DNA from: Nocardiopsis mwathae
Lineage (GTDB): Bacteria; Actinomycetota; Actinomycetes; Streptosporangiales; Streptosporangiaceae
DNA: 64,000 nucleotides
NCBI RefSeq assembly: GCF_014201195.1
Contig: NZ_JACHDS010000001.1
Span: forward strand, 2,418,001-2,482,000
Direction: 5' to 3'
This document shows positions 1 through 64,000 of the stretch, one piece after another (positions within the stretch are counted from its first letter, which is position 1; every line of letters begins with the position of its first letter). The notes beneath the pieces were generated by a model. That model saw only the letters and a program-made list of their open reading frames with translations. It was not told where the DNA came from and ran no database searches. A program made the translations under genes and the position numbers.

Positions 1-33
1 TTCGACCGACTGCCGCCCTGCCATCTCGCTCAT
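1..33 (-). CDS. Start of a divergent gene, probably a sugar-operon regulator (partial)
   Basis: On the minus strand an ATG at 33 opens a frame reading MSEMAGRQSVE to the window edge. Only 11 codons are visible, so the product cannot be recognised. It points away from the polyol import operon and shares a 136-base intergenic region with it that carries repeated TCACATG half-sites. That arrangement is typical of a DeoR-, SorC- or LacI-type local regulator, but this is inference from position alone. Confidence 0.35.
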   Translation of the reverse strand, partial: MSEMAGRQSVE

Positions 34-132
34 GTGAGTCCGCCCATGCTCATAGGCAAACCATACATTGACATCGGCTTTCACATGTGTTTTACATGAC
101 ATTAGACATATGAGAACACTACCGCTCACATG
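31..132. promoter_or_regulatory. Promoter and candidate operator half-sites of the polyol operon
   Basis: A near-consensus promoter faces right: TTGACA (68-73), 18 bases, TTACAT (92-97). TCACATG occurs at 81-87 and 126-132, and its reverse complement CATGTGA at 31-37. The copy at 81-87 is part of the palindrome CACATGTG (82-89), which lies in the spacer between -35 and -10, a position suited to repression. The copy at 31-37 overlaps the start codon of the divergent gene. This could be autoregulation by that gene's product, which is an inference. Confidence 0.45.
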
Positions 133-169
133 AGCATGAATCTCGGTGGGCGGACGGCAAGGAGCGACC

Positions 170-1180
170 GTGCGCGCAGCCATCATCGAGCAGCCTGGAT
201 CGATCACCGTCGGTGAGCGGCCCGACCCCGCACCGGGTACGGAGGGGGTCGTCGTCCGGGTCGGTGCGTGCGGCATCTGCGGCACCGACCTGCACATCGC
301 CGACGGCGAGTTCCCGCCCAGCCCCTACCCGCTGGTCCCCGGGCACGAGTTCGCCGGTGAGATCGTCGCCGTCGGCGCCGACGCGCCCGGCGGACTCCGC
401 GTCGGCGACCGGGTCGCCGTCGACCCCTCGCTCTTCTGCGGGCACTGCGACTACTGCCGGGCCGGACGCGGCAACCTCTGCGCCGACTGGGGCGCCACCG
501 GCGACACCGTGGACGGGGCGTTCGCCGAATACGTCGCCGTCCCCGCCGCCAACTGCTACCGGATGCCCGAAGCGATGGGCTTCCGCGAGGGCGCGCTGGT
601 CGAGCCGCTGTCGTGTGCGGTGCACGGCGTCCGCCGCATCGGCGTGAGCGCGGGCGAGCGGTTCCTGCTCGTCGGCGCGGGGACCATGGGCCTGCTGCTG
701 CAGCAGCTGCTCCAGCACAGCGGCGCCCGCGTCACCATGGTCGACCGCAACGCCGAGCGGCTGAAGATCGCCGCCGACCTCGGCGCGCACGCGGTGGCCA
801 CGGACACCGCCGACCTCCACGACGAGCTCTTCGACGCCGCCGTGGACGTCACCGGCGCCCCGCCCGCGATCGAGGCCGCGTTCAACGCGCTGCGGCGCGG
901 CGGGCGCCTGCTCATCTTCGGCGTCGCCGCCGACGACGCCCGCGTCAACCTCTCGCCGTTCCGCATCTACAACGACGAGATCACCGTGGTCGGCTCGATG
1001 GCCGTGCTGAACAGCTTCGGCGCGGCCCTGGATCTGCTGGCCGCGGGCGTGGTCCGCACCGCGCCGCTGCTCAGCCACGCCCTGCCGCTGGAGGACTTCC
1101 CCGCCGCACTGGACCTGACGCGGTCGGGTGCGGGGGTCAAGGTGCAGGTCGTCCCCGACGTCACCGCGGCGCGCCGGTAG
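170..1180 (+). CDS. Zinc-dependent medium-chain alcohol/polyol dehydrogenase
   Basis: The 336-residue product belongs to the medium-chain dehydrogenase family of sorbitol/threonine-type enzymes, which oxidise a secondary alcohol with NAD(P)+ in the cytoplasm. The catalytic-zinc region has CGICGTD followed by PGHEFAG, and a four-cysteine structural-zinc loop reads CGHCDYCRAGRGNLC. A Rossmann region follows (VGAGTMGLLLQQLL, then VDRN). I chose GTG at 170 because AAGGAG at 159-164 sits 5 bases upstream; an earlier in-frame GTG at 146 lacks such a site. It is first in an operon with a binding protein and two permeases, so it probably oxidises the imported polyol (sorbitol or mannitol class). The exact substrate is not readable. 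Confidence 0.85.
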   Translation: MRAAIIEQPGSITVGERPDPAPGTEGVVVRVGACGICGTDLHIADGEFPPSPYPLVPGHEFAGEIVAVGADAPGGLRVGDRVAVDPSLFCGHCDYCRAGRGNLCADWGATGDTVDGAFAEYVAVPAANCYRMPEAMGFREGALVEPLSCAVHGVRRIGVSAGERFLLVGAGTMGLLLQQLLQHSGARVTMVDRNAERLKIAADLGAHAVATDTADLHDELFDAAVDVTGAPPAIEAAFNALRRGGRLLIFGVAADDARVNLSPFRIYNDEITVVGSMAVLNSFGAALDLLAAGVVRTAPLLSHALPLEDFPAALDLTRSGAGVKVQVVPDVTAARR

Positions 1181-1216
1181 CGCGAGCCGCCGCGACCGGG
1201 CCGGAAGGAATGCCAC

Positions 1217-2596
1217 GTGAAGCACAGCGATCCGCGCACCGCCGCCCGCGGCCTCCTGCCCGCCGCCGCGCTCACCGCCGGAGCCCTGCTGCTCACCGGC
1301 TGCGCCGGGGCCGGTGCCGTGGCCGACCGCAACGGCGAGAGCTCGATCGTCATCGCGATCGTCGCCAACCCGCAGATGCAGGACGCCATCTCGCTGCAGT
1401 CGCGGTTCGAGGCCGAGAACCCCGGTGTCAAGGCGAACTTCGTGTCGCTTCCGGAGAACGAGGCGCGCGCCAAGATCACCACCTCGGTCGCGGCGGGCGG
1501 CGGCGAGTTCGACGCGGTCATGATCAGCAACTACGAGACCGCGCAGTGGGCGGAGTTCGGCTGGCTGGAGAACCTCGGCCCCTACATGGAGCGGACCGAG
1601 GGCTATGACGCCGACGACTTCATCCCCTCCATCCGCGAGGACCTGTCGTATGAGGGCGACATGTACTCGGTGCCGTTCTACGGCGAGACGTCGTTCGTCG
1701 CCTACCGCGAGGACCTGTTCGAGCAGGCCGGGGTCGAGATGCCGGACGACCCCACCTGGCCGGAGATCGCCGATCTCGCCGCCGCCCTGGACGGCGTCGA
1801 GCCCGGCGTCGCGGGCATCTGCATGCGCGGGCTGGCCGGGTGGGGCGAAGTCCTGGCCCCGTTCAACAGCCTGCTGCACACCTTCGGCGGACGCTGGTAC
1901 GACGAGGACTGGAACGCCCGACTGGACTCCGCGAAGTTCCGCGAGGCCGCCGAGTTCTACGTGGACCTGGCCCGCGAGCACGGCCAGCCAGGCGCGGCCA
2001 ACAGCGGCTTCGGCGACTGCCTGAACCGCTACAGCCAGGGCAGGGCGGCGATGTTCATCGACTCCACGTCGATGGTGAGCACCGTCGAGGACGCGGACGC
2101 CAGCACCGTCGTCGGCAGGAGCGGGTACGTGCCCGCGCCGGTACTCGACACCGACCAGGGCGGCTGGCTCTACACCTGGTCACTGGCGATCCCCGCGTCA
2201 TCCGAGCACAAGGACGAGGCGTGGGCCTTCCTGTCCTGGATGACCGACAAGGACTACATCCGGCTGGTCGGCGAGGAGTACGGCTGGCAGCGGGTGCCCC
2301 CGGGCAACCGGCTGTCCACGTTCGACATCCCCGAGTACCAGGAGGTCGCCGGGGCCTACGCCGACCCGATGCTGCGCGGTATCGAGGGCCTCGACCCCGC
2401 GGACCCCACCGTGGACCCCGTTCCCTACTCCGGCATCGGATTCCTGGCGATCCCCGAGTTCCAGGACCTCGGAACGCGTGTCAGCCAGCAGCTGAGCGCG
2501 GCCATCGCCGGGCGCATCAGCGTGGAGGAGGCGCTGGAGCAGAGCCAGCGCTACGCCCAGGTCGTGGGCGACGGCTATAAGGAGGAGGGCCGATGA
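1217..2596 (+). CDS. Sugar/polyol ABC transporter substrate-binding lipoprotein
   Basis: This 459-residue family 1 extracellular solute-binding protein has a lipoprotein signal: a basic N-terminus, a hydrophobic stretch and the lipobox LTGC near residue 31, so it should be anchored outside the membrane. The body shows the usual elements of sugar-binding proteins, including a segment like VPFYGETSFVAYREDLF and a C-terminal WAFLSWMTDKDYIRL region. It would capture the substrate and deliver it to the two permeases downstream. Its end overlaps the next start by 4 bases (ATGA at 2593-2596). Sequence and gene context favour a sorbitol/mannitol-type ligand over a disaccharide, but this is inferred. 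Confidence 0.88.
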   Translation: MKHSDPRTAARGLLPAAALTAGALLLTGCAGAGAVADRNGESSIVIAIVANPQMQDAISLQSRFEAENPGVKANFVSLPENEARAKITTSVAAGGGEFDAVMISNYETAQWAEFGWLENLGPYMERTEGYDADDFIPSIREDLSYEGDMYSVPFYGETSFVAYREDLFEQAGVEMPDDPTWPEIADLAAALDGVEPGVAGICMRGLAGWGEVLAPFNSLLHTFGGRWYDEDWNARLDSAKFREAAEFYVDLAREHGQPGAANSGFGDCLNRYSQGRAAMFIDSTSMVSTVEDADASTVVGRSGYVPAPVLDTDQGGWLYTWSLAIPASSEHKDEAWAFLSWMTDKDYIRLVGEEYGWQRVPPGNRLSTFDIPEYQEVAGAYADPMLRGIEGLDPADPTVDPVPYSGIGFLAIPEFQDLGTRVSQQLSAAIAGRISVEEALEQSQRYAQVVGDGYKEEGR

Positions 2597-3525
2597 GCCC
2601 GACGACGCACGCGGCCGCCCGCCTGGACCCGCGGTCGGCGGAGCGGGCCCGCGGCTGGGCCCGGCGCGCCCCGCTGATGCCGGCGCTGATCTTCATGATC
2701 GTGGTCACCCAGCTGCCGTTCCTGTTCACGATCTTCTACTCCACGCAGTCCTGGAACCTGGTGCGCCCCGGTTCCCGGGAGTTCATCGGGCTGGCCAACT
2801 ACGCGGCGGTGCTGACCGACGCCACGTTCCTCACCGCCGCGCTCAACACCGTGCTGATCACGGCGTCGTGCGTGCTGGTCTCGATGGCGCTGGGCATCGG
2901 CCTGGCCTTGCTGCTGGACCGCGGGTTCCAGGGGCGCGGGGTGGTGCGCACGCTGCTGATCACCCCGTTCCTCATCCTGCCGGTGGCCACGGCGCTGCTG
3001 TGGAAGCACATCATGTTCGAGCCGGTGTTCGGGCTGGTCAACTTCGTCCTGTCCCCGTTCGGGGCGGGGAACGTGGACTGGGCTGCCCAGCACCCGGTCA
3101 TCGCGGTGGTCACCGCCATGGTGTGGCAGTGGACGCCGTTCATGATGCTGCTGGTGCTGGCCGGGCTGCAGAGCCAGGGCCGCGACGTCATCGAGGCCGG
3201 GGAGGTCGACGGCGCGAACCGCTGGCAGATGTTCACCGCCATCACCCTGCCGCACCTGCGCCGCTACATCGAGCTGGGCGTGCTGCTCGGGTCGATCTAC
3301 GTGGTCAACACCTTCGACACGATCTACATGATGACCCAGGGCGGGCCCGGGACGGCCAGCGCCAACCTGCCCTTCTACATCTACCAGCGCACGTTCCTCG
3401 GTTTCGACATCGGCCAGTCCGCCGCCATGGGCGTCATCGTCGTCGTCGGCACCGTCATCGTGGCCATGCTCGCGCTGCGGTTGATCTTCCGGTCGTTCAT
3501 GGCCGGCCAGGAGGCGATGTCGTGA
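2593..3525 (+). CDS. Sugar ABC transporter permease, MalF/UgpA type
   Basis: A 310-residue inner-membrane permease with about six hydrophobic segments. The EAA loop that contacts the ATPase is visible as EAGEVDGANRWQMFTAITLP in the C-terminal third. An N-terminal segment PALIFMIVVTQLPFLFTIFYS is typical of the MalF/UgpA branch. The start ATG overlaps the stop of the binding-protein gene, and the 3' end overlaps the start of the second permease, so the three are translationally coupled. No ATP-binding subunit follows in this operon. Confidence 0.9.
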   Translation: MSPTTHAAARLDPRSAERARGWARRAPLMPALIFMIVVTQLPFLFTIFYSTQSWNLVRPGSREFIGLANYAAVLTDATFLTAALNTVLITASCVLVSMALGIGLALLLDRGFQGRGVVRTLLITPFLILPVATALLWKHIMFEPVFGLVNFVLSPFGAGNVDWAAQHPVIAVVTAMVWQWTPFMMLLVLAGLQSQGRDVIEAGEVDGANRWQMFTAITLPHLRRYIELGVLLGSIYVVNTFDTIYMMTQGGPGTASANLPFYIYQRTFLGFDIGQSAAMGVIVVVGTVIVAMLALRLIFRSFMAGQEAMS

Positions 3526-4448
3526 CCACCGCAGCTCCCACCGGACCCGCGGCGTCGGCGAGCCGTGCCGGGGGCGGGCGGGCCGGGACCACCGGGGTTC
3601 CGCGCCGTGTCGGCCGCCCGCGCGCCCGACGGCGCAAGAGCGGCGCCCGCGGCATCGCATTGACCGCGCTGACCTGGGGCATCGCCCTGCTGTTCGTCTC
3701 ACCCGCGCTGTGGATGGTGCTGACCGCCTTCAAGCAGGAGGGCGATGCCGCCACCGACCCGCCCACGGTGCTGTTCGAGCCGACCCTGGAGCGGTTCGGC
3801 GGTGTGGTCGACTCCGGCATCCTGCCCTACCTCGCCAACTCGATGGTCGCCACGCTGGTCTCGACGTCGCTGGTGCTGCTGCTGGGGGTACCGGCCGCCT
3901 ACGCGCTGTCGATCCGCCCGATCAAACGCACCCAGGACGCGCTGTTCTTCTTCATCTCGACGAAGATGCTGCCGGTGGTGGCGGTGGTGGTCCCGCTGTA
4001 CGTCGCCGCGGCGCAGGTGCGGATGCTCGACAACGTCTGGACGCTGGTGGTGCTCTACACCGCGATGAACCTGCCGATCGCGGTGTGGATGCTGCGCTCG
4101 TTCTTCCTGGAGGTACCCAAGGGCATCGTCGAGGCGGCGCAGATGGAGGGAGCGGGGCTGCCCCGGGTGCTGTGGTCGGTGATGCTGCCGGTGATGGCGC
4201 CCGGCATCGCCGCGACCGCGCTGATCTGCATGATCTTCTCGTGGAACGAGTTCTTCTTCGCGGTGAACCTGACCGCGGTGCAGGCGGCCACGGCGCCGGT
4301 GTTCATGGTCGGCTTCATCACCAGTGAGGGGTTGTTCCTGGCCCAGCTGTCGGCCGCGGCCACCCTGGTGTCGCTGCCGATCGTGGTGGTCGGCTGGATC
4401 GCCCAGCGCCAGCTGGTCCGGGGTCTGTCGATGGGCGCGGTGAAGTAG
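3522..4448 (+). CDS. Sugar ABC transporter permease, MalG/UgpE type
   Basis: A 308-residue partner permease. The frame is open far upstream, but GTG at 3522 overlaps the previous stop (GTGA, 3522-3525) and has AGGAGG at 3509-3514, so I take it as the start. It has an unusually basic, Arg/Gly-rich cytoplasmic N-terminus of about 45 residues before the first membrane segment. The EAA loop reads EAAQMEGAGLPRVLWSVMLP, and the C-terminus has the family ending GLSMGAVK. Together with the preceding permease it would form the channel. The ATPase must come from elsewhere; the MsiK-like gene at 62061 is a candidate. Confidence 0.9.
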   Translation: MTTAAPTGPAASASRAGGGRAGTTGVPRRVGRPRARRRKSGARGIALTALTWGIALLFVSPALWMVLTAFKQEGDAATDPPTVLFEPTLERFGGVVDSGILPYLANSMVATLVSTSLVLLLGVPAAYALSIRPIKRTQDALFFFISTKMLPVVAVVVPLYVAAAQVRMLDNVWTLVVLYTAMNLPIAVWMLRSFFLEVPKGIVEAAQMEGAGLPRVLWSVMLPVMAPGIAATALICMIFSWNEFFFAVNLTAVQAATAPVFMVGFITSEGLFLAQLSAAATLVSLPIVVVGWIAQRQLVRGLSMGAVK

Positions 4449-4455
4449 CCGACCC

Positions 4456-4483
4456 GCGGCCGCGCCCCTGTGGGCGCGGCCGC
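4456..4483. terminator. Bidirectional hairpin terminator
   Basis: GCGGCCGCGCCC (4456-4467) and GGGCGCGGCCGC (4472-4483) form a perfect 12-bp stem with a CTGT loop. It lies 8 bases after the permease stop and 6 bases before the stop of the convergent oxidoreductase gene, so it can end both transcripts. There is no T tract, as is common in actinomycetes. Confidence 0.75.
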
Positions 4484-4488
4484 CCGGT

Positions 4489-5838
4489 TCAGCCCCGCAC
4501 GGCCCCGGTCCCGGTCCGCCCGGCCGGGGCCGGGCCGCAGCAGCCGGCCTCCTCGGTGGGGTCGGGCTCCTCGGTGAGTCCCGAGCCGCTGCACACGCCG
4601 GTTTCGGGGAGGGTCAGCTCGACGCGCGCGGCCGCCTCGTGGTCGCCGGCGATCCGCGCGGCGATGCTGCGCACCTGCTCGAACCCGGTCAGGGCGAGGA
4701 AGGTGGGGGCACGGCCGTAGGACTTCATGCCCGCCAGGTAGAAGCCGGGCTCGGGGTGGGCGAGCTCCTCGGCCCCGTGTGGGTAGACCGTGCCGCAGGA
4801 GTGCATGTTGGGGTCGATGAGGGGGGCCAGCCCGACCGGTGCCTGCAGGGCGGGGTCGAGGCCGAGCCGGACCTCGGAGAGCCAGGACAGGTCGGGGCGG
4901 AAGCCGGTCAGGGCCACGACCTCGTCGACGGGGCCGAGCTCCCGCCCGCTGTCGTCGGCCAGCACCACGCGGCCGCCCTCGCACCGCACCGCGGCGGTCC
5001 GGAAACCGGTGGCCAGCTCGATGCGCCCGGCGTCGACCGCCGCCTTGGCGCGAATGCCCAGCGCGCCGCGGGCCGCCAGCCGGTCGGCCTCCCCACCGCC
5101 GAACGCGTCGCCGACCTCACCCCTGCGCAGCACCCAGAGGACCCGCGTGCCCGGCTCGGCCTCGGCCAGCTCCGACAGCGCCACGAGTGTCGTCAGCGCG
5201 GAGTGGCCGCGCCCGACGACGGCGGTGCGGCGGCCCCCGTAGCGCCGCCGGGCCTCGGCGTCGGCGAGGTCGGGGATGCGGTGGGAGATGCCGTCGGAGA
5301 CGGAGGCGTCGAGCTCCCCGAGAGCGGGCAGCCCGTCGGCGCCGAGCGGGTTGGGGGTGGTCCAGGTTCCGGAGGCGTCGATGACGGCGCGGGCGAGGAT
5401 CCGCTCCTCGGCCCCGTCGGCCCCGCGGATGTGAACGGTGAACGGCTGCTCCGAGCGCCCGGCGTCGACGACCCGGTCGCGGCCGCGCCGCGCCACGCCG
5501 ATGGCCTCGGTGCCGAACCGGAGGCGGACGCGGCCCCGGTTTCCCAGGGCGTCGGCCAGGGGGCGCAGGTAGGTCCGCACCCACTCGGCGCCGGTGGGGT
5601 AGGCCGCGTCGGCCGGGCGCTGCCGACCCTCTGCGGCGAGGATCTTCTCGGCGGCGGGGGCGATGAGGTCGCGCCAGGAGGAGAAGAGGCGGACGTGGCC
5701 CCATTCGCCGACCGCCGCCCCGGCGGTCGCGCCCTTTTCCAGGACCAGGACGGGCAGGCCGCGCTGCTCCAGTTCGGCCGCTGCGGCCAGCCCCACCGGG
5801 CCCGCGCCGATCACCGCGACCGGCAATCCGTCGACCAT
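4489..5838 (-). CDS. FAD/NAD(P)-dependent oxidoreductase of an arsenic-type module
   Basis: This 449-residue flavoprotein has an N-terminal FAD fingerprint (GAGPVGLAAAAELEQRG, ending in LVLEKG) and a second dinucleotide fold (VVGRGHSALTTL) near the middle. It resembles the flavin monooxygenase-like proteins that accompany ArsR genes in actinomycetes (ArsO-type in name), whose reaction is poorly defined. The C-terminal tail carries extra cysteines (GVCSGSG and GCCGPAP), which could bind trivalent arsenic; that is speculation. ATG at 5838 is preceded by GGAAAGG with a proper spacing; an ATG at 5853 has no ribosome site. It diverges from the ArsR-GNAT gene across a 93-base control region and is convergent with the polyol operon. 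Confidence 0.75.
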   Translation of the reverse strand: MVDGLPVAVIGAGPVGLAAAAELEQRGLPVLVLEKGATAGAAVGEWGHVRLFSSWRDLIAPAAEKILAAEGRQRPADAAYPTGAEWVRTYLRPLADALGNRGRVRLRFGTEAIGVARRGRDRVVDAGRSEQPFTVHIRGADGAEERILARAVIDASGTWTTPNPLGADGLPALGELDASVSDGISHRIPDLADAEARRRYGGRRTAVVGRGHSALTTLVALSELAEAEPGTRVLWVLRRGEVGDAFGGGEADRLAARGALGIRAKAAVDAGRIELATGFRTAAVRCEGGRVVLADDSGRELGPVDEVVALTGFRPDLSWLSEVRLGLDPALQAPVGLAPLIDPNMHSCGTVYPHGAEELAHPEPGFYLAGMKSYGRAPTFLALTGFEQVRSIAARIAGDHEAAARVELTLPETGVCSGSGLTEEPDPTEEAGCCGPAPAGRTGTGAVRG

Positions 5839-5851
5839 GGCACACCTTTCC

Positions 5852-5922
5852 ATCGATGAATGTCGATTGAGTTGGACTTTATCGACATCCATCGATTGAT
5901 GCAACCATCGATCGTGGTCGAT
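5852..5922. promoter_or_regulatory. Three tandem ATCGA-N6-TCGAT operators
   Basis: The same 16-bp inverted repeat, ATCGA, six bases, TCGAT, occurs exactly three times: 5852-5867, 5881-5896 and 5907-5922. Centres are 29 and 26 bp apart. They fill the region between the divergent starts at 5838 and 5932. ArsR/SmtB regulators bind short A/T-edged inverted repeats of this size, so these are probably operators for the adjacent ArsR-GNAT protein controlling both genes. The repeat and its positions are seen directly; the binding is inferred. Confidence 0.75.
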
Positions 5923-5931
5923 AATGAGGCC

Positions 5932-6798
5932 ATGACCGTGACGACGCCCGCGCCCGACGCCCCCGCCCTCGACCCCGCCGACGCCGCGACCTATGCCTCC
6001 TGGTTCGCCTGCCTGGCCGAACCCACGCGCGTCCGGCTCCTGCACGCCATCGCCTCGCGCCCCGGAACGAGCAGCGTCGGGGAGCTGGCCGACAGCCTGG
6101 GCATCGGCCAGCCGACCGTCTCCCACCACCTGCGCAAGCTCGCCGACGTCGGCTTCGTCACCCTGGCCAAGGAGGGCACCTCGACCCGGGTCGCGGTCAA
6201 CCCCGCCTGCTGCACCGGGCTCCCGCACGCGGCCGACGCCGTCATGGGCATGGTGGCCGCACGCCCCTGCTGCCCCGGCGACCTGCCGGACGACGTGACG
6301 GTGCGCGCGATGGAGCCCGGCGACATGGACGCGGTGCGCCGCATCTTCGCGGAGGGCATCGCGACCGGCGAGGCCACCTTCGAGACCGAGGTCCCCGACG
6401 CCGCGACACTCGACGCGACATGGCTGGCCGACCACCGGTGGGTGGCCGAGATCGACGGGGCGGTGGTCGGGTGGGCCGCGGCCGGCCGGGTCTCGAACCG
6501 GGAGGTCTACTCAGGCGTCGCCGAGACCTCGCTCTACGTGGACGAGGCGGAGCGCGGACGCGGTGTCGGCAAGGCGCTGATCCACCGGCAGGTCACCGAG
6601 GCCGACCGGCAGGGCCTGTGGACCCTGCAGTGCTCGGTCTTCCCGGAGAACAAGGCCGGCCTCGCCCTGCACCACTCGGCCGGGTTCCGAACGCTGGGAG
6701 TGCGCGAACGCATCGCCCGGCACCGCGGCCGGTGGCGCGACACGGTCCTGCTGGAACGCCGACGCCCCGACGGTGAGGTGTGCGGCGGCCGGGACTGA
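5932..6798 (+). CDS. ArsR-family regulator fused to an ArsN1/phosphinothricin-type N-acetyltransferase
   Basis: A 288-residue two-domain protein. Residues about 20-95 form an ArsR winged helix (LAEPTRVRLLHAI, then GQPTVSHHLRKLADVGFV). Residues about 123-280 are a GNAT domain of the phosphinothricin/arsinothricin acetyltransferase type, with VYSGVAETSLYV and the acetyl-CoA loop ERGRGVGKALI. Between them lie two cysteine pairs, Cys93-94 and Cys113-114, suited to binding arsenite; Cys27 is also present. ArsN1 is known to acetylate organoarsenical antibiotics such as arsinothricin. I use ATG at 5932; earlier in-frame starts at 5860 and 5899 would run through the operators. No efflux pump or arsenate reductase gene is nearby. 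Confidence 0.85.
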   Translation: MTVTTPAPDAPALDPADAATYASWFACLAEPTRVRLLHAIASRPGTSSVGELADSLGIGQPTVSHHLRKLADVGFVTLAKEGTSTRVAVNPACCTGLPHAADAVMGMVAARPCCPGDLPDDVTVRAMEPGDMDAVRRIFAEGIATGEATFETEVPDAATLDATWLADHRWVAEIDGAVVGWAAAGRVSNREVYSGVAETSLYVDEAERGRGVGKALIHRQVTEADRQGLWTLQCSVFPENKAGLALHHSAGFRTLGVRERIARHRGRWRDTVLLERRRPDGEVCGGRD

Positions 6799-6849
6799 GC
6801 CGACCGCCCACCGCGCGGGCGGCCGTGCCGGTCTCCGCGGTCGGAGCGG

Positions 6850-7869
6850 TCAGAGTTCCGCGGCGATGCGGGCCACGATCTCGGCGGCGGGGGCCTCGGC
6901 GGCCGAGCGGAAGCCGATGCCCGCCCAGAGGTGGAGGGTGTCGGCGTCCCCGGCCTTGGCGGCGGCGGCGCGCATCGGTCCGGTCAGGTAGTGGACCTGC
7001 GGATAGGCGCCGGGAGCCGCCTCGCCGTGGGTGCGCAGGAAGCGGTTGACGATGCCTCGGGCGCGGCGGCCGCTGAAGGCGCGGGTGATGGCGGTCTCGG
7101 AGAAGCGGGCGTCGGCCAGGGCCTGCTTGTGGGTCGCGCTGGCGCCGCACTCGTGGCAGCGGAGGAACGCCGTACCGAGCTGGGCGGCGACGGCGCCACG
7201 GGACAGGACGGCGCGGACTCCCTCGGGGCCGGTGATGCCGCCCGCCGCGACGAGGGGGACGTCGACGGCCGCGCGCACCTCGGTGAGGAGGTCGAGCAGC
7301 GGCACGGTCCGCTCCTGGTCGTCGACGAACGAGCCCTGGTGCCCGCCCGCCTCGGCGCCCTGCACGCACAGGGCGTCCGCCCCGGCCTCGACGGCGATGC
7401 GGGCCTCGGCCGGGGTGGTGACGGTGACGACGACGGCGCTGCCGGCCGCCCGCAGCAGGGCGATGTCACGCGCCTCGGGGCAGCCGAAGGTGAAACTCAC
7501 CACGGGGACGGGCGAGGCGAGGAGGGCGTCCAGTTTCGCCGAGTAGTCGTCATCCCGCCACTCGGCCGGTCCGGGCGCGGCGCCCAGTCGCTCGGCCTCG
7601 GGGGCGATCCGCTCCCGGTAGGCGGCGACCTGCGTCTCGGGGACGGCGCTGCCGCGGTCGGGCATGAAGATGTTGACCCCGAAGTCGCGCGAGGTCAGCG
7701 TGCGCGTCTTCGCGATCTGCTCGGCCATCGACTCGGCGGTCCGGTACCCGGCGGCGAGGAAGCCGATCCCGCCCGCCCCGTTGACCGCCGCGACCAGCTC
7801 CGGCGTGCTGGCGCCGCCCGCCATGGGAGCCGCCACGACCGGAACGCCGATCCCATCGAAAATGCCCAC
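6850..7869 (-). CDS. Nitronate monooxygenase (2-nitropropane dioxygenase family)
   Basis: A 339-residue FMN-dependent TIM-barrel enzyme that oxidatively denitrifies alkyl nitronates; some relatives act in polyketide or fatty-acid metabolism as enoyl reductases. Visible family elements are APMAGG near the N-terminus, GAGGIGFL, VVSFTFGCP, the FMN/phosphate region VQGAEAGGHQG and AAGGITGPEGV. GTG at 7869 has GGGGGAG six bases upstream and puts APMAGG at the usual distance; ATG at 7902 would add 11 residues with no ribosome site. It is convergent with the ArsR-GNAT gene and not obviously linked to it. Confidence 0.85.
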   Translation of the reverse strand: MGIFDGIGVPVVAAPMAGGASTPELVAAVNGAGGIGFLAAGYRTAESMAEQIAKTRTLTSRDFGVNIFMPDRGSAVPETQVAAYRERIAPEAERLGAAPGPAEWRDDDYSAKLDALLASPVPVVSFTFGCPEARDIALLRAAGSAVVVTVTTPAEARIAVEAGADALCVQGAEAGGHQGSFVDDQERTVPLLDLLTEVRAAVDVPLVAAGGITGPEGVRAVLSRGAVAAQLGTAFLRCHECGASATHKQALADARFSETAITRAFSGRRARGIVNRFLRTHGEAAPGAYPQVHYLTGPMRAAAAKAGDADTLHLWAGIGFRSAAEAPAAEIVARIAAEL

Positions 7870-8137
7870 TGTCCACTCCCCCGCGACCGTCGAACGGACC
7901 ATTGCGAAAAGTAAGCATCAGACTCCCATACCCCCCGGACCGCCGATGGCGGGGGTCCGCTCCCGGCACCCCGCGCGGGTCGGCGGGCCTTCGGCCCGGC
8001 ACGCCCCGTCGACGCGAACCGTGGTATGACAGAGTTCACGGCCGCAAACAGTGACAACCGAAGTTAACAGTGATTACTCTTGGAGGTGTCAGCGGACCGA
8101 GCCGCGCCCCCGGCGCGGAGAGAAGGCGGAGATCCCC

Positions 8138-8380
8138 ATGATCGACACCGCACTCCTTACCACCGTCATCTGGATCACCCTCGTCGGCATCGGGCTGACC
8201 TTCGCGATCGGCCTCGCGGTCATCGCCGACCAGGCGATGCGCCACCGCGAGGCACGCGCAGACCGCACCGCACCGCTCCCGGCGGGGACCCGGGAGAACG
8301 GAACGCAGCCCCGTCACGCGGCGGACACGGCCGGTGGGGCGGCCGTGGACCGGGCCGCGGCGGAGAAGCAGCCGGTCTGA
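8138..8380 (+). CDS. Small single-pass membrane protein, unknown function
   Basis: An 80-residue product with one hydrophobic segment (about residues 5-30, TVIWITLVGIGLTFAIGLAV) followed by a basic, then polar tail rich in Ala, Arg and Thr. AAGGCGGAG at 8123-8131 precedes the ATG at 8138 by 6 bases. I do not recognise a family. Coding is supported by the membrane segment, the ribosome site and the terminator just downstream, but it remains a hypothetical gene. Confidence 0.5.
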   Translation: MIDTALLTTVIWITLVGIGLTFAIGLAVIADQAMRHREARADRTAPLPAGTRENGTQPRHAADTAGGAAVDRAAAEKQPV

Positions 8381-8399
8381 GGTGGAGCGGCCGGGTCGG

Positions 8400-8417
8400 C
8401 CGAGTCGGCCGACTCGG
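8400..8417. repeat. 18-bp perfect palindrome
   Basis: CCGAGTCGGCCGACTCGG reads the same on both strands. It lies 20 bases downstream of the small membrane-protein gene, just before a larger terminator hairpin, and may be part of a double terminator. Confidence 0.6.
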
Positions 8418-8436
8418 CGCCACCGGCCCGATGATG

Positions 8437-8494
8437 ACGGCGCCCTCCTCCGGGGGCACCCGCGGCAGCGGGGCTCCACGGGGGAGGGCGCCGT
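8437..8494. terminator. Bidirectional hairpin terminator
   Basis: ACGGCGCCCTCC (8437-8448) pairs perfectly with GGAGGGCGCCGT (8483-8494), with a 34-base loop. It lies between the convergent small membrane-protein gene and the dehydratase gene. Confidence 0.6.
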
Positions 8495-8514
8495 AGGTCG
8501 TACGCGCCTCTTCG

Positions 8515-9561
8515 CTACAGGTCGTCGCTCTGGCCGGTCAGGACCGTAGCGGCCAGGAGGACCGGATCGACGTTGCCTCCCGAGACGACGGCGACCGTGT
8601 TCCCCGCCGGGGCGCGCCCCGACAGCACGGCCGCGGCGGCCAGGGCGCCACTGGGCTCCGCCACCACACGGGCCCGCCGTGCGATCCGGCCCATCGCCGC
8701 CCGGATCTCCTCCTCGGTGACGGTGAGGATGTCGTCCAGGCGTTCCCGCAGGTGGGCGAATGTCCGGTCGGACAGCCCCACGCGCACGCCGTCGGCGGCG
8801 GTCCGGGCGGTGCGCTCCGGCGACCAGGCGATCCGGCGGCCGACGGCCAGGCTCTCCGCGGCGTCGGCAGCCAACTCGGGTTCCACACCGATCACCGCGG
8901 CGTCCGGCTTCAGCTCTTTGACCGCGGTGGCCACCCCCGAGGCCAGCCCCCCGCCGCCGACCGGGAGCAGCACCGTGTCCACGGCCGGCAGGTCCTCCAG
9001 GATCTCCAGGCCGACGGTGCCCTGCCCGGCGATCACGGCGTCGTCGTCGAAGGGCGGAATCAGTGTCAGGCCGCGCTCCCCGGCCAGCCGCCGCGCGGTC
9101 TCCGACCGCTGCGCGGGGGTCACGATGACCACCTCGGCGCCGAGCTCCCGCATCGCGTCCGTCTTCACCTGCGGCGCGCCCTCGGGCACGACGACGACGC
9201 AGGCGACCCCGACGGCGCGGGCCGCGTACGCCAGGGCGCGGCCGTGGTTGCCCGACGAGTGGGTCACGACCCCGGCGGCGCGGGCCTCGTCGTCCAGGAG
9301 CGACAGCGCGTTCGTGGCGCCGCGGATCTTGAAGGACCCGACGGGTTGCAGGTTCTCCGCCTTCAGCCAGAGCGGCGGGCCGCCGCGCACCACGGGCATC
9401 GGCAGCAGCGGGGTACGCATGACGCCCCGCCCGCCCGCACCGTCCGCACCGTCCGCACCTCCGGTGCCGCTGACCGCGCCGCGCGGTGCGATGCGGTCGG
9501 CGGCGGCACGGATGTCGTCCAGGGCGATGAGCCCGGTCTCGACGTACTCGGTTCTCTCCAT
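8515..9561 (-). CDS. PLP-dependent threonine/serine dehydratase
   Basis: A 348-residue fold-type II PLP enzyme that deaminates L-threonine or L-serine to a 2-keto acid; serine racemase is a related possibility. The PLP lysine is in GSFKIRGA, the substrate loop in SSGNHGRA, and the phosphate-binding glycine loop in VGGGGLASG. There is no C-terminal ACT domain, so it is the short catabolic type without isoleucine control. A low-complexity ADGADGAGG stretch near residue 35 is encoded by a 9-bp tandem repeat. ATG at 9561 is the best-placed start although its ribosome site is weak. It diverges from the flavin reductase gene. Confidence 0.85.
   Translation of the reverse strand: MERTEYVETGLIALDDIRAAADRIAPRGAVSGTGGADGADGAGGRGVMRTPLLPMPVVRGGPPLWLKAENLQPVGSFKIRGATNALSLLDDEARAAGVVTHSSGNHGRALAYAARAVGVACVVVVPEGAPQVKTDAMRELGAEVVIVTPAQRSETARRLAGERGLTLIPPFDDDAVIAGQGTVGLEILEDLPAVDTVLLPVGGGGLASGVATAVKELKPDAAVIGVEPELAADAAESLAVGRRIAWSPERTARTAADGVRVGLSDRTFAHLRERLDDILTVTEEEIRAAMGRIARRARVVAEPSGALAAAAVLSGRAPAGNTVAVVSGGNVDPVLLAATVLTGQSDDL
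9435..9459. repeat. 9-bp tandem repeat inside the dehydratase gene
   Basis: CCGCACCGT is repeated 2.8 times (9435-9459). Within the dehydratase gene it encodes Ala-Asp-Gly repeats. The reverse complement is nearly the same as the 9-bp unit repeated at 10253-10288. Confidence 0.6.
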
Positions 9562-9624
9562 GCCCAACGGTATTCCCACACCGCACGCGTCCGATGACGG
9601 CCCGCGTGGCATGATCGTGGTCTG

Positions 9625-10251
9625 ATGCGTACTGACCTGACTCCCGAAGACCTGCCCGGCCGCGCCTTCTACCGGCTGCTCACGGCGGTGGTCGTTCCGC
9701 GCCCCATCGCCTGGATCTCTACGACGTCGGCATCCGGGGTGGACAACCTGGCCCCGCACTCGTTCTTCACCGTCTCCTCGGTGGAGCCGCCGATCGTGCA
9801 GTTCACCTCGGTGGGCCGCAAGGACCACCTGCGCAACGTCGAGGAGACCGGCGAGTTCGTGGTGAACTTCGCCCCGGAGCACCTGCAGCGGGAGATCAAC
9901 GCCACCGCCACCGACTACCCGCCGGAGGTCAGCGAGTTCGACGCGGTCGGCGTCACCCGCGAGCCCAGCAGCGCGGTCAAGCCCCCGCGGGTGGCCGCCT
10001 CCCCGGTGGCGCTGGAGTGCCGACTGCACTCCACCCTCCTCTTCGGCGACTCCACGGTGGTCTTCGGGCGGGTCGTGCACGCAGCGGTCGACGCCGACGT
10101 CCTCACCGGCGGGCACCCCGAGGTCGCCCGCTTGCGGCCGATCGCGCGGCTCGGCAAGGACGAGTGGGGCACCCTGGGTGAGGTCACCTCGCTGCCGCGG
10201 GTCCCCTATGCGGACCTTCCCGTCGGCGCCCCGGAGGCCGACCGGGGCTGA
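9625..10251 (+). CDS. Flavin reductase-like FMN-binding protein
   Basis: A 208-residue split-barrel protein of the flavin reductase (DIM6/NTAB-like) family. The FMN-binding strand RPIAWISTT and the following NLAPHSFFT and PPIVQFTSVGRKD are typical, as is the later VVNFAPEHLQ. Such proteins reduce flavin with NAD(P)H or bind FMN for an unidentified reaction. The length is standard for the short YhhN-independent actinobacterial form. It has no obvious operon partner: the dehydratase diverges upstream, and a 9-bp microsatellite follows its stop. Confidence 0.85.
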   Translation: MRTDLTPEDLPGRAFYRLLTAVVVPRPIAWISTTSASGVDNLAPHSFFTVSSVEPPIVQFTSVGRKDHLRNVEETGEFVVNFAPEHLQREINATATDYPPEVSEFDAVGVTREPSSAVKPPRVAASPVALECRLHSTLLFGDSTVVFGRVVHAAVDADVLTGGHPEVARLRPIARLGKDEWGTLGEVTSLPRVPYADLPVGAPEADRG

Positions 10252-10252
10252 T

Positions 10253-10288
10253 GCGGTGCGGGCGGTGCGGGCGGTGCGGGCGGTGCGG
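10253..10288. repeat. 9-bp tandem repeat, four exact copies
   Basis: GCGGTGCGG occurs four times head to tail, beginning 2 bases after the flavin reductase stop. Its reverse complement CCGCACCGC is one base different from the unit repeated inside the dehydratase gene at 9435-9459. Confidence 0.85.
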
Positions 10289-10486
10289 ATGGCCGACGCC
10301 CGCGCACCGCCCGGACCGTCCCGGTTTCACCCGGAATTGGTAAATATTGCTTTCGATTCCCCCGAGTCACCCTGACGACCCCTGGCCGCCACCCCCGCAC
10401 CGGCGATAACGTTCCGGCTGGGGTGGTGCCGCGGTTCCCCCTCCCCGCGGCACCACCTTCCGCTCCGCCTCGGCCGGCGCGGCACG

Positions 10487-12025
10487 CTAGAGGAAGTTGA
10501 CGCCCTGCGCCAGCGGCAGCTCGTCGGAGTAGTTCACCGTGTTGGTCGCCCGGCGCATGTAGGCCCGCCACGCATCCGAACCGGACTCGCGGCCGCCCCC
10601 GGTGTCCTTCTCCCCGCCGAAGGCCCCGCCGATCTCCGCACCCGACGTGCCGATGTTGACGTTGACGATGCCGCAGTCCGACGCGGCGAGGAAGCGCTCG
10701 GCCTCCCGCTGGTCGGACGTGAAGATGGCGCTCGACAACCCCTGCGTGACACCGTTGTGCAGCTCGACGGCCTCCTCCAAGGTGCGGTAGGTCAGCACGT
10801 AGAGGATGGGCGCGAAGGTCTCCTCCCGCACGATCTCGCTCTGCTCCGGCATCCGCACGACCGCCGGCTCCACGTAGTAGGCGTCGGGAGCGTCCTTCTC
10901 CAGGCACCGGTCCCCACCGGTGAGGACCCGCCCGCCGTCGGCGACCGCCCGGTCGAGCGCGGCGCGCAGCGCGGTGTGCGCGCGCTCGCCGATGAGCGGG
11001 CCCACCAGCGTCTCCTCGTCGAACGGGTCGCCGATACGCGGGCGCAGCTGCCCGTAGGCGGCCACGATCCGTTCGGTGAGCCGGTCGGCGACGTCCTCGT
11101 GCGCGATGATCCGGCGCAGCGTGGTGCAGCGCTGCCCCGCCGTCCCCGCCGCCGCGAACACGGTCCCCCGCACGGCCAGGTCGAGGTCGGCCGACGGGGC
11201 GATGACCGCCGCGTTGTTGCCCCCGAGTTCGAGCAGGCACCGCCCCATGCGGGCGGCGACGCGCGGCCCGACCTGCTTGCCCATCGCCACCGACCCGGTC
11301 GCCGACACCAGGGCCACGCGCGGGTCGTCGACGATCTGCTCGCCGACCTCCCGCTCCCCCAGCACGACCCGGTGCACCCCTTCGGGGGCGCCCACGTCCG
11401 CGCAGGCGCGGCGGAGCAGGCCGTGGCAGGCGAGCGCGGTCAGCGGGCTCAGCTCGGAGGGCTTCCACACGATGGTGTTGCCGCATACGAGAGCGACCGC
11501 GGTGTTCCACGACCACACCGCCACCGGGAAGTTGAACGCGGTGATGATCCCGACGACACCCAGCGGGTGCCAGGTCTCCATGAGTCGGTGCCCGGGGCGT
11601 TCGGAGGGCATCGTGCGCCCGTAGAGCTGGCGGGAGAGACCGACCGCGAAGTCGCAGATGTCGATCATCTCCTGGACCTCGCCGGCCGCCTCGGACCTGA
11701 TCTTCCCGGCCTCGATGGTGACGAGGTCGGCGAGGTCGTCCTTGTGCTCGCGCAGCAGCTCCCCCAGCCGGCGTACGAGGTTTCCGCGCTGCGGGGCGGG
11801 GGTGTCGCGCCAGACGGCGCGGAACGTCTCCTGCGCGGCGCCGATGGCCTGGTCCGTCTCGGCCGCGGTGGCGTAGGCGATGTCAAAGAGGGGGTCACCG
11901 GTGATGGGTGTGCGTGCGCTGTGACCGGTGGGGGCCGACGCGATGTACCCCGAAGCGCCACAGCGCTCCAGGGCGGCCTTCGCGCGTTCGGTGAGCCGGG
12001 CGGTGGTGGGGAGGGTGCTCATCAT
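10487..12025 (-). CDS. ALDH7-type aldehyde dehydrogenase (aminoadipate semialdehyde/piperideine-6-carboxylate dehydrogenase)
   Basis: A 512-residue aldehyde dehydrogenase most like the ALDH7A1/AmaB branch, which oxidises alpha-aminoadipate semialdehyde in lysine breakdown. The nucleophilic cysteine is in GTAGQRCTTLRR, the general-base glutamate in LLELGGNNA, and the NAD loop in SATGSVAMGKQ. The C-terminus has the branch-specific FGGEKDTGGGRESGSDAWRA and ends GVNFL. GGAGA stands 7-8 bases before the ATG at 12025; a second ATG follows directly. No lysine aminotransferase gene is adjacent, so the pathway assignment comes from family knowledge only. Confidence 0.88.
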   Translation of the reverse strand: MMSTLPTTARLTERAKAALERCGASGYIASAPTGHSARTPITGDPLFDIAYATAAETDQAIGAAQETFRAVWRDTPAPQRGNLVRRLGELLREHKDDLADLVTIEAGKIRSEAAGEVQEMIDICDFAVGLSRQLYGRTMPSERPGHRLMETWHPLGVVGIITAFNFPVAVWSWNTAVALVCGNTIVWKPSELSPLTALACHGLLRRACADVGAPEGVHRVVLGEREVGEQIVDDPRVALVSATGSVAMGKQVGPRVAARMGRCLLELGGNNAAVIAPSADLDLAVRGTVFAAAGTAGQRCTTLRRIIAHEDVADRLTERIVAAYGQLRPRIGDPFDEETLVGPLIGERAHTALRAALDRAVADGGRVLTGGDRCLEKDAPDAYYVEPAVVRMPEQSEIVREETFAPILYVLTYRTLEEAVELHNGVTQGLSSAIFTSDQREAERFLAASDCGIVNVNIGTSGAEIGGAFGGEKDTGGGRESGSDAWRAYMRRATNTVNYSDELPLAQGVNFL

Positions 12026-12159
12026 CGTCTCTCTCCGTTGAGAGGATCGGGTCATGGTGCGGGAGTCATCTTCCCTTCCCCGTGCCGGATTAACCGCCCG
12101 TCCGCACGCCCGCGCCCGGTCGAGGCGCCGACCAGGGGCGGGGTGCGTATCCGGGGTGG

Positions 12160-13083
12160 TCAGTCCCGCATGCCCAGGTGCGGCTGCGGGCCGGTACCGG
12201 TCAGCCGGGGCTGCGGCCCGGTCGCGACCGTCCGGCCGCGTGCGAAGGGGACGGCCTGCTCCGCCGGGCGCGATGCGGATCCGTTCGGGGACGGACGGCG
12301 CATCAGGCCGACGGCCAGCAGCTGCCAGGCGGTGTAGGCCACCGTGTAGACGGCGACGGCGGCCGCCAGGACCACGGCCGCATCCACCGCGGTCATCGCG
12401 AGCTTGGCCCACACCAGCTCACCTTCGGCCTGCCACCGGTTGAGCCGGAAGGCCTCGGCGGGAACACGCGCCGCATCGACGACGGCCAGCCCCACGACCA
12501 GCGCCATACCGCTCCACACCGGAAGCCGCCACCACCGCGGCAGGCCGACCGTCGGCTCGTCCTCGACGGGAACGGCGCGCAGCATCCACGCCACGATCCA
12601 GACGGCCATCGCCACCCCCAGCACGACGCTCAGGCCGTCCTGCACCACCTGCTGGCGGGACACGCCGCCGACCACCGCCTCGGTCGACGGCCACGGCACG
12701 ACGTCGCCGTGCGTGATGCCGTCGAGCAGGATGTGGGTGACCGCGCCGAGGAACACCGACAAGGCGGCCCACCCCAGGGTCCGCCCGTCCCATCGGAACC
12801 CGCGCGCCGGGCCGGCGAGTCGACGTCGGGCCCAGCCGGGCGCCAGCGCCACCAGGGGACGTTTGAGCAGCGCCTGGAAGACGACGAAGACGGCCATTCC
12901 CAGCAGGGACCCCAGCAGCAGGTCGGAGATCTGGTAGCCGAGCCCGTCGAGCACCGCCGGCACCGCGACCGGAACGAACTTCCCGAAATCCGGCGACATC
13001 GCACCGATCGCCAGCGCGGACGGCAGCAGCCGATCCCGTGACATCGGAATCGCCACAGCGGCGTGGCACAGCGTGAACGGCAC
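12160..13083 (-). CDS. DUF4184-family multi-spanning membrane protein
   Basis: A 307-residue membrane protein of the DUF4184 family, a group loosely related to YdjM/LrgB-type membrane-bound hydrolases. The N-terminal motif PFTLCHAAVAIP and the segment SPDFGKFVP, followed later by THILLDGITHGD, give His/Asp residues at membrane faces that suggest metal binding. Five or six hydrophobic segments are visible. The function is unknown. GTG at 13083 is preceded by AAGGAGA at a usable distance. The C-terminal 50 residues are polar and not conserved in appearance. Confidence 0.75.
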   Translation of the reverse strand: MPFTLCHAAVAIPMSRDRLLPSALAIGAMSPDFGKFVPVAVPAVLDGLGYQISDLLLGSLLGMAVFVVFQALLKRPLVALAPGWARRRLAGPARGFRWDGRTLGWAALSVFLGAVTHILLDGITHGDVVPWPSTEAVVGGVSRQQVVQDGLSVVLGVAMAVWIVAWMLRAVPVEDEPTVGLPRWWRLPVWSGMALVVGLAVVDAARVPAEAFRLNRWQAEGELVWAKLAMTAVDAAVVLAAAVAVYTVAYTAWQLLAVGLMRRPSPNGSASRPAEQAVPFARGRTVATGPQPRLTGTGPQPHLGMRD

Positions 13084-13117
13084 CGTAGATCTCCTTCTTC
13101 GCACATGGCCGCGAATC

Positions 13118-13162
13118 GGACGCACGGCGCCCGCGTGCCCCCTCCGCGGGCGCCGTGCGTCC
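13118..13162. repeat. 18-bp perfect inverted repeat between divergent genes
   Basis: GGACGCACGGCGCCCGCG (13118-13135) pairs exactly with CGCGGGCGCCGTGCGTCC (13145-13162), leaving a 9-base loop. It looks like a strong terminator, yet it lies between two genes that diverge, 35 bases upstream of the DUF4184 start. It might insulate the two promoters or act in a leader RNA. Confidence 0.7.
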
Positions 13163-13351
13163 CTGACACGACCCCTATCGCCGCGCCCCGGTGGACCGGT
13201 TCCCGCACGGGATGCGATCCGGGTCATACTTCCGACTTCCGCTACCGACGCGGCGCCCGGTGCCGGGTGCGGGCGCCGGGGCCGCGCGGGGTAAACTCCG
13301 CACCGGCCGCAGGCCCGACCGCGCCGCCGGTGACGCGTGCGAGGAACCCGA

Positions 13352-14536
13352 GTGCGAAAGGCCGCCCCAGTGAATGCCACCGAGCCCACCGTCGAGGAGA
13401 GCCGAGCCGAGCTGGACGCGCCGCAGCTGCTGCTGCGCCGCTCCGGATTCGGCGCCGCGGCTCCCCTGTTCTCCGCCGATCTGGCCGGAGCCGGGAGCCT
13501 CGACGTCGCAGAGCAGGTGGTCACGTCGCACGGACGCCGCCTGTGGTCGGAAGCGGTGCGGGAGAGCGGCGACGTCATCGACGACCGTCCGCTGTACTGG
13601 GCGCGGCTCACGCTCAGTGCGCGGCTGCGGTCCTGGCAGCCCGAGTTCACGCTCGACGAGCGCGAGCGCGGCGCGCTGCTGACCCGGCTCGAACACGCCT
13701 CGCGCGGCCACGACGACCTCGTCTTCGCCCCCGGAGACCGGCAGCTGCGCGTCATCGTCACCGGGTTCGACCCGTTCGACCTCGACACCGACGTCCGCGC
13801 GTCCAACCCCTCCGGTGTCGCCGCCCTCACCCTGCACGACGCGACCTTCGACATCGGCGGGTACACGGCCGTGGTGCGCACGGCCCTGTTCCCGGTACGG
13901 TGGCGCGATTTCACCGACGGCATGGTCGAGCGCGTCCTCCTCCCCCACTACACCGCCGACCCGGGCAGCTCGGCCGCGGCCGACGCCGTCATCACGGTCA
14001 GCCAGGGCCGCGAGGGCCGCTTCGACCTGGAGGCCCACAACGCGGCCTGGCGCGGCGGGCGTGCCGACAACGAGGGCCGCACCGCGCCCGGCCCCGTTCC
14101 GCTGGGTGCGGAGGCGCCGCGCGTGGACCCGCGGCCGGAATGGAGCACCTCGTCCCTGCCCCGGCGGGCCATCGTCGCCCAGGCCACCGGGCGCTTCCCC
14201 GTGCACGACAACACCGCGGTCACCGAGATCCCGGCCGGCGAGGGGCCGGAGGGATCGACCGTGCACCGCCCGAACGGCCCCACCCCGGGCTCGTGGGCAC
14301 GGGGCGGCGGAGGCGGCGACTACCTCTCCAACGAGATCGCCTACCGCAACACGCTGCTGCGCGACGCCATCGGCCGCCCCCTCCCGGCCGGGCACGTGCA
14401 CACCCCGGCGCTGCACCCCGGCAGTGCCGACCCGGCCACGCTGACCGACCCTGCCTTCGAGCGCGACCGCGCCGACATCGTCGGGCAGCTGCGCGCGATC
14501 ATCGCCGCCGCGCTTCGCCCCACCGCCCAGGGGTGA
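13352..14536 (+). CDS. Peptidase C15 (pyroglutamyl peptidase)-like protein with Cys replaced by Ser
   Basis: The 394-residue protein has a C15-like core of about 270 residues behind an N-terminal extension of about 125 residues with no recognised domain. Core motifs include VTGFDPF with SNPSG, then SQGREGRFDLE (glutamate region), DNEGR, GGDYLSNEIAYRN and GHVHTPAL (histidine region). In classical pyroglutamyl peptidases the sequence before NxxxY carries the nucleophile cysteine (VCN); here the codon is TCC, giving LSN. The enzyme may use serine, have another role, or be inactive. GTG at 13352 has GAGGA 6 bases upstream; GTG at 13370 with AAAGG is an alternative. Confidence 0.7.
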   Translation: MRKAAPVNATEPTVEESRAELDAPQLLLRRSGFGAAAPLFSADLAGAGSLDVAEQVVTSHGRRLWSEAVRESGDVIDDRPLYWARLTLSARLRSWQPEFTLDERERGALLTRLEHASRGHDDLVFAPGDRQLRVIVTGFDPFDLDTDVRASNPSGVAALTLHDATFDIGGYTAVVRTALFPVRWRDFTDGMVERVLLPHYTADPGSSAAADAVITVSQGREGRFDLEAHNAAWRGGRADNEGRTAPGPVPLGAEAPRVDPRPEWSTSSLPRRAIVAQATGRFPVHDNTAVTEIPAGEGPEGSTVHRPNGPTPGSWARGGGGGDYLSNEIAYRNTLLRDAIGRPLPAGHVHTPALHPGSADPATLTDPAFERDRADIVGQLRAIIAAALRPTAQG

Positions 14537-14579
14537 TCCGGTTCCGCTCCGGTGGACAGGGGCACACGGCCGGAAGCGG

Positions 14580-15278
14580 TCACCGCCGCCCGGTGCCGCC
14601 CTCCCCCTCGGCCTCCCCGTCCATCAGGCCGCTGCGGTAGGCCCACGCCGCGATCTCCACGCGGTTGCGGGCGTGCAGCTTTCCCTGGACACTCGCAAGG
14701 TGGGTCTTGACCGTACTCAGCGAGACGAACAGGCGCTCGGCGACCTCGACGTTGGTCAGGCCCTCGGCGACCGCGCGGACGATGTCGACCTCGCGGTCGG
14801 TCAGCCCCCGCTCGCGCGGGTCGGCGCCGCCGCGGGCCGCGGCACCGCTCTGCCGGGCGAAGTGGCGCAGCAGCCGGACGGTGATCCGCGGTGAGACGAG
14901 GGCGTCGCCGCGCGCCGCCGCGCGCACGGCCTCGATCAGCAGGGGCGGCCCCGCGTCCTTGAGGAGGAAGCCGACCGCGCCGCCCGCCAGCGCGGCGTGC
15001 ACGTATTCATCAAGGTCGAATGTGGTGACCACGACGACCTTGAGCGGGTCGGGCACGCCGGGGCCGGCCAGCCGCCGGGTGACCTCCAGCCCGTCGATTC
15101 CCGGCATGCGGATGTCCATCAGGCACACGTCGGGGCGGACCTCGCGGGCCAGCCGCAGCGCCTCGATACCGTCTCCGGCCTCGGCCACCACCTCGATACC
15201 GTCCTCGGCGTCGAGGATGTACCGGAACCCCGTCCGCACCATGCTCTGGTCGTCGGCCAGCAGCACTCTGATCGTCAT
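14580..15278 (-). CDS. NarL/LuxR-family response regulator
   Basis: A 232-residue two-domain regulator. The receiver domain (residues 1-120) shows the acidic pocket ADDQ, the phosphoacceptor in CLMDIRMPGIDGLE, the conserved VVVTTFDLDEYV and the lysine in FLLKDAGP. The C-terminal LuxR helix-turn-helix contains LTDREVDIVRAVAEGLTNVE and VSLSTVKTHL. Its ATG overlaps the stop of the kinase gene by 4 bases, so the pair is co-translated. Its targets are not visible here. Confidence 0.95.
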   Translation of the reverse strand: MTIRVLLADDQSMVRTGFRYILDAEDGIEVVAEAGDGIEALRLAREVRPDVCLMDIRMPGIDGLEVTRRLAGPGVPDPLKVVVVTTFDLDEYVHAALAGGAVGFLLKDAGPPLLIEAVRAAARGDALVSPRITVRLLRHFARQSGAAARGGADPRERGLTDREVDIVRAVAEGLTNVEVAERLFVSLSTVKTHLASVQGKLHARNRVEIAAWAYRSGLMDGEAEGEGGTGRR

Positions 15279-16570
15279 GTCTCCCCTTGTGCACCATCCC
15301 CCGGGGCCGGTCGGAGGTCGCCCGCACCGGTGGGCAGTTCGGCGCGCACGGTCCATCCCGGGCCGCCGTCGGTGGCCGGCCCGGCGGTACAGGTGCCGCC
15401 GAGCAGTCGGGCACGCTCGGCCATGCCGATCAGACCGTACCCCCCGCCGTCGCCGAACGGCGAACCGCCGCCCCCGCCGTCATCGCGCACCTCCAGTCGG
15501 ACGCGCCCCTCGGAGGTGTCGGCGGTGACCCGGATGCGCGTGGCGTCGGGGGCGTAGCGGCGGGCGTTGGTGACCGCCTCCTGGGCGATGCGGGCCACGG
15601 CCGTTCCGACATCGGGCGCCAGTCGTGCCAGGTCCCCGGCCATCCGCACCTCCACGGGCGGACCGCCGCCGTCGCCGGCCCCCTCCAGTGCCCGCAGCGC
15701 CGCCGGGAGGTCCGGTGCGTCCAGCGGTGCGGCCCCCTCCCGCAGCGCGCCGACGAGGCGCCGCATCGCGGTCAGCGCCTGGGCCCCGGCCGACTCGATT
15801 TCGGGCAGCGCCTTGACCACCGTCTCCGGGTTGCGCGCCCCGATGTGCTGGAGCGCCTGGGCCTGCACCACGATGCCGGTGACCTGGTGCGCCACGACGT
15901 CGTGCAGGTCGCGGGCGAGTGCGATGCGCTCCTCACGGCGGACTTCGGCGATGTGCCGCTCATGCTGGGCCGAACGCCACCGCAGGTAGAAGCCGGGCGC
16001 GAGCATCAGCAGCACGGCCGTCGTCGACACGGTGGGGTCGAAGTCCACGATCTCGCCACCCTGCAGCGCCGCCGCGAGCTGCCCGCTGCGCAGCGTGTCG
16101 GCGAACAGGCTCGACACCGCCAGGAGGCCCGCCCCGGCGATGGCCCAGGGGCGGCAGCGCAGCGCCACCAGGGTCAGCAGCAGGAACAGCGCCATGCCCT
16201 CACTGGCGCCGAAGGCGTAGCCGAACAGTCCTTTGGGCCCCGGTGCCAGGGCGGCGGACGTCGCGAGCATCACCGCGATGCCCGCCAGCGCGCTCAGGCC
16301 GGTGCGCCGGGGGCCGGTGGTGTGCGGCACGGCGCTCAGTGCGATCAGGCTCATCACCCCGCCCGAGGCGACGTGCAGGTAGTCCCGGTAGGAGGGCGGC
16401 GGGCCGACCCAGTCGGGCTCCCGGTTCGGCAGCCCCAGTGCCAACCCGAGGTCGCCGACCCACACCGCACCGAGCACTCCGAGCGCGCCGAGCACCAGAA
16501 CGGTGTCCAGCCCCCGTGACCGCTCGCCTCGCGCCACCCGCCGCAGCGCCCCCCTCACCGTGCCTCGCAT
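15275..16570 (-). CDS. DesK/NarX-type sensor histidine kinase
   Basis: A 431-residue membrane kinase. The first 200 residues contain five or six hydrophobic segments with no large extracellular loop, so it probably senses an intramembrane or envelope signal. A dimerisation/phosphoacceptor region follows with the H-box ERIALARDLHDVVAHQVTG. The ATPase domain has the N-box AQEAVTNARRYAPD and glycine-rich loops DDGGGGG and GGYGLIGMAERA. On the minus strand TAACCT (16582-16577) ends 6 bases before the ATG, the spacing of a leaderless transcript, and no ribosome site is present. Confidence 0.93.
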   Translation of the reverse strand: MRGTVRGALRRVARGERSRGLDTVLVLGALGVLGAVWVGDLGLALGLPNREPDWVGPPPSYRDYLHVASGGVMSLIALSAVPHTTGPRRTGLSALAGIAVMLATSAALAPGPKGLFGYAFGASEGMALFLLLTLVALRCRPWAIAGAGLLAVSSLFADTLRSGQLAAALQGGEIVDFDPTVSTTAVLLMLAPGFYLRWRSAQHERHIAEVRREERIALARDLHDVVAHQVTGIVVQAQALQHIGARNPETVVKALPEIESAGAQALTAMRRLVGALREGAAPLDAPDLPAALRALEGAGDGGGPPVEVRMAGDLARLAPDVGTAVARIAQEAVTNARRYAPDATRIRVTADTSEGRVRLEVRDDGGGGGSPFGDGGGYGLIGMAERARLLGGTCTAGPATDGGPGWTVRAELPTGAGDLRPAPGDGAQGET

Positions 16571-16726
16571 AACGCCAGGTTAGGGGTGTTCCCCCGGCAC
16601 ACGCCTCAGCCGATCGGCCCAGGATCGGCCAGACGGTTCCCGCCACCACGTCTTTCGCCGAACCCCTGCGGACGTGTCCGCCACGCTCTACGTCGAGTAG
16701 CTCGGGATTCAGGAGACGGAGCGGCC

Positions 16727-17077
16727 GTGTTCCACACCCTGCAGATGCACATCCGATTCGCCCCCGACCTCCGACCGCCCGGATCTGCGACGGCGGAGAG
16801 GTTCGACCTGTTCGTCGATCGTGTCGGCGACGCGCTCTGGGCGTTGGAGCACGCCGATTCCGCGGTCGCCGACCCTGACACCGGCGCCGATCCGGCCGAG
16901 CGCTCGCTGGTGGTCGGCATGCGGATCAGCGCGGCCACTCTCCAGGATGCCCACGAGGTCCTTCTCGCACATGTGCGCCACGTTGTGTCCATCGCTGAGC
17001 GGAGGGGCGGCGCAACGGTCGGCTTCCGCGCCGAGAGGAGGCCGGCCGTCCGGGACATCGGCCTCGTCTCGGCGTAG
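16727..17077 (+). CDS. Conserved actinobacterial small protein, unknown function
   Basis: A 116-residue acidic protein (FVDRVGDALWALEHADSAVA near residue 30). It resembles small actinobacterial hypotheticals that follow the plan of an amphipathic helix, an acidic linker and a beta-strand pair. GTG at 16727 follows GGAG at 16718-16721. No catalytic motif is apparent. It is divergent from the kinase gene and convergent with the next gene. Confidence 0.5.
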   Translation: MFHTLQMHIRFAPDLRPPGSATAERFDLFVDRVGDALWALEHADSAVADPDTGADPAERSLVVGMRISAATLQDAHEVLLAHVRHVVSIAERRGGATVGFRAERRPAVRDIGLVSA

Positions 17078-17141
17078 GTCGTCACTGGTCCGTCGGATGC
17101 CGACCGGCGCAGGCCCGCGCCTGTTCGGACTTGGCTGCACC

Positions 17142-17531
17142 TCAGGATGCGGCGAGTACCCAATAGAGGATCATGGCGAACGAAATCAGCAAACCTACGC
17201 CGAATGCGATCCACGCCGCCAGGGTGCATTTGCGCGCGGAGCCGGGGCTGCTGCTCGCGGTCGCCAGGCCGATGATCGCGAGGACGACCCCGACGATGCC
17301 GAGCGGCCAGCACAAGAGGATCCCGACGACGTTGGCGATGAGCGCGGCCACCGCTGAACCGATGCTCGCAGGAGGCTCGCCCAGTGGGTGGCCGCCGGGG
17401 CCGAAGCCGGGGGGCGGCGGAGGCATACCCGGCCCGCCCGGCGGAGGCATGCCCGGGCCACCGGGCCCTGGAGGCGGGGGCAGCTGCCAGCCGCCGTTGG
17501 GTGGTCCTCCCGGTCCGGGACCGTACGTCAT
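17142..17531 (-). CDS. DUF4190-like Pro/Gly-rich small membrane protein
   Basis: The 129-residue product starts with about 60 residues of proline- and glycine-rich sequence with repeated PGGPGMPPP units. Two hydrophobic helices follow (AVAALIANVVGILLCWPLGI and WIAFGVGLLISFAMILYWVL) joined by a short basic loop. This is the plan of the DUF4190 family, common in actinomycetes and often near membrane-stress genes. ATG at 17531 has AGAGGA 5 bases upstream. Function unknown. Confidence 0.75.
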   Translation of the reverse strand: MTYGPGPGGPPNGGWQLPPPPGPGGPGMPPPGGPGMPPPPPGFGPGGHPLGEPPASIGSAVAALIANVVGILLCWPLGIVGVVLAIIGLATASSSPGSARKCTLAAWIAFGVGLLISFAMILYWVLAAS

Positions 17532-17664
17532 GGCATTCCTCTTCTTCGTCATTCCACTTCGACCGGCCGATCGTGCTTCGATGGCCGGGAACGAACCGGA
17601 CCGCGCCGACTCGGTGTCGACGCGGCCGCGAGTTTTGCGAGGATTGCAGAGAATTACCGGATTG

Positions 17665-18351
17665 TCACCTTGCCGACGTCGACTCCAGCCCCATGTCCTT
17701 CTCGGCGCGGAGCCGGTCGGCGATGGCGGTGATCTGGTCGACCGTGCCGTTCATCAAGGTGGCCGCGTGCTCGGTGACGGTCTCGATCGGCCAGTTCCAC
17801 CAGGCCGCTTCCACCAAGCGGGCGGCGTCCCGCTCGCTGTAGCGCCGCTTGACGACGCGGGCGGGGCTGCCACCGACGACGGTGTAGGGCTCGACGTCGC
17901 GGCTGACCACGGCTCCGGCCGCGACGATGGCGCCGTCACCGATGGTGACGCCCGGCATGACCATGGCGTCGCGCCCGATCCACACGTCGTTGCCGACCAC
18001 CGTGTCCCCCTTGGAGGGGTGGTTGGCCAGGAACGTGTCCACCGTGGCGTCCTGCCAGGCGCCGGAGAACATGGTGAACGGGAAGGCCGAAGGCCCGCTG
18101 CTCATGTGGTCGGCGTACAGCAGGAACCGGCTGCCCGCCGCGATCGCGCAGAAGCGGCCGATGACCAGCCGGGCCGACCCGAACGCGTAGAGCATCCGGT
18201 CCTCCTCGAAGGTGCCGGGGTCCTCCGACGCGTCGTAGTAGGTGTACTCCCCCACGTCCAGCAGGTCGGAGGTGACCGTCGGCCGGATGAAGACGCAACG
18301 GCGCTCTCCCTCGGCGAGCGGGAAGGGGTCGGCCGGGTTCGGTGCGGTCAT
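17665..18351 (-). CDS. Vat-type xenobiotic O-acetyltransferase (streptogramin A acetyltransferase-like)
   Basis: A 228-residue left-handed beta-helix acetyltransferase of the Vat/CatB class, which inactivates streptogramin A or chloramphenicol with acetyl-CoA. It shows the family landmark around the active-site histidine, YADHMSSGPSAFPF, the hexapeptide coil GNDVWIGRDAMVMPGVTIGD with GAIVAAGAVVSRDV, and the acetyl-CoA-binding GGSPARVVKRRY. A C-terminal helical extension of about 55 residues is also typical. It lies 91 bases downstream of the ABC-F gene on the same strand and probably shares its transcript. Which drug it modifies cannot be read from sequence. Confidence 0.85.
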   Translation of the reverse strand: MTAPNPADPFPLAEGERRCVFIRPTVTSDLLDVGEYTYYDASEDPGTFEEDRMLYAFGSARLVIGRFCAIAAGSRFLLYADHMSSGPSAFPFTMFSGAWQDATVDTFLANHPSKGDTVVGNDVWIGRDAMVMPGVTIGDGAIVAAGAVVSRDVEPYTVVGGSPARVVKRRYSERDAARLVEAAWWNWPIETVTEHAATLMNGTVDQITAIADRLRAEKDMGLESTSAR

Positions 18352-18442
18352 GTGGTGTGGTGCTCCTTGCCGTCGTTCGTCGATGTCGTTTCCGCGGTGG
18401 CAGGGGGCGGGCGCCGGGAACCGCCCGGCGCCCGCCGCGCGG

Positions 18443-20122
18443 TCAGCGCGCCGTGATCCGCTCACGCACCCTGCCGCCGTCGAGCCGCAGCTCCGGGCCG
18501 TCCCAGCCGCGGCGCAGCCAGCGGTCGTGGCTGGCCACGACGACCGCGCCGGGGGCGCTGCCCAACGCCTCCTCCAGCTCCCCGGCGAGGCGCAGCGAGA
18601 TGTGGTTGGTGGGCTCGTCGAGCAGTAGGACGTTGGGGGCGTTGCCGACCAGCAGGGCCAGGGCCAGGCGGCGGCGCTGCCCCACGCTCAGCTGCCCGAC
18701 CGGGCGGTCGACGTCGCGCTCGGCGACCAGGCCCAGCTCGCCGAGCGGCGGGACCCCGGTCCGCCCGGCGGTCATCGCCGCGTAGTAGCGGCGCGGCGTC
18801 AGGTCGGGCCGCTGGTAGTGCACGTCCTGTTCGAGGAGGGCCGCGGTGGTGCCGCGGCGCCACTGGACGCTCCCCCGCGCCGGGGCGATCCGGCGCGCCA
18901 GCACCTGCAGCAGCGTCGACTTGCCCGCCCCGTTGGGCCCGGTGACCAGCAGCCGCCCGTCGGCCGGAAGGTCGAGGTGGTCCAGGGCCAGGCGCCCCGG
19001 AACCTCGATTCCGCGGGCGATGAGCGCGTTGCCGCCGGCGGCGGATTCGCCGGTCAGCGCCGAGTCGAAGCCGAGCGGCCGGGGCGGCTTGGCCACCTGG
19101 TCGCGCTCCAGTTCGGTCAGCCTCCGCTCGGCGTTGCGGACCCGGCGCGAGATCTGCTTCTGAACGGCCTCTCCCATCCCGTCGTAGTCCATCTTGTTGC
19201 CGTCCTTCATCGGCCGGAACTGCCCGACCTTCCGGGCGGTGGAGTGCACGGAGCGGCGCAGGCGGCGCAGCTCCTCCTGTTCGGCGCGGTGCTGCTGCTC
19301 CCAGCGCTCCCGCTCGACCCGCTTCTCCCGCAGGTAGAAGGTGTAGGCACCGCCGTAGTAGGTCGGGCCGCTGCGGGAGGGGTCGAGGTCGAGGATGCCG
19401 GTGCACACTTCGTCCAGGAACAACCGGTCGTGGCTGGTCACCACCACCGCGCCGGGCATGCCGCGCAGGTAGCGCTCCAGGAACTCCACGGCGGCGTCGT
19501 CCAGGTGGTTGGTGGGCTCGTCCAGTAGCAGCGCTCGGGGCCGCCGGATGAGCAGCGCGGCCAGTCCCAGCCGGGTGCGCTGCCCGCCGGACATCTCCGC
19601 CAGGCGCCGTCCGGGTTCGAGCGCGTCGAGCCCGAGCCCGGCCAGGACGAGGCCGGCCCTGCGGTCGGCGTCCCAGACCTCCTGCGCCTCGGCCCGTTCG
19701 AGGGCCTCGGCGTAGGCGGCGAAGACGGCCGTATCGCCCGGGCGGTCGTTCATGTCGGCGGCCAGCCGGGCCAGCCGGTCCTCGACGGCTCGGCTGGGGG
19801 CCAGCGCCTCCTCGACCACCTCGGCGAGCGACATGCGGCCGGGGTAGGGCACCTCCTGGTGCAGGAAGCCGGTGTCGGAGGGCCGGGCGACCGCGCCGCC
19901 GTCAGGGTCCTCGATTCCTGCGAGCAGCCGCAGCAGCGTGGACTTGCCGGCGCCGTTCTCCCCGACGAGGCCGAGGCGCTGCCCGGGCGCGACGTCCAAG
20001 CAGACGCCGTCGAACACCGGCTCGTTGCCGTAGGCCTTGGCCAGGTCGCGGGCGTGGAGCAGCGGCGCGGGGCCGGCGTCGGCGGGGGTGGCGGTGGAGC
20101 GGTGGGTCTGCGTGGTCTGCAA
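18443..20122 (-). CDS. ABC-F ribosome-protection ATPase (antibiotic resistance type)
   Basis: A 559-residue soluble protein with two ABC domains and no membrane segment. Domain 1 has GENGAGKST (about residue 54), MSGGQ and LLLDEPTNHLDD; domain 2 has GPNGAGKST, LSVGQ and LLLDEPTNHIS. Between them is a charged coiled-coil linker (about residues 245-340) of the kind that enters the ribosomal E site and displaces macrolide, lincosamide or streptogramin drugs. The start is TTG at 20122: AGGAGGT at 20138-20132 lies about 9 bases upstream and no better start is present. Upstream is a leader of about 230 bases with a promoter and T tract; the Vat gene follows. Confidence 0.88.
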   Translation of the reverse strand: MQTTQTHRSTATPADAGPAPLLHARDLAKAYGNEPVFDGVCLDVAPGQRLGLVGENGAGKSTLLRLLAGIEDPDGGAVARPSDTGFLHQEVPYPGRMSLAEVVEEALAPSRAVEDRLARLAADMNDRPGDTAVFAAYAEALERAEAQEVWDADRRAGLVLAGLGLDALEPGRRLAEMSGGQRTRLGLAALLIRRPRALLLDEPTNHLDDAAVEFLERYLRGMPGAVVVTSHDRLFLDEVCTGILDLDPSRSGPTYYGGAYTFYLREKRVERERWEQQHRAEQEELRRLRRSVHSTARKVGQFRPMKDGNKMDYDGMGEAVQKQISRRVRNAERRLTELERDQVAKPPRPLGFDSALTGESAAGGNALIARGIEVPGRLALDHLDLPADGRLLVTGPNGAGKSTLLQVLARRIAPARGSVQWRRGTTAALLEQDVHYQRPDLTPRRYYAAMTAGRTGVPPLGELGLVAERDVDRPVGQLSVGQRRRLALALLVGNAPNVLLLDEPTNHISLRLAGELEEALGSAPGAVVVASHDRWLRRGWDGPELRLDGGRVRERITAR

Positions 20123-20222
20123 GGGCGACCACCTCCTGTCCTGGTCGAAGGCGGAGGCGGGCCTCGGTACGTGAAGGCGCGGCGGTGCACCCCGGAGGAG
20201 TGGAAGAAGAGCGCGCTACACG

Positions 20223-20386
20223 AAAAAAGACACCGAGGCCGCACCGAAGGATCTTCGGGCTGCCCGCCGGGCACCGGCTCCAGCCCCTGGCCGCTGAGGA
20301 CCGGGCGAGCCGCCGCGGACGCGGGCGTGGTCTCGATGTCAGTTACGCACGAAGAGGAGGTTAGGTGGAATTCGCCCAGAACGCAA
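20223..20386 (-). promoter_or_regulatory. Promoter and candidate attenuator of the ABC-F/Vat operon
   Basis: On the minus strand TTGCGT (20386-20381), 17 bases, TAACCT (20363-20358) forms a good promoter, so the mRNA would start near 20351. In the leader GACATCGAGACC (20340-20329) can pair, with one wobble and one mismatch, to GGCCTCGGTGTC (20240-20229), which is followed at once by six T (20228-20223). A smaller hairpin CCGAAG-ATC-CTTCGG lies at 20258-20244. This looks like a premature terminator of the kind used for drug-induced control of ABC-F genes. I found no convincing leader peptide with a ribosome site. Confidence 0.45.
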
Positions 20387-20407
20387 GTTTTCTCCCACCG
20401 CTACCGC

Positions 20408-20436
20408 GCCCCTCCCCGATGGCCTCGGGGAGGGGC
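20408..20436. terminator. Hairpin terminator of the ECF operon
   Basis: GCCCCTCCCCGA (20408-20419) and TCGGGGAGGGGC (20425-20436) form a perfect 12-bp stem with a 5-base loop, 8 bases beyond the stop of the last ECF gene. It also separates that operon from the ABC-F promoter. Confidence 0.75.
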
Positions 20437-20444
20437 GGCATGGG

Positions 20445-21263
20445 TCAGGAGGTTCCGGGGGCGTGCTCCCGCAGCTCCCCGAGGAATCCCTCGACCGTGG
20501 TCACCGGGGCCCTCCAGCCCAGCTCCTCGGCCAGGCGCAGCATCTGCGGCGGCTCGACGCGTGCTTGGGTGAGCTTCTCCGCCTGGGTGAACACCACGTC
20601 GGCGGTGCCGTCGGCGATCACCCGGCCCTGCGCCATGACCACGACCCGGTCGAAGTTCTCCGCGACGAAGTCCATGTCGTGGCTGACCGCGAGCACGGTG
20701 ATGCCGCGCTCGTGCAGCTCACCGATGATCCGCGCGATCTGGGTGACCGCGACGTGGTCCTGGCCGGTGGTGGGCTCGTCGAGGACGATCACGGGGGTGT
20801 CCATGGCCAGGACGGACGCCAGGGCGACGCGCTTCCGCTCGGCCGGGGACAGGTGGTAGGGGTGGTGCTCGGCGTGGTCGGCGATGCCGGTGGCCGCCAT
20901 GGCCGCATCGGCGAGCCGGTGCACCTCCTCCTCGCTCTTGCCGAGGTTGCGCGGCCCGAACTCGACGTCTGCGCGGACCGTCTTGGCGAACAGCTGGTCG
21001 GCCGGGTTCTGGAAGACGTAGCCGACGTGCGCCGACAGCTGCGCGATGCTCCGCCCGGCGGTGTCCTCGCCGCCGATGCGGATCGTGCCGCCCGAGGGCG
21101 TGTAAATGCCGTTGAGGTGGCGGGACAGGGTGGTCTTGCCGGCCCCGTTCTGGCCGATGATCGCGACGCGCTCGCCGCTCGCGACCTCCAGGTTCACCCC
21201 GTTGAGCGCGGTGACGCCGCTGGGGTAGGTGTACACCAGGTCGGCGATGCTGATGGCGGTCAT
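20445..21263 (-). CDS. ECF transporter ATPase A2 subunit
   Basis: A 272-residue ABC ATPase of the energy-coupling-factor class (EcfA/CbiO-like). Walker A is GQNGAGKTT, the Q-loop lies in VFQNPADQLF, Walker B is VIVLDEPTTGQD and the switch His is in AVSHDMDF. The ABC signature is degenerate: LSPAERKRV instead of LSGGQ. In ECF pumps the two ATPases form an asymmetric pair, so this subunit may contribute a weakened site. Its ATG overlaps the stop of the A1 gene (ATGA, 21260-21263). It is the last gene of the operon. Confidence 0.9.
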   Translation of the reverse strand: MTAISIADLVYTYPSGVTALNGVNLEVASGERVAIIGQNGAGKTTLSRHLNGIYTPSGGTIRIGGEDTAGRSIAQLSAHVGYVFQNPADQLFAKTVRADVEFGPRNLGKSEEEVHRLADAAMAATGIADHAEHHPYHLSPAERKRVALASVLAMDTPVIVLDEPTTGQDHVAVTQIARIIGELHERGITVLAVSHDMDFVAENFDRVVVMAQGRVIADGTADVVFTQAEKLTQARVEPPQMLRLAEELGWRAPVTTVEGFLGELREHAPGTS

Positions 21264-22117
21264 TCCTGCTCCCCCTTGATCGCCGCACGGAACCCTTCTG
21301 CCGCGCCGTCCAGCGTCACGGGCAGCGCCCGCTCCTCCGGCCACGCACCGTCGCGGCGGGCCTCGGTGGCAGCCACGGTGAAGCGGGTGCGCCCGATGCC
21401 CCACTCGTCCATGCGCGGGTCGGTGAGAATGTCGGCGGGCGCGCCCTCGGCGACGATGCGGCCGTCGGCCACCACGTGCAGCTCGTCGGCGTGCTCGGCG
21501 AGCAGCTCCAGCTTGTGCTCGACCAGCAGGACCGTCATGCCGGTGGCGCGGATGGCGGCCAGCGCTTCGACGACCATGCGGGAGCCGCCGGGGTCGAGCT
21601 GGGAGGTGGGCTCGTCGAGGATGAGCACGTCGGGACGCATGACCAGCATGGAGGCGACCGCGACGACCTGCTGCTGCCCGCCGGAGAGCTCGTAGGGCGA
21701 GCGGTCGGCGAGGTGGGTGATCCGCAGCCGCTCCAGCACGTCGGAGACCCGGGCGCACATCTCGTCGCGCTCGATGCCGAGGTTCTCGCAGCCGAAGGCG
21801 ATCTCTTCGCGGACACTGAAGCGCGCACCGGAGATCTGGTTGAACGGGTCCTGCTGGACCAGCCCGACCCGGGTGACCAGCTCGGGCAGCGGGGTGTCGG
21901 CCACGGTGAGGCCGCCGACGGTCACACTGCCGGTGTGCTCGCCGCCCTGGGCGTGCGGGATGAACCCGGCGGCGGCCATCGCCAGCGTCGACTTGCCCGA
22001 CCCGCTGGCCCCGATGAGCCCGTGGAACCGGCCCGGGCGGACCTCCATCGAGATGTCGTGCAGGACCGGCGCCTCGCTGGTCGGGTAGGCGTAGGTGAAG
22101 TCGCGGAAGGTGATCAT
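21260..22117 (-). CDS. ECF transporter ATPase A1 subunit
   Basis: A 285-residue ABC ATPase with canonical motifs: Walker A GASGSGKST, Q-loop VQQDPFNQISG, signature LSGGQQQ, Walker B VLILDEPTSQLD and switch His in LVEHKLE. It would pair with A2 and dock to the EcfT coupling helices. It begins 1 base after the EcfT stop and overlaps A2 by 4 bases, so all four ECF genes form one transcript in the order S-T-A1-A2. Confidence 0.92.
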   Translation of the reverse strand: MITFRDFTYAYPTSEAPVLHDISMEVRPGRFHGLIGASGSGKSTLAMAAAGFIPHAQGGEHTGSVTVGGLTVADTPLPELVTRVGLVQQDPFNQISGARFSVREEIAFGCENLGIERDEMCARVSDVLERLRITHLADRSPYELSGGQQQVVAVASMLVMRPDVLILDEPTSQLDPGGSRMVVEALAAIRATGMTVLLVEHKLELLAEHADELHVVADGRIVAEGAPADILTDPRMDEWGIGRTRFTVAATEARRDGAWPEERALPVTLDGAAEGFRAAIKGEQE

Positions 22118-22118
22118 C

Positions 22119-22904
22119 CTAGAGGACCCCCAACGTGTGCAGGGCGATCGCGAGGACCGCGAGCAGGATCATCGCCCAGCGGGCCGCACGCTGCGCGGCG
22201 CTGTCGGGGACGATGGTGAATGCGGTGGGCCGCTGCGGCGACCCGAAGGCGCGCGACTCCATTGCGATGGAGCGGTTCTCCACGTCGGTGAGCGCGCCGA
22301 GGAGCAGCGGGCCCATCAGCGGGACGAGCCTGCGGGCGCGGGTGAGCGCCCCACCGGAGCCCAGGTCGAGCCCGCGCGCCTGCTGGGCCTGCATGATGGC
22401 TCCGGCGCGGGCCTGGAAGGACGGGATGATCTGCATGGTCGCCGAGATGACGTAGGCGATCTTGGGCGGAAGCCCGGCCTGCTGCATGGCCGACATCAGC
22501 GTGCCCGGGTGGGTCGTCAGCAGCAGCACGATGAACGCGCTCACCATGACGAGCAGCCGCAGCGCGGTGGTCCCGGCGAAGACGAGGCCCTCGGTCTTGA
22601 CCGCGAGCGGGCCGAGCTCGACGAGGACGGTCCCGGGCTCGGGGTAGGTCAGCCCCTGCAGCAGGAAGAGGATGACCAGGAACGGCGCGAAGAAGCCGAG
22701 GACGAGCTTGACGAAGCGCTTGGCGACTCCGGCCAGGACCGCGGCCGGAACCTCCAGAAGGAGGAAGAGCAGCGCCGGCCACCACAGGTTGTCGACGCCG
22801 AAGGCGGCGATCGTGACGGCGGCGACGAAGGCCAGCTTGGTGACCGGGTTGAGCCGGTGGATCCAGGTCGTGCCGTCCTGGTAGAAGCTGAGCGTCTGGC
22901 TCAC
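22119..22904 (-). CDS. ECF transporter transmembrane coupling protein EcfT
   Basis: A 261-residue membrane protein of the CbiQ/EcfT family with about five hydrophobic segments. The N-terminal HRLNPVTKLAF is characteristic, and two Ala-Arg-Gly type coupling helices that contact the ATPases can be seen in QAQQARGLDLG and AMESRAFG. GTG at 22904 overlaps the stop of the S-component gene (GTGA, 22901-22904). EcfT transmits ATPase movement to the S component to topple it in the membrane. Confidence 0.92.
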   Translation of the reverse strand: MSQTLSFYQDGTTWIHRLNPVTKLAFVAAVTIAAFGVDNLWWPALLFLLLEVPAAVLAGVAKRFVKLVLGFFAPFLVILFLLQGLTYPEPGTVLVELGPLAVKTEGLVFAGTTALRLLVMVSAFIVLLLTTHPGTLMSAMQQAGLPPKIAYVISATMQIIPSFQARAGAIMQAQQARGLDLGSGGALTRARRLVPLMGPLLLGALTDVENRSIAMESRAFGSPQRPTAFTIVPDSAAQRAARWAMILLAVLAIALHTLGVL

Positions 22905-23860
22905 GACCGTCCTCCTTCCTCGTCCTTGGCTGCGGTGGTGCCGGTGGTGCCGGGCGCGGCGCCGTCCGTGCCGGCGGCGGTGGGCGCGGTGGCGGCGATC
23001 GACGCCGGGACCGGGGCGCGGTCGCGGTCGTCGAGCACGTCGACCGTGCGGGCTCTGGCCAGTACCGAGGCGCTGCGCGGCGCGAACACCGAGTTCTCGC
23101 GGGCGAACGGGAATCGCTGGGAGAACCGGCTGGGCAGCGCGCGCAGGATGATCACCGCGACGAGGAACGCGATCGACTTGTCCAGCGGGTCGACCGTGAG
23201 GCCCTGGGCGATGGACGCGCCGAGCGTGTCCAGGCCGAGGGTCTGGAAGACCGCGACGATGGCCGAGCGTCCGGCCGAGGCGTTGGCGCCGCCGAAGATG
23301 AAGGCGGAGATGGGGCCGGAGACGAACGCGGCCACGACGCCGGTCGCCACACCGGCGGCGACGGCCGTCGGCACCCGGCGGGTCCACCCCCAGCGGGCGA
23401 ACAGCCCGGCCAGCAGGCCGATGACGACCTGGGTGGTGGAGTACGGCAGGGATGCGGGGCTGATGCTGATACCCCAGATGACGTTGCTCAGCGCGCCGGT
23501 GGCGGCACCGGCCGCCGGGCCCGCCAGCAGCCCCACGAGCACGGTGCCGATGGAGTCGAGGTAGAGGGGCAGGCCGACCATGTTGTTGATCTGGCCGGCC
23601 ACGATGTTGATCGCGATCGCGATGGGCAGCAGCGTCACCGTGGAGGTGGGCATGCGCGCCATGGCACCGGCGATGATGAGCCCCGAGCCGATGAGGTACC
23701 CGACGAGCGCGATGAGCGCGGCCGGACCCACGCCGGCCCCGCCCACAAGGCTTTCGGGCTGCCACACCACCAGGTACAGGTAGGTGGCGATGATGACGGC
23801 CGATCCCGCCGTGATCAGCATCCACGGTGGATAGCGCCGCGTGGTCGGCATATTGCTCAT
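22901..23860 (-). CDS. ECF transporter substrate-binding S component, substrate unknown
   Basis: A 319-residue membrane protein with about seven hydrophobic segments. The centre has the motif GLPLYLDSIGTVLVG followed by GAATGALSNVIWG, which I recognise from uncharacterised actinobacterial ECF S components. The last 70 residues form a hydrophilic Ala/Pro/Thr-rich cytoplasmic tail ending in acidic residues, absent from small vitamin S components of about 180-200 residues. ATG at 23860 has AGGGGA upstream. I saw no TPP, cobalamin or FMN riboswitch consensus in the upstream region, so the vitamin or metabolite cannot be assigned. Confidence 0.8.
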   Translation of the reverse strand: MSNMPTTRRYPPWMLITAGSAVIIATYLYLVVWQPESLVGGAGVGPAALIALVGYLIGSGLIIAGAMARMPTSTVTLLPIAIAINIVAGQINNMVGLPLYLDSIGTVLVGLLAGPAAGAATGALSNVIWGISISPASLPYSTTQVVIGLLAGLFARWGWTRRVPTAVAAGVATGVVAAFVSGPISAFIFGGANASAGRSAIVAVFQTLGLDTLGASIAQGLTVDPLDKSIAFLVAVIILRALPSRFSQRFPFARENSVFAPRSASVLARARTVDVLDDRDRAPVPASIAATAPTAAGTDGAAPGTTGTTAAKDEEGGRS

Positions 23861-24197
23861 GGGTTCCCCTGGTCCGTATCCCCTGGTGCACGGCGAAGGA
23901 GAGATCGGGGCGGTGTCGGAGGCGGCGGCATCCCGGCGGAAACCGAAGGCCGCGTAACAAACTTCGCTTTGATCTCGTGCTGTCACAAAAGACAACATTT
24001 CGCCGGATCGACCTTACCGGCCCGGCGGGGGTAGCCCGACCACGCGCGATCAGACGACGCGCTCTTTCACCAGTTCGTTGCACTTGCGCCCATCACGTCG
24101 TATTTTCACTTTACGGGGTTAAGAGGTGACTTTCTGTGCCTACGACTCCGCGGCACCTTCACCCATCCATCCCACAACCCGATCCCTGGACGGGGCC
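23861..24197. other. Divergent intergenic region between the ECF and deacetylase genes
   Basis: The 337 bases hold the promoters of two divergent units. The rightward one is visible (24078-24106). For the leftward ECF unit I see A/T-richer DNA around 23955-24000 but no confident -35/-10 pair. No extra gene or riboswitch consensus was found. Confidence 0.5.
24078..24106 (+). promoter_or_regulatory. Promoter of the polysaccharide deacetylase gene
   Basis: TTGCAC (24078-24083), 17 bases, TATTTT (24101-24106) match a housekeeping promoter. Transcription would begin near 24113, giving a leader of about 85 bases to the ATG at 24198. Confidence 0.5.
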
Positions 24198-25706
24198 ATG
24201 TTCGTGTCCGAGCACGCATCGACCGGTATCCGACGCCTTCTCACCGCGGGCATGGCCCTGCCGCTGCTCACGGCGGCCGGGTGCGCCGCCGGCGGCGACG
24301 CCGAGACCGCCAGGCCGCTCACGGTGCAGCCCGAGTGGATCGACGGCCTGAGAGTCGACGAGCGGTCGCTGGACCACGAGGGCCTGCGGATCAGCACGGC
24401 CCACCCGGTCGTCCCGGGAGCCCGGCCGTTCAGCACCGAGATCCGCACGACCATGGCCGAGGAGCAGACCGCGTTCATCACCGCGCGCAACGGGGACGAC
24501 GAGGCCAGCCTGGAGCAGGAGGCGGAGTTCCTGGTGGCCGCCAACGACGTGCTGGGCGCCCGCATCACCACCCGCCGCGACGGCGGCGGGGACCGGCCCG
24601 GAGTCTCGGCCACCACCCGCTGGTACGACGCGTCCTCCGGCGAGGTCCTACCGTGGACCGCCCTGTTCGGCGGCGCCGAGGCCGTCGACGCGGCGGCCGC
24701 GGAGGTCGCCCGGCTGCTGCACGAGGAGGAGGGCGTCGAACTCGACGACCAGCCCGAGGGGTTGGGCGCGGCCGCCGTCGCCGCCTCCCCCGCGGAACCG
24801 CCGTCCGAGCCGATCGACCTCCCCGCGGAGGAGGCCTGGGACCTGGCCGAGGAGCTGGACGGCTCGCCGTTGGAGAACATCGGCTTCGCCGACACCGGCG
24901 CCCTCGTGGTGGAGTTCCCGGGCGCGGGCGGACCGGCGGACGGCGGGGAGGGGGGCGGCGAGCGCGCGGTCGCCCTCGACGCCGACACGGCCCGGCCGCT
25001 GCTCTCCGCCTTCGGCGAGCGCGCGATGGAGGCCGCCACCACCGAGGAGAAGAAGGTCGACCTCGGGCGGCCCGGCGCCGACGGCGACCCGGCCCACACG
25101 CTGGACTGCGACCGCGTCCCCTGCGTGGCCCTCACCTTCGACGACGGGCCCGGCGAACACACCGAACGGCTCCTGGACGAGCTGGCCGCCTTCTCCGCCA
25201 AGGCCACCTTCTTCGTCCTGGGTTCCGCCACCGAGGAGATGCCGGAGGTGGTCGCCCGCACCGCCGAAGAGGGGCACGAGGTCGCCAGCCACACCTGGAA
25301 CCACGACGACCTCACCGCCGCGTCCGGCTCCGCCGTCGCCGCCGACCTCAAGCGGACGGCCGAGGCCATCGAGAAGGCGGCGGGCTCGGCACCGCGCAGC
25401 ATGCGCCCGCCCTACGGGGCCGTCGACGACGCCACGCTCAAGGCCATCGACCACCCGGTGATCATGTGGGACGTCGACACCTTCGACTGGCGCCACCGCG
25501 ACACCGCAAAGATCATCAGGACCGCCGACAAGGAGACCGGGCCCGGCAGCATCGTGCTCCTCCACGACATCCACGAGCCCACCGTGGACGCCGTCCCCGA
25601 GGTACTGCGCCGCCTGCACGGGCGGGGCTACCACTTCGTCACCGTCGCCGAGCTGTTCGCCGACACGGAGCTGAAGCCGGGCACGGTCTACCGGCGCCGG
25701 GGCTGA
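24198..25706 (+). CDS. Polysaccharide deacetylase (NodB homology) lipoprotein
   Basis: A 502-residue exported protein. The N-terminus has a basic region, a hydrophobic stretch and the lipobox TAAGC near residue 28. Residues about 35-290 form a DUF4163/RsiV-like extracellular region rich in acidic residues. The C-terminal NodB domain (about 300-495) has all five motifs: TFDDGP, SHTWNH, RPPYG, WDVDTFDW and LLHD. It would remove N-acetyl groups from peptidoglycan or another cell-wall glycan with a metal ion. ATG at 24198 gives a normal lipoprotein signal; GTG at 24126 would add 24 residues ahead of it. Confidence 0.85.
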   Translation: MFVSEHASTGIRRLLTAGMALPLLTAAGCAAGGDAETARPLTVQPEWIDGLRVDERSLDHEGLRISTAHPVVPGARPFSTEIRTTMAEEQTAFITARNGDDEASLEQEAEFLVAANDVLGARITTRRDGGGDRPGVSATTRWYDASSGEVLPWTALFGGAEAVDAAAAEVARLLHEEEGVELDDQPEGLGAAAVAASPAEPPSEPIDLPAEEAWDLAEELDGSPLENIGFADTGALVVEFPGAGGPADGGEGGGERAVALDADTARPLLSAFGERAMEAATTEEKKVDLGRPGADGDPAHTLDCDRVPCVALTFDDGPGEHTERLLDELAAFSAKATFFVLGSATEEMPEVVARTAEEGHEVASHTWNHDDLTAASGSAVAADLKRTAEAIEKAAGSAPRSMRPPYGAVDDATLKAIDHPVIMWDVDTFDWRHRDTAKIIRTADKETGPGSIVLLHDIHEPTVDAVPEVLRRLHGRGYHFVTVAELFADTELKPGTVYRRRG

Positions 25707-25832
25707 CCCGGCACCGACCGGTCGCGCAGGACCCTGGTTCTCCGCCGCCCGGCACCGCCGCATTGACATTCGATGTGATCTGGTTCACTCTGCGGTTCGT
25801 CGAACCGGTGACGACGAGACGAGGAGACGCCG

Positions 25833-26594
25833 ATGACGGACGGCTACCGCACCTTCGGCCATGGCGACCACAGGGTTATGGCCCTCAACGGCTGGTTCGG
25901 CTCGGCCGAGGCGTGGCGCCCGCTGCTCCCGCACCTCGATCCCCAGGCGTTCTCCTTCGTGTGCATGGACTACCGGGGCTACGGTGCACGCAAGGGCGTC
26001 GCCGGAGAGTACTCGCTGGCCGAAGCCGCACGGGACGCCCTGGCGCTCGCCGACGACCTGGGCTGGGAGCGGTTCTCCGTCATCGGGCACTCCATGGGCG
26101 GCAGCGTGATGCAGCGGATCCTCGCCGAGGCACCGGAGCGGGTCTGCGCCCTGGTGGGCGTCTCACCCGTCCCGGCCAGCGGCATCCCCTTCGACGCGCA
26201 GTCCTGGAAGTTGTTCACCGGTGCGGTGGACGACCCGCTCGACCGGCGCACGATCATCGACTTCACCACCGGTGGCCGACTCACCGGCGTGTGGCTGGAC
26301 GCGATGGTCGAGCACTCCGTGGCCAACTCCGAGAAAGCGGCGTTCGCCGCCTATCTGGAGGCCTGGGCGCGCACCGACTTCCACGCCTCGATCGCCGGGA
26401 GCCCGGTCCCCATCAAGGCGATCGTGGGCGAGCACGACCCCGCCATCAGTGCGGAGGTGGTGCGCTCCACCTTCGAGAAGTGGTATCCGAACCTTGAGGT
26501 CGACGTCCTCGCCAACGCCGGTCACTACGCGGTCGACGAGACGCCGATCGCGCTGGCCACCAGCATCGAGCGGTTCCTGGCGGAGGTGCGGTGA
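25833..26594 (+). CDS. Alpha/beta hydrolase
   Basis: A 253-residue single-domain alpha/beta hydrolase. The oxyanion region is LNGWFGSAEAW, the nucleophile elbow GHSMGG, an acid residue lies in GEHDPAI, and the catalytic His in NAGHYAVDE. A cap region occupies about residues 125-195. The substrate is not predictable; haloperoxidase-, esterase- and C-C-hydrolase-type relatives share this pattern. It reads alone and is convergent with the GvpL/F gene. Confidence 0.85.
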   Translation: MTDGYRTFGHGDHRVMALNGWFGSAEAWRPLLPHLDPQAFSFVCMDYRGYGARKGVAGEYSLAEAARDALALADDLGWERFSVIGHSMGGSVMQRILAEAPERVCALVGVSPVPASGIPFDAQSWKLFTGAVDDPLDRRTIIDFTTGGRLTGVWLDAMVEHSVANSEKAAFAAYLEAWARTDFHASIAGSPVPIKAIVGEHDPAISAEVVRSTFEKWYPNLEVDVLANAGHYAVDETPIALATSIERFLAEVR

Positions 26595-26723
26595 CCGCGC
26601 GCGGGCCCGCGCCGCCTTCCGTCGGCCGCTCACCCGGCTGCACGCCGCCTGGACCGACGCGCCCGTGGCCCGGCTGACGACGGACCTCACCGAGGGCAGG
26701 CGATACGCCGGTCCGCCGGACGC

Positions 26724-26761
26724 CGCGGTCCTCAGCGGCGGCGCCCCCGCTCAGGACCGCG
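26724..26761. terminator. Hairpin terminator overlapping the GvpL/F stop
   Basis: CGCGGTCCTCAGCGG (26724-26738) pairs with CCGCTCAGGACCGCG (26747-26761) with a single C-C mismatch and an 8-base loop. It lies between convergent genes and covers the stop codon of the GvpL/F gene at 26751-26753. Confidence 0.65.
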
Positions 26762-27578
26762 CCTGGACGGGGGCGAGCGGGTCGCCGGAGCCGGTGGTGC
26801 CGGGGATCGGCATCGCGAAGGAATAGGGGGCCCACGGGCCCGACACCACGACCCGCACGTCCCGGGGGGCACCGGCCCGCAGCCGCTCGGCGATCCGCAG
26901 CACCCGCGGGGTGCGTTCGGCCGGGACGAGGTAGGAGGCGTTCATGACGGTCGTTCCGCCGGCGGCGGAGAGCGGGGCGTCCAGCGGGGGGTGGTCCTCG
27001 CGCGCCTCGGCGAGTCCGCCCACCAGGTCGTCGACGCGCCGGGCCAGGGCGACGGCCGCGTGCCAGGGCTCGTCATGGATCGCGTGGGGTGCGCGCCCTC
27101 GGCGGGCATCGTACGGGCGGCGCGGCGCGGACGGGGAGGACGCTCCGGCGTTCGGGCGCGGTCCGGGCGCCCCCGGCGACCGGGTGGCGATCCGGACGCG
27201 CCACTCGACGCGGCCGCTCAGCCGGGCCAGGATCGCGGTGAACCGCCCGTGCTCCGCGCGCAGGAGCTCGCGGACGTGCTCGGCGCTCTCGCGGACGGTG
27301 GCCAGTGCCAGCGGGATCACGGCGGCGTGCTGGGAGACCTCGTCGACGACGCGGTGGTGGGCGCGGGCGACGGACTCCAGCCAGTCAACGTCGGCCAGGC
27401 GGGCCCGGAACGCCGCCTCGCCGTAGGCGCTCAGGGGAACGGTGCTGACAGCGGCCGCGAGGTCGCCCTCGGCCACCAGGCCCACCGGGCGGCCGTCGAC
27501 GCCGCGGGCGCCACCCAGTCCGGTCTGCGGAAACGGCCGCGCGACCGCATAGACGTATACCGAGTTCCTTTCCTCCAC
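26751..27578 (-). CDS. Orphan GvpL/GvpF-family gas vesicle protein
   Basis: A 275-residue protein matching the GvpL/GvpF family: VYVYAVARPF at the start, then SAYGEAAFRARLADVDWLE, VARAHHRVVDEVSQHAAVIPLAL and the C-terminal NASYLVPAER with GPWAPYSFA. GvpF/L proteins normally sit at the growing gas vesicle tip and help assembly. Here an insertion of about 45 residues rich in Pro, Arg and Ser (near residue 135) interrupts the usual sequence. No gvpA, gvpN, gvpK or other gas vesicle gene is present in the window, so it is an orphan. The start is GTG at 27578, with AGGAGAGG upstream. Confidence 0.8.
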   Translation of the reverse strand: MEERNSVYVYAVARPFPQTGLGGARGVDGRPVGLVAEGDLAAAVSTVPLSAYGEAAFRARLADVDWLESVARAHHRVVDEVSQHAAVIPLALATVRESAEHVRELLRAEHGRFTAILARLSGRVEWRVRIATRSPGAPGPRPNAGASSPSAPRRPYDARRGRAPHAIHDEPWHAAVALARRVDDLVGGLAEAREDHPPLDAPLSAAGGTTVMNASYLVPAERTPRVLRIAERLRAGAPRDVRVVVSGPWAPYSFAMPIPGTTGSGDPLAPVQARS

Positions 27579-27826
27579 GAGTCCATTCCTCTCCTTCAGT
27601 ACGGGGGTGTTCGTCTACCTATGTCCGATGCCGCGCCAGCCCGCTGTGTTCGCGGGAACACGTGGCCGCCCTGCGCCACGCGCAGCCGAGCGACAGTCAT
27701 CCCATCATCGGATCTCTCTTTTCCCGTCTCGCCTTCGCCGGTCGCGCGGGGATCGACCGGACCACGGCGGGCACCGCGTCGACATCCCCGAGGTCTGCGG
27801 AAGGGGTGGGAAAGCCGGAGCGGAGG

Positions 27827-28513
27827 TCAGGAGTCGGGGGTGCCGGTGCGCTCGTGGTAGGTGCTGCGGGTGCGTTCGGTGTGGTCGCGCATCAGGCGCG
27901 CCGCCGCATCCTCGTCGCCCGACTCCACCGCGTCGACGAGCCGGTCGTGCTCGTCCCACGAGGAGCCGCCGCGAGTGCGGGCGACCGGAGTGTAGTACCA
28001 GCGCACTCTGCGGTCGACCTGGGCCGCGAGTTCGGCCAGGACCGCGTTCCCGGATGCTTCGGCGAGTGCGCGGTGGAAGTCGGCGTTGGCGGCGACCACC
28101 GCCTCGACGTCGTCGGCCGCGAGTGCGGACCGGCCGACGGCGATCAGCTCGCGCAGCCGCGCGACCTGGTCCGGTTCGGCGTGGTGCGCGGCCAAGCGGG
28201 CCGCCTCGGCCTCCAGCAGCGCGCGGACGGCCAGCAGCTGGTCGGCCTCGCTCTGTGTCGGGGTGTGCACGAACGCGCCGTAACCGGGCCGCAGGTCGAC
28301 CCAGCCCTCGTTGCTGAGGCGCTGCAGGGCCTCGCGCACCGGCTGCCGGGAGACGCCCAGCTGCCCCGCGAGCTCGGTCTCGACCAGGTGCTGGCCCGGG
28401 GGCAGGCGGCGCGCGGCGATCAGGTCGAGGATCGCCTCGTAGACGGTCTGCCGGAGCGGCGCCGGACGCTGGACGGGAGCCGCGGCCACGGCCTTCAGCA
28501 CCTGCTTGGTCAT
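27827..28513 (-). CDS. GntR-family regulator with FCD ligand domain
   Basis: A 228-residue regulator. The N-terminal winged helix reads LRQTVYEAILDLIAARRLPP, then VSRQPVREALQRLSNEGWV. The C-terminal FCD all-helical domain has the metal/ligand histidines in ANADFHRALAEASGN, SWDEHDRLVDAVESGD and RDHTERTR. FCD regulators respond to carboxylic acids. It diverges from fdhD. A GTATAC palindrome at 28558-28563, 45 bases upstream of its start, is a possible operator core. Confidence 0.9.
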   Translation of the reverse strand: MTKQVLKAVAAAPVQRPAPLRQTVYEAILDLIAARRLPPGQHLVETELAGQLGVSRQPVREALQRLSNEGWVDLRPGYGAFVHTPTQSEADQLLAVRALLEAEAARLAAHHAEPDQVARLRELIAVGRSALAADDVEAVVAANADFHRALAEASGNAVLAELAAQVDRRVRWYYTPVARTRGGSSWDEHDRLVDAVESGDEDAAARLMRDHTERTRSTYHERTGTPDS

Positions 28514-28689
28514 GGAGCCGCCCTTCGACGCGGGGATCTGCTCGACGGTGGTCGACAGTATACGAAGATCCCTCCGGCGCTCGCCCCGTCGCGCGGCGCC
28601 GGGCCGCCGGATGCGCGCGGCGCGGGTCCGTGGCAGGCTCGGAGGTAGGTGGCGGAACACAAGGGTGAGGAAGCCGGAGGCGCAGCGGC

Positions 28690-29556
28690 ATGGGACGCGT
28701 GACGACTCGTGAGAAGCTCCTGCGGGTCAGGGACGGCGCGGTCAGCGAACGCGTCGACACCCTGGTCGTGGAGGAGCCGCTGGAGGTGCGGCTGGACGGC
28801 GAACCGCTCACCGTCACCATGCGCACCCCCGGCCACGACTTCGACCTGGCCGCCGGTTTCCTGGTGAGCGAGGGGGTGGTGGCGCGCTCCTCCGACATCG
28901 CCGCCATCCGCTACTGCGCCGGGGCCGCCGAGGACGGCGCCAACACCTACAACATCCTGGACGTGGCGGTGGCGGCGGGCGTCGCCCTGCCCGAAGCCTC
29001 GCTGCAGCGGAACTTCTACACCACGTCCTCCTGCGGACTGTGCGGGAAGGCCAGCCTGGAGGCGGTGCGCACCACGAGCCGCTGGACGGTGGCCGACGAC
29101 CCGGTGCGGATCGACCACCGGGCGTTCGCCGCGATGCCGGAGCGGCTGCGCGCGGCGCAGCGGGTGTTCGACCGCACCGGCGGCCTGCACGCCGCCGGGC
29201 TGTTCGACGCCGCGGGCGAGCTGCTCGCCCTGCGCGAGGACGTCGGACGACACAACGCGGTCGACAAGCTCGTCGGGTGGGCGGTGCGCGAGGACCGGCT
29301 GCCGCTGCGTGGCACGGCGCTCATGGTGTCGGGTCGCGCCTCGTTCGAGCTCGCCCAGAAGGCGGTGATGGCCGGCATACCGGTCCTCGCCGCGGTGTCG
29401 GCTCCCTCGTCGCTGGCCGTCGGCCTCGCGGCCGACGCGGGCCTGACCCTGGTGGGTTTCCTCCGCGGCGCGTCGATGAACGTCTACGCGGGGCGCCACC
29501 GCGTCGTCGTGGAGAGGGACGCCGCGGCGCAGGCGCCCGCGACCGCGCGGACATGA
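28690..29556 (+). CDS. fdhD: FdhD, sulfurtransferase for formate dehydrogenase molybdenum cofactor
   Basis: A 288-residue FdhD protein. It carries the persulfide-accepting cysteines in TSSCGLCGKAS (about residue 115-125), the N-terminal LRVRDGAVSERVDTLVVEEP and the conserved REDVGRHNAVDKLVG and GRASFELAQKAVMAG. FdhD transfers sulfur from a cysteine desulfurase to the bis-MGD cofactor before its insertion in formate dehydrogenase or related molybdoenzymes. No such enzyme gene is in the window. It diverges from a GntR regulator. Confidence 0.95.
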   Translation: MGRVTTREKLLRVRDGAVSERVDTLVVEEPLEVRLDGEPLTVTMRTPGHDFDLAAGFLVSEGVVARSSDIAAIRYCAGAAEDGANTYNILDVAVAAGVALPEASLQRNFYTTSSCGLCGKASLEAVRTTSRWTVADDPVRIDHRAFAAMPERLRAAQRVFDRTGGLHAAGLFDAAGELLALREDVGRHNAVDKLVGWAVREDRLPLRGTALMVSGRASFELAQKAVMAGIPVLAAVSAPSSLAVGLAADAGLTLVGFLRGASMNVYAGRHRVVVERDAAAQAPATART

Positions 29557-29584
29557 CGCCGGGCATGCCGCGGGCGGGCGCGCC

Positions 29585-30166
29585 TCAGCCCTTCCGTGCC
29601 TTGGCCGCGGCCTTGGCGCTCTTCTTGTACGCGCGGACCTCGGCCAGGGTCTGCTCGTCCAGGACATCGGCGATGGAGCGGCGCGCCTCCTCTTCGCCGT
29701 AGGGGCCTGCGGCCTCGCGCCACCCCGCGGCCTGGAGCCCGAACTGCTTGCCGAGCAGCGCCAGGAAGATGCGCGCCTTCTGGTCCCCGTAACCGGGCAG
29801 GGCCTTGAGCCGGCGCAGCACCTCGCGGCCGTCCGGGTCGCCCTCGGTCCACAGCCGCTCGGGGCGGCCGTCGTAGGACTCCACGAAGTACCGGCAGAGC
29901 GCCTGGATCCGCTTGGCCATCGAACCGGGGAAGCGGTGCACGGCGGGGGTCTGCGCGCACATCGCCGCGAACTGCTCGGGGTCGGCCTCGGCGATGGCCC
30001 GGATGTCCAGCCCGCCCATCCGGTCCGCGATCTTCTTCGGGCCGGCGAACGCCGTCTCCATCGGCACCTGCTGGTCGAGCAGCATGCCGATGAGGAGTGC
30101 CAGCGGGTCCCCCGCCAGCAGCTCGTCGGCTCCGGGTTCTCCGGCCAGGTACAACCTGCGTGTCAT
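29585..30166 (-). CDS. HhH-GPD base-excision DNA repair protein
   Basis: A 193-residue member of a short actinobacterial HhH-GPD family. The helix-hairpin-helix is LKALPGYGDQKARIFLALLG (about residues 128-147). The N-terminal LIGMLLDQQVPMETAF resembles the DNA glycosylase fold opening. The C-terminal tail is Lys/Ala-rich and probably binds DNA. No iron-sulfur cysteines are present. Its ATG overlaps the stop of the FadR-type regulator gene (ATGA, 30163-30166), so the two are translationally coupled. Confidence 0.8.
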   Translation of the reverse strand: MTRRLYLAGEPGADELLAGDPLALLIGMLLDQQVPMETAFAGPKKIADRMGGLDIRAIAEADPEQFAAMCAQTPAVHRFPGSMAKRIQALCRYFVESYDGRPERLWTEGDPDGREVLRRLKALPGYGDQKARIFLALLGKQFGLQAAGWREAAGPYGEEEARRSIADVLDEQTLAEVRAYKKSAKAAAKARKG

Positions 30167-30957
30167 GCCTCCGATCCTCCCACGTCAGCGGCGAGATCGG
30201 CGCGAAGCCACCGCTCGACCTCCAGGACGTGCATGGTGGCGGCGGCGCGGGCGGCGTCGGGGTCGCGGGCCTGCAGGGCGCGGAAGATGCGTTCGTGGTC
30301 CTCGCGCAGGCGGGCGGTGATCCCGGCCGCACGGTGGCCCCGCCAGACGCGGGCGTTGAAGGTGCGCGAGGACAGGCCGTCGTTGATCGCGGCCAGGGTG
30401 GCGTTGCCGGTGATCTCCACGATGGCCTGGTGGAAGGTGAGGTCGGCCGAGGCCGTGCCGGCTTCGGCATCGGCGGCGTCGCCGCCGTCACCGCCCGCGT
30501 CCATACGGTCGAGGATCCCGCGGAGGCGGCGGAGCTGGGCGTCGTCGGCGCGGGCCGCGGCCAGCGCGGTCGCCGCGGGTTCGAGCATGCGGCGCACCTG
30601 CAGGACCTCGATCAGGGTTTCCCCCTGGGAGACCTCGGCGAGGACGGAGAACGTCTCCAGGAGGTCGGCGGGGCGCAGCGCGGTGACGTAGACGCCGGCG
30701 CCGTGCCGCGCCTCCAGCACGCCCAGTGTGGTCAGGGCGCGGATGGCCTCGCGCATGGAGCTGCGCGACACCCCCAGGTCGGCCGCGAGGTCCCGCTCGG
30801 TGGGCAGCCGGTCGCCGGGGGCGAGGGTGCCGTCGGCGATGCGCGCCTTGATCCGGTCGACCGCGCGCTGCGTCACGGGCACGCTGCGCCCGGCCGCATC
30901 GGACGCGCCGGGCACGGCCGGCGGAGTCGCGTCCGGTGCGGCGTCGGGGATGGTCAC
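30163..30957 (-). CDS. FadR/LldR-type GntR regulator
   Basis: A 264-residue GntR protein. The winged helix reads DRIKARIADGTLAPGDRLPT and VSRSSMREAIRALTTLGVLE; the C-terminal FCD/FadR domain has the ligand-region histidines in ADLTFHQAIVEITGN and REDHERIFRAL. An Asp/Gly/Ala-rich insert (about residues 150-168) lies in the middle. GTG at 30957 has GGAGG 7 bases upstream. It diverges from the FAH-lutABC operon and is its likely regulator, responding to lactate or a related acid. Two ATC[C/A]GACCAATCA boxes between them are candidate operators. Confidence 0.88.
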   Translation of the reverse strand: MTIPDAAPDATPPAVPGASDAAGRSVPVTQRAVDRIKARIADGTLAPGDRLPTERDLAADLGVSRSSMREAIRALTTLGVLEARHGAGVYVTALRPADLLETFSVLAEVSQGETLIEVLQVRRMLEPAATALAAARADDAQLRRLRGILDRMDAGGDGGDAADAEAGTASADLTFHQAIVEITGNATLAAINDGLSSRTFNARVWRGHRAAGITARLREDHERIFRALQARDPDAARAAATMHVLEVERWLRADLAADVGGSEA

Positions 30958-31069
30958 GCGTCGTCCTCCAGGTCATCGACGGGCCGGGCGGCGACCGGAT
31001 GGCCACCTGGACACCGGGCCGCATGGATCCTCCCATCTTGACACCTCTCCCCTCGCACGCGTACAAGTG

Positions 31070-31168
31070 ATCCGACCAATCAGATCCAGTGTGTCGCTTC
31101 CCATAAGTGATCACCAGGAGAACGACAATTGTCGGTACTCACGAACGCGATAGTCATCAGACCAATCA
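31070..31168. promoter_or_regulatory. Two ATC[C/A]GACCAATCA boxes between the FadR-type gene and FAH-lutABC
   Basis: ATCCGACCAATCA (31070-31082) and ATCAGACCAATCA (31156-31168) differ by one base and are 86 bp apart. Their GACCAAT core resembles half of the TTGGTC-ACCAA sites bound by FadR-subfamily GntR regulators such as LldR. Both lie in the divergent control region. Confidence 0.55.
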
Positions 31169-31203
31169 TCGTGGGCGTGGAGCACGAGTCGTACGGGAGC
31201 AAC

Positions 31204-32073
31204 GTGAAGTTCTTGAGGATCGGACCCCCGGGTGCCGAGCGGCCGGCGGTGCTCGGCGCTGACGGCACCCCGCTCGACCTGTCCGCGATCACCCCCGACA
31301 TCGACGGCGCCTTCCTCTCCGGCGGCGGCGTCGAGCGCGCCCGGGCCGCACTCACCGCCGGGCACCTGCGGCCCGCGGCACCACCGCAGGCAGCGGGCGG
31401 GGCCGGGCGGCGTGTCGGCGCCCCGGTGGCCACCCCGGGCAAGATCATCGGAATCGGGCTGAACTACACCGACCACGCCGCCCGGACGGGAGCCGCACCA
31501 CCGACCGAACCGATCGTCTTCATCAAGCCCAGCGACACGGTCGTGGGACCGGACGACGACGTCCTCATCCCCCGCGGCAGCAGCAAGACCGACCACGAGG
31601 TCGAACTGGCCGTCGTCATCGGGCGTACCGCCCGCTACCTGGCGGACTGCGATGAGGCGGCCGGTGCCATCGCCGGGTACACCATCGCCAACGACGTCAC
31701 CGAGCGCGAGTTCCAGTTCGAACGCGGCGGGCAGTGGGACAAGGGAAAGTCGTGCGAGACGTTCACGCCGCTGGGCCCCTGGCTGGTCACGCCCGACGAG
31801 GTCGGCGACGTCACGTCCCTGGGGCTGCGTCTCACGGTCAACGGCACCGCCGCCCAGGAGGGCACCACACGGGACATGATCTTCGGTGTCCACCACCTCG
31901 TCCGGTACCTGAGCCGGTTCATGGCGCTGCGCCCGGGCGACGTCGTCATCACCGGCACCCCGGCCGGTGTCGCGATGGGCAGCCCCGACCGCTCCTTCCT
32001 GCGCCCGGGCGACGTCATGGAACTGGAGGTCGACGGCCTGGGGCGGCAGCGCCAGCGCCTCGTGGCGGCCTGA
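31204..32073 (+). CDS. Fumarylacetoacetate hydrolase-family protein (diketo-deoxy sugar acid hydrolase-like)
   Basis: A 289-residue FAH-family enzyme. The metal-binding acidic residues lie in DHEVELAVVIG and ANDVTEREFQFERGGQWDKG; GIGLNYTDHA and VITGTPAGVAMG are further family motifs. The ERGGQWDKGKSCETFTPLGP segment is the type found in 2,4-diketo-3-deoxy-L-rhamnonate or -fuconate hydrolases, often mis-annotated as ureidoglycolate lyase. Those enzymes yield pyruvate and lactate. GTG at 31204 follows GGGAG at 31195-31199. It is 42 bases ahead of lutA and presumably first in that operon. Confidence 0.8.
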   Translation: MKFLRIGPPGAERPAVLGADGTPLDLSAITPDIDGAFLSGGGVERARAALTAGHLRPAAPPQAAGGAGRRVGAPVATPGKIIGIGLNYTDHAARTGAAPPTEPIVFIKPSDTVVGPDDDVLIPRGSSKTDHEVELAVVIGRTARYLADCDEAAGAIAGYTIANDVTEREFQFERGGQWDKGKSCETFTPLGPWLVTPDEVGDVTSLGLRLTVNGTAAQEGTTRDMIFGVHHLVRYLSRFMALRPGDVVITGTPAGVAMGSPDRSFLRPGDVMELEVDGLGRQRQRLVAA

Positions 32074-32115
32074 GCCGCCCCTCCGCCACGGAGCCCACGG
32101 AGGAGGACACCACGC

Positions 32116-32856
32116 ATGCGGATCGCCCTGTTCATCACCTGCCTCAACGACACCCTGTACCCCGACACCGGGCGGGCGGTGGTCCGGCTGCTGGAGCGGC
32201 TCGGCCACGAGGTGGTCTTTCCCGAGTCGCAGACCTGCTGCGGCCAGATGCACTACAACACCGGCTACCGGCGCGACGCGCAGCGGCTCGCGGTCCGGTT
32301 CGCCGAGACGTTCGGCGACGCCGACGCCGTGCTGGCGCCCTCCGGGTCGTGCGCGGCCATGGTGCGCGACATCCACCCGCGGCTGGGCCGCCCCGGCAGC
32401 CCGCTGGAGCGCGCGGCGTCCCGGCTCGCGCCCCGCGTCCACGACCTCTCCGAACTGCTGGTCGACGTGCTGGGGGTGACCGACGTCGGCGCCTACTTCC
32501 CGCACACCGTCACCTACCACCCCACCTGTCACGGCCTGCGCATGCTCGGGCTGGGCGACCGCCCGTACGCGCTGCTGCGCGCGGTGCGCGGGCTGAAGCT
32601 GGTCGACCTGCCCGAGGCACACGAGTGCTGCGGGTTCGGCGGTACGTTCGCGGTGAAGAACCCCGACGTGTCGGCCGCCATGGGCACCGACAAGGCCCGC
32701 AACGTCGCCGCGACCGGCGCCGAGGTGCTGTGCGCGGTCGACAACTCCTGCCTGATGCACATCGGCGGCACCCTCGACCGGCAGCGGGCCGGAGTCAGGG
32801 TCCTCCACCTCGCCGAGATCCTCGCCTCCACGGAACAGGAGCCCACCCGGCTATGA
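32116..32856 (+). CDS. lutA: LutA, lactate utilization iron-sulfur protein
   Basis: A 246-residue protein with two CCG domains (DUF224): TCCGQMHYNTGY near residue 38 and ECCGFGGTFAVKN near residue 170. These cysteine-rich repeats bind iron-sulfur clusters or transfer electrons to quinone in L-lactate oxidation. LutABC oxidises L-lactate to pyruvate at the membrane without the flavin LldD. GGAGGA at 32099-32104 lies ahead of the ATG, and the stop overlaps lutB by 4 bases. Confidence 0.93.
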   Translation: MRIALFITCLNDTLYPDTGRAVVRLLERLGHEVVFPESQTCCGQMHYNTGYRRDAQRLAVRFAETFGDADAVLAPSGSCAAMVRDIHPRLGRPGSPLERAASRLAPRVHDLSELLVDVLGVTDVGAYFPHTVTYHPTCHGLRMLGLGDRPYALLRAVRGLKLVDLPEAHECCGFGGTFAVKNPDVSAAMGTDKARNVAATGAEVLCAVDNSCLMHIGGTLDRQRAGVRVLHLAEILASTEQEPTRL

Positions 32857-34301
32857 GCCGCACGTTCATCGGTATGCCGGCGTTCCCCCGGGCCGCCCGC
32901 ACCGCCACCGCCGACGCCCAGCTCCGGCACAATCTCCGTGCGGCCACGCGCACCATCCGCGGCAAGCGGGCGGCGGCCGTGGGCGAACTCGACGACTGGG
33001 CGGCGCTGCGCGCCGCCGGAAAGGCCGTCAAGGAGCGCACACTGCGCCACCTCGACCGCTATCTGGAACAGCTGGAGGCGTCGGTGACGGCGGCGGGCGG
33101 CCACGTGCACTGGGCCGCCGACGCGGCCGAGGCCAACCGCATCGTCGCCGACCTGGTGCAGGCGACGGGCCACAGCGAGGTGGTGAAGGTCAAGTCGATG
33201 GCCACCCAGGAGATCGGGCTCAACGACGCGCTGCGGGAGGCGGGCATCACCGCCTACGAGACCGACCTGGCCGAACTCATCGTGCAGCTCGGCGACGACC
33301 TGCCCTCACACATCCTGGTCCCGGCCATCCACCGCGACCGGGCCGAGATCCGCGAGATCTTCCTGCGCCGCATGGCCGGGTGGGGGGTTCCCGCGCCCGA
33401 GGGGCTGACGGACGACCCGCGCGCGCTGGCCGAGGCGGCACGGGTGCACCTGCGCGAGAAGTTCCTGAACGCGCGGGTCGCCGTCTCCGGGGCGAACTTC
33501 GCCGTCGCCGAGACCGGCACCCTCGTCGTCCTGGAGTCGGAGGGCAACGGGCGGATGTGCCTGACGCTGCCCGAGACGCTGATCTCGGTGGTCGGCATTG
33601 AGAAGACCATACCGACCTGGGCCGACCTGGACGTCTTCCTGCGGACCCTGCCGAGGTCCGCCACCGGGGAGCGGATGAACCCCTACACCTCCACTTGGAC
33701 CGGCGTCACGCCGGGCGACGGACCGCAGGAGTTCCACCTGGTGCTGCTGGACAACGGGCGGACCGACGTGCTCGCCGACGAGGTGGGGCGCCAGGCGCTG
33801 CGCTGCATCCGCTGCTCGGCGTGCCTCAACATCTGCCCGGTCTATGAGCGCACGGGCGGACACGCCTACGGCTCCGTCTACCCCGGACCCATCGGCGCGA
33901 TCCTCACCCCGCAGCTGCGGGGTACGGGCGGGGAGCCCGAGGCGTCGCTGCCCTATGCCTCATCGCTGTGCGGCGCCTGCTACGAGGTGTGCCCCGTGGC
34001 CATCGACATTCCGGAGGTCCTGGTGCACCTGCGCGAACGGGTGGCCTCCGCCGGAGGCGCCGGGCACCGCGTCGAGAAGGCCGCCATGGCCGCGGCCGGG
34101 TGGGTGCTCGGCGACGGCCGCCGGCTGGGCGCCGCGCAGCGGGCGGCGGCCGCGGCGCGCTCCCTGGTTCCCCGGCGGCTTCCCGGCCCCGCGGGCGCCT
34201 GGACCGACACCCGGGACCTCCCCGCGGTTCCCGGGGAGTCGTTCCGGCGGTGGTGGCGCGACCGCAGGGTGGGCGGCGCCGATACGGAGGCGGAGTCATG
34301 A
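32853..34301 (+). CDS. lutB: LutB, lactate utilization ferredoxin-like subunit
   Basis: A 482-residue subunit of the L-lactate oxidation complex. The first 300 residues are a LUD domain (VKVKSMATQEIGLNDALREA, AVSGANFAVAETGTLVV). Two [4Fe-4S] binding sites follow, CIRCSACLNICPVYE and CGACYEVCPVAIDIPE. The usual C-terminal DUF3390-type tail ends with SFRRWWRDRR. It starts inside the lutA stop and ends inside the lutC start, so the three subunits are made together. Confidence 0.95.
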   Translation: MSRTFIGMPAFPRAARTATADAQLRHNLRAATRTIRGKRAAAVGELDDWAALRAAGKAVKERTLRHLDRYLEQLEASVTAAGGHVHWAADAAEANRIVADLVQATGHSEVVKVKSMATQEIGLNDALREAGITAYETDLAELIVQLGDDLPSHILVPAIHRDRAEIREIFLRRMAGWGVPAPEGLTDDPRALAEAARVHLREKFLNARVAVSGANFAVAETGTLVVLESEGNGRMCLTLPETLISVVGIEKTIPTWADLDVFLRTLPRSATGERMNPYTSTWTGVTPGDGPQEFHLVLLDNGRTDVLADEVGRQALRCIRCSACLNICPVYERTGGHAYGSVYPGPIGAILTPQLRGTGGEPEASLPYASSLCGACYEVCPVAIDIPEVLVHLRERVASAGGAGHRVEKAAMAAAGWVLGDGRRLGAAQRAAAAARSLVPRRLPGPAGAWTDTRDLPAVPGESFRRWWRDRRVGGADTEAES

Positions 34302-34957
34302 GCGGATCACGCGAGCGGATCCTGGCCCGGGTACGCGCCGCGCTGGCCGATGTCCCGGCCGGTGAGCGGCCGGCCGACGTCGAGGTACCGCGCATCGATG
34401 CGCGGCCCGCCGGGCGCGGAGGGCTCGACGTGCTGGTCGACCGCCTGAGCGACTACCGCGCTCTCGTGCACCGGGTCGCCCCCGAGGAACTGCCCGGTGC
34501 CGTGGCCGCCGCACTGCGCCGCCGGGGTGCCCGCCGGGTCGTGGTGCCCTCCGACCTGCCGCCGCGGTGGACCGGGGCGTGGGCCGACACGGATTCCGGC
34601 GGCACGTCCCCGGCGGGGGCGCGGGTCCTCCGAGACGCGGGGACCGGCATCGCGGCCCTGGACGCGGTCGACGGGGTGGTCACCGGCTGCGCCGTGGCGA
34701 TCGCGGAGACCGGCACGATCGTCCTCGACTGCGGCGAGGCCCAGGGGCGCCGTGCGCTCACCCTGGTCCCCGACTACCACCTGTGCGTGGTCCGCGCCGA
34801 CCAGGTGGTCGACGACGTTCCCCGGGCCGTCTCCCTGCTCGACCCGCGCCGCCCGCTCACCTGGATCAGCGGGCCGTCGGCCACCAGCGACATCGAGCTC
34901 GACCGGGTCGAGGGCGTGCACGGCCCCCGCACCCTGGAGGTCCTCATCGTCGGCTGA
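34298..34957 (+). CDS. lutC: LutC, lactate utilization LUD-domain subunit
   Basis: A 219-residue LUD-domain protein, the third component of the LutABC complex. Recognisable elements are SGSRERILARVRAALAD at the N-terminus, the VVTGCAVAIAETGTIVLD core, and LVPDYHLCVVRADQVV with SGPSATSDIELDRVEGVHGP near the end. It overlaps lutB by 4 bases and ends before a terminator hairpin. Confidence 0.93.
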   Translation: MSGSRERILARVRAALADVPAGERPADVEVPRIDARPAGRGGLDVLVDRLSDYRALVHRVAPEELPGAVAAALRRRGARRVVVPSDLPPRWTGAWADTDSGGTSPAGARVLRDAGTGIAALDAVDGVVTGCAVAIAETGTIVLDCGEAQGRRALTLVPDYHLCVVRADQVVDDVPRAVSLLDPRRPLTWISGPSATSDIELDRVEGVHGPRTLEVLIVG

Positions 34958-34975
34958 GGGGCGCCCGGACGGCCG

Positions 34976-35019
34976 ACGGCGGCCGCCCTCCCCTGCCTAG
35001 CGGGGTGTGCGGCCGCCGT
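34976..35019. terminator. Bidirectional terminator between lutC and the desaturase gene
   Basis: ACGGCGGCCGC (34976-34986) pairs with GCGGCCGCCGT (35009-35019), 11 bp, loop 22 bases. It lies between convergent genes, 18 bases after the lutC stop. Confidence 0.6.
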
Positions 35020-35076
35020 TCACGTGCCGTCGCGGGAGCGCACCGGGCGGGTCGGCCGTCGGAAGCGGATCGTCGC

Positions 35077-36042
35077 TCAGGCCGCGGTATCGATGCGCTT
35101 GGCGGCGAGCCGGCTCTCGTTGGGCCAGCGCACGTTCCACGCCCAGCCGAGTTTCTCGAACATCCAGATCACCCGGGCGCTCGGGTCGATCTGGCCCTTG
35201 AGCACGCCGTGGCGGGCGCAGGTGGGGTCGGAGTGGTGCAGGTTGTGCCACGACTCGCCGAAGGACAGGATGGCCAGCCACCACACGTTGCGGGACTTGT
35301 CGCGGACCTCGAAGTGCTCCTCGCCGAAGGCGTGGCAGATGGAGTTGATGGCCCAGGTCACGTGCTGGAGAAGGAAGAGCCGGACCAGGGCGCCCCAGAA
35401 GAAGGCGGTCAGCGCGCCCCACCACGACATCGTCACCAGGCCGCCGATGAGCGCGGGGAGGAAGAGCGAGACGCCCGCGATCGGCAGGAAGAGCCGGGAG
35501 ATGCGCGCGACGTCCTTGTCGGCGAGCAGGTCGGGGCAGAAGCGCTGGACCGAGGTCCGCTCACTGGCGAACAGCCAGCCGAACTGGGCGTAGACGAGGC
35601 CCTTGCCCAGGGCCTTCCAGTCGCTGCCGAAGCGCCACGGCGAGTGCGGGTCGCCTTCGCGGTCGGCGTACTTGTGGTGGCGGCGGTGGTCGGCCACCCA
35701 GTTGATGACCGGCCCCTCGATGGCGAGGGTCCCGGCCACGGCCAGCGCGATGCGCAGCGGGCGGTTGGCCTTGAAGGAGCCGTGGGTGAAGTAGCGGTGG
35801 TACCCGACGGTGATACCGAGGCCGGAGATGATGTAGGCGACCACGAAGATCGAGACGTCGACCCAGGTCAGACCCCATCCCCAGGCGAAGGGGACGGCCG
35901 CGACCACCGCGAGGATCGGGAGCCCGATGTACACGCCCAAGAGGAACTTCGCGCCCGGACCCTTCGGGGCGTACTCCACATCGCGTTCCAGCTGGGACGT
36001 TCGTCGATCCGCTGTCGCAACGGCGGTTTGGGACTCTCCCAT
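35077..36042 (-). CDS. Membrane acyl-CoA/fatty acid delta-9 desaturase
   Basis: A 321-residue di-iron desaturase with about four membrane helices. The three histidine boxes are present: HRYFTH, HRRHH and HNLHH, plus the conserved ESWHNLHHSDPT context. It introduces a cis double bond into fatty acyl chains, adjusting membrane fluidity; electrons would come from a separate ferredoxin reductase. ATG at 36042 follows AAGGAGAG; longer in-frame starts lack a ribosome site. A 22-bp palindrome 46-67 bases upstream is a likely repressor site. Confidence 0.92.
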   Translation of the reverse strand: MGESQTAVATADRRTSQLERDVEYAPKGPGAKFLLGVYIGLPILAVVAAVPFAWGWGLTWVDVSIFVVAYIISGLGITVGYHRYFTHGSFKANRPLRIALAVAGTLAIEGPVINWVADHRRHHKYADREGDPHSPWRFGSDWKALGKGLVYAQFGWLFASERTSVQRFCPDLLADKDVARISRLFLPIAGVSLFLPALIGGLVTMSWWGALTAFFWGALVRLFLLQHVTWAINSICHAFGEEHFEVRDKSRNVWWLAILSFGESWHNLHHSDPTCARHGVLKGQIDPSARVIWMFEKLGWAWNVRWPNESRLAAKRIDTAA

Positions 36043-36073
36043 GGGGGTCGACTCTCCTTCAGACGGCTGTGTG

Positions 36074-36109
36074 AACCTACGCCACCATAACCTACGGCCC
36101 CGTAGGTTA
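36074..36109. promoter_or_regulatory. Palindromic operator and half-site upstream of the desaturase gene
   Basis: TAACCTACGG (36088-36097) and CCGTAGGTTA (36100-36109) are perfect 10-base inverted arms around CC. A separate half-site AACCTACG lies at 36074-36081. Its size and symmetry suit a TetR-family lipid regulator, by analogy with other desaturase genes; no such regulator gene is in the window. Confidence 0.65.
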
Positions 36110-36256
36110 CGCAAGCGAAGGTAAGTAAAGCCTTAGCGGTGATCCGGCGACCGGGACGAGGCGGCACGAACTGGGCGAATGCGCGACGGTTCGCGGCCTC
36201 GCCGTCACCGCCCACCGGCTCTCGGAAACGTGTCCACTCGCCCGCTAACCTGAGCC

Positions 36257-37267
36257 ATGCGCTACATCGACGCGGTGGGCACCACCCGCCGCTACTCCAA
36301 GATCGGGTTGGGTACCTGGCAGTTCGGCTCGCGGGAGTGGGGCTACGGCCCCGAGTACGACGGGGCCGAGGCGGCGCGGATCGTACGGCGGGCGCTGGAG
36401 CTCGGCGTGACCGTGTTCGACACCGCAGAGCTCTACGGCTTCGGCCGCAGCGAGCGCATTCTCGGCGCCGCCCTGCGCACGGCGCTGGAGCAGACCGGGA
36501 CCTCGCGCGAGGACATCGTCGTGGCCAGCAAGATCCTGCCGGTCCTCCCGGTGTCACCGGTGGTGCAGCAGCGCGGGGTGGCCAGCTGCGCGCGGCTGGG
36601 GCTCGGCCCGATCGACCTGTACCAGGTCCACCGTCCCCACCCGCTCGTCCACGACGCCAGCACGATGCGCGGCATGCGGGCGCTGCGCGAGGCCGGGGTG
36701 ATCCGCGACGTGGGGGTCAGCAACCACCCGGTGGCCCGGTGGCGGCGCGCCGAGGCCGAACTCGGCTCCCCCGTGCTCACCGACCAGGTGCACTACAGTC
36801 TGCTCGCCCGCACCCCCGAGCGGCGGGTCATCCCCTATGCCGAGCGCGCCGGGCGGATCGTGATGGCCTACAGTCCGCTCGCCCAGGGCCTGCTGACCGG
36901 CAAGTTCGACGCGCACAACCGGCCCGCCCGCGGCATCCGTGCGATGAACCCGCTGTTCCTGCCCGAGAACCTGGACCGGGTCCGCCCGCTGCTCGGCCTG
37001 CTGCGCGACATCGCCGACGCCCACGGGGCCACCCCGGCCCAGGTCGCACTCGCCTGGACGATCCGCCACCCGGCGGTGATGGCGATCCCCGGCGCCTCCG
37101 GCGTCGAGCAGCTGGAGTCCAACGCCGCCGCCGCCGAGCTCGACCTGACCCCCTCCGAGACCGACGCGCTCTCCGAAGCCTCCCGGGGGCTGGGCGACCT
37201 CGACCGGGTACGGGAGCTGCCCCGCCTGCTCCGCGACCGCCTCTCGCGCCGGCCCCGAGGCCGGTGA
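36257..37267 (+). CDS. Aldo/keto reductase
   Basis: A 336-residue NADPH-dependent (beta/alpha)8 reductase. The tetrad can be read: Asp and Tyr in FDTAELYGFGRSE, Lys in VVASKILP and His in YQVHRPHP. The NADP-binding end has VMAIPGASGVEQLESNAAA. The substrate is unknown; the sequence is of the YajO/Gpr-like group. TAACCT (36246-36251) lies 5 bases before the ATG with no ribosome site, suggesting a leaderless transcript. Confidence 0.88.
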   Translation: MRYIDAVGTTRRYSKIGLGTWQFGSREWGYGPEYDGAEAARIVRRALELGVTVFDTAELYGFGRSERILGAALRTALEQTGTSREDIVVASKILPVLPVSPVVQQRGVASCARLGLGPIDLYQVHRPHPLVHDASTMRGMRALREAGVIRDVGVSNHPVARWRRAEAELGSPVLTDQVHYSLLARTPERRVIPYAERAGRIVMAYSPLAQGLLTGKFDAHNRPARGIRAMNPLFLPENLDRVRPLLGLLRDIADAHGATPAQVALAWTIRHPAVMAIPGASGVEQLESNAAAAELDLTPSETDALSEASRGLGDLDRVRELPRLLRDRLSRRPRGR

Positions 37268-37335
37268 CCTCGGCAGGAGGGTTCGCCTCCCGGCGGCCCC
37301 GATTCCGCCTCCTCCTTCGAGATCGACGTCCGAGA

Positions 37336-39132
37336 TCAACGGGGGCCGGGGGTCGCGACGACCGTGAAGGAGGCGCCGGGCAGGTGCAGCACCGCGCCGG
37401 ACTCACCCAGGAGGCCGGGCGGCGCACCTCCGCGTGCGAGCGCCCCGTTCACCGCCGAGAGCAGGACGTCGCGGACCGGGGCGTCCAGGGCCACCTCGGC
37501 CGCGACCGGGCGCAGGTTGCAGGCCAGCCGCAGCCGACCTCGGCGCAGCACCAGCAGGCGGCCGTCCTCGGAGGCGTCCACACCGAACCGGTCCAGCCGC
37601 GGGTCGGCCAGCTCGGGATGGCCGCGGCGGAGCGCGATCAGCGCCCTGTACACCTCCAGGACCTCGCGGTGCGGTGCTGCGGCGCGCTCGGCCCACCGCA
37701 GCACCGACCGGTCGCGGGTGGCCGGGTCCATGGGGTCGGGCACCTCCGCGGCACCCCACCCGTGGGCGGCGAACTCACGGCGGCGCCCCTCCCGCACCCC
37801 GTCGGCCAGTTCCGCGTCGGGGAACGAGGCGAAGAAGCACCACGGGCTGGACGCGGCCCACTCCTCCCCCATGAACAGCATCGGCGTGTAGGGCGAGCAC
37901 AGCACGATGGCGGCCCCGCACGTCAGCGGGCCCGGCGGCACGGACGCGGCCAGGCGGTCGCCGCACGCCCGGTTGCCGACCTGGTCGTGGGTCTGCAGGT
38001 AGGCGAGGAAGCGGTGGCCCGGAACGCACCCGGCCGCCACGCCCACCGGGGCACCGTGGGTGCGCCCGCGGAACGCGGAGTAGGTGCCGTCGTGGAAGAA
38101 CACGCGGCGCAGGGTGCGGGCGGGGGCGTCGGGCACGGCGAAGTCGGCGTAGTAGCCGTGGTCCTCCCCCGTGAGGGCGGTGTGCAGGGCGTGGTGCAGG
38201 TCGTCGGACCACTGCGCGGTCATGCCGTGCCCGCCGGCCTCGCGGGAGGTGACGGTGCGCGGGTCGTTGAGGTCGGACTCGGCGATCAGCGCGAGGGGGC
38301 GGCGCAGCCCGGCGGCCAGGGCGTCGACCTCGGCGGACAGCTCGGCGAGCAGGTGGACGGCGCGGCGGTCGCGTAGGGCGTGCACGGCGTCCAGGCGCAG
38401 GCCGTCGAGGTGGTAGTGGCGCAGGAGCCCGGTGACGGTGTCCAGTACGTAGCGCCGAACCTCGTCGGAGCCGGCACCGTCGAGGTTGAGCGACGGCCCC
38501 CACGGGGTCCGGCCGTCGAAGTACGGGCCGAAGCGGGGCAGGTAGGCGCCCGAGGGGCCGAGGTGGTTGACGACCACGTCGAGCAGGACGCCCAGGCCGC
38601 GGGCGTGGCAGGCGTCGACGAAGCGCTTGAAGCCGTCCGGCCCGCCATAGGGCTCGTGTACGGCGCCCCACAGGACCCCGTCGTACCCCCAGCCGTGGGT
38701 ACCGTCGAAGGCGTTGACCGGCATCACCTCGACCAGGTCGACGCCGAGGTCGGCAAGGTGGTCGAGGCGGCCGATCGCGGCGTCGAAGGTGCCTTCGGGG
38801 GTGAAGGTGCCGATGTGCAGCTCGTAGAGGACGGAGCCGGGCAGCGCTCTGCCGGTCCAGGCGGCGTCGTTCCAGGGGAACTCGGCGTGGTCGTGGCGGC
38901 GGGAGGGCCCGTGGACGCCGTGCGGCTGCCGCTGGGAGCGGGGGTCGGGCAACGGGGTGGGATCGTCGTCGAGGAGGAAGGCGTAGTCGGTGCCCGGCGC
39001 GGCACCCGGCACGTCGGCCTGCCACCACCCCTCCCCGGCGGGCGCCATCGGGTGGTCGGCGCCGCAGGCACGGACCCGCACGCGCTCGCACCCCGGCGCC
39101 CACACCGAGAACCGCTCCCACGCCTCACCCAC
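37336..39132 (-). CDS. treZ: Malto-oligosyltrehalose trehalohydrolase
   Basis: A 598-residue GH13 enzyme that releases trehalose from maltooligosyl-trehalose. An N-terminal carbohydrate-binding domain begins FSVWAPGCERVRV. The barrel has VLYELHIGTFTPEGTFDAAI, the nucleophile in GLRLDAVHAL, the acid/base in LIAESDLNDP and the transition-state Asp in LQTHDQVGNR. The length is normal. GTG at 39132 is the start. It is downstream of rlmA and treY on the same strand and completes the TreY-TreZ route from glycogen to trehalose. The debranching enzyme treX is not in the window. Confidence 0.95.
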   Translation of the reverse strand: MGEAWERFSVWAPGCERVRVRACGADHPMAPAGEGWWQADVPGAAPGTDYAFLLDDDPTPLPDPRSQRQPHGVHGPSRRHDHAEFPWNDAAWTGRALPGSVLYELHIGTFTPEGTFDAAIGRLDHLADLGVDLVEVMPVNAFDGTHGWGYDGVLWGAVHEPYGGPDGFKRFVDACHARGLGVLLDVVVNHLGPSGAYLPRFGPYFDGRTPWGPSLNLDGAGSDEVRRYVLDTVTGLLRHYHLDGLRLDAVHALRDRRAVHLLAELSAEVDALAAGLRRPLALIAESDLNDPRTVTSREAGGHGMTAQWSDDLHHALHTALTGEDHGYYADFAVPDAPARTLRRVFFHDGTYSAFRGRTHGAPVGVAAGCVPGHRFLAYLQTHDQVGNRACGDRLAASVPPGPLTCGAAIVLCSPYTPMLFMGEEWAASSPWCFFASFPDAELADGVREGRRREFAAHGWGAAEVPDPMDPATRDRSVLRWAERAAAPHREVLEVYRALIALRRGHPELADPRLDRFGVDASEDGRLLVLRRGRLRLACNLRPVAAEVALDAPVRDVLLSAVNGALARGGAPPGLLGESGAVLHLPGASFTVVATPGPR

Positions 39133-39172
39133 GGCCTGTGCCTACCCGGTCCGGAGCGGCGCCACTCCGCTG

Positions 39173-40102
39173 TCAGGCGGGCCGGTGGACCGAGATGAGG
39201 AAAGACGCGGTGACGGGGGCGGGGTCGGGCAGGTCGGCGATGCGCCGTTCCAGCTCACCGGGTCCGAGGTGGCGCGCGCTGGGGCCCATGCCCACGGCGG
39301 TGGCGACGGCGGTGTGCGGCAGCCGCAGGGGGTGGTCGAGCTCTTCGCGGTGCGCGGGCGAGAAGTGGCCGCCGAGCGTCGAGGCCAACCGCTCCTCCTT
39401 GCGCGCGTCCACGGTGACCAGCCCCAGCGCCTCGATGAGTTCGCGCAGATGGCGACCGGTGGGGGTGACGACGATGAGCGCGCCGTCGGCGCGCAGGACG
39501 CGGTGGAACTCCGCGCCGCCGCGGGGCGCGAACACGTTGAGGAGCAGCCCGGCGGCGCCGGTGCGCAGCGGCAGGCCCCGCCAGGCGTCGCAGGCGGCGG
39601 CCCCGGCGCGCGGGTGGGCCTTGGCGGCGCGGCGCAGCGCGTACTTCGACACGTCCAGGGCCAGACCGGTGGCACCGGTGCACCGCTGAAGGACCTCGCG
39701 CAGGTAGTAGCCGGTCCCGGCGCCGACGTCGACGACGGGCCCGGGCGCGGCCTCCCCGCCGCCCGCGGCGCCGGGGAGGTGGTCGGCGGCCAGGTCGGCG
39801 AGCCGCCGGGCGAGCGGGGCATAGTGGCCGGCCTCCTGGAACTCCTGCCGGGCGCGGACCATCTCCTTGGAGTCACCGGTCCCGGTGGGCGGCCGACCGG
39901 TCAGCAGGCCGACGTACCCCTCGCGGGCGACGTCGAAGCCGTGGCCGCGGGCGCACGCGAGCGCGTTCCCGGCGGGGGCGAGCCCCTCCCCGCAGTGCGG
40001 GCAGGCGAGTGCGTCGAGAACGGGCGGGGGCATCCGCAGGCGGGTGCGGACATCGGGGTGTCCGCCGTCGGCGGGGTGCGGGGAGGGAGCGGGACTGGTC
40101 AT
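39173..40102 (-). CDS. 23S rRNA guanine-N1 methyltransferase, RlmA/TlrB family
   Basis: A 309-residue SAM-dependent methyltransferase. It starts with a zinc finger (LACPHCGEGL, then ACARGHGFDVAREGYV), as in RlmA(I)/RlmA(II). The SAM site is VVDVGAGTGYY, followed by GLALDVSKYALRRAAKAHP and LLNVFAPRGGAEFHRVL. RlmA methylates G745 or G748 in 23S rRNA; the G748 enzyme TlrB gives tylosin resistance when acting with another methyltransferase. It sits between treY and treZ with short gaps, so it may share their transcript. Confidence 0.87.
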   Translation of the reverse strand: MTSPAPSPHPADGGHPDVRTRLRMPPPVLDALACPHCGEGLAPAGNALACARGHGFDVAREGYVGLLTGRPPTGTGDSKEMVRARQEFQEAGHYAPLARRLADLAADHLPGAAGGGEAAPGPVVDVGAGTGYYLREVLQRCTGATGLALDVSKYALRRAAKAHPRAGAAACDAWRGLPLRTGAAGLLLNVFAPRGGAEFHRVLRADGALIVVTPTGRHLRELIEALGLVTVDARKEERLASTLGGHFSPAHREELDHPLRLPHTAVATAVGMGPSARHLGPGELERRIADLPDPAPVTASFLISVHRPA

Positions 40103-40201
40103 GATCGCCGCCAGCCTATCCGCGTCGGCCGGTCGCCGGGGTCAGCGCACGCCCGGCGGTGGGCGCCCACGGTGGATCCGGGCGGCCGGACGGACGGGAG
40201 A

Positions 40202-42589
40202 TCATCGGCGGTCGGCCTCCGCGTCGTCCGTCCGCCGGACGAGCAGGGCGACCGGGTAGGGGTCGAGTACATCGGCGAGGCGGGCGGCGGTGAAGCCGTC
40301 GGTGCGCTCGGGGGCCAGGTCGCGTCCGGTGAGCAGGTCGCGCCACAGTCCGGGGCCGCCCGGTAGGGGGACCGAGGTCGTGCGCCAGCCTCCCGCCGCG
40401 GCGAGGCGCAGCGGGAGGCGGGTGGCGATGGTGACGGCGTCGAGGCCGGGGCCGCGGGCGAAGGCCACGGCGTGGTCGGCGGCCGGCCCGGTCGGGCCGA
40501 GGGGGCGGTAGCCGCGCATCGGGTGGCCGCGGCGGAGCAGCAGCGCCTGCCGCACGACGTGGAGCTTGACGGCGCCCGCCGCGTCCACGGGCGGCAGCCA
40601 GCCGGACTCCAGGCGCTCCAGGATCATCGTGCGGGTGGCGAAGTCGACCGGCCGGCGGTTGTCGGGGTCGACCAGGGACAGGTCCCACAGCTCGGTGCCC
40701 TGGTAGACGTCGGGCACGCCCGGCGCGGTGAGCTGGACGAGCTTCTGCCCGAGCGCGTTGCTCCACCCTGCCGCGCGGATGCGCCCGACCAGCGCCGCCA
40801 CATCGGCTGCCAGCGGCGCGTCCGACAGGACCCGCTCGGGCCAGGAGCCCACCTCCGCCTCGAAGGCGGGGTCGGGGTGCAGCCACGAGGTGCGCAGCTT
40901 GGCCTCGCGCGCCGCCTTGAGCAGGTAGCAGCGCAGCCGGGCCGCGCTGATCGGCCAGGCTCCCACCAGGGTCTGCCACGCCAGCAGGTTGAGCGAGGGC
41001 TCGCCGAGCCCGCACCGGGCGGTCCAGTCGCGGACGGCCGCCGCGAAGTCCTCGGGGATCTCGGTGAGCGCCGCCAGGCGCGCGCGGACGTCCTCGGAGC
41101 GCTTGGTGTCGTGGGTCGACAGCGTGGTCATGGCCGACGGCCAGGACGCCTCGCGGCGGGCGGCGGCGGTGTGGAACTCCGCGGGGCCGGTCCCGAAGCG
41201 GTCCGGGGCTCCGCCGACCTCGTTGAGCGCGATGAAGCGGGTGGCCCGGTAGCAGGCGGTGTCCTCGGTGCCCTTGGCGACGACCGCGCCGCTGGTCTGC
41301 TGGATCCGACGGGCGAGCTCCCCGCGGGGGTCGGCGCGCACGCGGGCGTCGATGCGGTCCAGTTCGCCGACGAGGTCGGGGCGGGCGCGTCGGGCGCGGT
41401 CCACCGCCAGGGCCCAGTCGGCCTCCCTCTCGGGGAGGTAGGAGCGGTAGCAGGGGAAGCGTGCCAGCAGCTCGGCGACGGCCTCCTCGGCCGACGCGAC
41501 GGTGGCGGCGTGGTCGTCGCCCGCCCCCCGCGCGGCCTCCGCCGTGTCGCCGAGCAGGGCGGCGATGCGGCGCACTTCGGGCTGCAGCAGCGTGGCGGCG
41601 GCCTCGTACCGGCATCGCGCCTCCACCGCTCCGGTGTCGGCGGGGACGCCCAGGGCGTCGGCCAGCTCGGTGAGGGGGCGTTCCGCCGCCGGGTCGATGA
41701 ACAGCCCGCCCACCTCGCGCAGCGCGTCGTACCCGGTGGTCCCGCCCACCGGCCAGGAGGCCGGCGGGGTCTCCCCCGGAGCGAGGATCTTCTCCACGAC
41801 GATCCACCCGCCGAAAGCGTCGCGCAGCCGCCGCAGGTAGCCGCCGGGATCGCTGAGTCCGTCGACGTGGTCGACGCGCAGGCCGTCCACCTCGCCGCGC
41901 TCGGCCCAGCCCAGGATGCGGGCGTGGGTGGCGGTGAAGACGTCGGGGTCCTCCACGCGGACGGCGGCCAATCCGCTGATATCGAAGAACCGCCGGTAGC
42001 GCAGGTCGGTCGCGGCGCGGCGCCAGGACACCAGCCGGTAGTGCTGGCGCAGGTGCACCTCACCGGGGTCGTCGCCCGGGGCGAACGTGCCCGGGGCCAG
42101 GGGGAAGCGCTGGTCGGCGCAGCTCAGGCAGTCGTCGACGACGGTCAGCCCGCCCAGGGCGGCGGCGCCGTCGTCCCCGTCGTCGGGCAGGACGGGCAGC
42201 GGGAGCGGGCCGCTCGCCCAGTCGATGTCGAAGCAGCGGGCGTAGGGGGAGCCGGGGCCCAGGCGCAGCACGTCCCACCACCACGGGTTGGCGGCGGGCA
42301 CCGCGACCGACATGTGGTTGGGCACGATGTCGACGACGAGGCCCAGGCCGAGCCGCCGCAGCCGGTCCACCAGTGCCGCCCGGCCCTCCTCACCGCCCAG
42401 TTCCGCCGAGACCCGCGCGGGGTCCACGACGTCGTACCCGTGCGGGGAGCCGGGGGCCGCGGCGAGGATCGGCGACACGTACACCGCCCCCACGCCGAGG
42501 CGGTGCAGGTAGTCGGCGAGGTCCGCGGCGTCGGCGAACGTCCGCCCGGGGCCGAGCTGCAACCGGTAGGTGGAGGCGAGTGTTCCCAT
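40202..42589 (-). CDS. treY: Malto-oligosyltrehalose synthase
   Basis: A 795-residue GH13 enzyme that turns the reducing-end alpha-1,4 bond of a maltodextrin into an alpha,alpha-1,1 bond. It begins TYRLQLGPGRTFADAADL and shows LGLVVDIVPNHMS, the nucleophile in GLRVDHVDGLSDP, the acid/base in IVVEKILAPGE, and the catalytic Asp in TTLSTHDTKRSEDVRARL. The C-terminus has VDPDNRRPVDF. The length suits TreY (about 750-830). It is the first of three minus-strand genes (treY-rlmA-treZ). Confidence 0.95.
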   Translation of the reverse strand: MGTLASTYRLQLGPGRTFADAADLADYLHRLGVGAVYVSPILAAAPGSPHGYDVVDPARVSAELGGEEGRAALVDRLRRLGLGLVVDIVPNHMSVAVPAANPWWWDVLRLGPGSPYARCFDIDWASGPLPLPVLPDDGDDGAAALGGLTVVDDCLSCADQRFPLAPGTFAPGDDPGEVHLRQHYRLVSWRRAATDLRYRRFFDISGLAAVRVEDPDVFTATHARILGWAERGEVDGLRVDHVDGLSDPGGYLRRLRDAFGGWIVVEKILAPGETPPASWPVGGTTGYDALREVGGLFIDPAAERPLTELADALGVPADTGAVEARCRYEAAATLLQPEVRRIAALLGDTAEAARGAGDDHAATVASAEEAVAELLARFPCYRSYLPEREADWALAVDRARRARPDLVGELDRIDARVRADPRGELARRIQQTSGAVVAKGTEDTACYRATRFIALNEVGGAPDRFGTGPAEFHTAAARREASWPSAMTTLSTHDTKRSEDVRARLAALTEIPEDFAAAVRDWTARCGLGEPSLNLLAWQTLVGAWPISAARLRCYLLKAAREAKLRTSWLHPDPAFEAEVGSWPERVLSDAPLAADVAALVGRIRAAGWSNALGQKLVQLTAPGVPDVYQGTELWDLSLVDPDNRRPVDFATRTMILERLESGWLPPVDAAGAVKLHVVRQALLLRRGHPMRGYRPLGPTGPAADHAVAFARGPGLDAVTIATRLPLRLAAAGGWRTTSVPLPGGPGLWRDLLTGRDLAPERTDGFTAARLADVLDPYPVALLVRRTDDAEADRR

Positions 42590-42764
42590 CGCGGATTCTC
42601 ATGCCCGCTCGGTGCTCCGATCATGCCGTGTCCGGGCGGCGCCGGGCGGCCCCGGCGTGTCGGCCGCTCCCCCACCGCCCACCCGGCCGACTAGGCTGGC
42701 GCTGGTCAGTACCGGGGCGCCGGCGTCCACCGCGCCCCACCCCGACCCACCGAAGGGCCTCGCC

Positions 42765-43235
42765 GTGCCGGACTCCACGCCGCTGCCGACCGTGCTGCTG
42801 CTGAACGGGCCGAACCTCAACCTGCTGGGCGAACGCGACCCGGAGCAGTACGGGAGCACATCGCTGGCCGACATCGAAGCGGGGGTGACCGCGCTGGGCA
42901 AGGAGCTCGGCGCCACGGTGGTCTGCGCGCAGAGCAACCACGAGGGCGACCTGGTCGAGCACATCCACGCCGCCCGCGACCTCGACGGCATCGTGTTCAA
43001 CCCGGGGGCCTTCGCCCACTACAGCATCGCCCTGCGCGATGCCGTCGACGCCGTGGACACTCCGTGCGTGGAGGTGCACATCTCCAACGTGTACGCACGG
43101 GAGCCGTTCCGGCACCGGTCGGTGACGGCACCGGTGATGCAGGGGTACATCGCCGGATGCGGGGTGGCCGGCTACGAGCTGGGGCTGCGCGCCGTCCTGC
43201 GGCGGATCGAAGAGGCCCGGCCGACCGGCTCCTGA
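42765..43235 (+). CDS. aroQ: Type II 3-dehydroquinate dehydratase
   Basis: A 156-residue enzyme of the shikimate pathway that dehydrates 3-dehydroquinate. It contains LLLNGPNLNLLGERDP with the catalytic loop, QSNHEGDLVE, NPGAFAHYSIAL, VEVHISNVYAREPFRHRS and GYELGL. All active-site residues (Asn, Arg, Tyr, His) are visible. GTG at 42765 has AAGGG 7 bases upstream. TAGGCT at 42692-42697 may be the -10 of its promoter. No other shikimate gene is adjacent. Confidence 0.95.
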   Translation: MPDSTPLPTVLLLNGPNLNLLGERDPEQYGSTSLADIEAGVTALGKELGATVVCAQSNHEGDLVEHIHAARDLDGIVFNPGAFAHYSIALRDAVDAVDTPCVEVHISNVYAREPFRHRSVTAPVMQGYIAGCGVAGYELGLRAVLRRIEEARPTGS

Positions 43236-43279
43236 TGGGGCGCCCCATTCCATCGGCGCGCCCCGCGGCGGAGCCGCGG
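43235..43279. terminator. Palindrome and hairpin after aroQ
   Basis: ATGGGGCGCCCCAT (43235-43248) is a 14-bp palindrome starting at the last base of the aroQ stop. It is followed by CCGCGGC-GGA-GCCGCGG (43263-43279). Together they probably terminate aroQ. Confidence 0.5.
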
Positions 43280-43447
43280 CCACCGGGGTGAGTGGCACCA
43301 CAGCGCCCCCGTTCGGCATCCGACGTCGCCTCTTGTTACATTGCTCGACGGCGGTCGATCACCGCTTCTTCCGGCAATCGCCATCGGATCGTTCTACGTG
43401 GGCACACTGGGTCGCCTGCACGTGACACTAGGGAGACTGACTCAACC

Positions 43448-44557
43448 GTGCTCCGGTCCACCTCGCGCAAGCTGTCCGCCACCGCGCTCGCCGGCGCCCT
43501 GGCGGTGACGGCAGGGTGCGGCAGCGACGAGGCGGTGCGCGGCGGTGAGCCGTTCCCCATGCCCGCCGACCTGGCCTGCTTCGACGGCAACATCTCCGGG
43601 GCGGGTTCCAGCGCCCAGGAGAACGCGATGCGGACCTGGGTCGCCGCTTACCAGACCAACTGCGAGGACGCGCAGGTCTTCTACGACGCCATCGGGTCGG
43701 GTGGCGGCCGCAGCCAGTTCATCGACGGGGCGGTCCACTTCGCCGGGTCCGACGCCGCGATCTCGCCCGAGGAGGTCGAGGAGGCGGCGCCGCGATGCGA
43801 GGGCTCCGATGCGATCAACATCCCGGCCTACGTGGTGCCGGTGGCGGTGGTGTTCAACCTGGAGGGCGTCGACTCGCTGAACCTGACGCCGCAGGTGATC
43901 GCCCGGATCTTCGACGGGAAGATCACCCGGTGGGACGACCCGGCGATCGCCGGGTCCAACCCCGGCGCGGACCTGCCCGACACCCGCATCACTCCGGTGT
44001 CGCGGTCCGACGAGTCAGGCACGACGGAGAACTTCACCGAGTACCTGCACGCCGCGGCCGGGGACGACTGGCCCTACGAGCCCGGTGGGCGCTGGCCGGT
44101 GCCCCCCGTGGAGGCGGCGCAGGGCAACAGCGGCATCGCCGACACGGTCAAGGGCGGCGAGGGGACGATCGGTTACGTCGAGGCCTCGCATGTCGGCCGC
44201 ATGCACGCGGCCGCGGTCGGTGTCGGCGACGCGTTCGTGGAGCTGTCCCCGGAGTCGGCCGCGCGCGTGATCGCGGGGTCCGCGCAGCGTGCGGGCGGTA
44301 ACCCGCTCGACCGCGCGATCGATATCGATTTCGCGACGACCGATGCCGAGGCGTACCCGATCGTGCTGGTCACCTACGAGATCGTCTGCCTGGAGTACGA
44401 GCGGGCCGAGGACGCCGAGCGGGTCCGCGACTTCCTGAGCTACGTCATCAGCCCGGAGGGCCAAGAGGCGGCGTCCAAGGAGACCGGATCGGCCCCGCTG
44501 CCCGAGGACATCCGTTCCGACCTGCAGGAATCGATCGACGCGATCAGCGGGTCCTGA
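43448..44557 (+). CDS. pstS: Phosphate-binding lipoprotein PstS
   Basis: A 369-residue periplasmic-type phosphate-binding protein with lipobox VTAGC near residue 24. Family motifs are GAGSSAQENAMRTWV, YDAIGSGGGRSQFIDGAVHFAGSD split over the phosphate pocket, ITPVSRSDESGTTENFTEYL and AAQGNSGIADTVKGGEGTIGYVE. It would feed a Pst transporter, but no pstC, pstA or pstB follows; the next gene is on the opposite strand. A terminator comes 24 bases after the stop. I found no clear PHO box (GTTCACC repeats) in the upstream 210 bases. Confidence 0.93.
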   Translation: MLRSTSRKLSATALAGALAVTAGCGSDEAVRGGEPFPMPADLACFDGNISGAGSSAQENAMRTWVAAYQTNCEDAQVFYDAIGSGGGRSQFIDGAVHFAGSDAAISPEEVEEAAPRCEGSDAINIPAYVVPVAVVFNLEGVDSLNLTPQVIARIFDGKITRWDDPAIAGSNPGADLPDTRITPVSRSDESGTTENFTEYLHAAAGDDWPYEPGGRWPVPPVEAAQGNSGIADTVKGGEGTIGYVEASHVGRMHAAAVGVGDAFVELSPESAARVIAGSAQRAGGNPLDRAIDIDFATTDAEAYPIVLVTYEIVCLEYERAEDAERVRDFLSYVISPEGQEAASKETGSAPLPEDIRSDLQESIDAISGS

Positions 44558-44580
44558 GGCAGGGACTCGCGTCGGACGGG

Positions 44581-44610
44581 AAGAGGCCGCAACACGCGGC
44601 CTTTTCTTTT
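44581..44610 (+). terminator. Intrinsic terminator of pstS
   Basis: AGGCCGC (44584-44590), loop AACAC, GCGGCCT (44596-44602), followed by TTTCTTTT: a classical stem with a T-rich tail. Flanking A-T pairs extend the stem. Confidence 0.85.
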
Positions 44611-44759
44611 CAGCCGAAACCCTCACCTGATGTGGCTCGGTTGTGGCACAGTGTTATGGCTGTCCGCGGAACCGGGGTCCGCCCGATCCCGCTCGGCCGA
44701 TGTCTTCCCCCATCGGCCGGGAGAGCGGGGGGACCCCGGACAGCCGCCGACCGCGACCG

Positions 44760-46454
44760 TCAGGCGCGCGGACGGCGCGGGATCCGCCCCGGCCCCAGGG
44801 CGCCGAGCAGCCGCCGCAGGACACGGCCCCGTCGCGCGGTCGGTGCGGCACTGCGATCGGGTGCCGCCCCGGGGCACTCGCCCGCCGACGCGCCCTCCGA
44901 CTCCTCTGCCCGGTGGTCGCCCGCATCGCTCCGGCCGCCCGCCGGAGGCGGCGTGCCCACGCCGTCGTGTGCCGACCGGGGCGCGATCAGGTCCTCCAGT
45001 GACGCCTCGTCGGCGTGCATCCGGTACCGGCCGTGCACCTCGGCGACGACGTCGGCCATGGGTTCGCCCGGGGTGCGGACGCGCAGCGCCCGGGTGAGGG
45101 CGCGGGTGCGCCACAGCCTGATTCCGGCGCCGCGCGTCGGCGCGGACTCGGGGAACAGCTCCACCAGCCCGGCCCGGGAGCGTTCGGCGCGGGCGACGAG
45201 CCGCGCCAGCGTGTCGCGGCCCAGCCCCCAGGCGACGGGAACCTGCAGCAGGTAGGGCGCGGGAAAGCCGGTACGGGGTGCGACGGCGGAGAAGGAGACG
45301 CGGGGATCGGCCAGGTAGCGGGCCTGGACCAGGCGCAGGTCCAGGCGCGGGTGCTCGGGCGCGCCGCCGTGGACGCCGCCGTCCCAGTCGGCGACGAGGG
45401 TGACCCCGACGTCCTCCTCGCTGCCGTTCAGCAGCCGGTCCACACACGCGCTGACGGTCTCGTAGCGGGCACCGGCCACGTCGACCACGGCGCGGACCAG
45501 GGGGACGGGCCGGCCCGCGGTCGGCGGCGCGTGGCGCCGCACGCGGTCCCGGTGCGGGCGGGGGTGGGGCATGAGCGGGGCCAGCACGTCGGTCCGGAAG
45601 CGGGAGGAAGGTATCCGGGTGCGGGCGGGCGTGGCCTGGCCGATGTGCCAGGCGGGTGCGGCGTGCTCGGGCAGGAACAGCCCTCCCGCCTGCCACAGGC
45701 GGTAGGCGAACTCGGTGTCCTGGCCGAGGTCGAGCGCCGGGTCGACCCCGCCGGCCGCCTCGTACAGCGAGCGCCGCAGCGACGCGGCGGCGCCCACATA
45801 GGCCTGGAAGCCGAGGCGGTCGGCGCCGCGCAGGTCATCGCTGTGCTCCAGCAGCCGGTTCACCCCGGCGTGGTCCCGCGAACCGGCCAGCGCGGAGGAC
45901 AGCCCGCCCGAGCGGGCGAGCCCGGCCAGCGCGGTGGGGTCCTCCGGGCCGCGGGGGCAGTGCAGCACCCGGCCCAGGGACACGCACTCGGCGTGCGCGT
46001 GCTGCCAGCGCACCAGGGCCTCGACGAAGCGCGGACCGACGACCATGTCGGGGTCCAGCCAGCAGATGACCGCGCCGGACGTGACGTGCGCCCCGTAGGC
46101 TCGGGCGTGCCCGGCACCGCTCCCGGTGGCGGGCGCGCGTTCGATCCGGCACCGCGCCGGCCGCAGCGGGGGCAGTGCGAGTGGCGGCCAGGTGCGGTCG
46201 TCGACCACCACGACCTCCAGGAGGCGGGCGGGGTAGGTCTGCCCGGCCAGCGCGGCGAGCGTCACCGCCAGTCGCGGGGACGGGCCGCGCGCGGGGATGA
46301 CCACGCTGACGCTCAGCCGCGGCTCCCACGCCCCCAGCCGGGGCGGAGCCAGTGCCCCCCAGTCGTTCCGGAAGATCCGCGTGGGGACCTGCTCGGCGCG
46401 CCCGCGGTGGGTGACACCGTCAGCTCGCGACTCTATGTATTCGAATGACGACAC
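44760..46454 (-). CDS. Family 2 glycosyltransferase
   Basis: A 564-residue GT-A glycosyltransferase. The catalytic domain (about residues 45-300) has VSVVIPARGPSPRLAVTLAAL, the nucleotide-sugar DDR after VVVV, the DxD-like WLDPDMVVG and the acceptor motif LGQDTEFAYRLWQAGG. A C-terminal region of about 230 residues resembles a second, degenerate GT-like module with no clear motifs, ending in an Arg-rich tail. The acceptor is unknown; an envelope glycan or secondary metabolite is possible. GTG at 46454 is my choice; the frame stays open to 46622 but without a ribosome site. Confidence 0.75.
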   Translation of the reverse strand: MSSFEYIESRADGVTHRGRAEQVPTRIFRNDWGALAPPRLGAWEPRLSVSVVIPARGPSPRLAVTLAALAGQTYPARLLEVVVVDDRTWPPLALPPLRPARCRIERAPATGSGAGHARAYGAHVTSGAVICWLDPDMVVGPRFVEALVRWQHAHAECVSLGRVLHCPRGPEDPTALAGLARSGGLSSALAGSRDHAGVNRLLEHSDDLRGADRLGFQAYVGAAASLRRSLYEAAGGVDPALDLGQDTEFAYRLWQAGGLFLPEHAAPAWHIGQATPARTRIPSSRFRTDVLAPLMPHPRPHRDRVRRHAPPTAGRPVPLVRAVVDVAGARYETVSACVDRLLNGSEEDVGVTLVADWDGGVHGGAPEHPRLDLRLVQARYLADPRVSFSAVAPRTGFPAPYLLQVPVAWGLGRDTLARLVARAERSRAGLVELFPESAPTRGAGIRLWRTRALTRALRVRTPGEPMADVVAEVHGRYRMHADEASLEDLIAPRSAHDGVGTPPPAGGRSDAGDHRAEESEGASAGECPGAAPDRSAAPTARRGRVLRRLLGALGPGRIPRRPRA

Positions 46455-46819
46455 AGCGTGACTATAGCTCCCGGTCACGCCCGAGCGCCACCGCAGGGCG
46501 GCCCTGGCCGACCACGCTGCACCGGTCGCCGACCGCTGGCGGCGCGAGCCCGACGCCGCGGGCGGGGTGGCGCGCTCCCACCCGGACACCCGGTTGGGAC
46601 CGATGCGTGGCTGCCTTGCCATGATTCGATCCGTTTCGTACCGGCCGCCCCGGCCGATCGGCGGACGGATCGGCGACACCACGGCCGCACCTCCCCCACG
46701 GACCGGCCGCCATGGAGAGAATTCCATACGGAACCCGTGTCCGGCCCCCATGACCGGTGGGGCCGGACACGGCGTCGGCCCGGGCCGCCCCGCAGCCCGG
46801 CCGGACCGCGGGGCGGGGC
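46455..46819. other. Intergenic region with terminator
   Basis: These 365 bases between two same-strand genes hold the terminator hairpin at 46735-46772. The leader of the glycosyltransferase gene presumably lies in the part below 46735, but no promoter is clear. No further gene was seen. Confidence 0.5.
46735..46772. terminator. 14-bp hairpin terminator after the Rv3235-family gene
   Basis: CCGTGTCCGGCCCC (46735-46748) pairs perfectly with GGGGCCGGACACGG (46759-46772), loop 10 bases. It lies 48 bases beyond the stop of the Rv3235-family gene. Confidence 0.7.
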
Positions 46820-47260
46820 TCACCCGGTGCGGCGCTCCCCGTCGCGCGCGGCCGGACCTCCGCAGGGCAGTCGGCCGCGTTCGAGGTCGGTCTCGATGTG
46901 CGTGCACAGCCACGCGTGCTGGGCGAAGACGACCCGCAGCGCCAGTGCCCGGTGCCAGGCACCGCAGGCGACGACGGCGCTCACCTCGACGACACCGGGG
47001 ACGGCCGCCGGACGGACGACGGCTCCGCGGAGCCGGGCACGGTGCTCGGAGGAGGCGTAGCCGCCCGCACGGCGCACGAGGTGCTCGTAGGCGGTGGTGC
47101 AGAAGAGGTTGCGCAGGTGCCCCGGTGGGCGCTCTCCGGCCAGGACCTCGGCCGTGTGCTGGGCGAACCGGGACAGCTGGTGTGCGCGGCGCCGGTCGAG
47201 GGCGCCGTTCCGACGGACAACGGGACAGGGGTGTCGTGGCCGAGAGAGCTGAGGGGGCAT
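46820..47260 (-). CDS. Rv3235-family actinobacterial protein
   Basis: A 146-residue protein of the Rv3235 family, conserved in actinobacteria and without known function. The characteristic plan is visible: a basic Pro/Arg-rich N-terminus, the helix ALDRRRAHQLSRFAQHTAEV with AGERPPGHLRN, and a C-terminal beta region VVEVSAVVACGAWHRALALR followed by WLCTHIETDL. In mycobacteria the gene lies near secA. Here it is alone, divergent from a glycerophosphodiesterase gene. ATG at 47260 is the likely start. Confidence 0.75.
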   Translation of the reverse strand: MPPQLSRPRHPCPVVRRNGALDRRRAHQLSRFAQHTAEVLAGERPPGHLRNLFCTTAYEHLVRRAGGYASSEHRARLRGAVVRPAAVPGVVEVSAVVACGAWHRALALRVVFAQHAWLCTHIETDLERGRLPCGGPAARDGERRTG

Positions 47261-47534
47261 CTGGGGGTTCCCTTTCCAGCCGTGGGTGCGTGGACGGGCC
47301 GCCGACCCGCCCACGCACTAGGGGCTCGCAGCCGCCCCTCCCAGCCACCCGGAATTCCAGCTTTTTCGGCGACGCCCGGCCCGGGGCGTTCCCTCCCTCC
47401 ACCTGCGCACCACCGGCCCCGCCCCACCCCGCCGTTGCCCCGCGTCGGGTGCCACCCCATACTTCTGGTGTCAACCTCTCGGCCTTGAAGGAGCCCGCTG
47501 TCCGAAAAGGCCGGGATCGTCCGCTAGGAACCTG

Positions 47535-48341
47535 ATGAATCACGGCTATTTCGACCTCCCCACCCCCATCGGGCTGGCCCACCGCGGCGGCTGGCTGACC
47601 GATGAGGCCGGTCGGATCCGCACCGAGCTGGAGAACACGGCGCTCGCCTTCCAGAACGCGATCGATCTGGGCTACCGCTACCTGGAGACCGACGTGCACG
47701 CCACCCGCGACGGCGTGCTGCTGGCGTTCCACGACGCCACCCTGGACCGCACGACGGACCGATCCGGGGCCATCGCCGATCTGCCCTACGACGAGGTCGC
47801 CCGCGCGCGGGTGGGCGGGAGCGAACCGGTGCCGGTACTGGAGGACCTGCTCGGGTCCTGGCCCGAGGCGCGGTTCAACATCGACATCAAGTCCGACGCC
47901 GCCGTCGAGCCGCTGGTCCGGGTGCTGCGCCGCACCTCGGCCTGGGAGCGGGTGTGCGTCGGCTCCTTCGACCAGCTGCGGCTGGACCGCGCCCGGCGGG
48001 CGTTCGACCGCCCGGTCGCCACCTCCTGCGGCCCGGTGGACGTCGCGCGCCTGCGGTTCGCCTCGTTCACCCCGCTGCTGGGCTGGCTGGCGCGGCGGGG
48101 CGTGGGCGCCGTGCAGATCCCACTGCGGGCGCGCGGCTTCCCGCTGGTGAGTCGGGACCTCATCGCCACGGCGCACCGGCTCGGCATGCAGGTGCACGTG
48201 TGGACGATCAACGACCCGACGCTGATGGCGCGCCTGCTGGACCTGGGAGTGGACGGCATCGTGACCGACAACATCACCACCCTGCGCGAGCTGCTGATCG
48301 AACGCGGAAACTGGCAGAATTCTGGTCATAGCGACAAATAG
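47535..48341 (+). CDS. Glycerophosphodiester phosphodiesterase
   Basis: A 268-residue GDPD-family TIM barrel that hydrolyses deacylated phospholipids to glycerol-3-phosphate and an alcohol. Family motifs are GLAHRGGW, ELENTALAFQNAI, YLETDVHATRDGVLLAFHD and VHVWTINDPTLMARLLDLGVDGIVTD. AGGAACCTG directly precedes the ATG. No signal peptide is present, so it should act in the cytoplasm. The transporter gene follows 18 bases later on the same strand. Confidence 0.93.
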   Translation: MNHGYFDLPTPIGLAHRGGWLTDEAGRIRTELENTALAFQNAIDLGYRYLETDVHATRDGVLLAFHDATLDRTTDRSGAIADLPYDEVARARVGGSEPVPVLEDLLGSWPEARFNIDIKSDAAVEPLVRVLRRTSAWERVCVGSFDQLRLDRARRAFDRPVATSCGPVDVARLRFASFTPLLGWLARRGVGAVQIPLRARGFPLVSRDLIATAHRLGMQVHVWTINDPTLMARLLDLGVDGIVTDNITTLRELLIERGNWQNSGHSDK

Positions 48342-48359
48342 GACGGATGCCGCCCTCCC

Positions 48360-49757
48360 ATGAACTCACCGCCCACCGCGCAGGTCCCGGGCAACGCCCC
48401 GTCCGCGGATCCCGCGCAACGACGCCGCGAGCAGTACGGCTGGTATGTCTACGACTGGGCCAACCAGGTGTTCATCACCTCGGTGGTCACGGTCCTCATC
48501 GGCCCCTACCTGAGCGGGCTGGCGTGCACCACGGCCGGCGCCCCGGACACCGCCACCTGCACAGGCGGCGCCTACTACGTCCACCCGCTGGGCGTCCAGC
48601 TGCACGCGAACGCGGTCTACCCGGCGGTCACCACCGTCGCGATCCTGATCCAGATCCTGCTGCTGCCGCTCATCGGCGCCCTGGCCGACCACACCAAGCA
48701 CAAGAAGCGCTGGCTGTTCTGGCTGGCCTTCATCGGCTCCGTCGCCGTGTCCATGCTCTACTTCACGGGCGACGACTACGCGACGGCGTCCGCGCTGTTC
48801 CTCCTCGCCAACGTCGCCTATGGCGCCTCCCTGGTCGTCTACAACTCCTTTCTGCCGGAGATCGCCACACCCGACGAGCGCGACCGGGTCTCCACCACCG
48901 GCTGGGCCATCTCCTACCTCGGCGGTGCCCTGCTGCTCGCCGCGCACCTCGTCCTGGTGCTGCAGGCCGACTCCCTGGGCGTCACCGAGGGCGAGGCGGT
49001 GCGCATCGCGTTCGCGTCGGTCGGGATCTGGTGGGTCGGCTTCACCATCATCGCGCTCAAGCCGCTGCGCAACCGCTACGGCGAGCTCGCCGCCCACGCG
49101 GCCCGGCCCAACGTGCGCATCTCCACGGTGCAGCTCGTGCACACCGTCAAGGAGATGCGCAAGTACCCGCAGACGCTCCTCTTCCTGCTCGCGTTCATCT
49201 TCTTCAACGACGGGATCCAGGCCGCGGTCCGCTACGCCGCCCCCTTCGCCGCTCAGGACCTGCAGCTGGACCAGGGTGTGCTGATGGGGACCATCCTGAT
49301 GATCCAGTTCGTGGCGTTCGGCGGAGCGCTGATCGTCGGGCTGATCGCGCGGCGCATCGGGGCCAAGAAGGCGGTGCTGGGCACCCTGAGCGTGTGGTGC
49401 GTGCTGGTGACGCTGGCCTACTTCCTCCCCGCCCAGCGCCCGCTGCTGTTCGTCGCCATGGGCATCGGCATCGCCCTGGTGCTGGGCGGCGTGCAGGCCC
49501 TGGCCCGCTCCATGTACTCCCAGCTCATCCCGCGCGGGCGGGAGGCCGAGTACTTCAGCCTCTACCAGATCAGCGACAAGGGGTCGACGTTCCTCGGATC
49601 GCTGGCCGTGACCATCGCCGTCACCCTGACCGGCGGCTACCGGGTCGCGATCTTCTCGCTGATCGTGTTCTTCCTGCTCGGCGGCTACCTGCTGTGGAAG
49701 ACCGACATGCGGCGCGGTATCCGCGCCGTCGGCAACGAGATGCCCGCGCGCATCTGA
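48360..49757 (+). CDS. MFS transporter of the UMF1/Atg22-like family
   Basis: A 465-residue membrane protein with 11-12 hydrophobic segments. The start of the first helix, YGWYVYDWANQVFITSVVTV, is the signature of the UMF1/Atg22 family, as are the loop DHTKHKKRWL and the later ALARSMYSQLIPRGREAEYF. Members are presumed to export small molecules such as amino acids or sugars; no bacterial substrate is established. Closeness to the GDPD gene suggests co-transcription, possibly with handling of glycerol-phosphate products, which is speculative. Confidence 0.88.
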   Translation: MNSPPTAQVPGNAPSADPAQRRREQYGWYVYDWANQVFITSVVTVLIGPYLSGLACTTAGAPDTATCTGGAYYVHPLGVQLHANAVYPAVTTVAILIQILLLPLIGALADHTKHKKRWLFWLAFIGSVAVSMLYFTGDDYATASALFLLANVAYGASLVVYNSFLPEIATPDERDRVSTTGWAISYLGGALLLAAHLVLVLQADSLGVTEGEAVRIAFASVGIWWVGFTIIALKPLRNRYGELAAHAARPNVRISTVQLVHTVKEMRKYPQTLLFLLAFIFFNDGIQAAVRYAAPFAAQDLQLDQGVLMGTILMIQFVAFGGALIVGLIARRIGAKKAVLGTLSVWCVLVTLAYFLPAQRPLLFVAMGIGIALVLGGVQALARSMYSQLIPRGREAEYFSLYQISDKGSTFLGSLAVTIAVTLTGGYRVAIFSLIVFFLLGGYLLWKTDMRRGIRAVGNEMPARI

Positions 49758-49824
49758 CCGGTGGCCGGGGCGTGGCCTGCGCGCACGCCCCGGCGCACCC
49801 TCCGCCTGCCGCGGAGGGCCTCGG

Positions 49825-51285
49825 CTACCGCCGGTGGCGCCGCTCCGAACGCAGGGCGTCACCGGCCGCGTCCAGTTCCGAGGCGACCGGCGCCCGCCGG
49901 AGCGTCACCTCCCCCTCCAGACCGGCCCACCGCCGGACCGCCGCCGTGGCCGCGGCCCCGTCACCGGGCGCCAGCCGCGCGATGTCGGCCCCGTGATTGG
50001 CCCGGGGCGCGACGAACCGCATCGTGTCGCGGGCCGCGGAGCGCACCCGGAAGGGCTCGGCACCCCACGGGTCGAACTCGCCGTCCACGAACAGCATGCG
50101 CTCGCTGCTCCTGTACACCCAGTGGTCGATGTCGGGCATGGCGCGCCGGTCGAAGGGCCGGATCGCGATGTCGTCGGGCACGTAGGTCGCCGCCCCGAAC
50201 TGCCCGGGGTACCGCAGCAGGTCGTCGAGATGGCCGGTGGGCACGCTCGGCGACCCCAGCTGGGTCGCGGCCTGGTAGTAGTAGGTGATGTAGGGCTCGG
50301 TGCCCTGGTCGGTGTAGAAGCCGAACCCTCCGACGTCGTCGAGGAACGCCGCGATGTCGGCCGTGTCGGCCTCCGTGCCCGGGATGTCCGCGCACCGCTC
50401 GTCGCCCCGGTACTGCCAGAACGCCCACGGGGTGTCGAGGACGAGCATCTCGAAGGCGGCGTCGGCGCTCCCGATGGTCCGGTCGAAGGTCCACCCGTTG
50501 GCGGCCGCGAGCCCCTCGTAGTGTCCGACCAGCTCGTCGCGGCGCTCCAGCGACTCCCGCTGCACATCGGCCAGGCTCTGCTGGCACGCCGAGTCGGTCC
50601 CGACCGTGTCGAAGAACTCCAGGTAGGCGCTGTCCTCGTGGTTGCGGACGTCGTTGGGCGCGACGTAGGCGATCGTGCCGTCGATGTCATCGGGGTAGAA
50701 GCGGCGGTGGTAGACCGACGTCATCCCGCCCTTGGACGCGCCGGTGGACAGCCACGCCTCGGTGTAGATGTCGTCGAGGGCGCCGACGATGCGGTGGTGG
50801 TCGGTGGCGGCCTGCCTGATGTCCAGCTTCGACCAGTCGGCGGGGTCCGGCCGGGAGGGCTCGAAGAACCGCTGCTCGGTCGAGATCTGGTTGCCGTCGA
50901 CGATGCGGGTGGGTTCGGCCCGGAACGGGAAGTCGGGGACGTTGTACCCGGTCGTGTGCAGCACCGTGGGCCGGTCCAGGCCGCGGTGCAGCAGGGTCAG
51001 GCGCTGCTCGAACGTCGCGCCGTCGGGGTCATCGTGGTCGGCGGGCTGCTCGTAGCCCAGCACGAAGAAGCGGAAGCCGGGCTCGGTGTCCCGCTCCTCC
51101 ACGATCCTCAGGCCGGGGACGGCCTCCAGGCGTTGGACGATGCCGTCGTCGGAGGGCGCCGTGCCCGCGTCGGCGGGGTGGGGGTCGGCGCTCGCCGGCG
51201 CCAGGGACAGTACCAGTGCCGACGAAGTGAGCACGGCCAGGGTGGTGGCGCGCCACGACGCCGGGGGATGCTTTCGGGGGGTCAC
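49825..51285 (-). CDS. Secreted S37-family tripeptidyl aminopeptidase
   Basis: A 486-residue secreted serine peptidase of the PS-10/S37 family, first known from Streptomyces mobaraensis. A signal peptide ends at about residue 33 (SLAPASA before DP). The nucleophile motif is WLSTGASKGGMTSVYHRRFY, the acid lies in FVDGEFDPWG and the His in APRANHGADI. Two cysteines (DSACQQS and ERCADIP) may form a disulfide. It would cut tripeptides or dipeptides from the N-terminus of extracellular peptides. GTG at 51285 has AGGAGG 8 bases upstream. Confidence 0.9.
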   Translation of the reverse strand: MTPRKHPPASWRATTLAVLTSSALVLSLAPASADPHPADAGTAPSDDGIVQRLEAVPGLRIVEERDTEPGFRFFVLGYEQPADHDDPDGATFEQRLTLLHRGLDRPTVLHTTGYNVPDFPFRAEPTRIVDGNQISTEQRFFEPSRPDPADWSKLDIRQAATDHHRIVGALDDIYTEAWLSTGASKGGMTSVYHRRFYPDDIDGTIAYVAPNDVRNHEDSAYLEFFDTVGTDSACQQSLADVQRESLERRDELVGHYEGLAAANGWTFDRTIGSADAAFEMLVLDTPWAFWQYRGDERCADIPGTEADTADIAAFLDDVGGFGFYTDQGTEPYITYYYQAATQLGSPSVPTGHLDDLLRYPGQFGAATYVPDDIAIRPFDRRAMPDIDHWVYRSSERMLFVDGEFDPWGAEPFRVRSAARDTMRFVAPRANHGADIARLAPGDGAAATAAVRRWAGLEGEVTLRRAPVASELDAAGDALRSERRHRR

Positions 51286-51686
51286 CCGGTCAACCTCCTG
51301 CGAACCGATGGGATGGGGGGTGGGGCTCAGTAGCGGGGTACGAAAGCGGCATCCGGTGATTCGGTTGTGTATCGACCGATTCAGTCGACGGACCGATCAT
51401 TGGGGGGCCGCGCACCCCGCGTCAAGGGCCGGAAGCACCCGACCGCGGGCCCTGCACGGCCCGGAAAGCGGGCGCCCTGCGGCCCGGCGTGCACCGACGT
51501 CCGCGGCGAAGGGGTGATCCACTTCTCCGCTAGGCTGTCTCCGGGGAGAAACGCGCGCTCCGACGGCGTTGCGGCCGTTTCGGCGCGGCGCGCCGCACCC
51601 GGCTCAGGCGGGGACCGACCTCCGTGAACGGGGCCGCACCCCTGACATGTCACCGGCGGCACCGGAGGTAGGCGAAAATCATTGCC
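51286..51686. other. Divergent intergenic region upstream of the BTAD regulator
   Basis: The 401 bases contain the promoters of the S37 peptidase and the BTAD regulator. TAGGCT at 51530-51535 is a plausible -10 for the regulator, though I cannot see a good -35. No other gene, repeat or RNA was found. Confidence 0.4.
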
Positions 51687-54600
51687 ATGCGGTTCGGCAT
51701 CCTCGGCCCCCTGGAAGCGCACTCCGGCGACGGGCAGCCCGTCACGATCAACGGTTCGCGGCTGCGCGGACTGCTGATCCTCCTGCTCCTGGAATCGGGC
51801 CAGGTGGTCGGTACCGAGCGGCTGATCGACGGCCTGTACGGCCACACCCCGCCGGAGGGCGCGGCCAACGCCCTGCAGTCGCTGGTGTCGCGGCTGCGCC
51901 GCGGACTGGCCGGTCCGGGCGGGGAGGGCCCCGCGATCGAGTTCCACCCGGCGGGCTACCGGCTCGCCGTCGACCCCGGTGCCGTCGACGCGCACCGCTT
52001 CGAACGGCTCGCCGCCGACGGCCGCGCTTCGCTGCGCACCGGGGACCACGCCCACGCCGCCGCCGTGCTGCGCGACGCCCTGGCCCTGTGGCGGGGGCCC
52101 GCCCTCGCCGACGCGGGGCCGACCCCGTTCGTCCGCGCCCAGGCCGAGCGGCTGGAGGAGCTGCGGCTGGCCGCCCGCGAAGACCTCAACGAGGCGGAAC
52201 TGGAGCGCGGCGAGCACCGCGCCCTGCTCACCGAACTCCGCGACCTCGTGGCCGCCCACCCGCTGCGCGAGCGCCCGCGCGCCCAGCTCATCCGCGCCCT
52301 GTACGGGGCGGGCCGCCAGGCCGAGGCGCTGGCCGAGTTCGAGGACACCCGTCGGATGCTGGCCGAGGAGCTGGGCACCGACCCCTCCCCCGAGCTGGCC
52401 GAGCTGCACCTGGCCGTGCTGCGCGGCGACCCCGCCCTCAGCGCCCCGGCCGCCCCCGACCCCGAACCACCGCGGCAGCGGCTCCCGGCCCAGCTCACCA
52501 GCTTCGTCGGGCGCGAGGCCGAGCTGGAGCGCATCGACGCGCTCCTGGGCAGCCAGCGCCTGGTCACCCTCACCGGGCCGGGGGGCGTCGGCAAGACCCG
52601 GCTGGCCGTCGAGGCGGCGGCCCGCTACCCCGGCGAGGTGTACCTGGCCGAGCTGGCTCCGCTCGGTGACGGGGCCGACCTGCCCCTGGCGGTGCTCAGC
52701 GCGCTCGGCGCACGCGACACCGCACTGCCCACGCTGATGCCGGGCCGCCCCGGGCAGGCGCCCGACGCGCTGGGCCGGCTGACCGGGGTCGTGGCGCAGC
52801 GTCGGCTGCTGCTCATCCTGGACAACTGCGAACACCTGATCGGCGACGCCGCCCGGCTCGCCGACCGCATGCTGCGCGCCTGCCCGGGTGTGCGGATCCT
52901 GGCCACCAGCAGGGAGCCGCTGGGCCTCACCGCCGAGCGGCTGTGCCCGGTGCCCCAGCTGGCCTCCCCTCCGGCCGACAGCGCGCCGTCGGCGGCCCTG
53001 GACTACCCGGCGGTGCGGCTGTTCGCCGACCGGGCCGCCGCCGTGCGCCCCGACTTCACCGTGGAGGACGGCACCGCCGAGGCCGTGCTGCGGATCTGCT
53101 CGGCCCTCGACGGCCTGCCACTGGCCCTGGAGCTGGCCGCGGCGCGGCTGCGCTCACTGCCGGCCACCGAGGTGGCGGCGCGCATCGGCGACCGCTTCGG
53201 GCTGCTGTCCCGGGGCGACCGCGCCGCCCAGCCCCGCCACCAGACGCTGCGCGCCGTCGTCGCCTGGAGCTGGGACCTGCTGGGCACCGACGAGCGCCGA
53301 CTGGCCCGGCGGCTCACCGTCTTCTCCGGTGGGGCCACACTGGAGGCGGCCGCGGGGGTCTGCGGGATCCCCGAGTCCGAAGTCGTCGACCTGCTGACCG
53401 GGCTGGCGGAGAAGTCGCTGGTGGAGACTTCCGGCGGGCGCTACCGGATGCTGGAGACCATTCGCGCGTTCTGCGCCGAGCGGTTGGAGGAGGCCGGTGA
53501 GCGCGACCGCTTCCGGAGCGCGCACGCCCGGTACTTCCTCGACTTGGCCGAGACCGCCGAGCCGCACCTGCACCGCGCCGAACAGGTGGACTGGCTGCCG
53601 CGACTCGCCGCCGAGCAGGAGAACCTGCACGGGGCGCTGCGCTGGGCGGTGGAGTCCGGCGACCTGGACGCCGGGCTGCGCTTCGTCGGCGCGCTGTCGG
53701 CCTACTGGTGGCTGCGCGGGCTGCGCGGCCAGGCGGGTCCGCTGTCCGGTGAGGTCCTGGGAGCGATCCCGGCCCCGCCCGGATCGGCTCCGTCCCCGAC
53801 GGACGGCCGCGCCGAGGAGTACGTGCTGTGCGTCATCAACGCCGCCGCGGGAGGGCTGGACGCGCGCGAGCTGGAGCCCCACCTTGCGGTGGCCGAGGCG
53901 GTGGTCCGCGACACCCCCCGCCCGCTGCGGCTGCCCCTGATCGACATGCTGTGGTCGGTGGCCAGCGGCGCCCCCGAGCGGCAGTTCGACATCGCCCCCC
54001 TGATGCGCGACAACCTGGAGGCGCCCGACCCGTGGACGCGGGCCATCGCCCACGTCCAGCTCGGCTACGCCGCGTTCGCCGGGGACGTGGCCGAGGAGGC
54101 CGAGCGCGCCTTCACCGCCGGCCTGGAGGGTTTCCGCGGGCTCGGCGACCGCTGGGGGATGGTGCTGGCGCTGACCGGGCTGGCCGGGCTGGCGGAGCTG
54201 CGCGGTGACAGCGAGCGGTGCATCGCGCACGCCGACGAGGCGCTGGCCATGACCGAGGCACTGGGCGCCACCGAGGACACCGCCGAGATCCTGACCCTGC
54301 GCGGCTCCGGCCGGGCGGCCATGGGCGACCTGGACGGCGCCGAGGCCGACCACCAGCACGCGGCGGAGATCGCCCGCCGCGCCGGTATCCCCGAGGCCCT
54401 GGCCGGGGCCTACCGCCGGCTCGCGGAGGTGGCGCTGCGGCGCGGCGATCCGGCCGAGGCACGGCGGCTGTGCAGCGCCGCGCTGGCCGAGTGCCGCGCC
54501 GGGTCGAGCGCGGTGATCGAGACGCGGGCGCTCATCCACGTCACCCTGGGCGGGATCGCCGCCGCGGAAGGGGACACCGCCCGTGCCCGGTCCGTCTACC

Positions 54601-54899
54601 GGCAGGCGCTGGAGGCCATCCCCGGTGCCCGGATATCCGCCCCGGTGGCCGACGGGCTGGCCGCCGCCGCGCTGAAGGACGGCGACGCCGAGACCGCGGC
54701 GGTGCTCCTGGGAACGGCGGCCGCCCTGCGCGGTGCTCCCGGCTCGGTCCCCCCGGACAGCCGGGCCGTGGCCGAACGGTGCCGTACCGCCCTGGGCGAC
54801 ACCGCCTTCGACAAGGCCCGCTCCCGCGGCGCCTCGATATCCCTCGGCGAGGCCCTGACCCTCGTCGGAGCGGCCCCCTCCGGCTCCGCCCATCGCTGA
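51687..54899 (+). CDS. AfsR/SARP-like BTAD transcriptional regulator with NB-ARC and TPR domains
   Basis: A 1070-residue regulator. Residues 1-95 are an OmpR-like winged helix (GSRLRGLLILLLLESGQVV), and about 97-245 a bacterial transcriptional activation domain (DAHRFERLAADGRASLRTG, DPSPELAELHLAVLRGD). An NB-ARC ATPase follows with SFVGREAELERI, P-loop GPGGVGKTR, LLLILDNCEHLI and LATSREPLGL. The rest (about 620-1060) is TPR-like helical repeats. Such proteins activate antibiotic or export genes after a signal acts on the sensor part. It lies directly before a DHA2 exporter, with repeats of about two-turn helical spacing between. Confidence 0.92.
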   Translation: MRFGILGPLEAHSGDGQPVTINGSRLRGLLILLLLESGQVVGTERLIDGLYGHTPPEGAANALQSLVSRLRRGLAGPGGEGPAIEFHPAGYRLAVDPGAVDAHRFERLAADGRASLRTGDHAHAAAVLRDALALWRGPALADAGPTPFVRAQAERLEELRLAAREDLNEAELERGEHRALLTELRDLVAAHPLRERPRAQLIRALYGAGRQAEALAEFEDTRRMLAEELGTDPSPELAELHLAVLRGDPALSAPAAPDPEPPRQRLPAQLTSFVGREAELERIDALLGSQRLVTLTGPGGVGKTRLAVEAAARYPGEVYLAELAPLGDGADLPLAVLSALGARDTALPTLMPGRPGQAPDALGRLTGVVAQRRLLLILDNCEHLIGDAARLADRMLRACPGVRILATSREPLGLTAERLCPVPQLASPPADSAPSAALDYPAVRLFADRAAAVRPDFTVEDGTAEAVLRICSALDGLPLALELAAARLRSLPATEVAARIGDRFGLLSRGDRAAQPRHQTLRAVVAWSWDLLGTDERRLARRLTVFSGGATLEAAAGVCGIPESEVVDLLTGLAEKSLVETSGGRYRMLETIRAFCAERLEEAGERDRFRSAHARYFLDLAETAEPHLHRAEQVDWLPRLAAEQENLHGALRWAVESGDLDAGLRFVGALSAYWWLRGLRGQAGPLSGEVLGAIPAPPGSAPSPTDGRAEEYVLCVINAAAGGLDARELEPHLAVAEAVVRDTPRPLRLPLIDMLWSVASGAPERQFDIAPLMRDNLEAPDPWTRAIAHVQLGYAAFAGDVAEEAERAFTAGLEGFRGLGDRWGMVLALTGLAGLAELRGDSERCIAHADEALAMTEALGATEDTAEILTLRGSGRAAMGDLDGAEADHQHAAEIARRAGIPEALAGAYRRLAEVALRRGDPAEARRLCSAALAECRAGSSAVIETRALIHVTLGGIAAAEGDTARARSVYRQALEAIPGARISAPVADGLAAAALKDGDAETAAVLLGTAAALRGAPGSVPPDSRAVAERCRTALGDTAFDKARSRGASISLGEALTLVGAAPSGSAHR

Positions 54900-54900
54900 C

Positions 54901-54976
54901 CCCTGTCGTCGTCCGCGGTGAAGCGCACCGACCACATGCGGTCTTCCGGCGCGCTTCACCGCGGACGACGACAGGG
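54901..54976. repeat. 26-bp perfect inverted repeat
   Basis: The arms at 54901-54926 and 54951-54976 are exact reverse complements over 26 bases (outer end CCCTGTCGTCGTCC, inner end GGTGAAGCGC). The loop of 24 bases contains ACCG and CGGT that could pair further. It begins 2 bases after the regulator stop. It is probably a terminator, but no T tract follows and it is longer than the other hairpins here. Confidence 0.85.
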
Positions 54977-54996
54977 CGGGTCGGCCGTGTGCGCGG

Positions 54997-55051
54997 GCGG
55001 TCAGCGGGCCCGACGGCGCGGTCAGCGGGAGGTGCGCGGGCGGTCAGCGGG
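54997..55051. promoter_or_regulatory. Three 12-bp direct repeats upstream of the exporter gene
   Basis: GCGGTCAGCGGG occurs at 54997-55008, 55018-55029 and 55040-55051, with starts 21 and 22 bp apart. The first and third copies extend to 19 identical bases (54990-55008 and 55033-55051). SARP/AfsR regulators bind direct repeats in 11- or 22-bp register beside the -35 region. These repeats end 18 bases before the exporter ATG, so they are good candidates for sites of the preceding regulator. Confidence 0.55.
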
Positions 55052-55069
55052 GGTCGCCACGGTGGGAGC

Positions 55070-56761
55070 ATGGACACAACCGCGACAACCACGACCTCCG
55101 GTTCCGGCCAGCGGGCCGGACGCAAGGAATGGATCGGGCTCATCCTGCTGGTGCTGCCCGGCATGCTCGTCTCCATGGACATGTCCGTGCTCTACATGGC
55201 CCTGCCATGGCTCGGCGCCGACCTGCGGCCGAGCAGCACGGAGATGCTGTGGATCATCGACATCTACGGCTTCCTGCTGGCCGGGCTGCTGATCACCATG
55301 GGCACGCTGGGCGACCGCATCGGCCGGCGCCGGGTACTGATGGCCGGCGCCGTGCTGTTCGCCATCGGGTCGCTCGCCGCGGCCTACTCGACCAGCCCCG
55401 AGATGCTCATCGCCGCCCGCGCGCTGCTCGGTATCGGTGGTGCGACGCTGGCGCCGTCCACGCTCTCGCTGATCCGCAACATGTTCCACGACCCCCGGCA
55501 GCGCCGCACCGCGATCGGCGTGTGGACCGCCGGGTTCAGCGGCGGCGCCATGCTGGGGCCGATCGTCGGCGGCCTGCTCATGGAGGTCTTCTGGTGGGGC
55601 TCGGTCTTCCTCATCAACCTCCCGGCGATGGCCCTGGTCCTCCTCCTGGCCCCCTTCATGGTCCCCGAGTACCGCGACCCCAAGGCCGGGAAGTTCGACC
55701 TTCTCAGTGCGGTGCTGTCGCTGGCCGCCGTACTCCCGGTGATCTTCGGCATGAAGATGATCGCCACGCACGGATTCGCGTGGACCTACGTGCTCTCCCT
55801 CGTCGTCGGCATCGCCCTGGGCGCGGCGTTCCTCCGCCGCCAGCGCACGGTCGACCACCCCATGATCGATCTGGACCTGTTCCGCTCCCGCGCGTTCAGC
55901 GCCTCCCTCGGCGCGGTCACGCTCGCCATGTTCGCGATGTTCGGCGTCATGTTCTTCATGTCGCAGTACCTGCAGCTCGTGCTCGGCCTGCGGCCGCTGA
56001 TGGCCGCGCTGTGGACCATGCCCTCGCTGCTGGGCATGATGGTCGGCGTCACCGTCGCCACCATCGTGGTGCGCTTCGTCCGGCCCGGCCACGTCGTCGG
56101 CTCCGGCCTCGCGCTGGCCGCGGTGGGTGTGCTGGTCATCACCGGCATCAGTGCGGAGTCCGGCCTGGTGTACATCGTCATCGGCGGCATCCTGATGTCC
56201 GCCGGCCTGGGCGCGGTGACCGCTCTGATCACCGACCTGATCGTGAGCTCGGCACCACCGGAGCGGGCGGGTGCGGCCTCGGCGCTCTCCGAGACCGCCA
56301 ACGAGTTCGGCGGCGCGGTCGGCATCGCCGTCCTGGGAAGCATCGGCACGGCCGTCTACCGCTCGCACGTCAGCGCCGACGCGCCGACCGGGCTGCCGGA
56401 CGCGGCCCTGGACGCCGCCCGTGACACCTTGGCCGGTGCGGCGGGTGTGGCCGCCGAGCTGCCCTCGGCCGCGGCCCAGGAGCTGCTGGGGGTCGCCCGC
56501 GAGGCCTTCACCCACGGGATCCACGCGAGTTCCTACGCCGGTGCCGGGGTATTGATGGTGACGGCGGTGCTCGCGGCCGTCCTGCTGCGGCACACCCGCC
56601 CGCACGGCGACGGCGGCTCGGCGGCGGATGCGGCCGAGGAGGCGCCCGACCCGCAGGGCGGCGACGCCCACGGGGCCGGGACCGGTCCGGCCGACGTCCG
56701 CACCGGGGGCACCGGGGGGAGCTCGGGCCCGGCCGCCGCGGCACCGCGATCCGGGGCCTGA
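55070..56761 (+). CDS. DHA2-family MFS drug exporter
   Basis: A 563-residue, 14-helix exporter of the EmrB/QacA-SmvA type. Motif A is GTLGDRIGRRRVL in the second loop, motif C is in WTAGFSGGAMLGPIVGG, and helix 1 has LVSMDMSVLYMALPWLG with the acid residue of this family. A hydrophilic C-terminal tail of about 55 residues is Gly/Ala-rich. It is likely to export a cationic or amphiphilic drug. GGGAG lies only 1-2 bases before the ATG at 55070, too close for a normal ribosome site, so the mRNA may be leaderless. Confidence 0.9.
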   Translation: MDTTATTTTSGSGQRAGRKEWIGLILLVLPGMLVSMDMSVLYMALPWLGADLRPSSTEMLWIIDIYGFLLAGLLITMGTLGDRIGRRRVLMAGAVLFAIGSLAAAYSTSPEMLIAARALLGIGGATLAPSTLSLIRNMFHDPRQRRTAIGVWTAGFSGGAMLGPIVGGLLMEVFWWGSVFLINLPAMALVLLLAPFMVPEYRDPKAGKFDLLSAVLSLAAVLPVIFGMKMIATHGFAWTYVLSLVVGIALGAAFLRRQRTVDHPMIDLDLFRSRAFSASLGAVTLAMFAMFGVMFFMSQYLQLVLGLRPLMAALWTMPSLLGMMVGVTVATIVVRFVRPGHVVGSGLALAAVGVLVITGISAESGLVYIVIGGILMSAGLGAVTALITDLIVSSAPPERAGAASALSETANEFGGAVGIAVLGSIGTAVYRSHVSADAPTGLPDAALDAARDTLAGAAGVAAELPSAAAQELLGVAREAFTHGIHASSYAGAGVLMVTAVLAAVLLRHTRPHGDGGSAADAAEEAPDPQGGDAHGAGTGPADVRTGGTGGSSGPAAAAPRSGA

Positions 56762-56797
56762 CCCGGCCCCGGTCACCACGGCAACGGGGAGGAACAC

Positions 56798-57208
56798 ATG
56801 GTGCTCTTCGGCAGGGAACACGTCGAGCGCTACCAGGCGAGCGACGGCGAGGAAGGACACGACTGGTTGAAGGGCACCACCGTCCTTCTCCTGACCACGA
56901 CCGGGCGGAGAACGGGCAAGAGCCGCACGACCCCGCTCATCTACCGCACCGACGGACCGGACTTCGTGGTCGTCGCCTCCAACGGCGGTGCCCCGGACTC
57001 CCCCTCCTGGTACAAGAACCTCACGACCCATCCGGAGGTCGGGGTCCAGGTGAAGGGGGACCGGTTCACCGCACGCGCGCGCACCGCCTCGGAGGCGGAG
57101 AAGGAACGCCTGTGGCCGCGCATGGCCGCGGTGTGGCCCGACTACGACGAGTACCAGGCCAAGACCGACCGTCCGATCCCGGTCGTCATCCTGCAGCGCA
57201 CGGCGTGA
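56798..57208 (+). CDS. Ddn-like deazaflavin (F420)-dependent nitroreductase family protein
   Basis: A 136-residue FDOR-A split-barrel protein. The F420-binding region GRRTGKSRTTPLIY is typical, followed by VVVASNGGAPDSPSWYKNLTTHP and AEKERLWPRMAAVWPDYDEYQ. These enzymes reduce quinones or nitro compounds with reduced F420, a cofactor of actinobacteria. It lies 36 bases after the exporter gene and might be co-transcribed. A strong terminator follows. Confidence 0.92.
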   Translation: MVLFGREHVERYQASDGEEGHDWLKGTTVLLLTTTGRRTGKSRTTPLIYRTDGPDFVVVASNGGAPDSPSWYKNLTTHPEVGVQVKGDRFTARARTASEAEKERLWPRMAAVWPDYDEYQAKTDRPIPVVILQRTA

Positions 57209-57215
57209 GGCAGGC

Positions 57216-57270
57216 CCCGCCCGCGCGTTCCCGGCACGTCGGGAATGCGCGGGCGGGTCTGTTTTGTTCC
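57216..57270 (+). terminator. Intrinsic terminator after the Ddn-like gene
   Basis: CCCGCCCGCGCGTTCCC (57216-57232) pairs with GGGAATGCGCGGGCGGG (57241-57257) over 17 positions with one G-U wobble, followed by TCTGTTTTGTTCC. It isolates the Ddn-like gene from rbpA. Confidence 0.85.
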
Positions 57271-57493
57271 TGTGCCGGACGGGCAGAACCGGGGAGAACA
57301 GAGCGTGAACACATCCCCGGACGGCACACCACCACCCCCCGGCAAAGATTCGCCAAAGCATCGGCCGACCAGGGGCGATGTGCCGTAACGCGGAGGACGC
57401 GCGGGGCGGGAGAATAGCCCCGTCGTGACACTGAGCGATAGGTTGGTCACGGAAGACCGAACATTATCGCACGGTTGGATCACCGCTGTCAGG

Positions 57494-57519
57494 GGAATCT
57501 TGACACGGACCAACGCGTT
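57494..57519 (+). promoter_or_regulatory. Sigma-R type promoter of rbpA
   Basis: GGAAT (57494-57498), exactly 18 bases, GTT (57517-57519) is the consensus of the thiol-stress sigma factor SigR/SigH. Transcription would begin near 57527, giving a leader of about 35 bases. rbpA is a known SigR-regulated gene in Streptomyces, which supports the call. Confidence 0.8.
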
Positions 57520-57561
57520 ACACCCACGGAGACCGCTAGAGCGCCTGGAGGCACCCACACG

Positions 57562-57945
57562 ATGGCCGAGCGAGCACTTCGCGGCACACGACTCGGGGCG
57601 ACCAGCTACGAGAACGACCGCAACACCGACCTGGCACCTCGCCAAGAGGTCACCTACGACTGCCCCCGGGGCCATCGCTTCTCCGTCACCTTCGCCACCG
57701 AGGCCGAGACCCCGGCGAACTGGGAGTGCCGCTTCTGCGGCGACAACGCCCTGATGGTGAACGGGGAGGAGCCGCAGGAGAAGAAGGCGAAGCCGGCACG
57801 TACGCACTGGGACATGCTGCTGGAACGCCGGAGCATGGAGGACCTGGAGGAGGTCCTCGCCGAGCGCCTCGCCCTGCTGCGCGCCCGCCGCAAGGAGGAG
57901 CAGGAGCACCTGGAGGCGATGGCCGAGCAGCGCCAGACCGCCTGA
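57562..57945 (+). CDS. rbpA: RNA polymerase-binding protein RbpA
   Basis: A 127-residue RbpA. It has the N-terminal RGTRLGATSYENDRN, the zinc-type core CPRGHRFSVTFA with ANWECRFCG, the basic linker KKAKPARTHWDMLLERRS and the sigma-interacting helix MEDLEEVLAERLALLRARR. RbpA binds the housekeeping sigma factor and RNA polymerase beta, stabilises the open complex, and is confined to actinobacteria. Start and length are standard. Confidence 0.97.
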   Translation: MAERALRGTRLGATSYENDRNTDLAPRQEVTYDCPRGHRFSVTFATEAETPANWECRFCGDNALMVNGEEPQEKKAKPARTHWDMLLERRSMEDLEEVLAERLALLRARRKEEQEHLEAMAEQRQTA

Positions 57946-57963
57946 CGCACGCGCCCGCACATT

Positions 57964-58006
57964 CGACGAGGGGCGGTGGCCCGAACGTGGCCACCGCCCC
58001 TCGTCG
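57964..58006. terminator. 18-bp hairpin terminator between rbpA and the HAD gene
   Basis: CGACGAGGGGCGGTGGCC (57964-57981) pairs perfectly with GGCCACCGCCCCTCGTCG (57989-58006), loop CGAACGT. It lies between convergent genes and serves both. Confidence 0.8.
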
Positions 58007-58039
58007 TGCGCGCGCCCCGAGCACGGGCGCTTCGCCCCC

Positions 58040-58900
58040 TCAGTCGGCCTCGGTCCCCTGCGACGGACCGGCCGTCGCACGCGGCAGCTCCGCCTCACCC
58101 GACCAGCCCGCGCCGAACGGCTCGGCGGTGGCGCCGATGAGGTCGGCGATGGAGTCCAGGACCCGCGTCGGCCGGTAGGGGAACAGGTCGGCGGTCCGGG
58201 CGTCGGAGATGCCCGAGAGGACCAGCAGCGTGTGCAGCCCGGCCTCCAGTCCCGACCGCACGTCGGTGTCCATCCGGTCGCCGATCATCAGCGTGTTCTC
58301 CGAGTGCGCGCCCAGCGCGCGCAGGGCCGAGCGCATCATCAGCGGGTTGGGTTTGCCCACGTAGTAGGGGGCACGCCCGGTGGCACGCTCGATGAGCGCC
58401 GCGACCGCGCCGGTCGCCGGCAGCGACCCTTCCCGGCTGGGGCCCTTCTCGTCGGGGTTGGTGGCGATGAACCGGGCGCCGCCCTCCACGAGCCGGATCG
58501 CGCGTGTTATCGCCTCGAAGCTGTAGGTGCGGGTCTCCCCCAGCACCACGTAGTCCGGGTCGCGGTCGGTCAGCACGTAGCCGATGCTGTGCAGGGCGGT
58601 CGTCAGCCCGGACTCCCCCACCACGAACGCCGAGCCGCCGGGGCGCTGCTGCTGGAGGAAGCGGGCGGTGGCCAGCGCGGAGGTCCAGATGGACTCCTCA
58701 GGGATGTCCAGACCCGTGCGCAGCAGGCGTGCCCGCAGGTCGCGCGGGGTGTAGATGGAGTTATTGGTCAGCACCATAAAGCCGATGCCTTTGTCCCGAA
58801 GCTCGGAGACGAATGTATCGGCGCCGGGGACGAGGTGCTCCTCGTGTACGAGCACGCCGTCCATGTCCATGAGGTAATTCCACCGGGTTTGTTTGCTCAC
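58040..58900 (-). CDS. HAD-IIA family phosphatase (NagD-like)
   Basis: A 286-residue haloacid-dehalogenase phosphatase. Motif I is LMDMDGVL, motif II VLTNNS, the lysine of motif III is in YYVGKPNP and motif IV is [16 protein letters not shown]. The type IIA cap carries [11 protein letters not shown]. Relatives act on nucleotides or sugar phosphates. GTG at 58900 is the start. The C-terminus has about 30 residues of variable tail. Confidence 0.9.
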
Positions 58901-59037
58901 GGGTCTGATTGTCCCGCGATCATGCGCATGACCGCCACCCCGGACACCCCGTTGAGCGGGAACGATGGCACCGGACCACGCCCACTCGGGGCCTCAGGCG
59001 CCCCGGAAGTCCCGGTTTCGGTCCCGATCGGGTCGCC

Positions 59038-59559
59038 TCAGTCGCGCCGGGTGAGCCCGTCCCCCTCGCCCTCGCCGGTACCGGGCTCGTCGTCCTCGAC
59101 GATGCGGCCCGGAACGACCCGGCCGGTACCCGGACGCTGCCCGGGAACGTGTTCGCCGCCCGGCGCGAAGGTGCCGTCGACGGTCACGCCCATCCGGCGG
59201 ATCCTGCGCTCCGCCCATGCGACGAAGGCCCAGCGCAGCGCGGGCCGGGTGAACGGCAGCGCGAGCACGGCGCCCACCGCGCCGGTGATGAACCCGGGGG
59301 TGACCAGCAGGATGCCGCCGACCATCACCATCAGCATGTCCAGCAGCCCGCCCTGCGGCGCCTTGCCCGTGCGCATGGCCTCATCGGCGTCACGGTAGGC
59401 CTTGGTCCCCGCCCCGCGCAGCGCCAGCACGCCCGAAACGCTCAGCAGGAACAGCGCGGCGATCGTCCACGGCACACCGATCTGCGACCCGACCAGGATC
59501 ATCAGCCAGATCTCCAGGAAGGGCAGCGCCATCAGCGCGAGAACGATCAGCAGCGGCAT
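59038..59559 (-). CDS. fxsA: FxsA-family membrane protein
   Basis: A 173-residue protein of the FxsA (suppressor of F exclusion of phage T7) family. Three or four hydrophobic segments are present: PLLIVLALMALPFLEIWLMI, WTIAALFLLSVSGVLALRG, and GGLLDMLMVMVGGILLVTPG with the family LLLxPGFIT motif. The polar C-terminal tail of about 45 residues is acidic at the end. GAGGAAGG sits 5 bases before the ATG. It follows lnt on the same strand with a 90-base gap. Confidence 0.88.
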   Translation of the reverse strand: MPLLIVLALMALPFLEIWLMILVGSQIGVPWTIAALFLLSVSGVLALRGAGTKAYRDADEAMRTGKAPQGGLLDMLMVMVGGILLVTPGFITGAVGAVLALPFTRPALRWAFVAWAERRIRRMGVTVDGTFAPGGEHVPGQRPGTGRVVPGRIVEDDEPGTGEGEGDGLTRRD

Positions 59560-59649
59560 GGGTACCTTCCTCGACAGCACACGGTTCCCTCGCCACAACG
59601 TCCCGTCCCGCGGGATCGTTCCCACCACGGAGTCCCGGGCCCCGCGGTC

Positions 59650-61341
59650 TCACCGGGTGTCGGAGGCGGTCCCGTCCCGCTCCCCGCCGTGGCCGCGGGC
59701 GCGACCGCGGGCGCGGCGCGCACCGACCGCCGCGGCGATCACCGCGGCCGCCGCGATGGCGCTCAGCACCGCCTCGGGCAGCGCGCCGAGCCGGGCCGCC
59801 GGGGTGAGTCCCGACATCGCCGTGAGCTCCGCCACGTGCACGGCCGGCGCGTTCTCCGGCGAGCGGTAGGTGACGGTGCCGTCGGGCTCGACCACGGCGC
59901 TGATACCGCTGGTCGAGGCGACCACCGCGGGCCGCCCGTGCTCGACGGCGCGCAGCTGGGTGATGGCCAGCTGCTGGTCGGACTGGCCGGTGAAGTTGTA
60001 GTTGGCGTTGTTGGTGGGGACCGCGATGATCTGGCCCCCGGCCTCCACCGCCTCGCGCACCGGCCGGTCGAAGGCGACGTCGAAACAGATGGCGGTGGCC
60101 AGCGTGGTGCCGCCCAGCGCCACCGCGCCCGGCTCGGTGCCGGGGACCGCGTCGCTGCCGATCTTCTCCAGCCGGGAGATGAACCCGGTGAAGAAGTCGC
60201 GGTAGGGGATGTACTCGCCGAAGGGGACGAGGAAGCGCTTGGTGTAGTAGTCGCCGGGCCCGTCCTCGGGGTCCCACACCACGCTGCGGATCTCGCGCTT
60301 GGCGCCGTCGTCGTAGAAGCGTGTCAGCCCGAAGAGCAGGGGCGCGTCGACGTCCTGGGCGGCCGCGGAGATGAGTGCGGCGGCCCGGGGGTCGTTGTAG
60401 ACGTCGATGTCGGCGGAGTTCTCAGGGAGGATCACCAGGTCGGGCTGGTCGACCTCGCCCGCGCGCACCCGGCGGGCGAGTTCGTGCACGCCGTCGACGT
60501 GGTTCTGCAGCACCTGCATGCGCTCGCCGAGGATGTCCATGGTGCCCACACGCGGGACGTTGCCCTGGACGAGCGCCACGGTCGCGGTGTGGTCGCGGGC
60601 GGGGGCACCGACCATCGGGGCGGCCATGCCCGCGGCGCCGATGGCGAGTGCCGCGGCCAGCCCCGCCGCCAAAGGCGGGACGGCGCGCCACGGCCCGCCC
60701 TCCCGGCGGGCGCGCGCGGCGCGCAGGAGCCCGGCCAGCAGGACCGTTCCGGCCAGCGCCACCATGAACGTCACCAGCGCCGAGGAGCCCCATGCGGCGT
60801 ACCCGCTGAAGGGGGTGTCGGGCTGGGCGAAGGCGAGTTTGCCCCAGGGGAAGCCGCCCAGGGGGAACCGGGCGCGCACCGCCTCCTGCAGCACCCACAG
60901 CGCGGCGGTCCACACCGGCCAGGCGCGCAGCCGGGCCGCGCAGGCGATCCCCATGGCCATGGGGATGTAGTACGCGGTCTCGGCGGCGGCGATCAGCAGC
61001 CAGACGTCGGTGCCGAAGACGTCCTGCCACTTGATGAGCGGGACCATCAGCGACGCGCCGGACAGCAGGCCGAGCCAGGCGGCACGGCGCATCCGCACGC
61101 CGAGGACGGCGAGTGTCAGCAGCGCGGCGCTGAACGGCCCCAGCCACCACAGTCCGTAGGGCGGGAGGGCGAGCAGCTGGGCCAGTCCGGACCCCACCGC
61201 GGCCAGTATGCGCACGGCGAGGCGGATGCGGTCCCGGTGTGCGGTGGCCCGCGCACCTCCGGCGTCCCCGGCCCGTCCTGTGTCGGACTCCGCCGGTTCC
61301 TGCCGGATGCCCTCAGCCACCACGCGGCTCGCCCTCTCCAC
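59650..61341 (-). CDS. lnt: Apolipoprotein N-acyltransferase
   Basis: A 563-residue membrane enzyme that N-acylates the lipid-modified cysteine of lipoproteins. Six to seven N-terminal helices include LAQLLALPPYGLWWLGP and GGFPWGKLAFAQ. The outward nitrilase domain carries the triad: Glu in LVILPENSADI, Lys in DYYTKRFLVPFGEYIP and Cys in ATAICFDVAFD. A final helix precedes an Arg-rich tail. GTG at 61341 has little ribosome site; GTG at 61323, with GGAGAGGG upstream, is as likely and would shorten it by 6 residues. Confidence 0.93.
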   Translation of the reverse strand: MERASRVVAEGIRQEPAESDTGRAGDAGGARATAHRDRIRLAVRILAAVGSGLAQLLALPPYGLWWLGPFSAALLTLAVLGVRMRRAAWLGLLSGASLMVPLIKWQDVFGTDVWLLIAAAETAYYIPMAMGIACAARLRAWPVWTAALWVLQEAVRARFPLGGFPWGKLAFAQPDTPFSGYAAWGSSALVTFMVALAGTVLLAGLLRAARARREGGPWRAVPPLAAGLAAALAIGAAGMAAPMVGAPARDHTATVALVQGNVPRVGTMDILGERMQVLQNHVDGVHELARRVRAGEVDQPDLVILPENSADIDVYNDPRAAALISAAAQDVDAPLLFGLTRFYDDGAKREIRSVVWDPEDGPGDYYTKRFLVPFGEYIPYRDFFTGFISRLEKIGSDAVPGTEPGAVALGGTTLATAICFDVAFDRPVREAVEAGGQIIAVPTNNANYNFTGQSDQQLAITQLRAVEHGRPAVVASTSGISAVVEPDGTVTYRSPENAPAVHVAELTAMSGLTPAARLGALPEAVLSAIAAAAVIAAAVGARRARGRARGHGGERDGTASDTR

Positions 61342-61360
61342 CTACGTGTAAGGGGGACGC

Positions 61361-61451
61361 GGAAAAGGCCCGGGACCACCCTTCGGACCGGATCCGTCTC
61401 GTCGGCGGCGAGCGCGGAGACCGTTGTCTACTGGATGTCCGGGCCTTTTCC
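61361..61451. repeat. Long-range inverted repeat with internal stem
   Basis: GGAAAAGGCCCGG (61361-61373) pairs perfectly with CCGGGCCTTTTCC (61439-61451) across 65 bases. Inside, GTCTC (61396-61400) faces GAGAC (61417-61421). This could be a 91-base structured leader of lnt, a small RNA, or two opposed terminators. Confidence 0.5.
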
Positions 61452-61545
61452 GGGTCCAACCCCCCGCCCGGTCGCGGAACCCCGATTCCCGCCGAACCTC
61501 CGACCGCACCTGGTGCGTGGTGCGACGTCCGGTAAGACGAGAAGC

Positions 61546-61577
61546 GGACCGGTCGACCGGTCCGTCCAGTGCTGGAC
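61546..61577. promoter_or_regulatory. Two adjacent palindromes, possible operators
   Basis: GGACCGGTCGACCGGTCC (61546-61563) is an 18-bp perfect palindrome and is directly followed by GTCCAG-TG-CTGGAC (61564-61577). They lie about 480 bases upstream of the ATPase gene and 205 upstream of lnt. Confidence 0.45.
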
Positions 61578-62060
61578 TGGTCAGTAGATTACCCAGACTC
61601 CCGGCCCTCCGCTGCAACCCCCGCTGCCCGTGTCGGGCCTCGGTCCGCGCCCGCGGGCGCGAAGACCGGGCATTGCCGCCCAAGGCCGTCGAGCGCACGA
61701 AGTGACTGGAATCGGATAACCGCCGACAGGCTAACGCACCTGCCGAATCCGTGCCAGTCCAGCCGCTCCGCCCCTTGTACGAGCAGTGTATTCACCGTGG
61801 TAGGGGGACGCCGACCGGGCGGCGGGTCACCGCGCGGCCGGGGACCGCGGGAACCTCCGACGCCTCGGCCCCCACCTCCCCCGCGATCGGCATATCTCAC
61901 ATCATGGAACCTGGATGATCGAAATCCTGCAAACTCTCGACAGAAGATGCCCGTTTGGTGTTCACTTGAAGCAGCGATTCGAAAAGAATCGATCATCAAC
62001 GCGAAGCAGCCGCTCGTTCCGGGCCTCCGGGCGGGCCACGAGCACGGGAGATGGTCGCCC

Positions 62061-63281
62061 ATGGCGAAGATCGTCCTCGACGGCGTCGACAAGGTGTACT
62101 CGGGCAACGTCAAGGCCGTCGACGATCTCAACCTGGAGATCGACGACGGCGAGTTCATGGTCCTGGTCGGCCCGTCCGGCTGCGGCAAGTCCACCGCGCT
62201 GCGGATGATCGCCGGGCTGGAGGAGATCACCGACGGCGACCTGCACATCGGCGACCAGGTGGTCAACGACCTCCCGCCCAAGGACCGGGACATCGCCATG
62301 GTCTTCCAGAACTACGCGCTCTACCCGCACATGACGGTCGAGCAGAACCTCGCCTTCGGCCTGAAGCTGCGCAAGATCCCCAAGCCCGAGATCAAGCAGC
62401 GGGTCGACCAGGCCGCCGCCATGCTCGGGCTGGAGCCCTACCTCAAGCGCAAGCCCGCCGCGCTCTCCGGCGGCCAGCGCCAGCGCGTCGCGATGGGCCG
62501 GGCCATCGTCCGCGAACCCCAGGCCTTCCTGATGGACGAGCCGCTGTCCAACCTGGATGCCAAGCTCCGCGTCCAGATGCGGGCCTCCCTCAACCAGCTG
62601 CACGAGCGCCTGGGTGTGACCACCGTCTACGTCACCCACGACCAGGTCGAGGCGATGACGCTGGGCGACCGCGTCGCCGTGCTGCGCGACGGCCGCCTCC
62701 AGCAGGTCGACACCCCCAAGAACCTCTTCGACAACCCCGTCAACCTGTTCGTCGCCGGGTTCATCGGCTCACCCGCCATGAACTTCGTCCTGGCCGAGCT
62801 GCAGCAGGACGGCGACGGCGCGCAGCTGAAGTTCGCCGACCACACGCTGCCCGTGCCGCCCGCCGAGCTCGACGCCCGCCAGGGCCTGCGCGATTACCTG
62901 GGCCGCCAGATCATCCTCGGGCTGCGCCCCTCCGACTTCGAGGACGAGGCGATCTCCTCGCACGGTTCCGCGGCGATGACCGTCACCGCCGACGTCACCG
63001 AGGAGCTCGGCACCGAGATCAACGTCATCTTCACCGTGAACGCGCCGCCCGTGCAGCACGAGGACGCCGCGGCGCTGGCCGCCGACGCGGCCGGGGACGG
63101 TGAGGAGGCCGAGTCGGCCGCGCTGCCGCTGGGCGGGGACAAGACGCTGTTCACCGCCCGGGTCAGCCCGCGCAGCGGGGTCCGCCCCGGCCAGGCGGCC
63201 ACGCTCAGCGTCGACGTCACCCAACTGCACTACTTCGACCGGGAGAGCGGGCTGGCCATCGGCCACCCCGCCAACCGCTGA
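62061..63281 (+). CDS. MsiK/UgpC-type ATPase for sugar ABC importers
   Basis: A 406-residue ABC ATPase of the MalK/MsiK class. Walker A is [10 protein letters not shown]-loop [16 protein letters not shown], signature [14 protein letters not shown], Walker [16 protein letters not shown] and switch His [12 protein letters not shown]. The C-terminal regulatory domain (about residues 240-406) has the FIGSPAMNF and GLRPSDFED landmarks plus an Ala/Asp-rich insert near residue 340. In Streptomyces one MsiK energises many sugar importers. It could serve the polyol permeases at 2593-4448 and the alpha-glucoside-type permease at the right edge, both of which lack an adjacent ATPase in view. Confidence 0.9.
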
Positions 63282-63371
63282 GCCCGTCCCCACACGTACC
63301 GCCCGGCCCGGTAGGGTGCGCCGCCGCGTCCCGCCGGGCCGCGCCGTTCGCGCGCGGGGACGGGGCCGGCG

Positions 63372-64000
63372 CTATTTGACCGCGCCGGCCATGACGCCCT
63401 GCACGAAGTAGCGCTGGAAGGCGAAGAACACCACCAGGGGCACCACCATGGACAGGAACGCCCCGGAGGAGATGACGTCGATGTTGGCGCCGAACTGCCG
63501 CATCTCCGACTGCAGGGCCACGGTCATCGGCTGGTTGGCCGCGTCGGCGAACACCAGCGCCACCAGCAGGTCGTTCCACACCCACAGGAACTGGAAGATC
63601 CCCAGCGACGCGATGGCGGGGCCGCCCAGCGGGAGGATCACCCGGCGGAAGACGGTCAGCTCCCGGCCGCCGTCCATCCGGGCCGCCTCCAGCAGGTCAC
63701 GCGGGATCGCGGCGAAAAAGTTGCGCAGCAGGAAGATGGCGAAGGGCAGCCCGAACCCCACGTGGAACAGCACCACGCCGGCGATCGAGCCGTAGATCCC
63801 CAGCGGGCCGTACACCTGCGCGATGGGGATCAGCGCCACCTGCAGCGGCACCACCAGCAGCCCGACCACGCCCAGGAAGAGCCAGTCACGGCCGGGGAAC
63901 TCCATCCACGCGAACGCGTAGGCGGCCAGCGACGCGATCACCACGATCAGCACCGTGGCCGGGACCGTGATGAGGATCGTGTTGAAGAACGAGCCGACGA
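63372..64000 (-). CDS. Alpha-glucoside-type sugar ABC permease, MalG family (partial)
   Basis: The C-terminal 209 codons of a MalG/AglG-like permease are visible; the frame is still open at the right edge, reading VGSFFNTILITVPAT into the first visible helices. The EAA loop is EAARMDGGRELTVFRRVILP, followed by FLWVWNDLLVALVFA, and the C-terminus is FFAFQRYFVQGVMAGAVK, most like alpha-glucoside AglG permeases. It is convergent with the ATPase gene. The binding protein and partner permease would lie beyond the window. Confidence 0.88.
   Translation of the reverse strand, partial: VGSFFNTILITVPATVLIVVIASLAAYAFAWMEFPGRDWLFLGVVGLLVVPLQVALIPIAQVYGPLGIYGSIAGVVLFHVGFGLPFAIFLLRNFFAAIPRDLLEAARMDGGRELTVFRRVILPLGGPAIASLGIFQFLWVWNDLLVALVFADAANQPMTVALQSEMRQFGANIDVISSGAFLSMVVPLVVFFAFQRYFVQGVMAGAVK

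Follow-up and report, generated by a model that had tools for sequence, protein, structure and literature searches.

The locus analysed here raises the question of whether the direct repeats lying between the gene of a large SARP-type regulator and that of a DHA2-type exporter are the site through which the regulator acts on its neighbour. The window, by which we mean the whole 64-kb stretch of DNA under analysis, had been given a preliminary description, and the flanking genes were recovered as named there: on one side lies a BTAD regulator that also has AAA and TPR parts, on the other an MFS_1 exporter (Table 1). In our assessment it is highly probable that the repeats are, as predicted, the activator site of a SARP-dependent exporter promoter and are bound by the adjacent large SARP. 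This assessment is based on the geometry of the repeats, their conservation, the link to genes for exporters and drug-modifying enzymes, and the homology of the regulator to AfsR including the arginine that contacts a T in the binding site.

The repeat array and its neighbours

Table 1. Features of the regulator-exporter interval and the genes on either side (window coordinates)
Feature	Position	Strand	Remarks
Large SARP (AfsR-like) regulator, 1070 aa	51687..54899	+	OmpR-type DNA-binding domain and BTAD (about aa 1-250), AAA/NOD, TPR
30-nt inverted repeat	54901..54976		Arms 97% complementary; directly past the regulator stop
Half-site GGTCAGC, distal (repeat 1)	54999..55005	+	21 bp upstream of repeat 2
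Half-site GGTCAGC (repeat 2)	55020..55026	+	22-bp pair with repeat 3 kept across genera
Half-site GGTGCGC, middle, weaker	55031..55037	+	11 bp from repeats 2 and 3
Half-site GGTCAGC, proximal (repeat 3)	55042..55048	+	GTCAGCG is 55043-55049 and starts 27 nt before the ATG
Putative -10-like CACGGT	55058..55063	+	8 bp past the end of GTCAGCG (55049); suggested by conservation
DHA2-type MFS exporter, 563 aa	55070..56761	+	MFS_1 2.5e-50; ATG is the predicted transcription start

The sequence GCGGTCAGCGGG is present in three exact copies at 54997-55008, 55018-55029 and 55040-55051, with the periods of 21 and 22 bp originally claimed, and the last copy ends 18 bases before the exporter ATG, again as claimed. 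The exporter had also been said to lack a normal ribosome site, which holds in the sense that a GGGAG is found there with its end only 1 nt before the ATG. Nowhere else in the window does an exact 12-mer occur three times within 80 bp, and no such triple arose in 100 dinucleotide shuffles of the window. The only other place in the 5.94-Mb genome with GGTCAGCGG pairs at 21-22 bp is a 7-bp tandem array. That array of GGTCAGC (G000:C1:5428741-5428791) is probably a simple repeat, and similar arrays are seen in family genomes.

Three features had been missed in the preliminary description: the middle half-site GGTGCGC, the -10-like CACGGT and the 30-nt inverted repeat past the regulator stop. Together with copies 2 and 3 of the repeat, which are 22 bp apart, the middle half-site forms a series in steps of 11 bp (55020, 55031 and 55042). 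According to the excerpted text of PMC10936776, a SARP site is made up of direct repeats with a period of 11 or 22 bp, of which the 3' one stands 8 bp from the -10. The spacing here and the distance to CACGGT agree with this rule and with the AfsR structure, in keeping with the earlier proposal of a SARP register, and copies 1 and 2 deviate from it at 21 bp. CACGGT is followed by 6 nt before the exporter ATG. A sigma-70 scan of the repeat region called no promoter.

The regulator has the composition of a large SARP, an OmpR-type domain followed by BTAD and a C-terminal NOD/AAA and TPR part, with Pfam matches to Trans_reg_C (6.6e-7), BTAD (2.5e-46), AAA_22 (6.8e-8) and TPR_12 (6.1e-10). Its N-terminus gave sequence matches to AfsR and EmbR, and the AfsR structures 8k60 (E 2.9e-54), 8jke (2e-53) and 8hvr (4.3e-43) were matched; the alignment to AfsR extends over aa 1-620. 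Since the score against the AfsR equivalog model NF053617 was 251.9 bits at a curated cut-off of 1430, the protein is AfsR-like and not AfsR. It retains the equivalents of S91, R92 and R94 of AfsR (VSRLRR), and the R92 equivalent was present in all 20 repeat-linked regulators compared.

The inverted repeat separates the regulator stop from the predicted promoter and falls within the part of the interval for which the congener discussed below has no alignable sequence. It folds (54895-54990) into a hairpin of -76.3 kcal/mol (z -10.2) that is not followed by a T run, and the intrinsic-terminator scan did not call it. Perhaps it insulates or terminates the regulator transcript. The exporter is far above the cut-off for MFS_1, and its assignment to the DHA2 type is to be read with its 186.9 bits against the DHA2 subfamily model TIGR00711 (cut-off 230.2). 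It is QepA/LfrA-like, below the cut-offs of both models, with 497.8 bits against 1075 for the QepA equivalog. Downstream of the exporter follow a gene for an F420H2-dependent quinone reductase-like protein (56798-57208) and then one for the RNA-polymerase-binding protein RbpA (57475-57945).

The closest known counterpart in layout is AfsR at afsS. According to the excerpt of PMC10936776, the afs box of S. coelicolor afsS spans -40 to -19, R92 of AfsR contacts T-38 with T-27 as the downstream match, a SARP dimer with sigma region 4 engages the box over a poor -35, and the NOD and TPR parts of AfsR are inhibitory until relieved by ATP. By this account the two systems share a large SARP with NOD and TPR, direct repeats of 11 bp, a weak -10 (CACTGT there, CACGGT here) located 8 bp from the 3' repeat and a T at the place contacted by R92, in a register that agrees within 1 nt if transcription starts at the ATG. 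They differ in that the afs box consists of two 11-bp repeats, whereas here three are in phase with a distal copy added, and in the GGTnnGC half-site, the exporter target and the apparently leaderless start of the present locus. Because the register of the repeats is within 1 nt of that of AfsR and the R92 equivalent is kept, we infer a SARP-activated promoter of the leaderless type.

Further comparisons concern the spacing and the target. The search described in the excerpt of PMC8780764 was for SARP heptamer sites spaced by 4 or 15 nt in biosynthetic clusters of Streptomyces avermitilis; the GTCAGCG copies here are likewise 15 nt apart, with the middle half-site 4 nt from each, but the target genes are of resistance type. 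CpkF is also a DHA2 exporter and belongs to a cluster with the SARP activators CpkN/CpkO, but it is cluster-specific, and no such direct-repeat leaderless promoter is described in the excerpt of PMC11632069. No report of this promoter form was found among the open-access papers searched on SARPs with leaderless starts, DHA2 or efflux. Leaderless mRNAs (5' leader <9 nt) as such make up 22.2% in S. avermitilis, as given in an excerpted source.

Conservation of the array beside orthologous genes and across the family

The only other genome of the genus compared, the congener G001 (two were searched), has an exporter that is 81% identical, and GTCAGC starts 80, 71, 49 and 27 nt before its ATG, as against 70, 49 and 27 nt in the window. 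The distal repeat is retained there, at 22 bp, and CCACGGTGGGAGCATGGA is identical. DNA similarity ends at window position 54880 and returns at 54998, which is the first repeat, the 118 bp between being swapped in G001 for about 1.45 kb with an opposite-strand zinc alcohol dehydrogenase gene. As similarity returns at 54998 after a replaced stretch, the conserved block begins at the repeats. The regulator of the congener (L037, reverse complement, 4259-7543) shows 79-87% identity along the greater part of the protein, with a frame change in the BTAD region and another near the C-terminus, which may be either true breakage or sequencing error.

A comparison of 40 loci comprised 35 of the 37 best regulator matches elsewhere (aa 1-250 as query; two of G071 omitted), L263 and L264, which were picked for an adjoining exporter match, and three paralogues from the window's own genome. 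The preliminary description had pointed to orthologous pairs as the place to look for the same repeats, whose absence would have spoken against it, and they are indeed there: a co-directional DHA2 gene lies just downstream in 13 of the 35 loci, all in other genera and chosen solely by similarity of the regulator protein, and in all 13 a 22-bp GTCAG(C/T) repeat precedes the exporter, just as the repeats of G001 are found at nearly the same places. In another six of the 35 the repeat stands before a FAD monooxygenase 70-73% identical to L320. No GTCAGC pair at 20-24 bp was found in the fetched stretch of the other 16 loci, one of which is on a contig that stops soon past the regulator gene, or of the three paralogues; the recognition helix of these 16 regulators is closely similar. 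Pairs of GTCAGC at 20-24 bp number 23 across the 40 loci: 19 have a spacing of exactly 22 bp, each of them before a target gene, three at 24 bp lie elsewhere and one at 20 bp is inside one promoter. In the divergent pair of L263 the repeat is present at 22 bp.

At every one of the 13 exporter loci and the six FAD monooxygenase loci the proximal repeat falls outside coding sequence, and at the latter six so does the distal repeat. At nine of the 13 exporter loci, however, the coding end of the regulator takes in the distal repeat, so that coding constraint may account for some of the conservation of this copy. Many sites also have an inverted GCTGAC upstream, which was not retained as a feature, as it reads by eye as regulator coding sequence (A-L-T; e.g. 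L236 and L243).

When relatives were instead found by exporter similarity, GTCAG-N17-GTCAG was missing in 22 of 28, and the exporter family as such is therefore not characterised by the repeat. L114, which is among these 22 and is the same locus as the divergent pair L264, carries in its place four GGTGnGC copies at 11-bp intervals. Repression by a neighbouring regulator is common among exporters, and the relatives that do without the repeat would also be compatible with an operator at which a repressor, e.g. of TetR type, blocks an overlapping promoter. This is nevertheless very improbable for the present array, since direct repeats in 11-bp phase that stand 8 bp before a weak -10 and occupy the place of the -35 have the form of a SARP-type activator site and not of a palindromic operator, and the linked regulator is itself a SARP.

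Among 80 named loci close to the regulator, a DHA2 match was present in the flank of seven, two of them adjacent by coordinates (L138 and L151). Inspected by eye, the divergent L151 has two GTGAGCG 11 bp apart before the exporter, but also a leader and a ribosome site, and no such repeat pattern was seen in L138. A paralogous divergent SARP/DHA2 pair, L010 and its congeneric equivalent L009, carries GTGCG repeats 11 bp (L010) and 22 bp (L009) apart, with CACCGT or CACTCT, as judged by eye, 8 bp further on. In the regulators of these pairs (L075 and L078) Q or H replaces the contacting arginine, a possible shift of specificity.

At the level of the family, GTCAGCG-N15-GTCAGCG-N(12-24)-ATG was found in 163 of 341 genomes and 34 of 68 genera, with 0 hits for the backward control. 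Column statistics were drawn from 119 promoters among the matches listed, mostly those in the earlier part. In 110 of the 119 the proximal GTCAGCG starts 27 (n=63) or 28 (n=47) nt before the ATG, where 19-31 were allowed. Conservation extends to columns that the pattern leaves free: in the aligned promoters the GGT in 11-bp phase is found as G in 83-85%, G in 96-97% and T in 92-96%, and the -10 has A at position 2 in 110 of 110 and T at position 6 in 98-100%. A C directly precedes the ATG in 92-94% of the promoters, and SD-like 5-mers are present in 3 of 110. From this C and the 6-7-nt spacing to the -10 a leaderless start is predicted.

Short repeats do arise in high-GC DNA, and elsewhere in the window the 12-mer is matched five times with one mismatch and once exactly. 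A chance origin, or a functionless GC-rich slippage repeat, is nonetheless refuted by the comparative data and has next to no probability, considering the shuffles, the empty control in 341 genomes and the conserved phase of -10 and ATG. A GTCAGC triple as probe, with neither -10 nor ATG, was rejected, as it hit 61 of 250 genomes, many with visible simple tandem repeats, and 8 of 250 in the backward control.

Class-wide, the pattern with N(18-22) was present in 23 of 394 genomes, and in 9 of 353 outside the family, with a control of 0; a relaxed GGTnnGC triple with -10 and ATG gave 9 of 394, again with a control of 0. Of 98 genomes that have a close regulator homologue, 48 contain the motif, versus 0 of 20 that lack such a homologue, G113 and G116 being left out. 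The Fisher value of 8.8e-6 for this association is not a clean probability, since the genomes are related and relatedness inflates the association.

Target genes and the acting regulator

The genes behind the motif were inspected at 70 in-family matches, of which 30 came directly from the motif search and 40 were picked from its matches, so that they are not a random sample. Genes of six classes start at 63 of the 70 sites: 33 DHA2 exporters, 10 FAD monooxygenases, 10 C45 acyltransferase/hydrolases, seven DUF2306 membrane proteins, two ABC ATPases and one P450. Genes were assigned to a class by their similarity to a single representative of it, and the class names come from Pfam or NCBIfam matches of members. 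The remaining seven sites gave no gene of these classes; one of them, L287, belongs to an exporter for which a shorter ATG had been chosen. The FAD monooxygenases that were scanned (n=3) match the tetracycline-destructase model below its cut-off. Outside the family, two of nine loci carry a gene of the six classes with an upstream regulator, a DrrA-type ABC ATPase (L304) and a FAD monooxygenase (L306); the other seven do not.

A regulator lies directly upstream of 25 of the 33 DHA2 exporters, and upstream of 5 of the 10 FAD monooxygenases. For the other eight exporters with a site, no regulator match was obtained within 1.5 kb upstream. The C45 hydrolases (10 of 70) and DUF2306 proteins (7 of 70), e.g. 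at L331, L333 and L343, carry the same module with no regulator match in the flank. Because 16 regulators of similar helix have no repeat pair and 8 of 33 exporters have no regulator, the acting regulator can be unlinked.

It is in this light that another reading must be weighed, in which the repeats are a real SARP box, the main activator is another large SARP of the genome and adjacency is historical. Further regulators of the window's genome (e.g. L265 and L266) share the helix type, and this, the eight site-bearing exporters lacking a linked regulator and the frame-split regulator of G001 would all fit. We regard it as unlikely. Every one of the 13 regulator loci that are directly followed by an exporter has the site, likeness over aa 1-250 is 49-50% for those paralogues of the window's genome that were compared, against 57-68% for the repeat-linked regulators, and in the paralogous pair L010/L009 a GTGCG half-site goes together with replacement of the contacting R by Q or H. 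The adjacent SARP remains the preferred activator, and the interpretation given in the preliminary description is supported, its binding and ligand-sensing parts standing as predictions.

A putative resistance-gene switch

In the mechanism we propose, the SARP would bind the three GGTnnGC half-sites in 11-bp steps on one face of the DNA, as a dimer or higher oligomer, and the distal copy would add a fourth half-site to this array. Like AfsR at afsS, the bound SARP would then set RNA polymerase on a poor -10, here CACGGT, for which a useful -35 is lacking. Transcription would start at the ATG or within 1 nt of it, giving a leaderless exporter mRNA with no ribosome site. One may speculate that the AAA/NOD and TPR parts restrain the activator until a signal releases it, which would probably be either a toxic compound or a state that depends on ATP.

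About half of the family genomes searched have this layout, and its recurrence in front of genes for exporters and drug-modifying enzymes suggests that it may be a widespread switch for genes of the resistance type. We extend this, tentatively and as a whole at somewhat short of an even chance, to a family-wide code in which STAND-type large SARPs would be one-component sensors of xenobiotics that switch on resistance genes through a rigid leaderless module of about 52 bp. The module would consist of the start codon, the -10 and three GGTnnGC half-sites in 11-bp phase, and its targets would be DHA2/ABC exporters, tetracycline-destructase-like monooxygenases and C45 hydrolases.

SARPs are known mainly as switches of antibiotic production, and the present findings point to a large set of SARPs that would instead drive exporters and drug-modifying enzymes. 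The promoter is so stereotyped that its targets can be read from sequence across the family, and the 52-bp module would be a ready reporter. What large STAND-type SARPs sense thereby becomes directly testable, as the target gene may hint at the class of ligand.
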